Below, one piece after another: positions 1 through 64,000 of a stretch of 64,000 nucleotides of DNA. Source of the DNA: Kalmusia sp. IMI 367209 (taxonomy: Eukaryota > Ascomycota > Dothideomycetes > Pleosporales > Didymosphaeriaceae); the NCBI GenBank assembly GCA_027946365.1, contig JAPEUQ010000003.1:1736001-1800000 (forward strand), written 5' to 3'. The translations under genes were made by a program, and so were the position numbers. Under the pieces are notes generated by a model. The model saw nothing but the letters and a program-made list of their open reading frames with translations. It was not told the origin of the DNA and ran no database searches. Within the stretch, counting starts at the first letter, position 1. Each line of letters starts with the position of its first letter.

Positions 1-973
1 ATTGGCATGGGGAAAAGCCAATTGCCTTACGATAATTCCCATGAATATCCAGCCAGGGAGATAGATGAAGTCGAACGCAAGGTGGTTGGACAGGAGGCGC
101 GCAGCCTGAGTATGCCATGGTTTCCCGGCCGGCGACATGGCTTCTACAAGCTGCGAAATGCCACCCTCCCTCTCAGAGGCCATCTGACCAGTGAGCTGGT
201 ACGTGACACCGCATACACCTATGTACAATGCCACTGCCATGATGTCTATCAAAGCACCCATGTACAACGTCCGGATCTTCTCCTCACGCTCCTCCTGTGT
301 CTTGTCCGTGAAGGGGTATTCGTTGATCGCGGTAGGCAAATCCGTTCCATTCAAGGAGGCGATGGCTCGATTTACGGCATTCTGGAACGGCAGGACATAA
401 ATTTGGATATCATTGTCTTCCTGATCAACGTATATCCTCTCTCCAAAAGCACCGTCAGCGCGCATAGTATAATTCCATCCAAACCCATCTCCTTCCGTGG
501 GCGACGAGTGGAAGCTAATTGCGCCAAAGCACAAACTTGCCCCGCGTAGCGAACTTGCACAAGTAGTCAAGAGATCTACATCTTGTTCTACGGTTGTAGC
601 GATCTTCCCTGCACCTCTGACGGTACCTGACAAGTCCCCAATGACCTTCTCAATGTCGCCGCCAGTATGCCCATTGTTCACGAAGACGACGGTGTTCCGG
701 TTACCGGTGGCGGCGCCGAGCGCGCTTTCGAAGCTTCGTATGGGCGTGGGAGAGCCGATACCAAACTCGGAGGGAGGGACGAAGAAGTTTTTTGCGTACG
801 TGATGAAAAACATCTGACAATTGGGTTAGTTATAGGGGTGGAGGGTGCGGGGGAATATGTACGAATATAACGGGCGCCCAGAATGCGCGGATGCTCGTGA
901 AGAACCAGTGGCGGACGAAGACAATCAGTAGCGTCTTCTTCGTGAGCGTCCATGTCTGCGACAGGATGGCCAT
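1..973 (-). CDS. ABC-A type transporter, N-terminal part (runs off the window)
   Basis: The reading frame starts at the ATG at 973, has one 49-nt intron (862-814, GTACAT...CAG, with a CTAAC branch site) and leaves the window at base 1 still open, giving the first 308 residues. The start gives MAILSQTWTLTKKTLLIVFV, a cytosolic lead into a first membrane helix. A long extracytoplasmic segment follows, then a second hydrophobic segment (about residues 240-260, LYMGALIDIMAVALYIGVCG). After it comes QMASEREGGISQLVEAMSP, the loop typical of ABC-2/ABCA membrane domains. In fungal ABC-A proteins such a membrane domain precedes the nucleotide-binding domain, which would lie outside the window. The likely role is lipid or hydrophobic-compound transport; the substrate cannot be told. 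The family call is firm, the function general. Confidence 0.85.
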
Positions 974-2150
974 TGCGGCGTTGTAGCCTCCGGCGAGCGT
1001 GTAAATGGAGTACTAAAGGTGCGCTCCTGCGGAAGTCGACAGTTCCAGAAACAGTCGCATGGAGATCAACGCAGGAGGAAGAGTTGCATTCTACAGGAGA
1101 GATGTAGATTGAAGAGGCGCCACCTAGCCAGTGAAGAAACTGAATGAGAGCACGAAAAGAAGAGAAGGCAAATACAACTAGCACCGCCGAGGCTCCCTCG
1201 TAACCCGCGTAGGGAACTCATGTCGTCGTCTACGAAGGGGATCGGCGCCAAATTGGTCCGACGGCCTGCGCGTGTTCGATAACGGCGGACATGGCGTGCG
1301 CCACAACCTTGCCGCTAGATCGCCCCAAGGGCTCGGCTCCATTGGTGGCCGCGGCCTCACGCACCCCCCGCGAACTTTGGTTCAACGTGCTGTCTAAGTA
1401 ACTTCTGCTATACGGTACAGCCACCGATCTCACTATTGGCAGGTCCTCCAACAATTAACGTAGTGAGCAACAGCTGCCCGATATTCTGATGTTCACGCTC
1501 TAGGGGCCTCGCACCGAGGTCCCAATTGATTCCATGGCGCCCAGCATGCCTAGCAGCCGAGCCGACTCGCCGTCAAGACAACGTGATTGTGGGTACTGAA
1601 AATGATGGCAGTGCTCGCTAAAATCATCGTATTCCTCTGCCTGAGTTTCCCATCACGTCCATATATGTCGATGAGTCCATAAAGAGAGGAACAACACGGT
1701 AGGATGGTCATGAATCTGGGGTACCCATCTTTGTTAACCCACGACACTACGTATCTTCAAAGTACTTCTACGCATGTCTTAAAATATGACTATATGGATT
1801 CTTTTCAGGTAATTCTCTTTCGGGGTGGAGGTTGTGAGAAAGAAGGCAAGCATTCCACTCCAAAGGCTAGCAATTGCCCAGGCGAGTTGTAGAGCAGAAG
1901 GCGGGCAATATAAATTAGTTTTACTGCTTACATAGAATTGCAGGATATATACGGCATTAGTATAGTACTTTCATGTTCACAGTTGGCACAGAAGAGAAAC
2001 GATTCAGATACTGATCCTGATAATCACTACGAAACTATTATCCCCCGAAGAGATGCCCGTAACTACGATAGCGTTCCACCTTAGACAACCGAACGCCGAC
2101 GGGGGCCCACTGATGCAGAATTTCCTCCGGACGTCGCAAAACGCCTCCGT
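974..2150. other. Intergenic stretch, no supported gene
   Basis: Only short overlapping frames without recognisable domains are present. The first 200 bases are the probable 5' region of the ABC transporter. Nothing else can be supported. Confidence 0.5.
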
Positions 2151-2672
2151 TCATCGCAAGCATGTGTTCAGGAGGCAGTAGTTCTGGTGATTATGACGTT
2201 AGCCAACAAGGCACGTAAGAATAGGAGGAGATACTTACGAAGTCGTTCCACTCCGGCTCGCACAAGAATTCCCAATGCTTGCGGCACTCGCAATCATGGA
2301 CGCGTGCCGCTGCATCATGACACTCAGGGCAAGTCCTCTGGATTGGCCTGCTGCACTTGTCGACGGGCTCATCCCGCTTCATGCCGCACTTGTTCTTGTT
2401 GCAGTAAGTCTGTCTTGCGTAAGCACTCGGTCAAATCTTCACAATGAAACAGGTCAACCTACGAGGACATTGCGCTGAGACTCGCATCGGTACGTTCCGG
2501 GGCCGTACATACACTCGCAGGCGTACTGGCTATTGGCTTCGCTAAGACAGCGGTCGCATGTCTTTGGGAAAGGGAGGCCGCACGGGAAAGGCTCGGGGTC
2601 TGCCGCAGGGAGTGCGGCGACGGAGGCGGTAAAGACGGTGAAGACGGTGAGAAGGAAAGTCGTAAACTTCAT
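2151..2672 (-). CDS. Secreted 16-cysteine protein built of two copies of an 8-Cys module
   Basis: Three exons (2672-2463, 2409-2239, 2183-2151) joined through phase-0 introns of 53 and 55 nt give 137 residues. The start MKFTTFLLTVFTVFTASVAA is a clear signal peptide. The mature part carries 16 cysteines in two tandem modules. Module 1 is C-x7-C-x2-C-x9-C-x-C-x8-C-x9-C-x4-C (from C31). Module 2 is C-x7-C-x2-C-x9-C-x-C-x7-C-x9-C-x4-C. Shared residues include CEC in the middle and a Tyr before the seventh Cys (TYC, NYC). Each module is cut by an intron two residues before that Cys, so the duplication included the intron. Such proteins are usually disulfide-bonded apoplastic proteins, and an effector role is possible. 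I do not recognise the family. The exon structure is inferred from splice sites and the module match. Confidence 0.75.
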
Positions 2673-3158
2673 GCTTGGAATAGTGTTTTGAGGATGGAGA
2701 TTTAAGACTAATGAGAGTCGCGCTGACGTAGAAGAGAAGGAGATGATTGTAGTAGTAGGTGATCAGAGAGGCTTGCGTGAAGTTATACTGACTGGCACTT
2801 GCCGTTTCTGACTGAGCAGTTGACCTGCCAACTGACGAACCGCCTCTGCAATCTCTCGTGACTGCCGTTAAACAGAATTTCTGCGGCGGCCTATCCACAT
2901 TTGGAGTGAGCGTCTACAATCACTGACCTTTTAAGCCACGAGCCCCAATCCATTTTCCACTACTCGCACCACACCACGCTCACAACCAACGCACCCCTTT
3001 CGGTCCCACAGACTCATATCCGGTAGTGCACCTCCTTCCCATTCATACACAGCTTGTATCTAACGATCATTTCACAGCTCTCACTCAAGTAGCCTCTTTC
3101 GGTCACAAAACACCACTCAACCCTCAATTCTCTATCAATATCAACCACATCACCCACG
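2673..3158. promoter_or_regulatory. Shared upstream region of two divergent genes
   Basis: The 486 bases between the secreted-protein start (2672, minus) and the next ATG (3159, plus) must hold both promoters. The last 120 bases before 3159 are pyrimidine- and CA-rich with no ATG, as in a fungal 5' leader. No defined operator was seen. Confidence 0.4.
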
Positions 3159-3866
3159 ATGTCCGCTGATCAGAACTTCGACATCTCCAACTACCTCAAC
3201 GCCGACGTCATCCGTGCCATCGATGAAATGGCGAACCATTTCCCCGACTCTGTGATGGTCCATCCCTTTGAGGGCGACCCCGTCCTCACCTGGGTTAACT
3301 ATGCCCCGCCTGGAGTCCTTCCGCAGCCGCCGCACCCAGCATATTCAGATAGGACGCGCGGTACAGGCCTCCACTTCGCCGTGGCCAATGTCGCTCGTCC
3401 GCCCCCGCCGCCTCGTAGGCATGTCGCTCCGCCACGCTATCCCACTGCTGTCCCTGCTGCGCGAGGCTTTGGCTTCTTTCCATCCATTACCTCCGCCCCC
3501 AACTCCTTGGATGAGATCGTCCACGGTCTTCTGACGCCCGGCTTTAGCCGCGAGTTTGTGGGAGCAGAGCACCACGGCATGGCAACAATTGATATGAAGT
3601 TCGTCACCAAGATCCTGGGTTCTTCCAGCCAGCACCACCTAGAGTTCAGCGAGCAGCTTGGACGGGAGGTGTTTCGCCAGGGTTCCGAATTGGGTCGCAG
3701 GGGACGAGAACTGGGCCTGCCGGATTTGTATCTGAGGTGGCTTTGGGGTGTGGATGGCGCGCAGACCTTGCGCATCCCTCTGCAGGTGCTTCAGGCGGCC
3801 GCCATTGCTAGGATCAACAGGAAGAAGGCGGAGCTGGAGTGGGCGGCGAAGAGGCAGATTGTGTAG
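3159..3866 (+). CDS. Hypothetical single-exon protein, 235 aa
   Basis: An uninterrupted frame starts at MSADQNFDISNYLNADVIRA, preceded by a CA-rich leader (cacccacgATG), and ends at TAG. The middle (about residues 55-100) is rich in proline and arginine (PPPPPRRHVAPPR), looks disordered, and separates an acidic N-terminal part from a helical C-terminal half. The C-terminal half contains a region with paired Gly-Arg residues (about 165-185) and ends in a charged helix (INRKKAELEWAAKRQIV). There is no signal peptide or membrane segment. Codon use is C/G-ending, unlike surrounding intergenic sequence, which supports real coding. I do not recognise the family and propose no function. Confidence 0.75.
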   Translation: MSADQNFDISNYLNADVIRAIDEMANHFPDSVMVHPFEGDPVLTWVNYAPPGVLPQPPHPAYSDRTRGTGLHFAVANVARPPPPPRRHVAPPRYPTAVPAARGFGFFPSITSAPNSLDEIVHGLLTPGFSREFVGAEHHGMATIDMKFVTKILGSSSQHHLEFSEQLGREVFRQGSELGRRGRELGLPDLYLRWLWGVDGAQTLRIPLQVLQAAAIARINRKKAELEWAAKRQIV

Positions 3867-5590
3867 TACGTCTCGGGGAGATAGAATGACTGGACAGAAC
3901 AGAGTGGGCTAGAGTACAAGAACTCTTGTAGATGGATAATTAGTGTGATTCTCCGCTAGTATGTCTTTTGCTCGTTGTGCCGTGGTTTCCAGTTCCTGTT
4001 CAGCTGACAAGAGCACTTGATTTCAGAGGCTCAATTCGCACTTCTCCTTCATCTAGATGAACTGCCTTGCTTATGTATGACCAAGCAGAAACAAAGAGTC
4101 ATGTGTGTTCACCTCGCATATACAAGGCCTACATCCCATCACTTCTCTCCTCTTATTCCTCCAGTTCAACGTCGTGTATCTCTTCTCAACTACTTATAAG
4201 AAAAAAATTTAGCAGTATCGAACCTCCACGACACACCAACCGGGAAGCCCTATACCAATAGCAGTGGCACCTTCAATGGACTCGAGCGCACCTCTCTCCA
4301 AGCTGCGCAGAACAGTGTCCCTGTCCCGCTTGTTCTTTGCTCCCATCCAATTCCTGCGCTCTACCCATTCCACAACTCGTAAGGGGGAGACTTGGGAAGC
4401 CATCCTGACGCCGACTTCAGCCCCCTGCATCGAGTCCGCTAACACCGGCAACCTGTCTGCCCTGTCGAACACATGTCCTTCGCAGGCGTGCTTCCTCATG
4501 CGCCACCTTCAGAAGACTCAGAGCCTCGAGCTCTGTGCACGCCAGGAAAACTTGGCATGGAGAAGGTGTTGGTCCCGGCTGTCGCGAGGGAACTTTGGAA
4601 GTGGCGTTAGTAAAAGAAATCATCCTTGCACATATGGTCTTTTTGGATCATGTGCTAACTCTGCATACTGATCTTAATCTACGCAAAGGACTACCAAGGT
4701 AGTGCATGTCGGGTGGGTCCAGGAGCTGGTTGTCGGGTTCGACGGATAATGATCGAGCAGGCGACGATAGTACCAGGAGCTATTGGAAATGGCAGTTCGA
4801 GCATACGATTATAAAGATTGGTAGACATACACACATTGGCGCCATGGAAACTCCGATAGCCCTAGAAAAGTGTATAGATTATTTCTGCAAAAAATCGCAT
4901 CCTCGAATGAGCCCCTCCTTTGGTATACCAGAGCCCTTACTTATATTCTATCTTGCACCCAATTGCAGTGGAATTCCGAAAGCCACTCTATAGCGCCATA
5001 CCGCCATATCGGGCAATATTGGTGGACCATCGATCACTGCATCTCACCCGTGGGTCGCACAAAACGCGAATCGTGTCACCACCCATGGAGCGCCCAACAT
5101 CCGTGTTAGAACAAGCTTTAGCTAGCGCGTGCGCGTGTGACACGAGGACTTCGGTTATGCTGAGGGGTAAGTGGTCCGTTTGGGGCATGTGTACCGTGGT
5201 TTGCCCACGAATGCGAACTATCGAAACTCGGCCTTTGCTCGGGTGGGGCTTAACAAAATACAAAGGGGCAAGGGAGGAACGCCAGACGGAAGGTCAGGAG
5301 AAGAACTTTTGTAGATAATGAATTGCACTGTCGATGGTGGTATTGGTGATATCACTGAAGATGCGAACGGTGGGATTACGAAGGAGAAAGGAGAAAGGTC
5401 GGGCGTAGGCCTTGCAAGGGTGTAAGCAACTGGGCTAGTTGACATAAGCGCAAAAGGAGAGACGACGATTCTACCTGTCAGATTGATATTTCCTGAAACA
5501 TCACACCTTGAAAAAACACAAGAAGCCGAAATCTGAGATTGCAGCTATCAGTTCCCAACCCCCAAGCAACAACGCTTTGAAGGCATATCA
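3867..5590. other. Intergenic stretch with weak ORFs
   Basis: Two minus-strand frames (4499-4209 and 5263-4988) and a plus-strand frame (4264-4671) are open for 90-135 codons but show no domain, signal peptide or convincing splice partner. The minus frame at 4499-4209 has a fairly protein-like composition (SPLRVVEWVERRNW, SLERGALESIEGATAIG) and could be an exon or relic of an unrecognised gene. Confidence 0.35.
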
Positions 5591-7516
5591 TTACCTCCTC
5601 CTACCCAGCACATTCCTCTCCTCAATCCGCTCAATTAACGTTTTGTGTGGCTTCCTAGTAATAGGATCGATTATCCTCGTACTTGGTCCAATGGGTTCGG
5701 TCCCGTGAGCCTGCAGGTTACTGGGTACCATACCGTGCATACGCTCGACCTCTCTGCGCACCACCTCGTCTCTCTTAGCTGAGTCTTTGGCCTTGAAAGT
5801 ACAGTATGTGCCTTGGTTAAGAGCGAACTCGTCAACTGATGCCGTCGCTGTAGAGCGAGAGGCGCCTGTGAAGGAAGGCACAACTCGGACCTCTGTACGC
5901 TGATGGGGTATAGGATTGATAGATCTTTGGAGAAGTGACGGATGGTGCGCGAGATTTGTGGAAGCGAGACTTGGGCTGCCCTTAGATTGCGTGGGGACTT
6001 GCCATTGTCCGCTCCATCCACCGACTGGAGATACCTCAAGTATTGAATTGCCAACCGATTTCGGTCTTTCCTTGGCAAAGAAAGATGGCGCAGGTGAAGT
6101 TTGTCGTGGAGAAAAGATGCTAGATTGAGGATAATTCAAGGAATTCTGGTCGGATGGTGGCTGAGTCTCGCTAGTGAGCATACTTATGCGAGGAGACTGA
6201 GACTGCATTGATCGAGGTCGTATATGGCCGAAGTGGTGGATACGAGGCTCTGTCGTAAAATTGTTGATATCAACCGGGTTCTTATAGGGGTGTCTAAAGG
6301 ATGAGGACTCAGCCGGTTGTTGACCTAGATGAACAGAATGGTGACTCTGCACCGAAACACTAGAACTTGTGTTATCTCTCGCCGCGGCCTCCTGGGTTGA
6401 AGATAGTTGTTGAAAACTGGTAGCGGTTTGGAAGGAACGATGGGACGATATGCAAGACTTGGTGCTGAAGTAGTCTTGGTTAGATGAAGTTGAATGTTGA
6501 TCTTCTTGGTCCGATAGGTATCGTTCCTGAATAGACTGCGAATGAGAGCGATCTATACACTTTCCCGTGCCCGGATATGTAGTGTCTGTAGATACTGGTG
6601 GGCTTGTGATCTCAGTCGAAAACGTGTTTTCTGAGCTATTGTGACCCGACCTTAGTGTACCCAAGCTAGAATCATGAAACATTTCCACAGCCGAATGTGG
6701 TTGTGAACGCGACACCATCCTTCCAAGAGTTCTCGTGTGCAGCGGGGCGACCGTTGATGATGCACGGTGACCCGATGCGGCCGGATATGACGCATAATTG
6801 TTGCAGGTGCCGCGAAGATCCGGTATAGCATTAGAGTAATGCGACGGGGAGTAAACACTCACTGCGTTGCTTGGGCTTGCGTACTGCGAATTCGCACGAA
6901 TGCTCGCAAAATCGGCGATAGGGTAGGAGGACATCGGCTGTCGAAAACCCATTCTAGAGCCCCTTTGAATCGCCAGCCACTCCTGGTGCAGCTTATGCTT
7001 ATTTTCCTCCTTTGCCTTCAAATTTTTGATCGTGCGCTCCAAGGCCTGAGCGATGTGCATCCTACAATCTCCTGAAGGGCTCTCTGCATATGTCGTCTTC
7101 CCGTCGAGCTTTGCATATCCAGCGCTCACGGGACAAAGACGAGCAAAGTCTCCATCGAATTGTCGCAGTACGGTACCATCGCCATCCCAGAAAGCGACAG
7201 TCTCAAGTACCCTGACTAAAGTTAGAAAATGGCGTGCATATATTAATTTACATGCGTTTGAGTGTGTAACTTACCATTGCGGCCAGCGCTTAGCTATCTT
7301 GTTTCCTTTGAAAGTGAGAACATGATACAAGAAAAAACGGACATCGTGTACACTGGCTTCTGGGCCGGGAAGTGACTGAGGCTCCGACTGCTGCTCTTTG
7401 ACATCCCTTGGATTCCTCACCATATGAAACACGTTCGTATCATCGCATCTTTCTTCGTCGACCGTGTTTTGCGATACCGTTAGAGAACGTCTCTTCAATG
7501 GATTCCAGGATGGCAT
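5591..7516 (-). CDS. Hypothetical Ser-rich, mostly disordered protein, 620 aa
   Basis: Two exons (7516-7275 and 7211-5591) are joined through a 63-nt intron with donor GTAAGT, a CTAAC branch site and acceptor CAG. The splice restores WPQWVLETVAFWDGDGT. A stop lies upstream in frame, and the first ATG gives MPSWNPLKRRSLTV. The only ordered-looking part is residues about 55-125 (FFLYHVLTFKGNKIAKRWPQ, then a WDGDGTVLRQFDGDF stretch), followed by a predicted helix (MHIAQALERTIKNLKAKEEN). The remaining 450 residues are rich in Ser, Thr, Gln and His, low in hydrophobics, and probably disordered. The last 30 residues are conserved-looking and charged (ITRKPHKTLIERIEERNVLG). No known domain was recognised. 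A regulatory or scaffold role would be a guess. Confidence 0.75.
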
Positions 7517-8259
7517 GATAGGGCTAAAGGTTGTCCACTTAGTTAAGGTATTCGAACACTTGCGGTTACCCTTAAGATTGGGTGGTCCAACTTTGAGGCC
7601 TGAGACGAGTCGGCAAAGGTCCAATTTGAATGAAGAGACAGAAGGATTGTCGAAGCGTCAGAGAAGAAGCACGGAAAGGTAGTTAGCAAACTGAGTCGAA
7701 GAGAAGGAGCAGCAGGCTAGATATAGTAGCTCACGGTGGGGCAAATAGCATGTTGCCTGCTGATCGACGCAAGTATCAAAACGCAATCGATATTATTACC
7801 GCTGATGACATTGGTTGCAGAGTAGGTTCTGGTGGAGTTCAAATGAAGTGAGAGTATGGCGCGCAGAAATTGTTGAGTACTGTAGTTTGACCAGCATCCA
7901 ATCACCAACTGGTCATAGCTCCAGCTACATGTCACGGTACCCAAGACGCATGTAATCAACAGTGCCTTTCAGGACTGCCAGGGCGCAGCACCAATTGAGG
8001 AAGGAATATATTGCAACGCTGGAATGCCAGTACGCTGTTTCGTATGATGAGCGCGTCACACATGATGACTAGAATTTGTGGAGACCTGGGCTCGTGATGC
8101 GCACCATGGACCACCGTACCGGACCACTCGTAACCTATGATCTGTTACATCATGCCTCCAGATTGCACTTTCGGACTTACCCATCCTCGCCAAGCGGCAA
8201 TGAGAAATCAGTTTAGCGTGGCTATATTGTGTATCTGAACTGCAGGTTCTTCTGGTCAA
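7517..8259. other. Intergenic stretch, nothing recognised
   Basis: No frame with domain similarity, RNA gene or repeat was seen. It lies between an intact gene and the 3' end of the decayed transporter below. Confidence 0.45.
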
Positions 8260-9713
8260 TTAAGTCGTCCTCGAAAGCATTCTCCTAGCCTTCGGTACTT
8301 GTCTGATCCCGGCGCCTAGTCGTAATGCATACGTGTTTGCAATTTGTAGTCCCATCAAAGCCGCATACCCTCCGCCGAATGAGGCCAGTATATAGCAAGA
8401 AAATCAAAAGCCACCCTTAGCATTTCTAGGCAGCAATCATAGAAGGAGGCTTGCTGTTATTGCGCCGAGCTGACAGATTGCGATAATACAGGTTCGGATA
8501 CGAGGTATGTGCTATGCTAGGTAAGGTGCCTGGAAGACAACGATATAGATTAGTAAAGATAAGTAAGGAATTGTCACTAAAGACTTACAGCGAGTTTAAT
8601 AGTTCCAATGACAACACCGCCGGGCAGAGTCAACAAGAGCGAATTTAGTCGATTGTATCCGAAGCCAGAGATTATGATAGGAATGAAAGCGGATACCGGA
8701 CCATTCGCAAACATGATGAGGAACGCCATCGCAAGGAGAATCCAGATTTGATATCAAGCAACGCCTCCCACACCTGCTCTATCTTGAAATGCGAATTTCG
8801 AACACCGGAGTTGTTCTCGCGCATACGGGCAACGACAATGTACCGTTCTCTATCAGTAAAGCTGCGCGCTCTGATAGGATCTGACAGCATGTAAATATAG
8901 ATGACGACAGACCAGAGAATTGCGATTACGCCACCGGCCAAGTACATCTATCGCCAGCTCTTTAGGCTGAGTAAAGGTGAAGGTCAGTCTATCTTCTAGA
9001 AATTGAGAACTGACACTTACCCGCCGCGTTCGATGTGTCTTAGGCCCTAGTTATTCAACGGGATATCGCAGAGACGTAGCTGATATAGCAGTACCAAGCA
9101 CCTATCCGCAGGACTTGCTCCTGCTCTTGTACCATCCCCCAACCACAGGCATGAACATAGTGAGATTTTGCTTTCGAGAAACCCAAGGAAGAACCGCTGA
9201 GCTAGCGTGTAGAGTCAGTACACGTCTTGCTGGCTCTGCTGATCCCGAGAGACTTACCGCAGAATCCTTGCCAATTGTGACAAGCAGCGCTTAGGGTTGA
9301 CGATAGACGTATTCCCCACACAAGAACAATACCAGAAGCCACTCTCACGATGGGGAAACACTGGGCCATCAAGATGGCAGGACAGCTATACTGGCAGAGA
9401 AGGAGTATCGATCTCCGACGCTCAGTGCTCAATCTTCTCGAAGACCAAAGAGGGCTGCATGTGAGAGCATGGTCTCATAGTAGTACTGGAGGCCATAGGT
9501 GATGCAAAGAAGTGTGATCAACTTTCAATCGACTCTACGTGTCAACTTCTTCTCCTCCGCTTGGGTCCATGTAGCATCGCCGGCATATTGCGCTAGAACC
9601 TTCAGAGCCTCATCCTAGAGTACCGTATCGACGCTGGTGACATGCTCCAGCTGTTCTACGGTAGAACGCTGGTGCTCGGACTGTTCGACGGTCTGCTTGT
9701 CGATACCGGACAT
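8260..9713 (-). pseudogene. Decayed MFS transporter of the Dal5 (allantoate/anion:cation symporter) family
   Basis: Family landmarks appear in order on the minus strand, in changing frames. The start near 9713 gives MSGIDKQTVEQSEHQ. The cytosolic lead (DEALKVLAQYAGDATW, KKLTRRVD) and first helix (KLITLLCITYGLQYY) follow. Around 9290 there is SAACHNWQGFCG, matching the conserved ACHNxxGF. RFFLGFLES follows after an intron, then the inter-domain loop near 8850 (ARSFTDRERYIVVARMREN, QVWEALLD). The second half follows to about 8300 (PVSAFIPIIISGFGYNRL). It is broken by several stops, two of them TGA where the family has Trp (after RRVD and in the LLL-LLP segment), and by frameshifts near 9100 and beyond 8500. 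TGG to TGA changes fit RIP-type C:G to T:A mutation, but other lesions are indels. Intact members take up allantoate, nicotinate, pantothenate or similar; the substrate cannot be told. Confidence 0.8.
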
Positions 9714-11469
9714 TGTGGGGAATTGGCGTACTGTAACAGAGGATGCTATAGATTCATCCTCTTGTGCGAGCAGAAGAGACCGCTGCATCATAATGCATCT
9801 AGTCATTCAATGAATCAGCAGTCGTTCCGACGAAGGATGCATGGTATACCTCTCCCAAGCTGCCGGCGGCGAGGCCTCCTCTTCCAAGCCTGAGGTTTGC
9901 CGTTGTGATGCGGGAAATTGGTGCGCTATGCAGCCACAGCCGGTGGGGACGCAGGGATCTCGGGGCGAGTCGACTTGAACTACTCCGAGGCAAGCCAATT
10001 ATCGAGAAATTAGGAACTAGGCTGCGCTAAGATATGTAAACAAGCAATGGTAGTGGTTATGGAGTGCACTTGGTAGACGATGAGGATGTTGGATGGAGTG
10101 GGAGGAGCGACGTCATTGGCACGGGAGGCACGAGCGGCTGCCATGGGTGCCTCTTGCCTTTCGAAGAATTTAGCGTATAATGAAGATCTCGATTTCACTG
10201 GTGATCCGATAAATATTGAACGATAAGGTGATTGCAAGGTATTGGAGCTTGAGACAGCACGTGCACACGCGTTGATAGGCGATTGAGACGCGTCTTGAGT
10301 CTTAACCCCTGTTCAACCCTCGTGTACCCGTAATTGACCTGATCAATCTGTGTTGAGATTCGCATGTCGCTACAGCAGTTTGAGAGCCATTCGCGACCAG
10401 TGTTGACGTGTTTGGCTCATACCACAACGGGACTTTTCGGGACTTTTCGGCCCCTCGTCCAACAAGCCACTCGCTGCATGCACGGATATTCTCAATTGGG
10501 TTCAGTGCCATTAGCCATTCATTCGCAGCGTCTATTATCGATGACAGGCCTTATAACGAGATATCTTTGATGATTCTTCAACTGATTTCAAAACAACCAC
10601 GATCTTTTTCTGCGTATCCCAACCGCGAACCAATCCCACTTGCGATCCAGGAACGCCTCAATCTACCAAACCCTAATATTGAATTAAACTCTACTCGCTA
10701 CATGTCGCTGCGGCTGATAACAAGAACACGATTGCGGCACTGAACCTACGCCGTTGCTTCGTCGAGTGCTTCGGTTAGAGGAGCACCCATGGCCTTCATA
10801 CGTCTAGTCGGGCCCCATAACACTAGTTTAAGGATGCATTGACGCAGAAAGAGCGAATCAATTAAGGGTCCATGCTACATGCGACCGTTATCTCTGAACT
10901 CATAACCTTAGCCTGATCTAATGAGGAGCTAGGTAGAGTGGATATGCAAGGTCTGGCAACGGAGCATACTTTTGTACGGGGAAGTGTCAGAGATGCTTTC
11001 TAGGCCAAGTCCCTCCGGCATACGTAAGGAAAACGAAAAAGAGTTTCCGCGATCATAACTCCCAAACGGTACTTGTACCCTGGGAGCCGCATAGCAGAGA
11101 TTGTGGTCCTCGTAGTTGCTTCTCAGATAGTGAGTAGAGCGCTGCGTTAGGCAGGATTGGCTACATATTAGAGATTGAAGCCGTGAGCTGCATTGCGAGT
11201 GCATCAGTATGCGGGAGCCAGGCCTACTTAACTTTACAATTTTGTGACCCTAATTCTGAACGGGCGTCTGCGATCAGCGGTCTTGTAATAGAGCCTGGCG
11301 AGCTTTAAGGCTTAATAGTGTAATGAGATCCAAATGTTGTGAGCTGTACCTTATATGCGTATCGTGAGAGTGAAAGCCGAGGTCGTTGTCTAGGTTCTGG
11401 TGGCCAAAAAAACCGTGTACTCGTACGTTCACTTGTACTCGACGGCCTCAAGGGGGCAAAAAAGATTCT
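9714..11469. other. Intergenic stretch, nothing recognised
   Basis: Short overlapping frames only, with no domain similarity. A 10-bp unit (gacttttcgg) is repeated twice at 10,431-10,450. The stretch runs into the tRNA-like elements below. Confidence 0.45.
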
Positions 11470-11632
11470 CGCGGATGTAGGACTCGAACCTACGTCTCCA
11501 ACAACACTCTACCAAGTCTACACAAGTTCTGATTGAAATGTAATATCGCGATATATCGATATTACATTTCAATCAGAACTTGTGTAGACTGGTGGAGCGT
11601 CGAAGGCATGCTAGCCACTGCACCAATCCGCT
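11470..11632 (-). ncRNA. Split tRNA-like element 1, anticodon region replaced by a palindrome
   Basis: Read on the minus strand, the 5' end (11632) forms AGCGGAT, then TG, a D-arm GTGC-loop-GCAT with the conserved A14, GG and A21 positions, and an anticodon 5' strand. The 3' end has a perfect T-arm (GTAGG-TTCGAGT-CCTAC, a box B) and ATCCGCG, which pairs with the 5' acceptor strand at six of seven positions. Between the halves, where the anticodon loop should be, lies a long palindrome with about 38-nt arms (separate entry). No normal anticodon stem can be drawn, so this is a tRNA-derived relic or tRNA-like element, not a working tRNA gene. Confidence 0.55.
11515..11590. repeat. Near-perfect 76-bp palindrome inside tRNA-like element 1
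   Basis: The left arm begins agtctacacaagttctgatt and the right arm is its reverse complement. The centre of symmetry is between 11552 and 11553. Of 38 paired positions 36 match; the two mismatches are next to the centre. One arm (tattacatttcaatcagaac, continuing cttgtgt) recurs at 11,996-12,021 inside the second tRNA-like element with 24 of 26 bases identical. Confidence 0.9.
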
Positions 11633-11864
11633 TTGCTAAAGAATTATGGTTTGGAGGCAGCTTTAAAAATATAAATATAAGTAAAGATAGGCACTCGTGT
11701 AGTACTAAGGTATGTAAGAAGAAGAGGAATCAACTAGAACTTGAAAGAAGTGCTTGCGTGCGTGGAGTCACTCACGCTCACCCGCGCGGGTTTCCTCTTC
11801 ACCACTGCCTCCCCAAAGAAAAATCTATTATACAAAATAAAAAAAAGCTTGAAAAAAGAAATCT

Positions 11865-12059
11865 GCTAAGGCTGGGGATCGAACCCAACCCTCTCTATGT
11901 CTTTGGTGACGTAGACTCCATGTTTATTCGGCCGCCTCAGGGCCTAACATCGGCACGTGCATCCATAGGGATCGCAACCCGCAGATGTCACGACCTATTA
12001 CACCTCAATCAGAACTTGTGTCTGGACATAGAGCGTGCTACCAACTACACCACCTCAGC
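11865..12059 (-). ncRNA. Split tRNA-like element 2 with about 120-nt insert in the anticodon loop
   Basis: On the minus strand the 5' end GCTGAGG pairs with the 3' end CCTTAGC at all seven positions (one G-T). The D-arm is GTGT-AGTTGGTA-GCAC. The anticodon stem CTCTA pairs with TAGAG, and the helix continues for four more pairs (TGTC with GACA). The T-arm TTGGG-TTCGATC-CCCAG contains a consensus box B. The insert between the anticodon-stem halves starts with a sequence closely matching one palindrome arm of element 1 (24 of 26 bases). Position 33 is not T, so a normal anticodon loop is not available even after removing the insert. Best read as a tRNA-derived element or pseudogene. Confidence 0.55.
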
Positions 12060-13347
12060 TTAAGTTTGATGGCTGTTACTGGAATTTGGAAGTACATATA
12101 GGGCAATAAAGTGAAAGTCGCGTGTGTCGTGGGAGAGAACTTGTGGGTATGGGCAGTTTAACGACGATGGTGAATGAACAATCATGCTCTACTCATCAAT
12201 ATAGCCTCTGGATCTGAGCTGATCGTGGCTGATTACAATACTATAACACAAAGAAGAGCTACTGTCTTCATTTGAAGGTTTTGGCTGCAGCACTTGGTTG
12301 ATAGATGTATCGAAATCAAGTATGACATATGAAACGGCTTGTATGTACATTACTCATCTATTTTAGGTCTAATGGTGGAGAAACTCGCTCGATTGTACAA
12401 GATGGCACGATTTTGTATGGTATCAGCAGTCCCGTAAAGATATATTACATCTATCTCTAGGCTTTTCTTCATGTTCTACTCCGATACGTATTGTCGAAGT
12501 GATGGGGGCACGTAGTATTCTCCCTCCACTTCCTCTGCTGCCATAGATAGAAGTGAACAAGAGCAAGCACCGCGTTGTCTCTTCTCGTAGCAGCACAGCA
12601 CGCTCTAGCAACACCACAACCACATTATGTTGCTATTCCAAAGCCTTTTGGGACCCCAATGCCCCCTCCGCCACTATCTGCCATGGATACGTGGCCTCTC
12701 ATGCCAACAGATGTTTTCATCGTCCTCATCATATAGATAACTTGGGTTTATAGTCCATCATGGATCTTCCGAAGTCGGGAGGAGATGACAGCGTTGCGGG
12801 CTTCTTGTGTTGAGTTTGGGTGGCGGGTCCACTAGGGCTGCGTGCGTACGATGCTAGCGAAACAATGACATGTGAGCGTGGACGCGCTGGCCCTTTGACC
12901 GTGCCACTTGACTATGGGAAGTTGGCCTCAGACTTCCTTCTCTGATTTGGAGTGTAAATCTAGGACTTATGCTAACTTGATGTGAGAAGCGATAGTTTAC
13001 GAATATACTTGTAGTCAGATGTCACCAGAGCAAAAGTTCGACCCAAATACCTCTTCAATTCAGATACGGATAGCCTTTAACGTCACCATAAGTAGCTATG
13101 AAATCCCCTGTCACTGCGGTCGAGGGCAATCTCATGGTTGTGTGATGGCGGTGGTAGTGTATTGAGCTGGGCGGGCTCTCTAGACGGGCAGTTGCGGACC
13201 TCCGCGCGCCAAGGAAAAATGTTTGGGCGTGCACCATTGGAGAATCCACCAACCTCACCGCATCACATTGCAGCCTACCGATATAGCGTCGTTTGGCCGA
13301 TATTCTACTGTTTTCTGATAACGAATCAAGCTCTGAGGACTACCTCG
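12060..13347. other. Intergenic stretch, nothing recognised
   Basis: No domain-bearing frame. A plus-strand frame is open from 13,138 into the next gene, but the mitochondrial presequence indicates that translation starts at 13,348. Confidence 0.45.
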
Positions 13348-14982
13348 ATGAGCCATTCCTACTGTGCTTTTCGCGGCGCCAGGCTGCTTCTGCGCGCGCG
13401 AACGCACCCTCTCGCACCACGATACCCCGTCTTTACGACTCCAGCGCGTTTTACGCACCAGAAAACGAACAACAAGCGCATAGAAGTCGGGAGCCCATTA
13501 TTACCCCTCCCCAAGACGATTGAAGAAGCCGAGAAGCTCGAGGGCCCGCTATCCGAAGAACAGATCAATGATCCTGACGCCATCCCCGTATCCGTGTACG
13601 AGCAAGATCACACCAGTCCGACTGGTGAGCGCCTGATCCAGCACATACGCACTCCCGAAGAGCGCCGAAGGCACAATGAAATACACAAGATGTTGATGGA
13701 GGAGGAGCGCAACCCAGACTATGACGACCGGCAGCTCAACCGCCATATGCTTGACGAGCTCATGAAAGATCCGTATTTTTCGGATTTGACCGATGAGCTG
13801 CAGGACATAAAGACCAACATGATGTGGTCCAAACAGGAACAGAAGAAAATGCTAAAGGAGGCGGAGAAGGAGGAAGAACCCCTCACAAGCGGGATCGAAG
13901 CAAGTTTACAAATGGCAACGTACAAGTCGCTGCAGAAACTAGTGGAGGATCCCGATTTCCAATATGCGCGAGAAGAGTTAGAAGAGCTACAGAGCGTCCT
14001 TCCTGAAAGCGGCAGCGAGGAGAACCCAGAATATGAGGCAGCACTCAATAAAGTGCTGGAGAAGCTCGGGGAGGATCCGGCAATAGAGCAGAAAATAACT
14101 GCGTGGGAGGCTGAACACGGAGAGATGACTGAGGAGAGCGTTGACAAGGAGAACCTCTTCGAACAACCCGAAGAGCTCGACAAGCTCCTTGTGCAGATGA
14201 AAGATCTGATGGGGTCTATGGGCGGCGATGATGCGATCGAGAAGCTCGAAGCTGAGCTCGAACAGCTTATCAACGAGGACCCAAGCGCCGAAGACTATGA
14301 AGGTGCGCAAGAAGAAGATATCCGAGGTAGAGAAATGAGCTTCACGGAACTATCGAAAGAGATACTACAGCTTGCAAAGTCATCTCCGGCCGGAGGTATT
14401 CGGGACTTTGATGAGGACGGCGAGCCGGTAGATCCCGAGCTTGAAGCCAAGGTTGACAAGATCATGCAGGATCCGAAGCTCATGGAGAAGCTCATGTACA
14501 TTCAAAAGATCATAACGGAGGAGAACGTGAAGCAGGCGAATATTGAGATTCCACATGAGCTGGCTCCTGATCCCTTGAAGCTCGAGCCTAGTCGGGTCAC
14601 AAGCATACGGCAGCGCTTACAAGTCGTTCGAAACGACCCTGAACATGTCGCTGCGCTGCAGGCTCTCCGCGTGAATCTTCTTCCACCATTCAACATCGCG
14701 CCGGCACTGAGGCTTTTCAACGAAGCCATCGAGTACGCATACATTGGACAGAATGACGACATCCGCCGCATACTCTGGCGCGCCTACTCGAAAGCGCGCG
14801 CGCTGCCCACTTTCCTGCAAAACCTTTCGGACGACGCGTGGGACATAATATACTATTCGCAAGCCGTGACCTGGGGAAGCAACCAAAATCGGGAAACCCA
14901 CCTGAAACTGCTGCTACAAGACTTGAGAAGCGTGGGAAAGGATGGACCGCCAACGCATCCTAGCACTTTGACTGACAACTAA
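13348..14982 (+). CDS. Predicted mitochondrial protein of unknown function, 544 aa
   Basis: The single-exon frame starts at MSHSYCAFRGARLLLRARTH, an Arg-rich, acid-free N-terminus of mitochondrial presequence type. An upstream in-frame ATG at 13,138 would add 70 residues that hide it, so 13,348 is preferred. Residues about 60-420 are strongly acidic and helical, with repeated Glu/Leu segments (KLEGPLSEEQ, EELEELQSVLPESG, EKLEAELEQLINED). A motif of the form D-P-x-[FLI]-x-x-x-L/I recurs (KDPYFSDL, EDPDFQYA, EDPAIEQK, QDPKLMEK), like degenerate helical repeats. The C-terminal 100 residues are better ordered (LLPPFNIAPALRLFNEAIEY, DDIRRILWRAYSKARALP). I do not recognise a named family. Mitochondrial location is inferred from the presequence only. 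Confidence 0.8.
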   Translation: MSHSYCAFRGARLLLRARTHPLAPRYPVFTTPARFTHQKTNNKRIEVGSPLLPLPKTIEEAEKLEGPLSEEQINDPDAIPVSVYEQDHTSPTGERLIQHIRTPEERRRHNEIHKMLMEEERNPDYDDRQLNRHMLDELMKDPYFSDLTDELQDIKTNMMWSKQEQKKMLKEAEKEEEPLTSGIEASLQMATYKSLQKLVEDPDFQYAREELEELQSVLPESGSEENPEYEAALNKVLEKLGEDPAIEQKITAWEAEHGEMTEESVDKENLFEQPEELDKLLVQMKDLMGSMGGDDAIEKLEAELEQLINEDPSAEDYEGAQEEDIRGREMSFTELSKEILQLAKSSPAGGIRDFDEDGEPVDPELEAKVDKIMQDPKLMEKLMYIQKIITEENVKQANIEIPHELAPDPLKLEPSRVTSIRQRLQVVRNDPEHVAALQALRVNLLPPFNIAPALRLFNEAIEYAYIGQNDDIRRILWRAYSKARALPTFLQNLSDDAWDIIYYSQAVTWGSNQNRETHLKLLLQDLRSVGKDGPPTHPSTLTDN

Positions 14983-15375
14983 ATACTGACGATGCTACGA
15001 CATGTGTAGAATTAGGCCGAGAGGCATGTAAAATACAAGTGATACCCCTGCAGCTGCGAAGCAGTCAACTACTGTACAATTTAAGATTTTATCCCCTGCA
15101 TATCTGTTTTTGTACGTTATGCGACCAATTGTTACTATCCTTCCATGCATTAGCTTCAGAATCAACGCGGCTATGACGTGGTCCTATAGGGTGCTTTTCC
15201 ACCACGCCCCCACATTCCGTACGCTGGCATTTCAACAACACCAACTTCAACGCGACTCACAATGAGATTTCTTGACTGCGTCCTGAATGATCATGCCTCC
15301 TTGACACCTCGGCGCTCATCAAGATCACCTCAACGCGTTTCTAAGTTGGTGCGAATGACCGCACGCTTCTGATGA
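14983..15375. other. Intergenic, probable terminator and promoter region
   Basis: This 393-base gap separates two same-strand genes. It should hold the 3' end of the mitochondrial-protein gene and the promoter of the next. No specific signal was identified. Confidence 0.4.
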
Positions 15376-16827
15376 TTGTTTGAGATGCATATCCTCTTTA
15401 CTTCGGCATCGGAGCCAACGGCACTTGCATTGGCAAGGGTTCTCGTTGCAGAAGGCCACACTGTTCATGCAGCAGACGAAGAACCTGTTTGGCTCACAGC
15501 ACCGTGTCGATGGTCTCGCGCCAGTCGCTTCTACTGCCTGACCACGACCTTCGGCCTACCCGAGTTATGGAAAGCTATCGGAGACGACGTGGATCTAGTT
15601 ATTCCTTTCGGGCCTCTACCTGGCCATGTCATCGAGAACCTGAGATCCCGAGGCGCCAACATCATTGGAGAAACTCTCTCCCAGAACGACTACGAGTTTC
15701 AGGACTTTGTACGAGAAAACATCCTCAATACCTCGAGCGACAACCCGACGGTCGTCAAGGTCCCCATATCTTTCACGGTTCACTCACGGACCTGCATTGC
15801 TGAGATCTTGAGCAACAGGGCTGCTTCAACTTTCTCGCTACAGCCATCAACATGCTACGACACTGACGATGAAGACACACTGGTAGATGTCGGTCCCGTA
15901 ACTGCATCGTCAGCTGCTGTCGACTATACTGGGTCCCTTATAGTCTCATGCTCGACGTTAAACGACCGCACAGTAGAAGCCATCAAACGTCTCCCAATAT
16001 CAGACACAAAGCCGTACAGGCTAATAGAAGTTGCGGCGGGAGGATCGTTCTATTCGGCTCATGCGTTCATACACACCGGCAAGATACGCACATTCGTCGT
16101 TACAAATGCGCGAGGAACAGACAAAGACTTCGTTATCGTGTCAAGCGACCAGCCATTATACGATGTTCTGTACCAATTTACGCTCCAGTTTACCGAAGCA
16201 CTCGACAGCTGGCAAACGGTGGTCGCAAATCATTTGAGTCTAACGTTTCATGTCCATGACGAGATCAAATATGGTGAAATACTTCGTAGGGTCAATGTCG
16301 TCAGTTGTCATAACCAGCCTCATCCAAGTCTTATCCTCCTCTCCTCGATACCTTCGTTGCGTAAACAACTCGCATTAGCATACACATCCGAAACATTAGC
16401 AGACAAGATGCACAGTACCGTTCAGTTTCCCACCAATACGCGCGTACCAAAAGCGATCTACTCCGCCTCTTTAGGAGCCTCCGAATTCGCTCGCATCTTC
16501 TTCGGCTTCGCCCCATGGCGATGGTACTGGTGGACCAATCTGACATACCTGATGATGATGTGTTGGGTATGGGGAGTCAATTTCAAAGAAGAAATGTGGG
16601 ACTTCAGAGATCCTGGGCCGGCGCTATGTCTTTGGGCCGTCATGTTCGTCAAAAATATTGGACGAATGCGGGGTATTAAATGGGTCATGCGACGTATTGC
16701 AAATCCTCGTCCAAGGATTATCGTTATTGTGAGAGTGGTGATGGCAACGATCTCAGTCCTATTGTCTATTTGGCGCTTCTGGTTCGCCATGCTCCTGTTT
16801 CCGTGGTACGGGTACCCTCAACGATAA
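15376..16827 (+). CDS. ATP-grasp-like protein with C-terminal membrane helices, 483 aa
   Basis: The single exon starts MFEMHILFTSASEPTALALA; the second Met at 15,385 is an equally good start. The first 110 residues form a pre-ATP-grasp Rossmann-like unit as in carbamoyl-phosphate-synthase and PylC-like proteins: HILFTSASEPTALALARVL, GHTVHAADEE, SRFYCLTTTFGLPELWKAI, DDVDLVIPFGPLP. The centre (about 120-330) keeps the spacing of an ATP-grasp domain (YRLIEVAAGGSFYSAHAFIH; then LSLTFHVHDEI). The usual metal-binding E-x-N-P-R segment is replaced by NVVSCHNQPHPS, so catalysis is doubtful. After about residue 375 come three hydrophobic segments (WRWYWWTNLTYLMMMCWVW; ALCLWAVMFVKNI; IIVIVRVVMATISVLLSIW), anchoring the protein in a membrane. 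The reaction is unknown. Confidence 0.75.
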   Translation: MFEMHILFTSASEPTALALARVLVAEGHTVHAADEEPVWLTAPCRWSRASRFYCLTTTFGLPELWKAIGDDVDLVIPFGPLPGHVIENLRSRGANIIGETLSQNDYEFQDFVRENILNTSSDNPTVVKVPISFTVHSRTCIAEILSNRAASTFSLQPSTCYDTDDEDTLVDVGPVTASSAAVDYTGSLIVSCSTLNDRTVEAIKRLPISDTKPYRLIEVAAGGSFYSAHAFIHTGKIRTFVVTNARGTDKDFVIVSSDQPLYDVLYQFTLQFTEALDSWQTVVANHLSLTFHVHDEIKYGEILRRVNVVSCHNQPHPSLILLSSIPSLRKQLALAYTSETLADKMHSTVQFPTNTRVPKAIYSASLGASEFARIFFGFAPWRWYWWTNLTYLMMMCWVWGVNFKEEMWDFRDPGPALCLWAVMFVKNIGRMRGIKWVMRRIANPRPRIIVIVRVVMATISVLLSIWRFWFAMLLFPWYGYPQR

Positions 16828-17240
16828 ATTTGATGGCGAAGAGGACATTTCAACTTCTCAATGAAATTAAGCACAAAACCCATATACCTATCAATGTCAT
16901 TGACACACAAAGACGGTTTGTATGGTGATCCTGAGCTCAGAATCGTCGCTTCTCCAATTGCTAATCGGTGGCCGTCAGCCTCGAACCACAACGTAATACA
17001 AATTGTGCCTCTTCATTATCATCGAAATTGTGTTCTGGACATAGCAACTCTGGAGTAAAAATTGGGCTGCAATACGTTGCCAGATGACAGCATTGATTGC
17101 TCGATGATACCTGAGAAATCAAGTCCGGGGCGCGCGGCCTCAACACGCTCTGCACGAACCTACATAGAGCTGCGAGAGCGTGCGCAATGTTTGAGGGCTT
17201 CGCGATCTCATGGAGTACGTTCTTCATAAATGCACAGACG
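16828..17240. other. Intergenic, promoter side of the next gene
   Basis: No gene recognised. An in-frame ATG at 17,187 would extend the following gene by 18 residues. Confidence 0.4.
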
Positions 17241-19040
17241 ATGCCGTTTGCTGATCCTAAGCCAAAGGGCAATGACAGACCCCGTCGAGCCACTTTAGAG
17301 TCATTGCACTCCTCCGTACGGCCGTTATCGTTTCGCCGGCGCGCATCTGAGAACGCAGAATCTTCTGAAGCTAGTTCATCATCTCGACATAGCAATCGCG
17401 ATCAGGAACAATTCATTGATGGGCAACCGACAGCGTCGCTAAATCGCCAACGTCCAGGATACATACGTACATTCTTGCAGTCAAGCACTGCCAATGGCTA
17501 TAATTCCGAGACGACTCCGAATATGGCCTATATAGATCACACTGCATCGGTTGTATCGATATCGCAGCCAGCAAGCAATCGACACCGAGCACTAAATCCG
17601 GCTCACAATCCCGTAGAGGAAGTAGTAGCCGATATGATTGGAATAGCTGGCATGAAAGATAATAGTCAGGCTTCTTTCGTTTCAGGGACATACGATCAGA
17701 GCGAGCGCGATCAGCAGCGAGGTATAGCGCAGGTTCTAGCCGATGAGCCGGAACCTGCTAGGCCGTACCGTGGCGGACGGGTATGGGATAATGGAAGGTT
17801 CTCTAACCACCACGAAGATGAGCGAGTGTTATCTCGAGGTGGCGCGAGAAGGTCGGTGCAGGTTCATGATCCAAGCCAGGAATACATCTCAAGAAACACT
17901 TCTACAAGAGTGAGAATTGATGAAATGGACGATGATGGGGATCTTGTTGAAGACCTCATAGCAGAAGGTAGCGGAGACCTCCATGTCGATGGAGCCGACT
18001 ATTTTGGTGACAGCATACCTATCGAAGAGCCACAGATTCCTCCGATTCCTCCAATTCCAGCTCGAAGCCCTCTCCGCCATCGCGGCTCAACACCCGAGCT
18101 ACAGATAGCAAGAACAGTAACGCTTTTTGCATTGAATCCTGATCCCCCGAGCCACTCCAATTCATCGCATGTGTCTCTCGAAGACATGGAAGATACGCCA
18201 CAAATTCTAGAGACAGCACGAAGGCACCCTTCGTACCGCCTCCGCCAACCTGTTGAACCTGTCACGGGCTCTTATCCACAGCCCAGCCCTTTACGTCAGC
18301 ATAGTTTCGGTCAACATAGGCAGAACTCAAAGAATTCACGTCAAACCCTCCCTCCGCCTTCATCGCGATCCAAACCCTGGCGTAGATCTCGTCCACTCTC
18401 CCATCTGTGGCAATGGGTTCGCAACCCTTTCAAAAGAACAGACCCCGACCAGCCATTTGAAGCCATCACCACCAATCTGCGCCGTGACGTCGCACCTACG
18501 CACTGGGCGCTCTCCTGGATCCAAGCTTTTATCTGGATCGCCGTCGCAATCTACTTTTTCTGGCGCGTTGCAACGATCGACAACACGATACCATTCGAAT
18601 GCTACGAACTGAAGATGCAAATTTTACACTTAAGCAAGAACGGCTCTCTACCCATCGCGAACTCCACATCTTCGTACGATAATAGTACGACTACTCGTGG
18701 ATTCAAAGAAGCTCGCGAGCACACGCCCTCTTCGATTCACATACCTGAAGAATACCGGTCTGAAATACGTGCGCACTGTATACTCACGCCGGTCAATCAT
18801 GCGGCCGTGCTCGCCCGCGAACTCGACTTGCTTATCATCATGGCGCTTCTGTGTTGTGGCGTTGCGGATTTGTTGCAGTCATTAGTGTTTCGGCATGCAA
18901 GGAGATTGATGGGTATAGGCTGTGCGCATGGGGCAGTCGCTTTGGTGATAAGGGTGTGCGTGCAGCTTGTGGTGGCCGGAGTAGCAAGCGTGATGATTGT
19001 AGGTGTGGCGTGGGCGATTGAGAGCAGGAGGGGTGAGTAG
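17241..19040 (+). CDS. Hypothetical membrane protein with long disordered N-terminus, about 599 aa
   Basis: Single exon. The start is taken at MPFADPKPKGNDRPRRATLE (17,241); the frame also opens at 17,187 (MFEGFAISWSTFF). The first 400 residues are Ser/Arg/Gln-rich, low in hydrophobics and contain a proline repeat (PPIPPIPARSP), so are likely disordered and cytosolic. A basic stretch (SRSKPWRRSRPLSHLWQWV) precedes the first membrane helix (WALSWIQAFIWIAVAIYFFW). A 95-residue loop with N-glycosylation sequons (NGS, NST, NST) follows. Two closely spaced helices (LLIIMALLCCGVADLL and the stretch from GAVALVIRVCVQLV) end the protein. A topology with the loop outside or in a lumen is inferred from the sequons. 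No family was recognised. Confidence 0.7.
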   Translation: MPFADPKPKGNDRPRRATLESLHSSVRPLSFRRRASENAESSEASSSSRHSNRDQEQFIDGQPTASLNRQRPGYIRTFLQSSTANGYNSETTPNMAYIDHTASVVSISQPASNRHRALNPAHNPVEEVVADMIGIAGMKDNSQASFVSGTYDQSERDQQRGIAQVLADEPEPARPYRGGRVWDNGRFSNHHEDERVLSRGGARRSVQVHDPSQEYISRNTSTRVRIDEMDDDGDLVEDLIAEGSGDLHVDGADYFGDSIPIEEPQIPPIPPIPARSPLRHRGSTPELQIARTVTLFALNPDPPSHSNSSHVSLEDMEDTPQILETARRHPSYRLRQPVEPVTGSYPQPSPLRQHSFGQHRQNSKNSRQTLPPPSSRSKPWRRSRPLSHLWQWVRNPFKRTDPDQPFEAITTNLRRDVAPTHWALSWIQAFIWIAVAIYFFWRVATIDNTIPFECYELKMQILHLSKNGSLPIANSTSSYDNSTTTRGFKEAREHTPSSIHIPEEYRSEIRAHCILTPVNHAAVLARELDLLIIMALLCCGVADLLQSLVFRHARRLMGIGCAHGAVALVIRVCVQLVVAGVASVMIVGVAWAIESRRGE

Positions 19041-20113
19041 AGTAGATGTGTGTGTGCTTGAGGAGCAGATAATAATGTGGTTGTGAGGAAGAAGTATTGG
19101 AGAGCGTGGTATTTTAGAATTGGAAAAGAAGAGAGCCTGAGCAGGGAATGAGGTGTGTGTTGCCCTAAGATGGTAGAGATGCCAATATCGCAGGAGAAAT
19201 TGTGAATGCAGAATCGATCTTGAAATGGCAGACCAAAGACATAGGATTGTGCGTTATTTTGATACATATAACATATAGGTTAAAATATCTTGGATGATTG
19301 TAGAAAAGTGCGTAGGTCCCTGAATTATACAGTGAAGGACAAGCTTGATGTGTCATACTATGACAGGCGAAATGAGGACCAATGTCCCGATAGGAAATCA
19401 TGAAAAGAGATATAATGCCGACTGTATATGTGGCTGTGGGTATTTGGATACGTGTGTTACTCTAGGATTAGGAATGCATAAGGTTATGCCCTGAAATAAG
19501 GCTGCAGCACATACTGAATGGGTGAGACACCTCACCGCGATTCAGGGCCGCCTGCTACGACATGATAGACAAGATTAAAAAAATGAAATATTTTCCTAAA
19601 TTATAGATCTAAGTTCAAATCTTAGACAAGAAAATAAACGAGACATTACTTTATATTTTTAAATTTTACTGTTTATTTTTATTAGTCTCTTTACATTTTT
19701 ATAAATTATTTATATAAATGATTATATTACAATTAAAGGAGGAAAAATATGCAAGTGGAATCCTTTGTCAAGAGATTGTTGTGCGTGTTGCCCTGAGATA
19801 CAGAATCGGGTGTGGATGCTCTGGGGAAGTTGCTAGAAAACGGCCTTCTTTTGGAAATACACTGCGGAGGTGAAGTCATGCGTGTTACCGCAGGCTCTAC
19901 AATACAAAAGGCGGACTTTCAGATTCTTTCACTCGGCTATGCAACTTTCTGCCACACAATATTTATTGACTGTCGCGTTTGCTTTGCTTCTGCTCTCCGG
20001 CACACCACGCTCAGCCCAACACCACCACCTACGGACGCCTTCCGCGCGCTACACCCTCGCACCGTCCGCTACCAACGCAAACAAAACCTCACCTTTATAA
20101 ATAAACCGCGAAG
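19041..20113. other. Intergenic stretch including an AT-rich island
   Basis: No gene recognised. Its centre holds the AT-rich island listed separately. The last 20 bases hold a TTTATAAATAAA sequence only about 11 bases before the next ATG. Confidence 0.45.
19573..19745. other. AT-rich island, about 170 bp
   Basis: A sharply bounded run of mostly A and T (for example tttatttttattagtctctt and ttataaattatttatataaa) is embedded in otherwise balanced sequence. It could be a remnant of a RIP-mutated repeat, a matrix-attachment-type element or a mitochondrial-DNA insertion. Sequence alone does not decide. Confidence 0.6.
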
Positions 20114-20908
20114 ATGTCGGCTCCACCAGAGAAGTCGCGCTTCACCTCCCTCAACACCACCGGATACTTGCCGGTAACAACGCAAGACAAGTATACCAGC
20201 AAGTTTAACGCCGAGCTCCTTAAGAAGGCCGCCGGCTTCTTCACCGAGGCCGTTCAGAGGTTTCCCCTCGATACGGTTAACGCCACCGGCTCCGACATTC
20301 GGAAGCACTTCGTGCTGAAGAAAGGAACCATCTTCAAGTACCCGGCGAAGGAACCTGAGCTCGAGCAATTCGGGCCTAACTACAACTTCGCCGAACGCGC
20401 CAACGTGGCGCTCTTGGATGAGTTGGTGAAGGAGGAGGAGCTCACCTTGGGTAAGGAGAAGGAGTGGGTGGAGCTGAGGACAAGCTTCGAGTTCTTGGAG
20501 AACCCGGAGCTCCTCCAACTCCACGCCCTCCGACGCGACGACCTCGGCTTCGGCTTTGATGCCGAAAGGTGTCTGTCGGTCTGCCGCCTTTCCGAGTGGG
20601 GCGCCAACAGCGATAATTTCGCTGAGGGATACGGAGATTTGTCTCTCCAAGTCTTCTTCGTGCAGCGTTGCGTTGGTTCGGGGCTCTCCAAGCTCACAGA
20701 CTCCCGAGAGGAAGCTGTTCTCCGGGCGCAATTCGCGCCAAAGCTCAAGTTCAGCTTTGGTCTGAAGAAGCTGCGCGCCAAGACCGAGGAGAAGGAGGAG
20801 GAGAAGCAGAGGAAAAAGAAGAACCCGCTCGAGGCGGACGAGGAGATGGGGGAGGACGAGGACGAGGACGAGAACGAAGAGATGGAGGCGGACGACCTTC
20901 TGGGGTAG
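20114..20908 (+). CDS. Hypothetical protein with acidic C-terminal tail, 264 aa
   Basis: A single exon from MSAPPEKSRFTSLNTTGYLP to TAG, with strongly biased codons supporting coding. Residues about 25-215 look like a compact globular domain (FNAELLKKAAGFFTEAVQRF; ATGSDIRKHFVLKKGTIFKY; WVELRTSFEFLENPELLQLH). The last 45 residues change to a Lys/Glu stretch (EEKEEEKQRKKKNP) followed by an Asp/Glu tail, as in proteins that contact histones or basic nuclear partners; that is only an analogy. There is no signal peptide or membrane segment. An A/T-rich TATA-like sequence lies very close to the ATG (20,094-20,105). I do not recognise the family. Confidence 0.75.
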   Translation: MSAPPEKSRFTSLNTTGYLPVTTQDKYTSKFNAELLKKAAGFFTEAVQRFPLDTVNATGSDIRKHFVLKKGTIFKYPAKEPELEQFGPNYNFAERANVALLDELVKEEELTLGKEKEWVELRTSFEFLENPELLQLHALRRDDLGFGFDAERCLSVCRLSEWGANSDNFAEGYGDLSLQVFFVQRCVGSGLSKLTDSREEAVLRAQFAPKLKFSFGLKKLRAKTEEKEEEKQRKKKNPLEADEEMGEDEDEDENEEMEADDLLG

Positions 20909-22659
20909 GAGGAGAGGGTGTGACACTTTCTAATGCCGATATAGCTGGCGTATGGCGTTGGTAGAATACCCCAAATGCACGCATTTTCTTGCTGCCCTCA
21001 CTTTGATGTCGTTCCGCATATTGTATAACCAAAGTCAATACATCGTGGTGGCCGAAACCTTTTTGAAACTCGTTTACGATAAATTGAATCTGTTTGTACG
21101 TAAAACACGAAGAAAAAAATTGTAAATATTCGACAAGTGTGAGAAACTTTCCGTTCGTTACTTTACTAAATTCCCAATGGATATCATTAGGGACTATGTC
21201 ATGTACACCCTAGGCTATCGCTGTACACGATGTATCGTCATAGTTACCCTCCTCTTCTTGTATCCCAAAACTAGCAGAGCCTTCTACCTAATTTCTTCCC
21301 AGCCTCCAAGGACGTTGCTGCTTGCTGGAACCCGGAGCATCGCTTGACGATGTTTTTCGCGTTCTTGACGAAATTGCATAAGGAATTTTAGGGAAACTGG
21401 AGGTGTCTTTGTGGTGAGCTGGGTGTGAACGAGAAGAAGCGACCAATGAAAAGATACATGGTGAACCCCAGCCCACCGAGACAAGAATGGCGACAATGGG
21501 TTACTTTGCTATCAAGCTCGATATCCTGTGGAGTGTCAGCGATATGAAGTGAGGCTTGCAGTGGGGGAGGCTTGCGACGCACAACAAGTTTAGAGTTTTG
21601 TTTTTGTGGCGTCAGGAGCCGTGACCTTGAGGTGGCCATGCCCTTGTCGTAGATCTAAGCACCTCGGTTTTGAGTTGTATTTCAGAGCACCTATGTCTTG
21701 GAGGAGGCGTTGGTTTGGGGTGTCTGTCGGGCTGTACCCCGCTATATAGCTTAGCCGGTCAGACTTTGTGGAGGCCGCCGCATCTTGTGAGAAAGTTAGC
21801 AGTGTACAGTATCAACTACGTGACTCTGCCTACCCCTATGCCGATGAAGGTGCGAGCTGTGGATGAAGGCAATGACGAGACTCGAACAATGGGACGGCAG
21901 CCAAGCTTTGTATAGAGCCTCTCGACATGTGCAGTGTTAGCTCAGCCGGCTGGCTTTGGAAGGTGTTGCAGCGGAGTGAGGAAATCATATTCAGTCAAGG
22001 CCACCGCTAAACCGAATCGGGAGGCAGTGATAAGCAAGAAATCAGGTTTTAGGGACGAGGAAGGCGCGGCGCCGTCAAGATTTGGTGGTAAAGAATAATC
22101 CATATACGCCGAGATATTTCTGGCGAGATCTTAAGTAGATTAGGTGGTAAGGTTCAATTGGCCAAGATTCCTAATAAGTGACAGTTTACTATTAGAACAT
22201 AGGGATCAGCATAATTTCGGACATACTTCTGCTTTGAAGGAGCTCTACTAGTACACTGTGGGTCATTATAGTCCATCACTTTTCGTACTAATCGATTCTC
22301 ATAGATTCGCATACTTAATTTTCATAAAGTAAATAAGAACGAATCCTCCCAGGGTATCGCAGACTATGAACGCCAGTAAATGCAGAGAAGCTCCACTTGC
22401 TTCTTACATTGGAAGCCACAATTACTTTGCCAGAATCGGCAGTATGCTCAAACCGCACGTCCGGCACTTAAAAGACCAAGACGCTACAATGCTACCCAGA
22501 ACGAAACTCCACATTGACGATTTTGGAATCAGGACAACCCAAATCCGCAAGACGCGGCAGAACGCTCTGAAGATACCGACGGACCACAGCACACATGATC
22601 CTCCTACTTCGTGATGGAACACTCGCGTGCCCGCGCTGGTGCTTCCAGTGCCTGTAGGC
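20909..22659. other. Intergenic stretch, nothing supported
   Basis: Several short frames exist but none shows a domain. Two fragments resemble a tRNA D-arm (near 21,745 and 21,935), but no matching T-arm on the same strand could be found. Confidence 0.45.
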
Positions 22660-23328
22660 TCACACAATGATCTCACCAGAATCCAAGGACCAAGACTTTC
22701 CCATGATCAGATAGTCAGATTTGACAATTCTGCGCCTCACTTCTCGATCTGGAGGTGTCGCCTGGTCTTTCACGTACCCCATGTTCTCGTATGCCTTGAT
22801 AGCGCCCTTGTTGCTCCTGAAGACCGTCAACATGGTCTTGTTGATGCCAACCATCTGTGCCATGGCTTCCACCGTGGAGACAAGCCACTTGCCCATCCCC
22901 ATACCACGAAACTTCTCCCCAATGTGTACCTCGTAGATGTATATGACGTTTCGGTCTTGGTGTGGCGCATCGTCGAAGGTGATCATGAAAGAGATGAATC
23001 CGATAATATCTGTGGGAACACTGGGTGCGAAGGTCTCTTTGGAGCCGGGGGCAGCGCGAATTAAGAGATACACCATGTTCCGATCCGACATCTCGTGTCT
23101 CTTGGCTCGAGCATGCCAGCCAATGCTTGACGCTTTGTACGCCACCATGGAGGTGTGCCGCACGATAGCAAGGCAATCCTCGAGGACGTCATTGGAGAGC
23201 TCGCATGCACGGTGTAGTTCGAGCTTGACGTCGACTATACCTTCTGTACGGCCCTGGTGGTGCGCCCACACTGCCGCTAGAGCATCATTGTTCCAGTCTC
23301 GCATGATCTGCGAAGGCGGGAGCGACAT
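22660..23328 (-). CDS. nat4: N-alpha-acetyltransferase 40 / Nat4-like (histone H4/H2A N-terminal acetyltransferase)
   Basis: This GNAT domain matches the NatD family. The family KLELHRACELSNDVLEDCLA segment and the GWHARAKRHEM motif are followed by a strand with DIIGFISFMITFD, then YIYEVHIGEKFRGMGMGKWL. That last segment has the acetyl-CoA pyrophosphate loop (R-G-M-G-M-G) after the conserved Y-x-YEV. Next is KTMLTVFRSNKGAIKAYENM, matching the family MLTVFxxNxxA. Nat4 acetylates the N-terminal Ser of histones H4 and H2A. The frame is open to 23,454 but contains no ATG upstream of 23,328 (MSLPPSQIMRDWNN), which is used here (222 aa). A basic start at 23,607 (MRRNARAKSRMSRK) would suit a nuclear protein, but I found no splice that joins it in frame, so the N-terminus is uncertain. 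It is divergent from the LYR gene. Confidence 0.8.
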   Translation of the reverse strand: MSLPPSQIMRDWNNDALAAVWAHHQGRTEGIVDVKLELHRACELSNDVLEDCLAIVRHTSMVAYKASSIGWHARAKRHEMSDRNMVYLLIRAAPGSKETFAPSVPTDIIGFISFMITFDDAPHQDRNVIYIYEVHIGEKFRGMGMGKWLVSTVEAMAQMVGINKTMLTVFRSNKGAIKAYENMGYVKDQATPPDREVRRRIVKSDYLIMGKSWSLDSGEIIV

Positions 23329-23822
23329 GGGGATAAAGACACTTGGGTAGACAAGGGAAAGCTTCTGCGAACCGTATGATCTCTTGCTTTCCACGGGAGG
23401 GTGCTCTTCGGCCGGTGGGGTCGTCGGAGAAGCTGGAGATGCGGCACAAAAGGCGTGGGCTTGACGTCCTCGTCGTCGAAATGGATCTTTGAGGTAAGCA
23501 GGGAAGCTCGGACGATGCGGTTCTTAGCGATGAAGAGTTTACAAGATTGTAGAGACCGCAAGTAGCTTTCGTGACATCCTCGATTTGGCCCGAGCATTGC
23601 GACGCATCGTGGAGGCTAGCCGCCGTGGGGTGTGCGGCAGCGGTGGGCCGGAAACACGCGTTTTAGGGAAAGCGGGAACGCGTCTTTATTCTGCAGAACC
23701 AGCGCGCCCTACACCTCGGTTCGAACAGCCGACTGACGAAAGCATATCATCAACTCTCGGACGCTGAGTCACCCCTGAATACTTTCACAATACACAGTAC
23801 TGCGACGTGGACACAAGATACA
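23329..23822. promoter_or_regulatory. Divergent promoter region between Nat4-like and LYR genes
   Basis: Two genes start in opposite directions with 494 bases between the chosen ATGs, or about 215 if Nat4 starts at 23,607. They probably share a bidirectional promoter. No specific element was identified. Confidence 0.4.
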
Positions 23823-24199
23823 ATGAATATCAGCAGCCGGAGCTTTGCTACCGTTGTGAGAGCCGCCCCCAGCCGATTACGATCACGAGGCAAGAATCCA
23901 GTCGGCCTGGACCATTTCATTCAGAGGCAACGCGCGCTGGCACTTTGGAAGGAGATCTTACGAAGTACAGCATCAATTTCAGACCTGGGAACGAGACAGG
24001 ACATGCGCCAGTTTGCTCGAACAGAGTTTGAACGGCACCGCCACGCCACAGATATCAGTCACATTCGATTCCTCATATCTGTACGTCTATTCTCCACAAC
24101 GCTCTTAAACCGGCTGACAACGACCGCTAGACCGGTAAAACGCAATTTGAGACCATGAAAACCTCACTCGTCAACTCGGGCATTCTCACCAGTTTTTGA
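23823..24199 (+). CDS. LYR-motif mitochondrial protein (LYRM2-like), 108 aa
   Basis: Exons 23,823-24,080 and 24,131-24,199 are joined over a 50-nt phase-0 intron (GTACGT...TAG). The N-terminus (MNISSRSFATVVRAAPSRLR) is a typical mitochondrial presequence. The core follows the Complex1_LYR pattern: LDHFIQRQRALALWKEILRS; then FARTEFERHRHATD and IRFLISTGKTQFETM. This is closest in layout to LYRM2, an assembly factor of mitochondrial respiratory complex I. The signature tripeptide is L-W-K instead of L-Y-R. Length and order match the family. Adapter function through acyl-ACP/Nfs1 binding is family knowledge, not shown here. Confidence 0.85.
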
Positions 24200-24638
24200 G
24201 AGCATAGGCGTCTCCAAACAATATTGCCGCGATTCATTTGTAGGGCTGAGCAGCCCGTTACTGACTCGCATTTAGCGCGGGGCTTACGATGCGGAATCAC
24301 GCTCTTATGCCTTTCTTAGAGCCACCAGGCACTCCTCATCAGCCAATTTTGCATGCTGCTAGATGTGTCACTTTCAGGGAACCATTCCTGCCATATTAGC
24401 TAATTCAATTGAGATCATCGCCTTACAAGTCGTCGAAGTCTCCTCCTAAGATAGTCTCGCCCATAACCACTTCACGGATTGGTATCTTCGCCCCGCAGGC
24501 CTGTCCGCTCAATATTAAGGGTACTTTAGGCGAGTTGATCTACATTTACCTGGGCATTCCATCTGGCCGAATTGCTTGTCTCGATCGCTACGTTCCGCGC
24601 CTGGATCTGAGAATCGACTCTAAGGTCTCGACCGATCG
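24200..24638. other. Intergenic, promoter side of the monooxygenase gene
   Basis: No gene recognised in these 439 bases between two plus-strand genes. Confidence 0.4.
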
Positions 24639-26959
24639 ATGAAGTCTGTCCTTATCGTGGGCGGTGGTCCAGCTGGTCTTGTTGCAGCCAAAACACTTCT
24701 GCAACATGCGAGCGGTACAACATTCAAGGTAACACTGTTCGAAGCAGCCGAAAGAGTGGGTGGCATGTGGAGGTCTTTGCCGGGCGAACAAGGCGAGAAA
24801 TGCAGCCCGCATATGCGCACAAATTTGTATGTGCTACATCAGGGTATATGATGAGATCACTAACGTGCCCTAGAAGCCGCTTCACTGTAGCCTTTCCAGA
24901 CTTGGCGTGGGGGTCGGTCGATTTGTCGGAGGGGGCGAAGACATCTGGACCGCCGCCGATGTTCCCACAGGCATGGCAAGTCGGTCGATATCTAGAAACT
25001 TACGCTAGAAAGTATCTCACACCCGATATTATTCGTTTGAATCGACGTGTGATAGCTGCAGATTTCAGAGAGAACGATAAATCCGGAACATGGGAGGTCA
25101 CTTCTATCGATCACATCACGCAGCAAGAATCGAAGGAGTCTTTCGACTACCTGATTGTAGCGAGCGGCTTTTTCCATCGAGCTGGGTCGAGTGTACGTCG
25201 AAGCCAGATTCACGAAGATGCTGCGGATAGAATCCTGCATTCTACACAATTTCGAAACGTCGCTTCGTTCTCAGATAAGCCAGGAAAAGTCGTAGTCATT
25301 GGTGGCGGCATCAGTGCCTCTGAAGCTGCCGCTACCGCAGCCTTCCAGATATCCACTGCAAGACATTCGCCTGGGAAGAAGCCTGCATGGGCAAATAGCA
25401 AAGTCTACCACGTTTTTGATCGGCCTTTCTATACCCTGCCCCGATATTTACCTCAAGATCCATATAACCCAGCTATCCAGGGTTTTAGACTGTCGCCTCA
25501 CTTTCTTCCGCTAGATCTGATTCTCTACAACATTAGCCGGAGAGCTGAAGGCCCAATTACTGCCTCCATTGGTCAGATTACCCCAGAGAAGGCCGCGAAG
25601 GGCCACGAGTTCATTAGGTCTTTGCTAGGTGGTGACCAGCGTGCGACTGGACGGATGGAGCTTGTGTACAAACCAGACAAGGTCCGATATCCTGCTTATA
25701 CCGGCATATCTGACATGTATGCGGAATTCGTGCGAGATGGATTGATCGTTCCCGTGCAGGGTCGCGTCAACAGTATTGCGCAGACAGTCGGGCCGGGCCT
25801 TTCAGTAGACGTTGTTTCCAGGGAACCATGGGTCAACGCCGATCAACAGGTTAGTAACCCACGACTCTCGACCTTGCGTCTGAAGGCGCTAATTGTGTAA
25901 CAGGACACATCCAGCCTAGATGATGTGACAGGTATAATTGAAGCCACAGGATTTCAATCGCACCTCGAGTATCTCTCCGATGATGTCAGGCGAGCTCTAG
26001 ACTACGATCCGCAATGTCGTCGTGTCCCTTTTCTGCTATCGCGTGGCTCAATTTTCAATACCCAGGTGCCACGGTTAGCCTTCGTCGGCTTTTATGAAGG
26101 CCCGTATTGGGGTATCATGGATTTGCAAGCCCAAATCATTGCGCAATGTTGGTCCGCTGAAGACGGGCAGGCAGAAAAGGCAGACGTAACTGATGCTCGT
26201 TCGGTCCGGCAGTCGATCAAGGACCGGGCCCTGGATATTGGACAATTCTGGATGGCTGACTATGTGGGCTTGGTCGAGGAATTTGCACGAAGCGTTGGTT
26301 TACAGCGTGACGATTCGGTCTTCGGCCAAGGTGGACCACTCTTCCCGTCTCGGTACCAGGACGAAACCCGAAACAAGGAGGCTTCAGTCGTGGTTCGAGA
26401 AGTCGCAAGCGTATTGGAAAGGTCGGAGAAGGAAGGACTCTATGTCGCAGCTGCTGCGTTCCGGGGTATGCAGGGCATATGGACGATCTTAAGGAAAATT
26501 GACTCGAAGTATTCTGCAATGCCTAGTGGCTCGTTCAAAGGTACTGCACACTTCCACCCACGAAAACCCACGGATACCACCTACTCAGCGGAATACTTGT
26601 ACGTTGAACAAGGTACATTGACCATGGACAACGGCATGTCTTTTCCAGCAACGCGTCGTTACGTTTACCGGTACAACGAGCACACCGACACCATCACCGC
26701 ATGGTTCGCGGACGAGGATGGCCTGACTACCAGCAATTTGTTCAACACCTGGGAATTCTACTCTCCAGATGACACGTATCATGGATGGCTTGCGCAAGGC
26801 CATCACTGGTGTACTCCAGATACGTATAAAAGCAACTGCGAGTTTCGCTTCAGAGGTGCTAGCCTGGAAACTTTTGGAATCACTTATAACGTCACAGGCC
26901 CTAAGAAGGACTACAGCCACGAGTCATGGTATAGTCGGCCAGTGTTAGGTAGCGCGTAA
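24639..26959 (+). CDS. FAD-dependent (FMO-type) monooxygenase fused to a DUF6314 domain, 739 aa
   Basis: Three exons (24,639-24,826; 24,874-25,849; 25,904-26,959) are joined by introns of 47 and 54 nt; both splices restore conserved sequence and keep frame. Residues 1-15 are the FAD-binding fold (SVLIVGGGPAGLVAAK), followed by AERVGGMWRSLPG as in flavin monooxygenases. A second dinucleotide fold (GKVVVIGGGISASEAAATAA) lies near residue 210 for NADPH. ATGF (IIEATGFQSHL) marks the late FMO motif. From about residue 595 a second domain begins (GSFKGTAHFHPRKPTDTTYS; AEYLYVEQGTL) and ends with the hallmark TGPKKDYSHESWYSR, matching DUF6314. The domain order suggests substrate binding or a linked step by the C-terminal domain. 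The substrate is unknown. No biosynthetic cluster is visible around it. Confidence 0.85.
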
Positions 26960-28632
26960 GGTGGACAGCATCTGACGATGCGATTCGAAAAGCAAACAGT
27001 AGTGGAATACTATCACAGAACGCAAGTTTCAAGACAAGGTTCTTCTGTAATACACATCCTGAAACAACTTGCTGCCTGCTTCGTCGACCTATTGCAGAGC
27101 CAGCCTCTAGTCTCTTGCCGCGGATAGGTAGTGCTGCCTCCAGGTTTGTTGCTGCAGTGTCACCTTGGCACATCGTATCAAGTTGTGTCGACGGTGTCCG
27201 AAAGATACAGAGCATGGATCTTGCCATCGTATCTCAGCCGACCCTCAGGGCACCGTTGCAACACGACAAACGTTGCGAAAGTCCACCTGTTGAGTATACA
27301 AATTTTCTCGCCACTGTCTCACCATAGTGGCGTTTATGAGGCCTCTAGATTATCGACAGCGTGGTCAATTATCTCACTGTTTATCACCGCAAGACACCTC
27401 TTATCTCAACCTCATGGCAGTGAAGATCTGTGACAAACCTTGTTATTTCTTGGCAACACGCTATTAAGAGACAGAATAAGTCTCAAACCAAGTGCTATTG
27501 GCGCTGTAACAGTTGTAAGACCTCGCTATCCCAAGCACCTCATCAAACCAATGCCAAGTCTTTCGAGAAGGCGCCCTGGGATTGCCTACGGTGGCTGCAA
27601 CCCCTTGCGGATATGATATTGTGCAATCATGTGCCCAGATGGTCTTTACAAGTTATGAATTACGCTAGCGAGCTAACTTGTCTTTAGGATCTGTTCAATA
27701 TACCGCTTCGATTGTTTTGACCGCCATGTAGAAATTAATCATTATCGTAGTATTGTTGCGGTGGCTGCATCGATGTTCGTCTCACACATATTTCCCAACG
27801 TGGAACAATAACGGCTCTCATCGAATTGTCATACTCGCCCACGCTGACGAGTACGACAGAACGAGGAAGAACAGCAGCAATGGAACGTCAGCTCCGTGAG
27901 TTGTAACCCAGAGCTGCCCGTCCGTTGGTTCTATGCACAACCGAAATCCTTTCAGCTATACCAGGATGTTCACAAGCTGCATGCATGGTGTACGTCAACT
28001 AATAGGCTCCGTCTCCAACTTTCCTCCCTAACACGTTACCTTGCATACGTCCACCTACCCCAAATAGTGTTGGAATGTCCACTTTAGCACCCTCTAAAAT
28101 ACTCTATCAGTATTTCATCTCGGCTATTGGGTAACTGGCCTCCACCGTGGAATGTGATTCACACGAGGTCTGACTTACAGCTCCGTCGTACCACACTCAC
28201 CGCTCTGATGCACAGGGCTTATCACTTCCAGATCTAGCAGCAAGTGCTAACTTTCCGCTGGCGTTTCTTCGGCTTGTCAATCTGCTCTGCGGTCTGCCAA
28301 AGGAGACAGGTAGAGTTTTAGATACACAGCTCCGTAGTACGGAGGTTGAGCGTACAAATCGAAGATGTTGCAAATCTTGTGGAAATTGGTAGAAGTTTGG
28401 TACCGAGATCTGCGAAGGCTCAACCTATTTAAGAAGCATTTGGAGACTGTTGAACAGCGTGTATCCACTACTTGAGGAGAGGCAGAGCTCTATCGCAATC
28501 GTTTCCCATCGGACCGGACTCTCCACATTTCTTTTCTGAAAGGCATATCTCACCAGCTGACCGCATTTCTCTTGAGTCAACAGCATTAACAACGCACGCG
28601 CCCTTGCCAGTTTCCATAACGCCTCATCGAAC
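26960..28632. other. Intergenic stretch, nothing recognised
   Basis: Only short frames without domain similarity on either strand. No repeat or RNA gene seen. Confidence 0.5.
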
Positions 28633-29344
28633 ATGAAATTCGCCTACTTATTGCCGTGTGTCTTTGCTGCGGTGGTGTTGAGTGGGCCAGCGAAGAGGGA
28701 TTGCCCCAATACAGAGTGTTATAATGGTACAAATGGCTGTGGGGTTGCTTTTGGTGGGTGAGTTATTTATCTCTTTTCGCGTCTTGGAGTACCTCGTACC
28801 CTACTATAAGCCTTGGGCCTCAACTGTCTGTCTCGAGTGCATAAAGAGAAATCAAGGGTCGCTAATCTTCCTCTTGCAGATGTTGGGATGACTGTTCTCT
28901 CGGAGTCAATGAGCGTCCAACGTTCATCGCGCCACCGTGTGACGACACAGCCCTTGTCCTCACAGCCGCGGCTACGGCAACAACCATCCCACCTGATGTC
29001 ACTTCGGCGCCTGATGCGCTTCCCCTTACGGCAACAAGCACTTGTTGGTCCGGCCATACAATTTGCATTGATTACATGCAATACTGTGGAAATGGGTCAC
29101 GCATGTACGGAGGGTGAGTCACTGGCACTTGTATCAAGAGGAAGCTCACTATAGCTGACTAAATATCGGCAGGTGTCACGATGCGTGTTCGTCCTCCAAA
29201 GTGTACACGGCACCACTGTGTACGCTGCCATCAGCATCGGGTAGGGAAGTAGTGCTCACAAGCACGAAGACACGAAAGGCCGCTGCCACAAGGGGGGCAT
29301 GCAAGAATGAGAAGGCTTTTATGTGTGCCCCCCTCGGATGGTGA
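28633..29344 (+). CDS. Secreted Cys-rich protein with a duplicated 6-Cys module, 176 aa
   Basis: Exons 28,633-28,757, 28,880-29,113 and 29,173-29,344 are joined by two GTGAGT introns (122 and 59 nt), both phase 2. The signal peptide MKFAYLLPCVFAAVVLSGPA is followed directly by a dibasic KR, a possible Kex2 site. Module A is C-x4-C-x6-C-G-x5-C-x3-C-x14-C. Module B is C-x6-C-x6-C-G-x8-C-x3-C-x10-C. Both contain the segment GG-C before C-x3-C (FGGC-WDDC and YGGC-HDAC) and a P-x-C ending (PPC, PLC). The intron in each module falls in the codon just before that Gly-Cys junction, at the same phase. A Thr/Ala/Pro-rich linker separates the modules. A short tail (C-x7-C) ends the protein. A wall- or host-interaction role is possible but unproven. 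Confidence 0.7.
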
Positions 29345-30458
29345 TGCCCTACATCCATTTGCCCACACTTCGATCAGGAGGTCGATCTTTTGTTATTCGC
29401 GTTTACTAAGGATTCCTAGCGTTGTGTTTCTTGTCTCCTTCTTTATCTCGGTTGCGTTTGTGCTTGTACCTTCGCTTCGAGTTTCCTCGGTTTTTCTTCA
29501 CCTTTGTGTGTTGCAGTCCTGGTATGACTGCTCCACACTCAACAGTATTGGTTGAGCTTGGTATATGAGTACACTGCCTTCAAGCTCGGGCTTTGACTGG
29601 ATTCGATAACTCTCTCTCTACGTATATCTATTAGATATGTTCTTATATACTCTCCTTATGTCTTTAAAAAAAAATTTGACACCGGAGACTCGTAACGCGC
29701 AGACAATTGTATATTTAATCACCAACGAAAATGCAACCTATGGGTGTAAAATAGCTTTGTCTAGAGATTATAATCATGTGACGGGCGCTCATCAGCTGTC
29801 ACCATCCCAACTGCCCTTTCTGTCCTACACGGCCATTTTGTTGCCTTCAACTCTCCATACTCTTTCTCAATTCCTCTATTCCGCTTTTTTGTCCTAGTTC
29901 TCATTTTTCACAGCATCGATGAGCTCCATCATAATTCTGCATGGGACCAAATGCTGTGAGGAAATTCCCTGACCCTGATAGAGGCGTTGTATTAGCGTCC
30001 AATCGTCTCCCTCTTTTTTCTGCTCGCATTTGTGATAGTATGCGACAAACTATTTAATATGAGGCTCATATTCATACAGGCTGTAGCCTTCTTTCCTGAG
30101 CTAACTTCTATGAAATATCTTGATACTAGAACTTGGCATAATCTTTCTATATACAACTTGAAATCGGTTTGCGTGTCAAATATTCCAGGACAACTCGTAG
30201 GACTGTGATATGTGGTTCCTTCATTGCTGTCTCCTACAAAAGCGTGTCATAACTCTCCGATGTCTTTCCTCTCTAATCAGACCAGTACACCCTTCACGAT
30301 CAAATGGAGATGCTTTCCCAATGAGACTCTCAGGAAGTGCAGGTGTGACCCCAGATCCTTCGCCGCTATCAACATCAGATCCTCCCGAAAAAAGCGACGG
30401 TGATACTTTCTGCAGTCCGCCTGCAGATTTCACTACGAAAGTCGTAGCTTCCCCTACG
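29345..30458. other. Intergenic stretch, nothing recognised
   Basis: Pyrimidine-rich sequence and short frames only. The end includes the region downstream of the broken cutinase. Confidence 0.45.
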
Positions 30459-31201
30459 TTAAGAATATACGTCAGGTGTGACTGTCACTATATATTCTCC
30501 ATCGCAGGTCTTATCATTCTTATGGCATAAGGTTTTCGTCTTAGAAGCATAGATTTGGCCTGCTGGACTTCCATTTTTTGGGTCACCAAAGATGACTGCA
30601 GAACGAATGAAAGAAACCTCGTCGGTGGGAAGCATGGCGGCTGCATTGTGGACGAGTTGACCACCTTGACTGCACCATTAATTATTTGACGAAGACATAT
30701 ATAAGGGGAGAGCAAGGTACCTATATCCTGAAAATATTAATGAAGTATTTGCGCAACTACTCTTTGCCATTGCAACTAAGCCTGCCATCGCCCTACTTCC
30801 GTCCGCGTCTCCGCCAGTAAGAGAACCTTCGACACTGGCAGCGTAGTCTACACCTTGAACTGCAAGATTGTCTACACCGACAGCCAGTCCAAGTGCCAAT
30901 GCAAAGGGGGGCCCTACTAGTGTGCCCATATTCCCCTCCTCAGTCGTTCCCCGCGCAAAAAGCAGGGTCCATGGCTTGCAAACAGCATTCATGATATCGT
31001 TTTGAGTTTTAGAACCGAGGGAAGTAGAGTGCAAAAACGAGAGCCGGTGTTGATTTGGGTCTAAAGAGGCTGAAGCTGGTAGAGGCGCGAGAACGAGACC
31101 AGTTGCTCTTGGGAAATGTCGCCGAGAGGAAGACGAGAAATCGGAGGCATCGCGGCAACCGCGTATGAAAGTAAAGCACTAGTCATAGAAAGCTTTATCA
31201 T
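30459..31201 (-). pseudogene. Cutinase (CE5) gene, frameshifted and truncated
   Basis: A start at 31,201 gives a signal-like MIKLSMTSALLSYAVAAMPP. The cutinase body follows in another frame: LGSKTQNDIMNAVCKPW, LFARGTTEEGNMGTLVGPPF, NLAVQGVDYAASVEG. A 51-nt intron (30,720-30,670) then restores SGYSQGGQ with the nucleophile Ser, followed by VIFGDPKNG and the C-H-x-N-D-x-x-C segment with the catalytic Asp. No acceptable intron reconciles the signal frame with the body, so a frameshift lies near 31,070-31,090. The frame stops at 30,459 just where the family has the P-H-L-x-Y catalytic His (here PDVYS and stop), and the last 20-25 residues are missing. Intact cutinases hydrolyse plant cutin outside the cell. 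A sequencing error could explain the frameshift but not both defects easily. Confidence 0.75.
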
Positions 31202-32881
31202 CGTGACTATTTGCGCTGAAAGCATGTACAATAAGAGAACCAAATGAGACGTGCCGTGGTTGATTCTTGGCCTGAAACATCGATGAGGGTATGGGAAGCA
31301 GTGCAGATATTAAAAGTATATGCATTGCCTTATACTCATTTAGTCCCTTTTAATTTTATAAATCGGCTGGGTGTCCTTTGTATAGACGGCGCTAGACCTA
31401 GACGTCGAGACATCATCGCGTTTCACGATAGTCGCCGGTCGTGTGCCGTTCCATCAGGCTGCGCGCCTCCGAACGACATCTACACACCAATCTTTTCTTA
31501 AAAGTAAGTAAATAGCCTCATTCTAGGATCGAATTCCATAGGGACCGGTGCCCTGGAGGTATTAGCACTGCAAATGGAGTGCCTGTGCAAGCTAACAGCT
31601 CGGCAAGATGGAAAAGGTGTCAAATGATGGAAACGAAGCTCACAACTTACGACTAAAGAGCAAAAGGGAAAAGTTGGTTAGCCTTGTGCTAGAACAACTT
31701 ATCGTTAGGCTACTCAAATCGATTAGCATGTTTACAGAGACAAAACACATGCGCCCACATATTCAATGGGAAGATAGCTGTATGCGGGGGATGTATTCCG
31801 CGCAGGATATTAACGACTTCGATAGGTGAAAGAAGAGCAAATATTTGTTGTGCGTAGAATCTAAACGTTAGATCTATCGACTTCTTACACGCCTGTCGGT
31901 TTCGATTGACTTTATGTTGAATGTGGTTTTCTAAGATAAGGATAGAATATGGTTGCTATCGTGATTGGCATGTGTCTGGAGATCTTGGAATAGTTCCTGT
32001 GGTACTTCTCGATACTTCGATGGCTTTCCATATCTTTGCGCTAACCAAAGACTCGGACGGCTTAGAAGTGACATCGATCACCTACAGAATTTCGCGAAGC
32101 CCAAACGCCGAGTCCGATATGCCGAACGATATGCTGCTTTTTGAGGATGCCACACATACGACTTTTCTAGTATTCGCGCGAAGACATTCTGCGACATATT
32201 TTGCTGTATCCTCGATGTTCATTACACACTCACCTTTGTAAGCCAATCAATGCTTAGGTAAACGTGCCTATGTGAGAGAATCAAGGAGTATCAATCAGAC
32301 TGAATGTAGAATATAGCTTGGTAGAACGAATAATGCGTGGCTATTCTTGCCATCTAAACCAAGCAGGACAAAATAATTAGAGCGCATTGTAACATGAATC
32401 TCCGTGCCTGTGCGCTATGCAGTTCACGCTCTTGTAGAGGGCAAGTTGTAGACGCTTAGGAAAGTGGCTAGCAGCTATGTCTTTAGACCACCATTTGAAA
32501 AAAGCAAGAAGCAAATTGCATTAATATGCAGATGCAGCAATTCTCGCCATACGCCTGGTTTACAATCGATATCTAATGGGCATATTGATGCGAGTGGTGA
32601 AATCTTTGCGAGGTTGAGTCGTGGATGCAGTCATGTGACGCCGTGAGTAGAAAAGGGCGCATTATTCTTAAAAGTCGCCGAGAAGGTGCGAAAGGGCGAA
32701 ATCCAAAGGGCGAAGATCGAAAGTCGAACGCAGCACGACTCGGGGTAAACCATACGTAAGCGTCAGCTAGACTCGGAATAGAAACTCCGATCGCGGATTA
32801 TGTAGCCCCGCTATGGTAGCCTGGTGTAGATATATTTGTAAGGGACCACCAAAGTGTTTCTTCTTCACCCTAGTACTCAAC
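31202..32881. other. Intergenic stretch, nothing recognised
   Basis: Frames of 60-106 codons without domains, signal peptides or splice partners. No gene can be supported. Confidence 0.45.
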
Positions 32882-33581
32882 ATGCCTCTAGAAATACGTC
32901 CCTGCGAAGATGCCGATTTTGCTGACTGCGTACGTATCCAGCTAGCTGCGTTCAACACGGGCATGACGAGGTTCATGAAACCTCAACCCGCAACTGACGA
33001 GTATGTGTCAAAGAGTGTGGAGAATCACGTTAAAGCTGCAGCTGCTGAGGATGTTCACTATTTGAAGGTGGTAGACACAAATTTGGGCGGAAAGATGATT
33101 GCATGCGCAAAATGGAGGATTAATGAGCATGAGCGGACTGAGGAGCAGATCCAAAGCATGTTGCCTGTTCCGGGTAAGGACGAAGAGGGGAGACCGGCGG
33201 TTCAGGACTTTAAGAACCATCTGAATCGGGTGCGAAGACGATTCATGGGGACACAGCCATTTTGTCGTGGGTTCAACCTTTCGGTTCATCTTTAAAAAAC
33301 CTCAGAATTGACACTAATGTATCGAAGTTCTCCACGTGCTAGTTGTCGACCCAGAATACCAGAGGAAAGGTGCTGGATCGATGTTGGTGAAATGGGGATG
33401 CGATCGCGCAGACAAGTCGCAGTTGCCTGTATTTCTAGAAGCTTCGGATGCCGGGAAAGGGTTGTACCAGAAATACGGGTTTGAGACCGTTCATACCGAA
33501 TGGTTCGACTTGTCGAAATACGATCCATCCAGCACAGGCCTAGAAGCGAACACTTGTATGATCAGGCAACCCAAAAAGTAA
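32882..33581 (+). CDS. GNAT-family N-acetyltransferase, 212 aa
   Basis: Exons 32,882-33,266 and 33,328-33,581 are joined over a 61-nt phase-1 intron (GTGGGT...AAG), giving FCLLHVLVVDPEYQRKGAG. The start MPLEIRPCEDADFADCVRIQ is the usual first strand and helix of fungal GNAT proteins; a longer upstream frame is less typical. Motif A is VVDPEYQRKGAGSMLVKWG, with Q-R-K-G-A-G for acetyl-CoA binding. The late strand-helix LPVFLEASDAGKGLYQKYGF completes the fold. The substrate is unknown; such single-domain fungal GNATs act on small molecules or proteins. It is convergent with the 2EXR gene, only 33 bases away. Confidence 0.85.
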
Positions 33582-33614
33582 GAGTGAGGCACATTGGATC
33601 TAGTACTATGGACG

Positions 33615-34262
33615 CTATTCCTCTAGAATGATCTCTGCCGATGAATGTCGTAAAGTCTTTCTGAACGGAGGAATTGCCATATGTCCGCCGTCATCAACGA
33701 CTTCAAATCCCCTCATCTTGAACGTGAGCCTCTTAAGCGCCTTTAATCTTGCAATCGCCTTATCAGCGGCGACAAAATCTGGATGCTCCGGATCCAGGAC
33801 AAGTTTCCAATGCACTAAGACGATGATATCTTCGATGTATTGCTCTCCTGTGTCGCCCACGTATTCTAGAAAGACCTGTCAACGTTATCTTAGTATTCAG
33901 CACTAGTAGTGAAGCCTGAGCTTATAAAGACTCAAGTTATTGCAGGATGTATTTTGAGCGACCGGTTATGTAGACTCGTGTCTTGGGGTTGTTGACATTT
34001 GTCTTACCGCAGTGGAGTAGAAGTCGAAAAAATAAAGTCGCTTGTTTTTAAACAACTGACTGAGCGCTTCATGACGTATCGTGCGAGAGAGGCGAAAAAG
34101 CGGGGAGTTGAGCATTGTCGCGACAATATCCTTCGGGTGAGAATAGGCGCGTATTTGAAGGAGGCTATAGTTGGGAAATAGCGCAAGATCATAGATTTGG
34201 TTGCGGATTTCTCCCGGAAGAGAGAGGAAGGACGGCATGACAGAGAATTGGAGATTCGGCAT
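33615..34262 (-). CDS. 2EXR/F-box-like domain protein, 171 aa
   Basis: Exons 34,262-34,008 and 33,875-33,615 are joined over a 132-nt phase-0 intron (GTAAGA...CAG), giving YSTAVFLEYVGDTGEQYIED. The N-terminus holds FLSLPGEIRNQIYDLALFPN, the common LP-x-E-I-R-N-x-I-Y motif of fungal 2EXR proteins, which are related to F-box-like domains. Next come the expected L-L-x-x-x-R/H-E-A-L element (SRTIRHEALSQLFKNKRLYF) and a C-terminal Arg/Lys/Glu helix. The start could also be eight residues later (MPSFLSL). These proteins are abundant in Pezizomycotina and of unknown function. The small size is typical. Confidence 0.75.
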
Positions 34263-34549
34263 CAGTCAGTAAGGTGTGTATAAGGCTGGATTGGGTGGTC
34301 CACTCTTGTATCGCAGACATTGCACTAAGCCATTTTAGGAATGAGCGCAGCGTCACCCTCTTCATCATCGATTACTGATGATCACAAGGCTTTGTGCAAG
34401 TGTGTCATTAGGACAACTCAAGATATGAGATAAAAGAAAGATTGAAAGAAAAATGTAGGGTCATCTTTCGACTGTGAGAACTCATGGTTGAGTATTTCCA
34501 AACTGGCTTCTGATACATGCAGTGATTTTGACCTACTCTACAGCCCACC

Positions 34550-36194
34550 TTACGACTGCGGAACCATCAATCTATCAATATCTGGGCCATAAGTGCCACT
34601 CATGCTAATTCTGATCGTGTTCGTTCCCGCCTTCAAATCGGCATTCAGCACGCTCGAATTCGGGTCGCCACTTGCGGGCACGAACGCGAGACGTTGGGCG
34701 GCCCCTCCATTGACGCTGACATCTGCAAATCTCTGACTACTGTCACCATTTAGATACTTTATGCGAATTGATGTGCGTGTAGTGGCTGAACTCTGCACAT
34801 TTGAAAAAGTAACTGCACCAGCATCCGAGCCGCCAATGTAACCTGCCGCGTTAGAACCCGAGCAACCCGAGCATGACACTGTTTTTGCTCCACCGGAAAG
34901 GGTCGCAGATTCGCCTTCGTAAGCGATCTCGCTAGGTCCGCTGGTCATGGAGCCGGAGTTGACGTCTACGATCCAATTCACTGCGTTTTTCATTGATGCA
35001 GTTGTGCCGCTGATGGTAAGCGGAAGCCATACGTAGGTGCTTCTCATCAGATTGGAACTGACCCAGCGATCCCCCATGTAGATGAAGTTGTTGCCCACAG
35101 GGAGAATGTAATTCGTTTGCGATGTATAAGTCTTTGATCCGACATCGGCGAAGGTTTTCCATGCGGACCATGGCCCGGCGATATTAGTCGCAGTGCTGTA
35201 CTTGTTGTCGTTAGGATCCCAGCCAGTGAGTGTAGAACCGAACATGAAGTAGACTCCATTCTTCTTGATTACAGCCGGCGCCTCGATAGACTCTTTCCAA
35301 AGATAGGTAGCCTGTTTGACACTGAGGTAGTCATCGGAAAGGAGGTCAATACGGAGACCTAAAGGACAAGTTAAGCTGTTGTGGAGATTTATTTCGGACG
35401 GGGTTGGAATGGAAGCGATAAGGAACATTGTGGGGATGTACGAGATGTCCGAAGAAACATCAATGAGGCTGTACCTTGGACCACTTACCGTTTGAGCGAT
35501 CCTCCGTCAGAAGATACGCTTTGTCATCATCATCAACATACAGCCCCATATCGCGACTCGAGAAACCTAAGGGTCTCGATGCACCGATGTACGTGTACTT
35601 CCCACAGACTGAGTCACCGGTAGCGACACCAGCTTTAGCCTCTGCATACCCACTGTCATCGATGTGCATCCACAGCACATACTTTTTCGTCGATTTGTTG
35701 TATATGACTTTTGGGCGCTCAACGACGCGATTTGGCCCCAAGTCACCGGAAGAGGTCCTGGACAATAGGGCGCCTTCGTATTTCCACTCTACCAGGTTTG
35801 TTGAGGAGTAGCAATTGATATTCTGGAAGCTTGATCCATCTGTCTTGTCTTCCCCAATCCAGTAGTACGTACTGCCGACTTTAATGAAACCTCCACCATC
35901 TATTGATCATCCGTCAGTATGCAGCCTTATATCAAAACAGTGGAGACTGCGTCATGTATGTTGCAGTCTATACTGGGTTTCTGAATGCTCTATATTCGCA
36001 TCAAGGACTCATCGTGACGTACGGGCTTGAACGTGTTTCCCGGTGTTTGTTCTGTGACCATCTTGTTAGCAGAGATCGCACTTATGAGCGTTGACGTACG
36101 CCGTCCACGTTGCACCTGGAACGATCTGCAATGTCGCACTGACAATGGAAGCGCATAGCGTAGCTGCTGCAATGACGTTTTGGATCGCGCGCAT
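34550..36194 (-). CDS. Secreted GH43 exo-beta-1,3-galactanase-like enzyme with CBM35, 447 aa
   Basis: Four exons (36,194-36,100; 36,051-36,023; 35,899-35,489; 35,358-34,550); all three splices keep frame and restore family motifs. A signal peptide occupies residues 1-20 (MRAIQNVIAAATLCASIVSA). The catalytic five-blade propeller spans about 28-315: TNTGKHVQAHGGGFIKVG, VERPKVIYN, SSRDMGLYVDDDDKAYLLTE, WKESIEAPAVIKK. It matches GH43 subfamily 24 (galactan 1,3-beta-galactosidases). Glu204 (in IEAP) is the likely general acid, Glu102 (in ERPK) a second carboxylate, and Gln259 stands where most GH43 enzymes have the catalytic base, as known for this subfamily. A CBM35 occupies about 320-447 (AYEGESATLSGGAK; ending DIDRLMV). 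The role is extracellular degradation of arabinogalactan side chains from plant cell walls. Confidence 0.85.
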
Positions 36195-39100
36195 GGTGAA
36201 AACAAACAATTTCTCTTTGCGTTATACACCTTCAGTCGCCAGCACCTCTACATATAGATTAGAGGACCGCCCAAGGACACGGAAGAAATGGAGCATGGCA
36301 TTAAAAGCCCCGGCTCGCCGCCGGAACTATCATCTCAAGTGGTATCGTTGCGTGCACTTGGTGTGGGGACTCCTCGCGGACTAAATTGCAGAAGACAGGG
36401 GTTTTACCATGCTGAATGGTCGATCTGGGGTAAACGTGGAGCGAGCGATTTGTGGGATACCGCTAGGCTGTCTCTCCATATTGCCTGTCATAGGCCTCTA
36501 AGTAAGGATGTTCTATTAGCCCGATGCCCGTGCCCTTACAACGATGTCCCGGCGACAAGATAGGGATACTGAGCGGAATTCTGTGAAATGTTTTGACGAT
36601 GCTGGTTGTGACAGGGATAGTTGCTCGCATGACTACAGCCTAGAAAATGTACCATTCCGTATCTGGACGTAAATTCGGCTTTGTGTACGAAAGCGACACA
36701 TAGCAAATGACATAAGTGGGACGAATCGACGTGAATGGGAGAAACAGTTGCCTTCAGAGTTTAGGGAGGATCGCTCTCACCGTTCTTTATTCGCAAACAC
36801 ACATGGCTACAATCAAGGAGGGTAGGGGAATCACCTGGGAAGCGAAATCTACTATCAACCGAACTTGCACTGGTAATCATGTGCTGCGCACTTCGATACC
36901 TCCTACATGCATATTTGAAGGACGCAAGCCTCCCTGGTTGCATCCTATGTAGCCCGCAATCGCCATCAGCGAGACGATTGTTCCCTGTGATGTGTGGCTT
37001 ACCATTGATACCATATTGACCCCCAGCTGCTGTACTTTATTCGCCCTACCCTTGATAAGCGTTTAACCCCTCAGCCGTTGCTTGTGCTCTCCTGCCTCTT
37101 TTTTTGTGTCCTCTGCACTCAAGCGAGATGTAGTTTTGAGAACTCAAACAGCTCATAGACAAAATGCCATTGTGCTGTTATTGTGGGTCGCGGGCCTTGC
37201 TGCTGCCTCTGGCCACTCGCGTTTAAAGTATGTCCTCTGCACATACCACCCCTCGCGACTCGTGAACCTAAACAATTTTAGATTTTGGCGCTTTTAGTTT
37301 CCTTGCTCTAGTCCTCTCTGGGTGTCAAATCGCTGCTGCCGTTGCAGGCGGTGGGTTTTGCCGACTTTGACCCTAGTCACCGCTAAGGATACGGAGAGGG
37401 CATGTCACGCATGTTGCCAATGCCTCTGAGCGATTTGGGGTGTCAAGCGCCTTGTTGTTTGCTTCCATCATTCAGCTGTGCGTGCTCGATTGGCATACTG
37501 CTGCCGGAGCAATTGGTCGCTGGGTAGCACACCGGCCGCAAACCCGGCAGTGGCTAAAATTGAGGAGAAGATATACACGTTCTGCCTACACAAGCGGGAT
37601 TACTCGGTGCCTCGAGGCCTCACGTCGAATCGGCGGTGTATCTAGAGCCGAGGGCGAGTGCTTGGTGGATGAGTCTCAGGGTTGACGGACGTGCGCCCAC
37701 AGGCAGAGGCTCAGGCGGATGCGCTACGCCTTTCGGTGGAGGATGCGGGAAATGTGGAGATTGCGGGGGGCTCGAGTGGGGGAGGATATGCGCCCGCCCT
37801 CGAGGAGCGCTGCTGCAGCACGTTGGAAGTACGCCGAAGCTGTGTTTGTGGTGAACCTGGAGCAATCCTCTCTCACACAGCGCTGGCGTGACCGGCGAAC
37901 GAGCGCCAAGACAAGCTCTCCCAAACCTCTTCGGAGGCACCGGCGCTTCCAATTATTGGCCCTTTCGGAAAGCGATTTGTGCTGCGGGGGCTAATTCGGA
38001 TGTGCTCAACATTATGAGCGTAGTCCGAAGGTGTCCTGAACGTTGGTCGTGATGTTGTAGACCCGTGGGGGTTGGCAGACTGAGGGGCTCGATGAGGAAA
38101 AACAGCAACACCAAAAATCTCACGATAGTTTGGTGGCCCGCCTGCTCCCACCCCGCACTCACGCCACCAACTACAGCACCACTATGACGAGCCAATGTTG
38201 CTATTCCTCTTACAAAGAATGCTTGTCTTATCCTCCGCCTGTCCTTTTTTAGGCTCTTGCTGCTCGCCATGGCGCAGCGAGGGGCCTCGAGTAGCCCCTC
38301 ACCCCGACCCTCGCCCTCGCCGCTCATCGCATCTGCAAGCGCAGAAGCCCTGCAACACCGTTCTTCTGCATATTCAAGCGTATGAAAACCTCGTCGAACA
38401 CTTATAGGTGTACCATAGAGTTTCCTCTTGTTGCTTCCGCCGGCGGCAACCGAGCGTCCGATCGACCACCTATCGAAGTCGAACACGCCACGACTGGCAC
38501 CGACCTGTCGACTACTGGAGAGCCATCCTAGCGCCTTAGGTATAGCCTCCGAGTAAAAGGAGATCCATTAAGGCGAGCAGTACCGGATACTGACATTGTC
38601 GCCGAGCGATCCCCGAGCTGCGACACCGCCCCTGCAGCTGCTAACCGTATCACTGGAATCATAGGGTGAAAATTGTCTTTGTAGTGAGTTCCTCTAGCTC
38701 CATACGGGTCGAGAGCCCCGACGATTCTGTTTGCTAACTTGCTTGCTCTGGTAGCTCTACTGTGGGCCTGCATAAGCCTATCGCCTTCGGCAGCGAGGTC
38801 CACAATAGCCCTGAAGCTTTGGAACGTCGCATTTAGCAACAGGTATGTGTTTGGAAGCGTGCCATGAAGGTACCTTGGGTAATTGGGAGTCATCACTGAC
38901 TTGGTTGCCATGATAGGTACCCCGTCCTCGATGCCGCCGAAGGCACAGCAGATTGTTGTACCTCCTGCTACGATCGTCGACCCACGACTGCCAGACCATA
39001 CTCGCCGCACACCGCTCGTACCCGCGTCCGTAACCTGCGCCGCTCGAACACTCATACTGTGAGCCATCAAGGCTCACCGCTGATTCGAGTCCGACGCGAG

Positions 39101-42100
39101 CGAGTCAAAAGAGTGATACATGATGCCGGCTACAAGATTGAAGGCTGAAAGACAATCAACACAACAAGCACTCTTCAGAATCTCACAAGAAGTTGGCGCG
39201 TGGCGCAACTTCAGCGAGCCGAACGAGGATCCGCTGTGAACACCACGGAATGAAGGTCCAGATCGCCTACGGATCTAAAGGCATGCCAGCTATCTTGCCG
39301 ATAAAGTGCACAACCTCAGCGCGGCCATACTACACGCAAGAAATGTGGAAGCTGGATGCAATTTCAGCAGTAACTTGGAAATGGAACCGTCACGACCACA
39401 GTCTAGGCCTCGGGTTTCCTCGCAATATCGCCTGGTGGGGAGTAGTAGCTTCTCATTAGGTCTTCGGCTCAACGAGTATCCGGAGCTGCAATGTCGTTCA
39501 AGTTTTGGTAGGTGTCGACTTGGCGCCACTTCAGGCATCATTGAAGCCTTGTCGACAGTCGCTCTTCGTCCACTCCATCGAACGTAGACGTGGCAGCAAG
39601 ACTCCAAAACTGATCCTCATGGGCGATCCCACCGGCAGCCTGAACATGAACGGCCGCGGACGTCTCCAGTCCACCATCGTGTATACAACAATAACCCTAG
39701 TCCCGGGTAATGGACATCCGACGCTGCTGGTCGTTCCAAGTCTACCAGAGAGCCACAAGCCATACCCATGCTCTCGCGACCGGCAGTGTCAACGGGAAGT
39801 ATAACGTCTCCTTGTCGACTTAGTCCTTCAACGTCACTCTTTGGACCCTCTCAAGTCTCTTCGGCTTTTCATTTCGTCATACCATTTCAGTCGACGCTTC
39901 CCGCGAGCCTCGTAATCTTCACGTCGCATCATTTTTACCATCTCTTGTTTGTAACCGAGTGAACTCAGGTGGCCGCAAGGCTACTAACAGCTCAGAGTAG
40001 AAAGCTACCCATTGTGGCTACCCCCCACCCTTCATGGACCGTCGCATGCGTCTTACGGAAGGTGACTGCTGCAAATTTCGAGCTTTGCTCGGTGTTGGGT
40101 GATTGTCTAGCTTCGGCTTGACTCGCCTTAAATATTGTGATCGGATCGCTTCGCAGCAGTACCTTCTTAGGAATGGAACATGGGCTTAGTAGTGTCGTAG
40201 GAATGTGAGTTTTCTCATATCTCCGATGGTGGTCATCTTTAGATGAAGGATAGTCCAGAACGCTCACATGAGGGACGGATCAAAGTTCTGATGAGCGGTG
40301 GTATGGTGGTGCAATTTGGCGAGCGCGAGGCTCACCCCCGACTCCCCGGTGCTGCGGCAGCACGGCGAGCGGTTTCATTAACCAGCCACAAGAGACGAGC
40401 TCTTCGATGGCAATGTCCAGCATACAAACTTCGACTTCGACGCTTCGGGGGTACAACCGCTCTCTGGTGTCGGCCTTGTTCGACGTTGGTTTCTCCGACA
40501 TCGGTTTCTCCATCTATGGCATTTTTTCATCGACTCTTTGTTCGCGGTTCTCTCTTCCTTCAGTCATCGCTTCGTTCCTGATATTTTCCGACTCTTCCAC
40601 ATTTTATACGTCTATCGACTTTAGTACTAAATTCCGGTCGATCCTCGATGAGGCGCCGGACTACTGTACCGACTAATGTCTACTGTGAATTCATAGCGAG
40701 GAATAAGAAATGCTAAGCCTTCGTCCAGCTCATTCATCAAATGCTCATTTCGACATGGACTTGATCACCATCATTGCTCAACCACTAATAGTAGCCATGG
40801 CCTGCAACGAGTATACTAAATCGATTTCGGTCTTGTGCAAAGAAATTCGACTGCGTATGAAAATAAATGGTCTGGTCTTCCATTCAGAGCATCGAACAGT
40901 CGCTGATTCCATTCAGGTGTTTGAATCAAGTTTTGTCGAACGGAAGCCCTTAGGGTGACGAAAGCTGACAAATTTACCGGTACCATCCTAATTCCCCCAT
41001 GAAGGTGCATTCACAGTTTTTAGGTCCGGAAACCCTCGCAACGCAACTAATGTGAATCTTGAAGGGCCTATGCACCACCGATGGGAATGTCTGTGTCTAG
41101 CGAACGGGAACCGAAACCTTATCGGCTCAACAGGTGTGGGTCGAATTGTCATGACACTGTACAATGCTCGCCTGCTCTCAGTGAGATCTGGTCTTAGGAT
41201 GCCGCTCGTATTGACACAGAATTTCCGGTGTCGTCTTCTTTGACAGGTCCACATTGTTCCATCAAGCCATAATGCGGCGTAAGTATCTGGTCCTTCGTGA
41301 GAAGACGGGAGGCTGATCATGGCTCAGGACCCGCGCGACGAACTTTGACATGTGAAACGACATTTCACGATCGGTACCTGTGGCAATCTCTTGGCGGCTA
41401 ATATCCTGGGGATGTCGTTCCTACCTCTCATGGGACTGCTCACGTCGATTAGGCATTGCGCTCCCTCTCCGGCATCGAACGAGGACAAAAAGAAGGCAGT
41501 AGTCTGACCTAATAGTCTACTCTCCCTCTGCCTTCAATTTAAAAGTGTACTAACCAAATCTTAGGCCTCTGTGCCCAAGTTCGGCCTCAATCATATTATC
41601 ATTGAGGTGACAACATGGTCTGACCCCCTGCCTTTGGTATTTGCTCATAACCAGCCCAACAATTTACAAGTGCGTGGCCCATCTCCACGGGTATGACGGT
41701 ACCGCATCTCTTTCTCACGGTTCCGAATGAACACTCTCCATGCGAATGGTGCAACGCCTTTTATACCGAAAGACCAGGCTTGTTGATAATGCAACGCAGG
41801 TGCTTGTATAGGCCAGACCATATACGTTAACCAAGAATCGAGAGATTCAGCAACTTGAATTTTTGCCTGCGAAAGTTCGACAAGGAGACGTTGCCTGAGG
41901 ATCGATCATCAACTTCGTTGGATGTAAAGTTTATTTGGCGTCGACTGGAGATCTTCTGGCCAACAAAGATTGCAAACATCAAATAGAACGTTGAAGATAA
42001 GCAGTGTCATCATCGTACCCGATTCAGGAAAGGCAAGCGGATGACTGCGGAAAGATATTTTGTCTTCCACCAGTCCTCGCTAATCGCGACGCAACCTTTA

Positions 42101-43746
42101 GTTCGGCATCGAGGCTCACATACTTCCATAACCGGATAAGGAACGTCGTCCTGGTGCAGCTTTGGGCATATTTGCACCACCAAAAGATGCGTGCCTAGGA
42201 GATCATGATCTTCTAGGAAAGGCAAGCTCGAGAAATGAGTTGTTGTCCAAAGAGAATGGTATTGCCTGTTAATGGCTGTCTTAGGAAGATCGATCCAGCT
42301 AAGGGTTCCGGAACGAAGATCAAGGTTTCCTTAAAAAGCTCAGTCCCGTGGAAGATGCCAGAATGAAACGCAAGGCTTTTAATATGGCGATGCCTTTGTG
42401 CATTCATCGCATGATGAATCCGGATGACTTGACCTCTTTGCCTCGCAACACTTTAAACAGATCCACAATTATCGAGAACCTCGTGAAGCTTCCGGCGGAT
42501 TTCGAACCTGAAATTATCGAGGAAGCAAGACCGTTGCCGCAGAATCGACCGCGACATGCTGAGCGACGCTAAGCTTTTGGAGCATCTTCATTCAACCGGC
42601 TTGAGACCTCGTACGAACATCAACTTCGTCGGTTGAGAGATGTAATGTATGAGGTGTCAAGTCTCTCCTTTCAAGCAGGTATTGAACCTGATGCTCTAGT
42701 TGCGAGCGAGCCCGACCTTCTAAGCCGATGGTCCAATTATGGGATACTTGGACGGCAACGTCGGATATAGCAACTTGCGAGGAAGCTTCCTATAACTTGA
42801 TCGTTTCTTGGTGTGAAGACTCTCCTTAAGTTGAGCACCCTGCTGCGTTATAAGAGGCCGATGTCGTTGGTCGTTTTTTTTTTCGAGCAAGATCATCTCA
42901 GGTCGATCCCGCATTGTCAAATAGTAGGAGATGCCGACACTGCATTCCGCTACCGATCTTGCCCACATTCCGGCTTTGCAACATGTCGCCTTTCCGGTAG
43001 CCATTGGCGTGCATGCTCTGTTCGAACGTTACATTAAAGGGATATTCCGGGAGCAGTCAATAAGCTGCCACCGCACATCGGAGGTACTGTGTATTGCTAC
43101 ACAGCCAACGGCACACTACGATATACGTAACGACTTCGTTCCACATTACACCGCGAGGATCGTTCGCGCTGAAGTAGATATGCTTTGTCGTCCTGTCCAC
43201 TTTGAATTCTTCAGTCTTGGCATGCGCTGTCGCTGTCGGAGTGACGCCTTGAACCATGCTCATCCAGCTGTCAGCTTGAGGAGTGATTGTTGATGGGATG
43301 ATGAGCCACGAGTCGATCGTTCATTTGGCGGACTTCTCGTGCATCAGAACGTGTCGTGGCGACCTAGTATGACGACTTTGTTTAGCGTTTCTCCTGATTC
43401 GCGGGTCGCTCCCAACGCTAACGAGATATTTCGCCAATTCCGAAAATCACCCTGCCCAAGGCGACACTGTGGTTCTGACCTATCATTCAACAACGCTATT
43501 TTCCAATCATTGCGTGAGTCGATCAAGCGCTCCTTGGAGTTTTTATCGTCATACCGTCTCTTGACACTTTCTCTCTGTTCTTTCTCGTTGAGAACTTAGT
43601 CCAACCGCTGCCATGGGGCTCTCCTTCCAATATCTCACCCGGTGGCCGGAGAATTGGTCGTCTCCTCGCTTTGGAAGCTTTGGAAGCTTTTCTGCTATGT
43701 GGTCGTATAGCTTAGTCTTCGGATTGGTTCAAAGGAGGTTCATTGT
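36195..43746. other. Gene-poor 7.5-kb stretch with only weak ORFs
   Basis: No frame shows a recognisable domain with confidence. One frame (39,505-39,804) contains GHPTLLVVPSLPE, faintly like a SNF2 helicase segment (TLIVVP-SLL), without a Walker motif. Another at 38,528-39,070 is listed separately. Between 41 and 43.7 kb are many short plus-strand frames, possibly relics of an old mobile element, but no terminal repeats or transposase were found. Confidence 0.4.
38528..39070 (-). CDS. Weak ORF, 180 aa, no recognised family
   Basis: An uninterrupted frame starts MMAHSMSVRAAQVTDAGTSG and reads through Gly/Arg/Ala-rich sequence with some protein-like order (RYLHGTLPNTYLLLNATFQS; IVDLAAEGDRLMQAH). 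It has no signal peptide, membrane segment or domain I recognise. The reverse strand and other frames are also partly open in this GC-balanced stretch. It may be chance, a relic, or an exon of an unknown gene. Confidence 0.2.
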   Translation of the reverse strand: MMAHSMSVRAAQVTDAGTSGVRRVWSGSRGSTIVAGGTTICCAFGGIEDGVPIMATKSVMTPNYPRYLHGTLPNTYLLLNATFQSFRAIVDLAAEGDRLMQAHSRATRASKLANRIVGALDPYGARGTHYKDNFHPMIPVIRLAAAGAVSQLGDRSATMSVSGTARLNGSPFTRRLYLRR

Positions 43747-44175
43747 ATGATTACAGAACCTTCCCAAGAGTCAACAACGCCTCAGTTCACAATCAGAGAA
43801 TGCGGGCAAACACCAATGACAACATTCGGTAGCCCTCTGATATATCTGCAAGGCCGGGATTTTCGACAAAGCTCGGAGTTCTTTTCTCTAGATCAAGCTC
43901 TTAGCAGAGCCTTGAGTAGACCATATCCGCTACAGGGTGATCATCTTGTCATTGGTAAAGATGAAATACGGAAAATCAGGGGATGCCTTACTAAGGTATG
44001 GGGCGGGATTGCGAAGCAACACTGGAATGCGCCCTCCTTCAACAACGCCTTCTTTGAACTCGTCTCTCCATGCTTGAGTCTTGGAAGCCTAACAATTGAT
44101 AATGAGATCCTGATGCCCGGAAATGGCTGGCTTCCGATCAGAACTAAGCTACTTGACCTTGCGGATCCGGTTTGA
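43747..44175 (+). CDS. Possible small ORF, 142 aa, unknown
   Basis: The frame starts MITEPSQESTTPQFTIRECG and ends after RTKLLDLADPV. Composition is protein-like with mixed hydrophobic and charged residues (LSRALSRPYPLQGDHLVIGK; KQHWNAPSFNNAFFELVSPC) and no low complexity. No domain, signal peptide or splice partner is seen. It sits alone in a gene-poor block. It could be a real small gene or a piece of a decayed one. Confidence 0.3.
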   Translation: MITEPSQESTTPQFTIRECGQTPMTTFGSPLIYLQGRDFRQSSEFFSLDQALSRALSRPYPLQGDHLVIGKDEIRKIRGCLTKVWGGIAKQHWNAPSFNNAFFELVSPCLSLGSLTIDNEILMPGNGWLPIRTKLLDLADPV

Positions 44176-44341
44176 GGTTACGTTACTATGGACGCTTGCT
44201 GTATAAGGACGACGACGAAGGAGCTGGATATTGGTCTGAAATTTCCAAGAGATGTATCTCAGAAAATGGAAGGTAGCATACGGTCATGCTCGAGAAAGTC
44301 GGTCTCCACCTGAATCATATCGTCCAAAGGATGTAGGCCAT

Positions 44342-44380
44342 GACGGGTATGACAGGCAGAATTTATCGTTCATACCCGTC
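44342..44380. repeat. Perfect 11-bp inverted repeat
   Basis: The arms gacgggtatga and tcatacccgtc are exact reverse complements, separated by 17 bases. It is not followed by a T-run and no gene ends here, so a bacterial-type terminator reading is not apt. Possibly a remnant of a small mobile element. Confidence 0.6.
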
Positions 44381-47300
44381 TCATGTACCGGACTTTTCGG
44401 AACGAGAATACCGACCTTTTCTTCTTGAGAGTGGCCACTCGTGAGTGTTGCGTCGCATATCAGCTGTTCGAAATTCGGCTAAGGTGCTGCCGACACAGGT
44501 GTTTTGCACCTTGGTACTACTTTGCTGCCTCCACCGCGGAAGATGTTCGACGATAAGGTGTCATAGACGACCTTGCAGCTGTCCCGAAGAAGGTGGCTCA
44601 CAGCATGTTCGATCCGGCCATTCCAAGGTTCCCTCCCCACTGTGCGCACGAAGAACCTTTTTCAGGCCACTTTCATTTGAGTAGTCGAACATGGCGACGT
44701 CTACAATCTTTCGGTAACAAATTCGAGGGTGGTATCTGCGCCCGTCGTGATCTTCTGCACAGTGTCTCCGAGAGCTTACACGCAAGATTCCGAGGACGAA
44801 GCGTATGTGGGGTGGATCGAGTCGTTGACAATTGATCTTAATGATTTCAACCCTACTCCAAAGCTTCTGACCATGTGCAAGGTATCAAGACGGCATGCTG
44901 TACACTTACCTACTCAATCGCATCAAGTGCAACAGGATCGACCCTCACCACGAGATCATAGCAGTCGCAGTCGCAGTCGCCATGGTCATTGACTCCTCTT
45001 TCGTTACAGCCTATAGTATTGAACATTTTCTCCTCCTTGACTAGGTGTTCAAAGGGCTAAAATGTCCCTGGCGAATCTCCTGGTGGTGACGACTAGCGAG
45101 CGTAGTGGCAGGCGATGCGAAAATGCACGCCATGTTGAAACGAGAGGCATCATAATCCAAAAAGCACAGACGGAGGTGTCTCGATATTCTCGCTTGCCCC
45201 ACGCTCGCTTTTCGCTCTAGTATGGACTTGAGTAGGCCGAAGTAGAAGGAGGGGCCGGGGATCATACGTAACGTTCGTTGTTGGGACGCTGCAAACCAAC
45301 CAGTCTGTTAGCGGATATCTTGCAGTGGGACCCGTCATTCTGTCATTGCTATACCTGCACTCCATCAAGAATGTTTCGTTGGCCGCCCTGCGCCCGCCGT
45401 TGTGCTTCATTAGCCGTTGCATCAGCAGCGAAGCCATGAAGTGCATGAATAATTCACCTGCATTCAAACTTTGCTAGCAGCAAGCTTGAATTATATGACG
45501 CCCGCCGGTATGCTGCTATTATCTCTCTATGCATGGCATATCCTCATTTTGAGCTCGATCAGAGTGAAGTACCCTGCAGCGTCTGGGTCGTATCTGTGAA
45601 AGCATCTTCGAGGAGCGCGTAAGCGGTCGGGTGTGCTGTCTTGTAAGCGATAACGAGAAATGACGGATTTCTCCATCGCTTGTTGCCTCCCTGCGGCGAT
45701 CGCCTCGGTTCGTCCTGGCAATGGTTTGTCAATATCTCCGCGCGAGCTCCTCGAGTTGCCGCGATGCCGAGAATACGGAAAATGATCATCCTAGGAAAGC
45801 CCATACGTACCTTTATCCCAAAAGCAGTCATGATAAATCCACGCTACGCCGACGAGCCAGCAGAGCATCATGGAATCCCGGCCCGTGGGCGGTCCTCCGT
45901 GCATTTCCCACGCTGCTTTAAATTCTGTCCCAGTCTGTCACTCACGTTCTGCCGTTCTTCCCTAGAACGCCATGCTATCACGATACTCTAGGGTCCTCTG
46001 CATTCTCGCCGCAGCTTCGTCGGTCAGCCTTGGCGGTCGGTCGTGCGGGAAAGGGGGCATTGCGCAGCGAACGCTATGAAAGCTACAGCTTCCTATGTCA
46101 ATTTCAAAGTTAGCGAGAGTCCTATTACTAGTCCGCCCAAACCTCTGAACGTGCTCAGCGCAGTCTCGATAGCATTGTTGTGGGATACCACTCCAAGTTG
46201 AGCTGCCAAAGAGCTAGAGCATGGCCACGCAAGAATCAACTGCCTCAACTGTACCTCAACCGCAAGATCAATGTTGCACCTGCATTGACACTGCGGCTTG
46301 ATCCAGTGTGGCGTATCCTACCGGGTCTTTTGAGCCGTGAATGTTACCTCAGCACTGGCGTAAAGCCTATCCGCTACATAATGCCCTTTCGGTCTTGTGT
46401 CGACACGTCACCATATGTCCGCGCATGCGTTTCTGCTGTCTTTGTCTGGGACTTCTAAGTAGGCGTTATATATCGTCAACCGTCGTGCGCAGGAGCGGGG
46501 CGGGATCGAAGCCAAAGCCACATACCGCAGGAGATGACTCAACTTCACATTCTTATCAGCAGATGTCAGCTACACAAGTAATTAGCATCGCTTGAAGGCA
46601 AATTGTCGCCTGTGGTGCCAATGAGCACATCGCCGTCTTCTGTAAACCTACAACAAGGTACAGAGGGAGGCGCAGCGTACCCTTTCGGCCAAAAGACTTC
46701 CCCAGAATCCCCCAAGCACGAGTGCACATAGACTTCTTTTTCGAGTTGGTAAAATCCTCGTCAAAAGGTGTAAAGCGTCGTACCGACTTGGTGCTGTGTG
46801 TCGCGGAGTCGAGAGAACGGGTTCTCGCACAACTCTGGGCGAAGCGAACCGCAGAAGTGCCACAAGGGGAAGGATACGTATATGATCGTCTTAGGGTAGT
46901 AGGAAATACGAGGATTTGCGAGGTTGTTATCTCTGCACATTCGATGTGGCACCAGCGGGGCGGGTGAACAGGGTGGAGGGTCGAACAATGGTTGAGGTCA
47001 GTGCGTGAGTGTGAGAGTATCGCCGCGCGGCTGGCCCTGGGGCGCCAACGAAAGGCGTAAGCTCCAAAGCAACTACTACCGATGCCTGCAGATTGAGTCT
47101 GCTCTCGAGAAGTTCGATCGTAATGGGGCTACTAACCTGCTACCCAACATCTTTGCAACCGCTCCTCCGCGTTTGCGATAGAGGTGCCCGCCGCTGGAAA
47201 CCTCCGAAGGCTGATAGCACATTGCTGACCGCCTGACCATTTCAATGATTAGTGTTGGCGCAAAACCCCGACGCAACTTCATAGGATACCCATTTCACTC

Positions 47301-48332
47301 CCTATTGCCACTCCTCCTTCCGCTCCCGTTACGCGAATGGCGGCGGCGAAGCTCCTGTTATCTATACGCAACATCATTCGAGATCAAGTCAAGCTTCAAA
47401 ATCAAACGCATTCACCCGGCCTCCGTTTCTATAACTAGAATGGCAAGGGCATTAAGAGGTCTCAATGGTGAGATAGGGTTGAGTACCCCAACGATCGCCC
47501 ATTGGCAACTCAAGGCATCTCACGATAGGTTTCAAGGGTCACTGTTGAAGATCATTTGCAAGAACGTCCAAAATCTAGGCAGGAACGGTACGATCATTTG
47601 AAAGGTCATTGAATAAAGCGGATAAAGCGACTGTTTTCAGATGCGCCGACGCAGCTGTCGAGAAAGTAACTAAAACCTCCCTACGCCACCGATCCCCTCA
47701 ACCTCTCAACCCCCAACGCTCCCTGATCAAATAAGAATGAGCTCGGCCAGCGATGGCACCACCTAAGGCGCAAGCAACCAATTGCCATAGCTGTCGTGTC
47801 GAGCTATCACGGTCCCCCTCCGATACCGAGCGAGAGCGTGATGTGTGCATCGTTTCATCTGATGAAGAAGGCTTAGTCTGAGCTGCGTTAGGGAGGGGAA
47901 AGAGGAGAAGAGACTGCGCAGTTACCAAGGAAGGATGCCTACCTGTCGACACACAAGACAGCGCGAAGAGGTTCTAATTCCGAACTGCAATGCGAGCTAT
48001 CAGTGGCGTTGCCATTTGACGGATCTAGTCGCCGACGCTCGGAGAAGAAGCCACGGTTGAGGGTAACAATGCTAGCGAAGTAACCAAGCGTAGCCAAATA
48101 GAGCGACCTAGCTACATATGCTGGGATAAGTGGCGATGTCAGATGACGATGATGTTGGCGGTGTGCTCAAGGGCGGCTGGACATATGGCTCGGGCAGCAT
48201 ATATGAGAGCACGGCAGACTGAGAGCTCTGCTAGAGTTCGTTATCAGCAAGCTTTATAGAAGGCGCAGTGAAAGCGAAAGAAGACGGCTCACTCACTTGA
48301 ACGATCACATCGCTAAAGCTACCGACCGGCGT

Positions 48333-48356
48333 CCTTTCGAAAACGCAATTGACAAG
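48333..48356. repeat. Copy 1 of a short dispersed motif
   Basis: The copy starts cctttcgaaaacgcaattga and continues caag. It differs by one base from copy 2, 176 bases downstream in the same orientation. Confidence 0.7.
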
Positions 48357-48508
48357 ACATCATGTCGACCATTGCAGATTCCGCACTTGCGCCCAAAATT
48401 GACGACTTCCTTCTTTCCAGCGCGGTTGGGGTACTGATAGTCTTCCTCGAGCAGTCTTAATATGCAGCAGCTTTCACCATCTTCCATATGATGGTGCTGG
48501 GCCGAAGC

Positions 48509-48532
48509 CCTTTCGAAATCGCAATTGACAAG
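48509..48532. repeat. Copy 2 of the short dispersed motif
   Basis: The copy starts cctttcgaaatcgcaattga and continues caag. The core ttcgaaatcgcaattgacaa is present in inverted orientation at 49,273-49,295. Confidence 0.7.
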
Positions 48533-49242
48533 GGGTGAGGAAAACAAAGAGGACGTGGCAGGCGGGAAAACAATATTTATACCGCGCCTGCTCGATTAGC
48601 GCTGGTGGTTCGGGTGCTATCGGCGATGGACGGGTCTAGACGAGCAGGCAGGAACAGGCCAGGTCAGGTTGCGAGAGTCTAAGAACCGCTATGCTGGGTC
48701 GAGCTAGATTGATTGGCCAGTCGGTCTTCCATTGGATCCGCAGGGAAGGTACAGTCATATTGCATGATTTAACGAAAGATGATGGTAACGGAATGTGGAA
48801 GGCGTGCCGCGAATGGACGATGACCCTGCCTGACTTTGTGCATGGGTGCTCACTGCAATACTAAAAGACGCACTTCACGCCTATACCAATCTCGAATATG
48901 TTGGTCAGGTCGCTTCTATAATCTCCCAGGTGAAAACGGGGAGGCAGGGCCTGACGCAGGTAGAAGCTCGAGGATCAAGCAGCGACGCGTAGCCCACAAC
49001 AATGTGGTTAGACCTCTTGAACTTTTATTGAGTCTCGGAGGTGCAACTCCTAGGGTTATCGCTATTTGCCGAATGAGAACGGGAGCTCCAGGCAGAAAGG
49101 ACAAAAAAGGAATTAGAATACCATGGAAGCATTCGGACGAGATCGAACTCATGACGGTACGTCATACCAACAACAATCTGCATATTGAAGAAGGGATGCT
49201 CTAAGCATCGGGAGATGCCATCAGGCGTTCAGGATCGCAAAA

Positions 49243-49295
49243 ATTCGAAATCACAACTGACTGGAATCAAGTCCTTGTCAATTGCGATTTCGAAT
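49243..49295. repeat. Inverted pair of the short motif (copies 3 and 4)
   Basis: The left arm attcgaaatcacaactgac (49,243-49,261) and the right arm gtcaattgcgatttcgaat (ending 49,295) are reverse complements at 17 of 19 positions, with a short loop. The right copy matches copy 2 over 22 bases in inverse orientation, so copies 2 and 4 also form a 22-bp inverted repeat about 790 bases apart. Confidence 0.7.
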
Positions 49296-49750
49296 GATTA
49301 TTTTGCAATAATCAAATACTTAACCCCATAATAAGAAAAGACGTCGACAGTCAAGAATATATGAGGAGGGCACCCTTTAGGGTATCGTTTGCGGCAATGG
49401 CTGCCCCAACTCGTCTGCCCAACTCGCCTTGAGCCCTCGCCCAACAAGGAAAGAGCACCTGCTGGGACACATCAATTACTTAGGCGGCGGCTCTCACGTG
49501 AATATGTGACCTTCAATAGAACTGCAGTCATTTGTACCCAGTGGTTTCGGAATTCCTGGTTTGCATGTCACTGCGCTCACAACGAGCAAAAAGGATAATC
49601 CTCAAAGTCTAAGCCACCATTTCCCCTTGCTTATCCGCTGACACTCGGCTGTTTATAGCTTTTTGACAGTCTACGGACCGTCAGCCTCGTGATCTCGCAC
49701 CAATCACCGCCGCCACCACCACCCGCGCCACTCTCTCGCTCAGTGAGCAG

Positions 49751-50101
49751 ATGCTCACAGATCACCATTGTCGCCATCATAGATCAGCAACTACCGAACA
49801 CTCACCACTAGTGCCTGATCTAACGGCGCGTCTTCGTACATACAAGGCCTTCTTCACCGTGTCCTTCTCTCTCCTCGGTTTGTGTTGCCTTTTGGCTTCG
49901 ATTAAATTGGATACGCGAGTGACGTCGCGCCAGGTCTTTGCGGAGACCGTTCGGACTCTTTTCTTATTTCTAAAGCCAGCTTTCCTCTCACTAGGCTTGC
50001 TTATAGTTGAAGACAGTGTCTCCGCTATTGCACTGTCTTCTGGTGTACGCAAATCCTTTCTTACTTTATCGTTGAGCTATCCGGTGGTGCTGACATCTTG
50101 A
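49751..50101 (+). CDS. Possible small membrane protein, 116 aa
   Basis: The frame starts MLTDHHCRHHRSATTEHSPL and shows two hydrophobic segments (AFFTVSFSLLGLCCLLASI, and the stretch around LFLFLKPAFLSLGLLIV). A CT- and CCACC-rich leader with no ATG precedes it for about 60 bases, as seen before real fungal genes. No family is recognised. It might be a genuine short orphan gene or a chance ORF. Confidence 0.35.
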   Translation: MLTDHHCRHHRSATTEHSPLVPDLTARLRTYKAFFTVSFSLLGLCCLLASIKLDTRVTSRQVFAETVRTLFLFLKPAFLSLGLLIVEDSVSAIALSSGVRKSFLTLSLSYPVVLTS

Positions 50102-50556
50102 AGAAGAGCCGTGACATAGAAATGATATTCTGGTTACATTGATATGGAAACGAATGCGGTATTGGAATGACAAAAGCGCTTCTGATGGCAGCCGGCGGCT
50201 CTTTTTCTCCTGAGCCAGGTGTTGAGGAAAATCGTCGGCTACGACGTGTTAAGCATTGGGATTAATTATGACGGTAGGTTCTCGCCCGTTGCATCGTATG
50301 GTGGGTTTTCGTTGCATTCCCTGATGGCCATGTGAATCAGTGGCCCCTCTAGCTATTCGCGATCTCAGGTGAAAATTCTAGGTCGCCTCATATAGGAAAT
50401 CGGTGAAGTGGTGACAGGGTTTAGTCATTTGAAAGTTGTCTGCGGCGTGTTCAAGCCCCTCCAACCCGCTTCTCCCTTTCTCCAAACACACCACTCTCAA
50501 CCACGGCAAGTCATGCACTTCAACTAGAGACTATACCACTAATCCAGCCAGTGGCA
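50102..50556. other. Intergenic, promoter side of the next gene
   Basis: No gene recognised in the 455 bases. The last 100 bases are pyrimidine/CA-rich, as in a fungal 5' leader (cttctccctttctccaaaca). Confidence 0.4.
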
Positions 50557-51360
50557 ATGTCTTCGCCGCCCACTGACAATGCGTCTTCCCCGGCCGCTGG
50601 TGAGCAGCCAGTTCCGAATGTATGCATCCGCACCACGCCAGGCTTTAGTCAGCGCTACAGTCAAGCCCGCAATCACGTCCCTGCCATGGTGCCGCGGATT
50701 CGTGTGCCCTCCCCAGACAACAGTCCTGCGCTGCCGAAGTCCTGGACTTCGCTATCTGCTCCTGGCAGCAACCCCAACACCTGTACCCCGCCGCACACAC
50801 GCCCGGTCTCAGCCGACGCGATGCCTACCTATAGCAAGCATATCCGCTCGACTAGTGTCCGCTCAGCATACTCCACCAATTCCGCCCTCGTCTTCGCTCC
50901 TCAACCAGGCGCGATCGGTTCTGAACGTGCTGCCGGACTACCGCTTCCGCCTTCTCCTCGTCCTCTTCGAAGGGTTCTCGCCGCTCCTCTTCAGGTTCTT
51001 CGCTCTATCTGCGCAAACATGAAACCATACAAGGATTTCATCGACCGCGTTTGTCCCTCCAATGAGCAAGAGAGCACCGAGCACGATCGCTTCCTCACCA
51101 GCATCGAGGTCGCATACAAGTTCCCCATGAGTCATGAAGATTGGGAAGTCTTTCAGAAGTTGCTTGAGCGCTTTTCCTTAGTGTGCGGTGCACATGACAT
51201 GTTGAATGAGGGCGCCGCCGCGTTCGACCATATCAACGACAACCTCCCCGCGGTCGAGCTGCTGGAGAGTGGCAATCCTTTGGATCAGGTCATCACATAC
51301 TTGTCTACCCAATACAGTCTTGGCCTCAAGTACGATTCCGCGCGTCCTTGGGCACACTAG
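50557..51360 (+). CDS. Hypothetical protein, 267 aa
   Basis: Single exon from ATG at 50,557 (MSSPPTDNASSPAAGEQPVP) to TAG. The first 150 residues are Ser/Pro/Thr-rich and probably disordered. The C-terminal 120 residues look folded and helical (VLRSICANMKPYKDFIDRVC; EVAYKFPMSHEDWEVFQKLL; LVCGAHDMLNEGAAAF; DQVITYLSTQYSLGLKYDSA). There are no membrane segments. Codon use is C/G-ending, unlike flanking DNA, which supports a real gene. The layout (disordered Pro-rich front, small helical back) resembles the unknown gene at 3,159, but no sequence similarity was seen. No function is proposed. Confidence 0.7.
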   Translation: MSSPPTDNASSPAAGEQPVPNVCIRTTPGFSQRYSQARNHVPAMVPRIRVPSPDNSPALPKSWTSLSAPGSNPNTCTPPHTRPVSADAMPTYSKHIRSTSVRSAYSTNSALVFAPQPGAIGSERAAGLPLPPSPRPLRRVLAAPLQVLRSICANMKPYKDFIDRVCPSNEQESTEHDRFLTSIEVAYKFPMSHEDWEVFQKLLERFSLVCGAHDMLNEGAAAFDHINDNLPAVELLESGNPLDQVITYLSTQYSLGLKYDSARPWAH

Positions 51361-53468
51361 CCCAGGGCCTAGACCGACCAGAGCTAGGTGCGTTTAGCAA
51401 AGTGTTGAGGAACAATTGAAGGACATACCGATGTATCAGTGCACTACGCTTTCTTCACGTTCCAGGATTCGGCGCTTATTATAGCTGGAAGCAATGGATA
51501 TAATTCTTGAAAGTTATGGAGGTGGCCATGCTCATGAATACTCGGTATATATGCTTGCTTTTCAGCTCTCATCATGAGTCACAGAATGCTCTTCACCAGT
51601 CTTCTCCATTGATATCGATAGCATACAGCGTAATATTTATCCGAGTATTTATGTCGTAGTTACTTGAAGATGCTTGTATAAACCATTGGCACATAAATCC
51701 TGATATGCTTGGAAGAAAATCTAAACAAGTGACTCGGGGGGCGCTCAAAGTTCCTGGCTCACGAAATACTCTAAATCCTCCATTATCATTATTTATGGAG
51801 GTTGATTTTTACTAAGAGCACATTCATGAGAGTAGTTATCAGTTATCCTAATGCACCGCAACGTTGCGTTTGAGTCTGTAGCATTTCCCAAGGTTCGGGA
51901 ATAATTGTCCAACCTTATTGTGGAGCGTAAATTAGACGTAGTATCCAGGAGGTCAGTACACACCGTCTACCTGTGGCTCAGAAGTCCTTTATGTCGTTAA
52001 ATCTTGATATCCTCTTCTTCTGTCATAAAAACCGACGCGCACACATCTAGGTCAAGCTCATTCATGATGAATACCTTTTACCCCATAATATATGTATTAC
52101 TAGTTTGACACCACCGCTATAGAACATCACACCCTTCAGTAAATATTTTCATCCTCCAAGACATCATCTTCTGTCACCACAAGTATAAAATGGCCTCTAA
52201 GCTCACTGATTGTCGATTCATCTTGATATCTAGCGATATTCAAGCCTGATTGTAAACGTGCGAGCGGATAGCGTTATGCTGCTCAAAAACGCCCTTCGCT
52301 TCAGTTGTAGCGTAGAGTTCATCTAATCGAAGACGGGAACCACATTCATACGTCGAAATACATCGGAAATGGTATATAATAGAAGATGATGCAATTTGCA
52401 ACAGGAATGAAGGTGACGTTGAATATATTGCAAGTGATGATGAAGCCCTGAACGCTTAAGTTTCCATCCGCAGTGTATTCCTGGCACGGAAGACATCAAA
52501 ACGCCCAACGGACGGACTTGGTAGTCTATTGGCTTCGTCTATCATATTTTCCTAGCATGTAATATTTCCATAGCTCAAAACGAAGGTACTCCTCTACATA
52601 CTATGTAAGTTGATAGTCTGAAAAACGAGCAAGGGCCCTCAGCCAATCTAGTACGTGCGTCAGTATCTGACATGCAAAGCAGGCCCACGGGAATATGTAC
52701 CTGATATCATTCGAGTTCGGTAGGCAAGTCGATTTTCCGTGCTTCTTGCAGATATAGCAGCTAATACACTGCTTTATTATGACCTGCAGAAGGACCATAT
52801 CGATGGCTGTCGTAAACAGTTGTGGGATCATAACTAGGAACTCGGTTTTTGTCATGCCACATCTGAAATGCCTTGCAGTCGGATAATTGGGTCCGTAACA
52901 TGCGGCAGATCAAGACGGTGAAAGCAGATTTTGAGGTTGCTAGGAGATGGTGCTCTGGGCTAATATACCGAAACATTGCTTTGGTAAACATGCGTCGGTG
53001 AGCCGTTATCACCTTGTCATAATTACTAGAGAGTACTCGAATTAGACTCAATGCAATACTTGCTAACATAGATATTCAGTGCACAATTCGAACCTTCGTG
53101 AGTGCTGCGAATACGGGGGCAAACCCGCAACTTTATCGCGTCGCCTCTTGGACGAGCAGCGGCTTTGCCCCGGTGGGCAACGCCCTTGCCCTTTAGTCTA
53201 TTTCAATCGATTCAATTTGTATTTAAGGATAAATCTTATCCCAAGAGTTCCAATATCTCGCTCGATGCATCCTCGTATAGTTGCTGTGTGGTGCTTACCC
53301 GTACTTGAAGTAGTAGCTACACGATGCGTACGTCTAAGGACACCCGCCCCCACCCCCGCCAATAGCGTCCAACAGCCAAGGAAGTCGTCACAGAAATGAA
53401 AGCAGCATCATAGTCTGAGAGAACGAACAGGAATTCAATTTGACTCGTCTCGTGGCACTGCAGGATGC
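51361..53468. other. Intergenic stretch, nothing recognised
   Basis: Two overlapping minus-strand frames (52,601-53,069) lack domains. The sequence just before the permease relic shows no upstream permease exons. Confidence 0.45.
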
Positions 53469-53798
53469 GTGATGACTGTCGCATCCGGAGTCTATATCTC
53501 TAGTTGCACGATCCTACTCAATCTCTCCTATGCGATCCCTATTTTCATCCTTCTCATTAGCGCACGGCAGGCGCTCACTCAATACCGGAAATATGAAATG
53601 TCATTCAAATCGGGTCGCTGGGGTTACTTGTGCAATACCGTTTCGGTCATCTTTGTCTTCGCGACCAATGTCTTTGTCTGCTTCCCAGCAGCAATACCAA
53701 GGAGCATATCGAATATGAAATATGTGAGTGCAGTGATTGGGATACTTATCATTTTATTGGGAACCTACTACATGATCTGTGGTAATCAATTTGAGTGA
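53469..53798 (+). pseudogene. Orphan C-terminal part of an amino-acid/choline permease (APC family)
   Basis: The 109-residue frame matches the last third of GABA/choline-type (Hnm1/Uga4-like) APC permeases. It reads GVYISSCTILLNLSYAIPIF, then a cytosolic loop ending SFKSGRWGYLCNTVSVIFV, then VFVCFPAAIP and NMKYVSAVIGILIILLGTYY, closing with GNQFE. These are transmembrane segments 9/10 to 12 of the family. No upstream segments 1-8 exist within 2 kb on either strand, and the frame stops soon after the last helix. This is a 5'-truncated relic rather than a gene. The TGA after GNQFE may replace a Trp codon, but this is not certain. Confidence 0.75.
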
Positions 53799-54345
53799 TC
53801 GGTAAGTTTCATATGCCTTACAGACTTGGACTGTCGGTCTCACATTGGGATACAAAAGTTCGATGTAACCGTGGAGATCGCAAAGCAAGAGCGAGAAGTG
53901 CACCGCAGGTCGATGGAACACGCGCGACGCGATTCACTGGGAATACGACATCCTATTGAGCGACATGGCTCCGTGGTTATATAAAGCGCGCCAGAATAAC
54001 TTGGGGTAGAAGTGCAGGAGAAGTTCGAGTCATATCATAACGCGAAACTTTTTCATCCAATCTTCATATTCGCACTCGCTTAACAATTTCCTTCAATCAA
54101 ATGCCCTGCAGTACATATAACGTGTGGCTATGATGCAATAGGTCTGCGCTCATGCCCCGCGTTCTCTTATCGAGGTGCCTGAGATGACGTCGCTTCCCTG
54201 CGTATGTCGTATCTCGTGCCGTGTCATGCCACATCAGTCTAGAATATCAGTTGATTATAACCACTGCACCGTCTCCTGATATTGAAAAGTATTATTCCAC
54301 ATTGTTCTGCTGATTTGCATCAATCTCCATACAATCGATTGAAAC
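53799..54345. promoter_or_regulatory. Upstream region of the first Cys-triplet gene
   Basis: A tatataaa box lies at 53,978-53,985, about 360 bases before the ATG. No other signal was recognised. The stretch separates the permease relic from the tandem gene pair. Confidence 0.35.
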
Positions 54346-54937
54346 ATGGGTTGCCAGCCTTCACACGAAGAATCATCTTACGACGCTCCGCCAGCGTACG
54401 AAAAGGTCCCGACGAGCATTACAACAGGTGATGGGAATAAAGGCGGTTCAAGTAACACCAACTGTACGTGAATCAAGCTGGATATTTCCTGTTTAAAAAT
54501 TTTATAATGTTTCCTCTAGGCAGAAACTGTGTAGATTGTTACAGTTGCACAAACTGCGACGGTACGTGTCCATTTCCCTTGACTTCTTATTTCTAACTAA
54601 CTAGGCAAGATTGCGTGCGAAGTAAAAGCTGCACAGCCTGCAAAAATCTTACCGACTGCAAAAGTTGTACCGCTAGCAGCAACCTAGTCGACTGCGGATC
54701 GTAGGTCATTTGGGCTCGTCTTAATGATAGATCTAAATAGCGCAGTTGCACCTCTTGTGATAATATGGAAGGGTATGTATATGTTGAGTTTCTGAAGAAG
54801 AAAGCTGACAGTATGAAGATGCACTTCTTGTACAAACTGCTCGGGTGAGTCGGCCTGTGAGGAATAGAAACTCGAGGTTCGCTAATTACTCATTAGGCTT
54901 GAAAAACCGACATGGTCTGACCAATGTACACGAATGA
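54346..54937 (+). CDS. MGC-type Cys-triplet-repeat protein A, 114 aa, six exons
   Basis: Exons 54,346-54,463, 54,520-54,561, 54,610-54,700, 54,746-54,772, 54,819-54,844 and 54,897-54,937 are separated by introns of 45-56 nt with GTACGT, GTACGT, GTAGGT, GTATGT and GTGAGT donors. The protein begins MGCQPSHEES: Gly2 with Ser6 fits N-myristoylation and Cys3 fits palmitoylation. A PPAY motif (residues 15-18) could bind WW domains. From C40 to C100 there are 21 consecutive triplets. Sixteen start with Cys and the others with Ser, Leu or Met, and the third position is mostly Asn, Asp, Ser or Gly. The tail is CSGLKNRHGLTNVHE. There is no signal peptide. A membrane-tethered metal- or redox-active protein, or a regular left-handed/PPII-like fold, is conceivable; nothing is proven. 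The model is supported by the triplet register being kept through every splice and by paralog B. Confidence 0.8.
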
Positions 54938-55336
54938 TCAAAGGTGACGAAAGCCATATGAGAAGTGTAGGGGGAATGGAATTCCTTATTGGCTAATGTC
55001 TGCTTTCCTTGTATCGAATCACAAGTCTTTGTGTTTAGTTAGCAGCGAGATGTCGTTCTACTATTGACTGTCTGCTTTGAGACTTTTGTATATAGAACAG
55101 CTCCAATTCGTCCGTCTAATTCACGCTTGCGTACTCTACTCCCATATTGGATGGGGGCCGTAAAACTACCCCTCACCACCGTCACACAAGCTTATCATGC
55201 CCCCTGGCCATGACGTCGCCTTCTCTGCATCCATATACATCAGCAGTAATACACTTTTGCACCGTCATTTATCGTGTAGTCTTCCTTGTTCCTAAGTTCC
55301 TAGCTTCGGCGAAAGCTTCATCTTTCCGTGTTAATC
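54938..55336. promoter_or_regulatory. Spacer between the two Cys-triplet genes
   Basis: This 399-base gap between tandem same-strand paralogs should hold the terminator of A and promoter of B. No specific element was identified. Confidence 0.4.
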
Positions 55337-55805
55337 ATGGGCTGCTTTTTTTCCACTGAGAAGTTGTCCGACAAGCCCTCTGTCACCGACGATGGTGGCC
55401 ATAACAACAACAATTGTAAAGGATGCATAGACTGCTCATTGTAACAACCACCCTCCACATATAAGACTCCTATTTTTTAACATCCCCAAGCTGCAATGAC
55501 TGCGTCGGTTCGCTTTCCCGGCTTTTCTTCTCCTCATTAATCCTGACTCATGTTCTTCAAAAGACTGCGTTCGATGCAAGAATTGCAACGATTGCACGGG
55601 ATGCGAGGATAGTCGAAAGTAGGGATGATGTTACATCTGGCCTTCGTGATGCTGACGCGTCTATAGTCTGAATAATTGCGTGGACTGTGTCAAGTAAGTA
55701 GGTTGAAATGGAGGTTATGATGGAGGCTAACGATGAAGTTGCTCGAACTGTGACGATTGTTCCGGGCTGAAAAATCGGCACAATGAGTCGGGTGTGCATG
55801 AGTGA
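55337..55805 (+). CDS. MGC-type Cys-triplet-repeat protein B, 89 aa, five exons
   Basis: Exons 55,337-55,440, 55,491-55,507, 55,564-55,618, 55,667-55,693 and 55,739-55,805 have introns of 45-56 nt; the second donor (GTTCGC) is weak. The start MGCFFSTEKLS again has Gly2, Cys3 and Ser6 for dual acylation. An Asn-rich linker (HNNNN) leads into 17 consecutive triplets from C27 to C75. Fifteen begin with Cys and two with Ser or Leu (SRN, LNN). The ending is CSGLKNRHNESGVHE, sharing CSGLKNRH and VHE with A. The intron before CVR lies at the same place and phase in both paralogs. The last intron of A is absent in B. B lacks the PPAY motif. It is a tandem duplicate of A with four fewer triplets. No known family is recognised. 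Confidence 0.78.
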
Positions 55806-56075
55806 GCGTGACAGTCAGGCCATCTGTTGTGTCAAAGGAAGATGCAGTGATGTTTAGAATAACGAGGATGCTAGCCCACAAAGTACAACTTGAGTTATCA
55901 GAATACCATTTAGTAAGCTTCATTCAATGGGTATAAATCCGCCTCTCAATCTTTGTAAAGCTGGACGACCTTATGTCTTCGCCTTCCCTATGTCATCCTT
56001 ATTGTAGATTGTTACTAACACAGCTGCACTAAAATAGTCCCTTTATATAGATCATGTCCTTCGTGGCGTCTTTAT
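55806..56075. other. Convergent intergenic region
   Basis: The 3' ends of the Cys-triplet gene B (plus) and the chromodomain gene (minus) face each other here. No gene recognised. Confidence 0.4.
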
Positions 56076-57580
56076 TTACCTGCTGAAGGTTCGATGCAGT
56101 GACCCTTTCACTTTCCGTTTCTCGATCTTCTCGTTGTACTCCGTTAGGAGCTCCTGCGTACCAAGAAGATCCTCTTCGGGTAGCCAGTCGCTGCTGTCCT
56201 CGTAACCATCCCATTTAACTAAGTAGTACTTCTTGCCATCTTCATACGAATGACTCAGTATAGCTTCCACTACAAATTCCTCTCCACTCTGTTCTTCACG
56301 ATCGTCTTCTGTGTTTCCGTCGTGAATGTTCTGCTCAGCGGCGTCGGACTTGTCCGAAGGTATTGCACTATGTTCAAATACGGGTTGTCGCATATGGAGC
56401 ATGCGGTCATCGGAGCGAGTACTAGACTCCGAAGCGCTTGACTCAATTTTCTCCGCCAGTATGCTCTTCGATAAAGAGTGCGTGAGTGCAAATGACTGCT
56501 TAGGTGACGTTGGACCTGCCTTTGTCATAATCAACGCTGATGTAGATGCCCAATCTTCTGTCCTACGCCTCTTCGTGCGATGGTCGTCCGCACCGTCGCT
56601 TTCCGTGCCAAGGAAGTTTCTCCCGTATTTGTCCCGTTCAAATTGTAGTTGTACCACCGCGTCGGACCTTGAACGCCCATCTTCTTCGGAATTGGAGTCA
56701 TCGTCGATGGGAGACCGGCGGGTAAGCATCAGCGACTGGCGTCGGTGAGTTGCGATAGGCGAGTTGGGTAATGCGCTGTTTGTAAGCAAAGAGTTGCGGG
56801 CCTGGCTAGGCGACGGCTTGTTCGTTGATATCTCATAATTGTCCTCTCCATCAACATCTTCAGTATCGATACTGGCGATCTGGAACGATTGGCGGCGCTG
56901 CAGCTTCTCCATAGCGTCAACATCCTGACCACCCGCTGTAGTAAGACCGCACCGTGCTAGTCCCCTTCCTCGACCCCTGCCTCTACCTTTACCCCTACCT
57001 CTCGGTCTCCCTCTTGAGCGGACCTGTGTTTCGGAGTCCAGGCCTAACCCCCTCAACATCCTATTCCCACGGCCAAACCCCCGCTCCCTAGCATTCTTCT
57101 CTAATTTGCGTCGGGCAAGTTCGTCAGCTTCCGCACGCCGCGCGACTGCCTCCGCTTGCGCCACTGCTGCAAAGTCTGCTTGCTCGAAGCGTTCGAGCTC
57201 GCGTCGCGACACATATTTGAGGATTTGGCTCATATCGACTTGTAGGACTTCTTCGCGGAGCTTGGCAGGTTCATTTGAAGCTTTAATGGGGAGCTCGCTG
57301 ATTTGGACGAGATAATAGTTTCGGGCGAAGCCGTCATCGGTTTGTCTACGGCTCAGTATGGTCGATTTCGCGTTCGGCAGGGGGCATTCTTTCGGTAATC
57401 GGTGTGTGATTGTCGGTGGCGCTTTGTGTAGGCGGAATAAACCATCGTAGACTTCGGGGGCGGGCTTATAGACTTCCCATTTCGACTATTACACACTATC
57501 AATCTTTCACTATTGCGCAGAGTGGGGAATGTATCACTTACCGTAATCTTCTTATTCTTAGACCCTCGTGGTCTCCCCAT
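56076..57580 (-). CDS. Chromodomain protein with AT-hook-like and RG-rich segments, 482 aa
   Basis: Exons 57,580-57,542 and 57,485-56,076 are joined over a 56-nt phase-0 intron (GTAAGT...TAG). The 13-residue first exon is MGRPRGSKNKKIT, an AT-hook-like core (GRPRG). Residues about 14-90 are a Pro-containing ordered part (SKWEVYKPAPEVYDG; FARNYYLVQIS). A charged helix follows, then an RG-rich run near 173-189 (GRPRGRGKGRGRGR). A long disordered Ser/Asp region follows. The chromodomain lies at about 415-470: FVVEAILSHSYEDGKKYYLV, then KWDGYEDSSDWLPEEDL. Its aromatic residues (Phe/Tyr at the first strand, Trp in KWDGY, Trp in DWLP) fit a methyl-lysine cage. A nuclear chromatin reader is likely; the histone mark cannot be told. 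Confidence 0.85.
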
Positions 57581-58240
57581 TTCTGGGGAGAAGCGCGCCC
57601 TGAACGCGAAGATTGTGCGCAAGTAAGCGGAAAACTGCGGTCGAATAGAAATCACCGGTCGTAGAGCGCGTCATGGTGAGAGGCATGTGTTGATGAATTG
57701 GAGAGATGCGTGACAGTCGGAACGAGCTCAATCGTCGATTACATAAGCCATCAGTTGCGCCACATTGCCATTCGTACGCTATTCTTGATTGTGAACATCC
57801 TGCAAGATACTCAACATCGTGAATTCGTCGCACAGATATTCCTGAAAATTCTATTAATACATGATGAATTCTAACATGTCTCAATCTACGTTATGCTCTC
57901 ATCGCTTTCGAGACTGTGCGTAGCCGACATGCTAGGAGATTTGCCGACGTGGCAAACCTTCTGAGTCTCTTTTACATCACTATGCGCTTTGACACTCTTC
58001 GAGCTCGTGTCGCTCAGATAATAATTGGTGTTCATTTCAAGGACATCGCCTGCTCAGGCACAGCCTAGGGAAATCTGTGGTATGCATTTTTCTAATATGC
58101 AGCTTTGATTCTCGGATGAGAATACAGCCTTGATTATCATGCTACATCTGCTTCACTGTCGAAGCTGGTAGTGTCTTACACCATAACAGAACGGTTTTCG
58201 CCGGTCCATGAAGGCTCACCATTCCTCGCTGCAACATGGT
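57581..58240. other. Intergenic stretch
   Basis: It covers the promoter of the chromodomain gene and the 3' side of the next minus-strand gene. No gene recognised. Confidence 0.45.
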
Positions 58241-60320
58241 CTATTTCTCCACCACGCCATGCTTGAAGCCATATAATTTCCTCCTCATGGTAGCATCGAG
58301 ACGCTTGGTTCTCTGGGGCCAATCAGGACATGATCATAATATCACATGGTTTGGGGTACCTTACATCTGTCTCCAGCGGCACACGTTGACCCTTCTTCGC
58401 AGTCTCTCTAGTTTGGTCGGCATTCAGGAGAAACGGCTTATGCTTTGGGTCGCGCGCGATTTTTCCAAGTGCACCATAGTCAGGACCACGAGATCGGATA
58501 TTCGGCTCCGGTGGAGGCGGCATCAAGTCGTACGCAGACTGGCCATGGGTCTGAACGGCGGTATTAGGTTTGCTTTTCGGGGCCTGGAAAGCAGATGGAC
58601 GCAGCAAATGACTGGCAAGAGATGGGAGTCTTACTTTTGCTTTTGGGGGAGTCACCTCAAAGTCATCGACGAAGTCGCCATCCCTGTCGACCATATCTCG
58701 GCCGCGCTGCTCCATGGAATGAACGTTGAGCTTTTTCAATAGCTCAGTATCTTTGATCTTAGGCGGGCTACCCGAGATTGTCTTGAGAATGTTTTCGTCA
58801 AGCCTATTCAAATCAATCAGCATACACCTCAATTACTGTTTGACACAAATTTACCTCTCCTGGCCCCTTCGGTTGACCTCCTTCAACAGCGCCTCATCCT
58901 TCCACAAGAGGAAATTTTCTCCACCGGCGCAGAGATCACGCAGATACCAATCACCGACCTCAGACACAGTCTTTCCATAATATGGGCCCTCGGTAAAACG
59001 CATGGCGAAGTCGTACGCGCTGTCGGCTTCGTCCTGGATGTGGTCAATAATGTTCTTCGGATGGTCGTTAGCTTGGTCGACATCCATCTCATCAAGATCA
59101 GTGGTATTTTGGCTGCGAGGGACAACTTCATAAGCGCGTGGAGCCAGTTTCTGCGATCTGGTATGCTCCTGAGGCGACAGATATGCTTGGATCCGCATAT
59201 GCTCCCATGCCTCGTCCATCCGTTTCCGCAAAGCCTGAAGCTCGGCTCGCTGAGCTGGCGTGACGTCTGGGCCGGTCGTAGTTCTACGAGAGGATACAGA
59301 ACTGCCTTTGAAATCTGGTAGCGGGCGAGATCCTGTCGGTTTCTGAGAATTAATTCGCTGCTGCAGCAAATATGCTGGCTTGGTCGTAGCAGCATCCTGT
59401 TGGCGTGTAATAATGCCATATGGCGAAACAGGACCCGCAACAGAAGCAGGAACAGGGACCTCTTCATGAGCAAGAGAAAGTGCAGGATACCCTGGCGGAG
59501 TAGGTTCCATACGCCAAGCATGATAAGGCGTCGGGAACAGAGGGCCTTCCCACTGTGGGGGACCGAATGGTTGAAGAGGACCGCCTTCTAAATACGAAGG
59601 AAGAGGCGCAAGGGGTGTGTTGCGAGGTTGCAGCGAGGTCAACTTTCGAACTACCGGAGGAGGAGGGGAGAGAGGCTTGAACATTGGGCCGGGATACTCC
59701 TTAGACGCTGGACAGTCATGTCTGGCAAGATCATCGTCGAACTGCGAGCCGATGCCGCGGACACCGAGCTCCTGTTGGTATGTCGGGCCACTGTAAGTAG
59801 AATCGCTGCGCCCCGTAAATCCCGCTGGAGGTCGAGAGGGAATAGAGGACATTCCACGTCGAGAGGAGGCACCCGATCCTGGGATGGAAAGTGTGGCCGC
59901 GGCGGAGGGAGGCTCCGCTACTGACGAGTTTGAAGCGGGAGAACAACCAATAACGCGGGAACGACTACCGCCTGCTAGAATTTCCGCGATCTTCGGGTTG
60001 ATGCCGCTTCGAGGTCTTGCGGTGGGTGGTGGGTTTGTGTCATCTTGAGCTGCAGTGACGACTACTGTGGCCGGCTTCTTGGAGGCAGTTTTGCGACGAC
60101 GTGTGGAACCCAGGCCTCCGGCGACGTCTGCCAAAGCGTCTTCGCGAGGCTTTGCAATGGATGCTGGATCAGTGGCATCTCGAGCTCCAGCGACAGCCGC
60201 TGTGGTCTGCTCATTGGGGGCATACCTACGGAAATCAGCGAAATTGGTGGCAATTGCTCGCTCTCGATCTTCTTTGATTTGCTTTTTCGTGCGACGGCCA
60301 CCTTTGGGTTTAGGACCCAT
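58241..60320 (-). CDS. Hypothetical basic, proline-rich protein, 658 aa
   Basis: Exons 60,320-58,855, 58,803-58,365 and 58,312-58,241 are joined by introns of 51 nt (phase 2) and 52 nt (phase 0). The frame opens further upstream at 60,398, but MGPKPKGGRRTKKQIKEDRE at 60,320 is the likely start and looks like a nuclear or RNA-binding basic N-terminus. Residues 60-330 are Ser/Pro/Ala-rich and disordered. Residues about 360-490 look ordered: a charged helix (AELQALRKRMDEAWEHMRIQ), then DFAMRFTEGPYYGKTVSEVG and WYLRDLCAGGENFLLWKDEA. The C-terminus is acidic then basic and ends RRKLYGFKHGVVEK after the last splice; read-through of the last donor would give a different short end. No known domain was recognised. 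Confidence 0.7.
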
Positions 60321-61788
60321 AGTTGCGGTGACGAGCGAGGTTTGCCGGAGGAAGAGTTGAGGGTAAGATTGAGGAAGGTGAGGTGAGAGCGAGGACAACG
60401 GTGGCGCTAGCGGCTTGTAAACAGAAGTTGCAACACAGTGAAGGCAAGAGCGCGGCTAAGTATCCTGTACTCAATCTAAGCCCATTTGCGGATTATAGGA
60501 ATCGTATGTATTGCATGATCATTCGACTTAGCAAATATAATTTTGCCAGCGCCTGTTTATAGTCGAGGTTTCCTCTACAAGTTGCTAGGCAGTGGTATAT
60601 TGTACTACGTGCAAGGCAGCTCAACATGTGAAACACGAAAATGAATTGATTCTAAACCGCTTACGGTATGGAGTCCACTCGGTGATCTTATGGGTACTGG
60701 ACCAGATCTTGGGTTGCTGGTCACAGAAGCTCAGAGCGCAATGGTCGCAGGGGGCGGATTCGTGACCACAGTAATTTCGGTTGTGGCAGGCACAGCGATT
60801 GCGATACCGTCGAGACACCTTAGGCTACAATGAGCGTTGAATTGTAGTCCTGAATTGAGATATTGTCAATAGGAGGGGGGCAGGAACGTTTTTGATAGTG
60901 GTGGTCGAGGTGAGTTAAATTGTGGCGAGCGGGATAGTAACGAAAGGAGACATTACATAAAGTCGGCGGTGACGATGGCGATGGTGAAAATTAGAACACT
61001 GTTGCAGGCTGGAGCTTGATGGGCATTATGGTCTGAGTCATAAACTTTAATGTAGAGAATAGTCACTTGTCTAAAAGCCTAGAAGAATCAATGGCCTACC
61101 CGCCGCGAGCTTTACCTACCTACTAACCAATTGCGCCCATAGCAGATTTCAGTGAACAGTACGTTCTGTGATCTATGTATTTAGTTGGGACTCAAGTATG
61201 ACAAACCTTCAAATGTTAGCGTAAGAGCTATAGTTGTGACACGTAAATATCCAGTCTACTCTGAATATCCTAAGCCCCAGTCCCTGCATGATAGGCGCGT
61301 ACTTCGAGTAATGATGGCATTACAACCGGATGGCTTAAGTAGAACCAACCGTAATGACTCGTTCACTGACTAAGAACGCTTTCGTGGCTCAGTCGATCGT
61401 GTAGTGGAACCATCTATGAATAATGACGATAGTAGTCTTGGTGTTGAGTTCAGACAGGGATGGATCACTGTGGGTCCATGCAGTGTGGGGGAACACAGCA
61501 ACGCTTTCCCCCTTCGGGCCAGCCGCCATCCGAGCTTCAGCTCTCAGCCCCAGCGAACACGACACGACACGCTGAGTCTTCTGCAGCCCACCTCTTGTAT
61601 CTTCTTTTTCTTCGATAATGTATATTTGATTCCCTGCGCGCTGTTACTCTGGCCCTCTTCTCCGTGCATATGCTTGCTTTTTTGTTTTGTCTGTATAATC
61701 TAGTGAGCATTAACAGACGTACAAACCCGCCAGCATAACCCGGCTTCGTCGCGCTTCGAAATCGTGAGGGTGGGAATCGAGGGAGATA
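60321..61788. other. Intergenic stretch with one Cys/His-rich fragment
   Basis: Apart from the fragment listed next, no gene is recognised. It contains the divergent upstream regions of the minus-strand gene ending at 60,320 and of the Gln-rich gene starting at 61,789. Confidence 0.4.
60621..60818 (-). other. Cys/His-rich coding fragment (possible small zinc-binding exon)
   Basis: A minus-strand frame without its own ATG reads RCACHNRNYCGH, then CDHCALSFCDQQ, giving C-x-C-x5-C-G-H-x6-C-x2-C-x4-C spacing that looks like a zinc-binding module. A possible acceptor lies just upstream (ttgtag before the frame) and a possible donor (GTAAGC) follows TPYR. It could be one exon of a short unrecognised gene between 60.6 and 61.1 kb; the other exons could not be found. 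Confidence 0.3.
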
Positions 61789-64000
61789 ATGCAGAACTAC
61801 GGGCAGCATCAGGCGGGGTACCAGAGGCCCGAGAGCACCACAGGCTTTGCTGCGCCAGCAGTACCCCCGCCTTATGGAGGCACGCGTCTATAACGATTGA
61901 CATTGGGAACCTTGCACTGACTTCTTGATTAGCGCCTCAAGGATATCAAACCGCCGTTCCCCAAACTCAGAGCCAGTGGGCACCGCCTCTTCAGAGTCAG
62001 ACGCCTGTTCAACAACAATGGAATCAGCCACAGCAGCCCGCCGGAGGATACAATCCTGGGATTTACGGAGCCATGCCAGGCGGATACTCTCAAGCACAGC
62101 AGGTATATAACCTCTTGGCCGTAAACGCGTAAGAGCATGCTGACACAGAACGTTGTACAGGCTTCTGCTCAGACCTCGACTGCGTATCAGTCTCAGCAGC
62201 AAGACGTTCCTCCTCCCCCACCGCCGAAACCAGCTGCCTTCGCTGCCACGTCTCAACAACAGAACATCCAGAGCTGGGGACAACAGGCAGGATATGCTAC
62301 TCAGCAGCCACAGCAGAGCTACCAGACTGTCCAACAAAGTACAGGGTACACAGCACAGGGGCAGCAAGGAGGATATGCTCAACAGAGCGGATACCTAAGC
62401 CAGGGTACAACACAACAGTCATACAGCAATGCTGCTCCTCCGCCTCCATCACAGACCCCAGGTGGCTCATATTTTCCACCCTCACAAACACCACAAGCTG
62501 GAGGACGGCCTGGGTCCATCTATGGCGCTGACCAGGCAGGAGCATACTCTACCCCTTCGTCCGCGGTAGCGCAACATCCCCCCAACCCAGTCCTGAGCCC
62601 AAACGAGCAGAACCCCGCATACATTCCTCCCTCACTTTCTGGGCAAGGTGTTCAGTCGTACATGCCTGCAAATACGAACCCTATGCCCGGCGTATACGTC
62701 CCTCCGCCCCCCGATATACCCGCATGGCAGCAGGCATCGCATGCGCCCCTGCAAGGAGGAAAGAAGTTCAAATATACAAAGCCTGCGGTAGACCCTAGCC
62801 TCTACGCACAAGGTCAGGGGCAATATGGACAACAGCCTGCACAATCGTTGCAGTCATTTGGCCAATCCCAATACCCTACTACCGGAGGACAGACCCAGCA
62901 GACCCAGCTGGCTCAATATGGATCGACAATGCCGAACCAACCACCTCAGGACCAGTTGCAACAGCAGGGTCAATATGGACAAGCTACGCTGCCACATCAA
63001 TCTCAGTACGAGCAGCCGATCCAGCAGACACAATTTCCCGAACAGCCTAATTCTTCGTACCACCAGCCCTCATACGATCAGTCAAATCAAGCCCAAACAT
63101 ATCAGCAACAACAGCAGAATCAATGGCAACCGACCCCTCCGGCGGATCATGGCTATCCGCAGCAGCAACAGCTCGGTTCACAAGCTCCCTACAGCGGACA
63201 GCAACAAACATGGCAACCAGGGCACCAAGCTCAAGGCTCAATTCAAGCCCCCAAGCCGATCAATGGACATACCGGCTCAACGCCTCCTGGCTTTGTTAGC
63301 GAACCGAGTCCACAGAGTCAGCCTGTATCTCCAGTACAGAACCGGTTCAGTACAAGCTTCAGCTCTTCTCAGGTAGGGCTAGGCCGTACAGGTTCTGTGA
63401 GCTCTATAGCCCTCGGCGCTATACATGCTCAGCGTGTAGGGAACCGAACAGAGTCCCCCAACCCGCCACCGCCTAAGCTCCCTACGCCTCCACCGCCTCG
63501 TGACGATACAACTAAGTTCAGCGCGCTGGGTACAGGTGGTCCGTCGGACTGGGAACATTTTGGTGGAGGCGAGGAGGTTGATGACGAAGAGCTATTTAGA
63601 GCGAAAAGAGAGGAGAAAAAGAATGAGCCTGCGCAATTAGACAGTGTAGAGTTGCCGGCGCAGCAGGTATCTCCGCCTCAAGCGCAAGGGGAATGGCCTA
63701 CACCGCCGACTCACCCAGCATCGACAAACTTTTCAAATCGGGACACCTATCAGCCCACACCTCCACCGATGACTAGCACACCTGCTCAGGGACCTCCATC
63801 TCGACCTACCCAACAGAGCTTCGTAATGGGTGATGTAGCAGAACCTCCTCAGCAACTACAACAGGGGTTCGTCATGGGCGACGCTATTGTTGCACCGTTG
63901 AATGTGTCGAGCAAGCCGTCTTCTCAACCAGGTACTCCTGCTCAACAGTATGCTCAGCATCAACCGCCACCAGAATCGAGTACGTCTTTTGTAATTGGTG
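61789..64000 (+). CDS. Large Gln/Pro-rich protein, N-terminal 700 residues (runs off the window)
   Basis: Exons 61,789-61,885, 61,933-62,102 and 62,161 onward are separated by introns of 47 and 58 nt. The first donor is GTCTAT, which is weak, but it restores PYGGTPPQGYQ in frame. The start is MQNYGQHQAGYQRPESTTGF. The whole visible part is low complexity: Gln-rich with Tyr-Gly-Gln units (QYGQQP, GYAQQSGYLSQG), Pro runs, and a charged island near residue 580 (SDWEHFGGGEEVDDEELFRA, then KREEKK). Near the window edge a motif [SG]FV[MI]G occurs three times (QSFVMGDV, QGFVMGDA, TSFVIG). Such composition is common in coat, cytoskeletal and RNA-granule scaffold proteins. No domain is visible, so no function is assigned. 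Confidence 0.8.

What the first reader, a model, noticed from the sequence alone, without database searches (positions are those of the whole stretch)
54346..55805. Tandem genes for acylated proteins made of a strict Cys-x-x triplet repeat
Both assembled proteins start MGCxxS (fits N-myristoylation plus palmitoylation). They then show Cys at every third residue for 17 (B) or 21 (A) triplets. In A all 16 repeat cysteines fall at positions C40+3n; the few replaced positions are Ser, Leu or Met. Third positions are mostly Asn/Asp/Ser/Gly. Both end CSGLKNRH, 3-5 residues, VHE. I know no named family with this design. A period-3 Cys array on the cytosolic face of a membrane could bind metal clusters, form a disulfide ladder, or fold as a three-residue-per-turn helix or a beta-solenoid.
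Basis: partly seen in the sequence, partly recalled or inferred. Interest (0 to 1): 0.9.

Follow-up and report, generated by a model that had tools for sequence, protein, structure and literature searches.

The report
Lipid-anchored cysteine-triplet solenoid protein pair
A probable fungus carries two neighbouring genes for small proteins that look set to be fixed to a membrane by fats and have a cysteine at nearly every third position; they probably coil into a narrow rod with the cysteines inside, a design shared with unstudied phage and bacterial proteins and with a beetle antifreeze protein.

The parts
54346..54463 (+). gene A exon 1: MGCQPS start, PPAY, linker
54520..54561 (+). gene A exon 2: first coil and start of the second
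54610..54700 (+). gene A exon 3: repeat array
   Evidence: acceptor moved to the second AG to keep the frame
54746..54772 (+). gene A exon 4: repeat array
54819..54844 (+). gene A exon 5: end of array, CSG of the closing segment
   Evidence: second AG used as acceptor
54897..54937 (+). gene A exon 6: closing segment LKNRHGLTNVHE and stop
55337..55440 (+). gene B exon 1: MGCFFS start, linker, first triplets
55491..55507 (+). gene B exon 2
55564..55618 (+). gene B exon 3: repeat array
55667..55693 (+). gene B exon 4: repeat array; its flanking introns match those of A at -16 and -7 from the last Cys, phase 2
55739..55805 (+). gene B exon 5: end of array, closing segment CSGLKNRHNESGVHE and stop

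Best explanation
A and B are tandem paralogues of a small membrane-tethered protein. Inferred: loss of Met1, myristate on Gly2 and palmitate on Cys3 hold it on the cytosolic face of a membrane. A linker leads into a tight four-sided solenoid: each side is one C-x-[N/D/S/G] triplet, four sides make a 12-residue coil, the register residue (Cys, at times Ser/Leu/Met) points into the core, the middle residue makes the strand bridge and the third the corner. A has five such coils, B four; a closing segment (CSG LKN xxx xxx VHE) with Leu and Val in register caps the rod. What best explains that Cys itself is kept, rather than any small residue, is thiol chemistry of neighbouring CxxC pairs in the rod: most likely binding of a soft metal such as Cu(I) or Zn(II), or reversible oxidation, beside the membrane. 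Shown: register, 12-residue phase, family. Well supported: gene models. Predicted, on a relative: fold. Inferred: acylation and thiol function.
Confidence: 0.45

Rival explanations
1. Same tethered solenoid, but the cysteines only pack a very narrow core; the work is done by the outer face, which binds a partner, as recalled for pentapeptide-repeat proteins.
For: Middle and third residues vary widely between members while the register is fixed; phage proteins join the array to other domains, e.g. phrog_31265.
Against: Ser, Ala or Val would serve as well, yet Cys fills 3751 of 3907 register positions (partly a selection effect).
Confidence: 0.25
2. A disulfide ladder across the core, as in the beetle antifreeze protein (C2-C8, recalled), stiffens the rod.
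For: Best structural and sequence match in PDB is that protein; P0006 and P0010 have N-termini that by eye could lead to mitochondria.
Against: MGC start implies the reducing cytosol; in the register, 4 of 5 coils of A lack the partner Cys; losses are not paired two triplets apart.
Confidence: 0.1
3. A flexible, metallothionein-like chain that folds only around metal; no solenoid.
For: Small, very Cys-rich; phage array predicted with low confidence.
Against: 12-residue phase and a conserved closing segment; pLDDT 84-94 for P0001.
Confidence: 0.1
4. A, though not B, is an ice-binding protein: its five coils carry S-C-T in the place of the beetle T-C-T.
For: S-C-T in 5 of 5 coils of A, in phase with 1ezg in an ungapped alignment (22 of 63 identical; triplet-permuted decoys 2 of 300); P0001 has it in 3 of 5 coils (decoys 4 of 300).
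Against: B has none and P0006 has N-C-N/D; 7 of the 9 proteins tested had 29 or more of 300 permuted decoys reach their score; inferred cytosolic site; PF02420 not matched.
Confidence: 0.05
5. Not functional genes: the splice model is an artefact of fitting the register.
For: No transcripts; splice sites were picked to fit, and two introns of A need the second AG.
Against: Three introns shared in position and phase by A and B; conserved start and end; a relative with the same start and end (P0001).
Confidence: 0.03

Closest known systems
PHROG family phrog_15341 (phage proteins, function unknown)
   Same: C-x-x triplet array; A 1.1e-8, B 2.6e-7, P0001 4.2e-11; some members share the cap C-x-G-L
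   Different: Phage members have other N-termini, often a further C-terminal domain (phrog_31265), no MGC start and no introns; the loci tested do not show the clean 12-residue phase
Insect antifreeze protein of Tenebrio molitor (1ezg/1l1i, PF02420)
   Same: 12-residue unit; best match of the P0001 model and of the profiles; S-C-T in A where the beetle has T-C-T
   Different: No PF02420 match; about twice as many Cys; lipid-type start instead of a secreted protein; no beetle-type partner Cys in 4 of 5 coils of A
Pentapeptide-repeat proteins
   Same: Four-sided solenoid built from short repeats; AlbG and MfpA appear low in the fold lists
   Different: Triplets here, five residues per side there; Cys core
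Metallothioneins
   Same: Small, very Cys-rich, probably cytosolic
   Different: Recalled fungal motif is CxC; here spacing is CxxC, with lipid-type start and closing segment; no Pfam match above cut-off
Collembolan polyproline-II antifreeze proteins (PMC10235112, passages)
   Same: Strict three-residue repeat
   Different: Gly-x-x with three residues per turn; no 12-residue phase known to me

Membership tests
phrog_15341 | Match to the family profile | tested here: met
   A 1.1e-8, B 2.6e-7. In a profile I built from 78 phage and bacterial proteins, 0 of 200 Cys-preserving decoys reached A or B; but 57 of 200 reached P0001 and 4 of 200 P0014
phrog_15341 | Closing segment C-x-G-L after the array | tested here: met
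   A and B CSGL; 36 of 131 arrays end C-x-G-[LMI], so it marks part of the family only
Insect antifreeze protein (PF02420) | Match to the Pfam model | tested here: not met
   A and B: not listed at E <= 10
Insect antifreeze protein (PF02420) | 12-residue repeat of the type TCTxSxxCxxAx | tested here: inconclusive
   12-residue phase in A; B only at lag 8. A has SCTx(C/S)xx(C/L/M), register
Insect antifreeze protein (PF02420) | Partner Cys at position 8 for a cross-core disulfide (recalled) | tested here: not met
   A: Cys in 1 of 5 coils; B: no reliable register by alignment
Insect antifreeze protein (PF02420) | Tight beta-helix fold | tested here: inconclusive
Insect antifreeze protein (PF02420) | Ice binding | not testable with these tools
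   S-C-T column in A, none in B
N-myristoylated and palmitoylated MGC proteins | N-terminal MGCxxS (recalled substrate motif) | tested here: met
   A MGCQPS, B MGCFFS; P0001 MGCFPS at residue 45, start unproven
N-myristoylated and palmitoylated MGC proteins | Actual acylation | not testable with these tools
   No proteomic data
Metallothionein | Match to a curated family model | tested here: not met
   A and B: no metallothionein in Pfam at E <= 10
Metallothionein | Metal-thiolate clusters | not testable with these tools
   No metal data

The most novel reading that the evidence does not exclude
Phages, bacteria and fungi share a rod whose core is a column of thiols, four per 12-residue coil, that loads a soft metal such as Cu(I) along its axis: a protein-sheathed metal column, hung in fungi on the cytosolic face of a membrane by two lipids and in some bacteria by a transmembrane helix.
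Probability: 0.12. Interest if true: 0.9.

Novelty: new variant of a known kind. Interest (0 to 1): 0.6.

Why it matters
A solenoid with a cysteine core would be a thiol chemistry that no characterised family known to me has, and the design recurs in phages, bacteria and fungi, filed as hypothetical protein or, in one phage, insect antifreeze protein. The fungal pair adds a lipid-type anchor, a 12-residue phase and a defined cap, so these small genes are handy members for expression, metal analysis and crystallography. If the beetle antifreeze protein shares descent and not only fold, the family would also bear on where that protein came from; that is open.

Full report
What is there. The window is bases 1736001-1800000 of contig C23 of an unnamed 42.8-Mb genome in 30 contigs. 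That it is a fungus is inferred from its short-intron genes and its relatives, not shown. Gene A (54346-54937) and gene B (55337-55805) lie head to tail on the + strand. Spliced, they give A of 114 aa and B of 89 aa, 55% identical where aligned. Both begin MGCxxS and end CSGLKNRH, four residues, VHE.

The repeat. A has 21 triplets with 16 Cys, B 17 triplets with 15 Cys, each repeat Cys in one register. Splice sites were chosen with the register in view, so the register alone is not independent proof. The intron map is better proof: three introns sit at the same place and phase in A and B (+14 phase 1 from the first repeat Cys; -16 and -7, phase 2, from the last), and between them the genes differ by 12 residues. 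Two introns of A and one of B are not shared.

The hidden unit is 12 residues. In fours, A reads CRN CVD CYS CTN / CDD CVR SKS CTA / CKN LTD CKS CTA / SSN LVD CGS CTS / CDN MEG CTS CTN / CSG. Identity of middle and third residues at a lag of four triplets is 0.412 against 0.158 in triplet shuffles (0 of 2000); in P0001 it is 0.361 against 0.179 (6 of 2000); in nine fungal-like proteins, A, B and P0001 included, 0.384 against 0.201 (0 of 2000), the same at lag 8, and no excess at the other seven lags. B alone shows it at lag 8 (1 of 2000) but not at lag 4 (956 of 2000). Fifty-nine IMG/VR proteins show small rises at several lags, 19 proteins from other loci none at lag 4 (191 of 300), and five bacterial membrane proteins peak at lags 5 and 8 (all). 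So the clean phase belongs to the fungal set.

Relatives. A database search with A+B gave P0001 at E 6.3e-9 and two weaker hits. P0001 has MGCFPS at residue 45 and ends CSGLKNARNLNGVHK. With A, B and P0001 as query, 52 of 345 candidates reached E <= 1: among them P0014 of Phaeosphaeria sp. MPI-PUGE-AT-0046c, the one hit whose source name is fungal; P0006 and P0010, ending CSGLRNASNQTGVHR and CSGLKNASNESGVHQ behind N-termini that by eye look mitochondrial; P0013, P0019, P0022, P0027 and P0029 with an N-terminal hydrophobic helix and the cap C[VI]GLIGV; and P0009 of the insect Adelges cooleyi. I call P0005, P0006, P0010, P0020, P0034 and P0001 fungal-like by their closing segments and N-termini; their hosts are not named. 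In viral contigs, A+B gave 8 loci and the Flavobacterium phage FL-1 protein 114, of which 80 were kept. In the prokaryote genome collection A+B gave 7 loci, all with titles of candidate-phyla bacteria; those proteins are larger and less regular. A and B match phrog_15341 at 1.1e-8 and 2.6e-7.

Homology or a shared Cys grid? Most of the score is grid: against a profile of 78 phage and bacterial proteins, decoys that keep Cys and shuffle the rest average 31.7 (A) and 30.9 (B) bits against 45.4 and 48.3 for the real proteins. None of 200 decoys reached A, B, P0006 or P0010; 4 of 200 reached P0014 and 57 of 200 reached P0001. The closing segment is independent of the grid: 36 of 131 arrays end C-x-G-[LMI] and 67 of 131 end Cxx[LMI], while L/M/I are 34 of the 156 non-Cys register residues inside arrays (one of 132 proteins, P0047, was dropped for too short an array). 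Phage L014 ends CSGLTGARGLRGVHK, 11 of 15 identical to P0001. I take common descent as likely; the direction of any transfer is open.

Mechanism. Replacements in the register (62 Ser, 23 Leu, 14 Gly of 156) fit an inward position. Losses of Cys come in neighbouring triplets (51 pairs against 23.2, 0 of 500) and not two triplets apart (19 against 22.2). The beetle protein pairs residues two triplets apart (recalled; PMC4204002, passage, gives the unit TCTxSxxCxxAx with extensive disulfides for a beetle relative). In the register, A keeps the partner Cys in 1 of 5 coils. So a beetle-type ladder is unlikely for A and neighbouring CxxC pairs are the better unit. An MGC start should put the protein in the reducing cytosol. 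I therefore favour thiol chemistry, soft metal or reversible oxidation, over a fixed ladder and over pure packing. This step is inference. The S-C-T column of A, in phase with T-C-T of the beetle (permuted decoys 2 of 300; P0001 4 of 300; the other seven proteins tested 29 or more of 300), is absent from B.

Novelty. Not a new kind: the triplet design is shared with a phage family in PHROGs, with a Vibrio phage protein deposited as insect antifreeze protein and a Campylobacter phage protein with recorded PF02420 hits. New, as far as the listings can tell, are the fungal lipid-anchored form, its 12-residue phase and the shared closing segment.

Noticed in passing
L017, L029-L108 (phage contigs): Large phage family: N-terminal cap, (C-S-[D/G/R])n array of widely varying length, then in many members an IHxxV...WHTCxTTHCRAGW domain (phrog_31265). 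Function unknown; array composition looks fast-evolving.
   Followed up: partly
L022-L028: Larger proteins of candidate-phyla bacteria with several CxxC stretches, often followed by C-x-G-L-x-N-K-x-Y-C-I-x-N-K-Q-Y, close to the cap of A and B.
   Followed up: no
P0013, P0019, P0022, P0027, P0029: Metagenomic bacterial-looking proteins: N-terminal hydrophobic helix, 21-23 triplets, cap C[VI]GLIGV; a second membrane-tethered form of the design.
   Followed up: partly
P0006, P0010, P0005, P0020: Fungal-like arrays behind N-termini that by eye resemble mitochondrial presequences; P0006 also has a hydrophobic stretch.
   Followed up: no
P0009: Partial uncharacterised protein of the insect Adelges cooleyi (LOC126843168) with 26 C-x-x triplets.
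   Followed up: no
window 54380-54410: Protein A holds PPAY in its linker, a possible WW-domain ligand (motif recalled); B does not.
   Followed up: no
window 56079-57485 (-): Neighbouring gene with a chromodomain (PF00385, 7.6e-13).
   Followed up: no
L065:451-1113: A second long C-x-x open frame (CVQCVPC...) beside the phage gene; may be a chance reading of another repeat.
   Followed up: no
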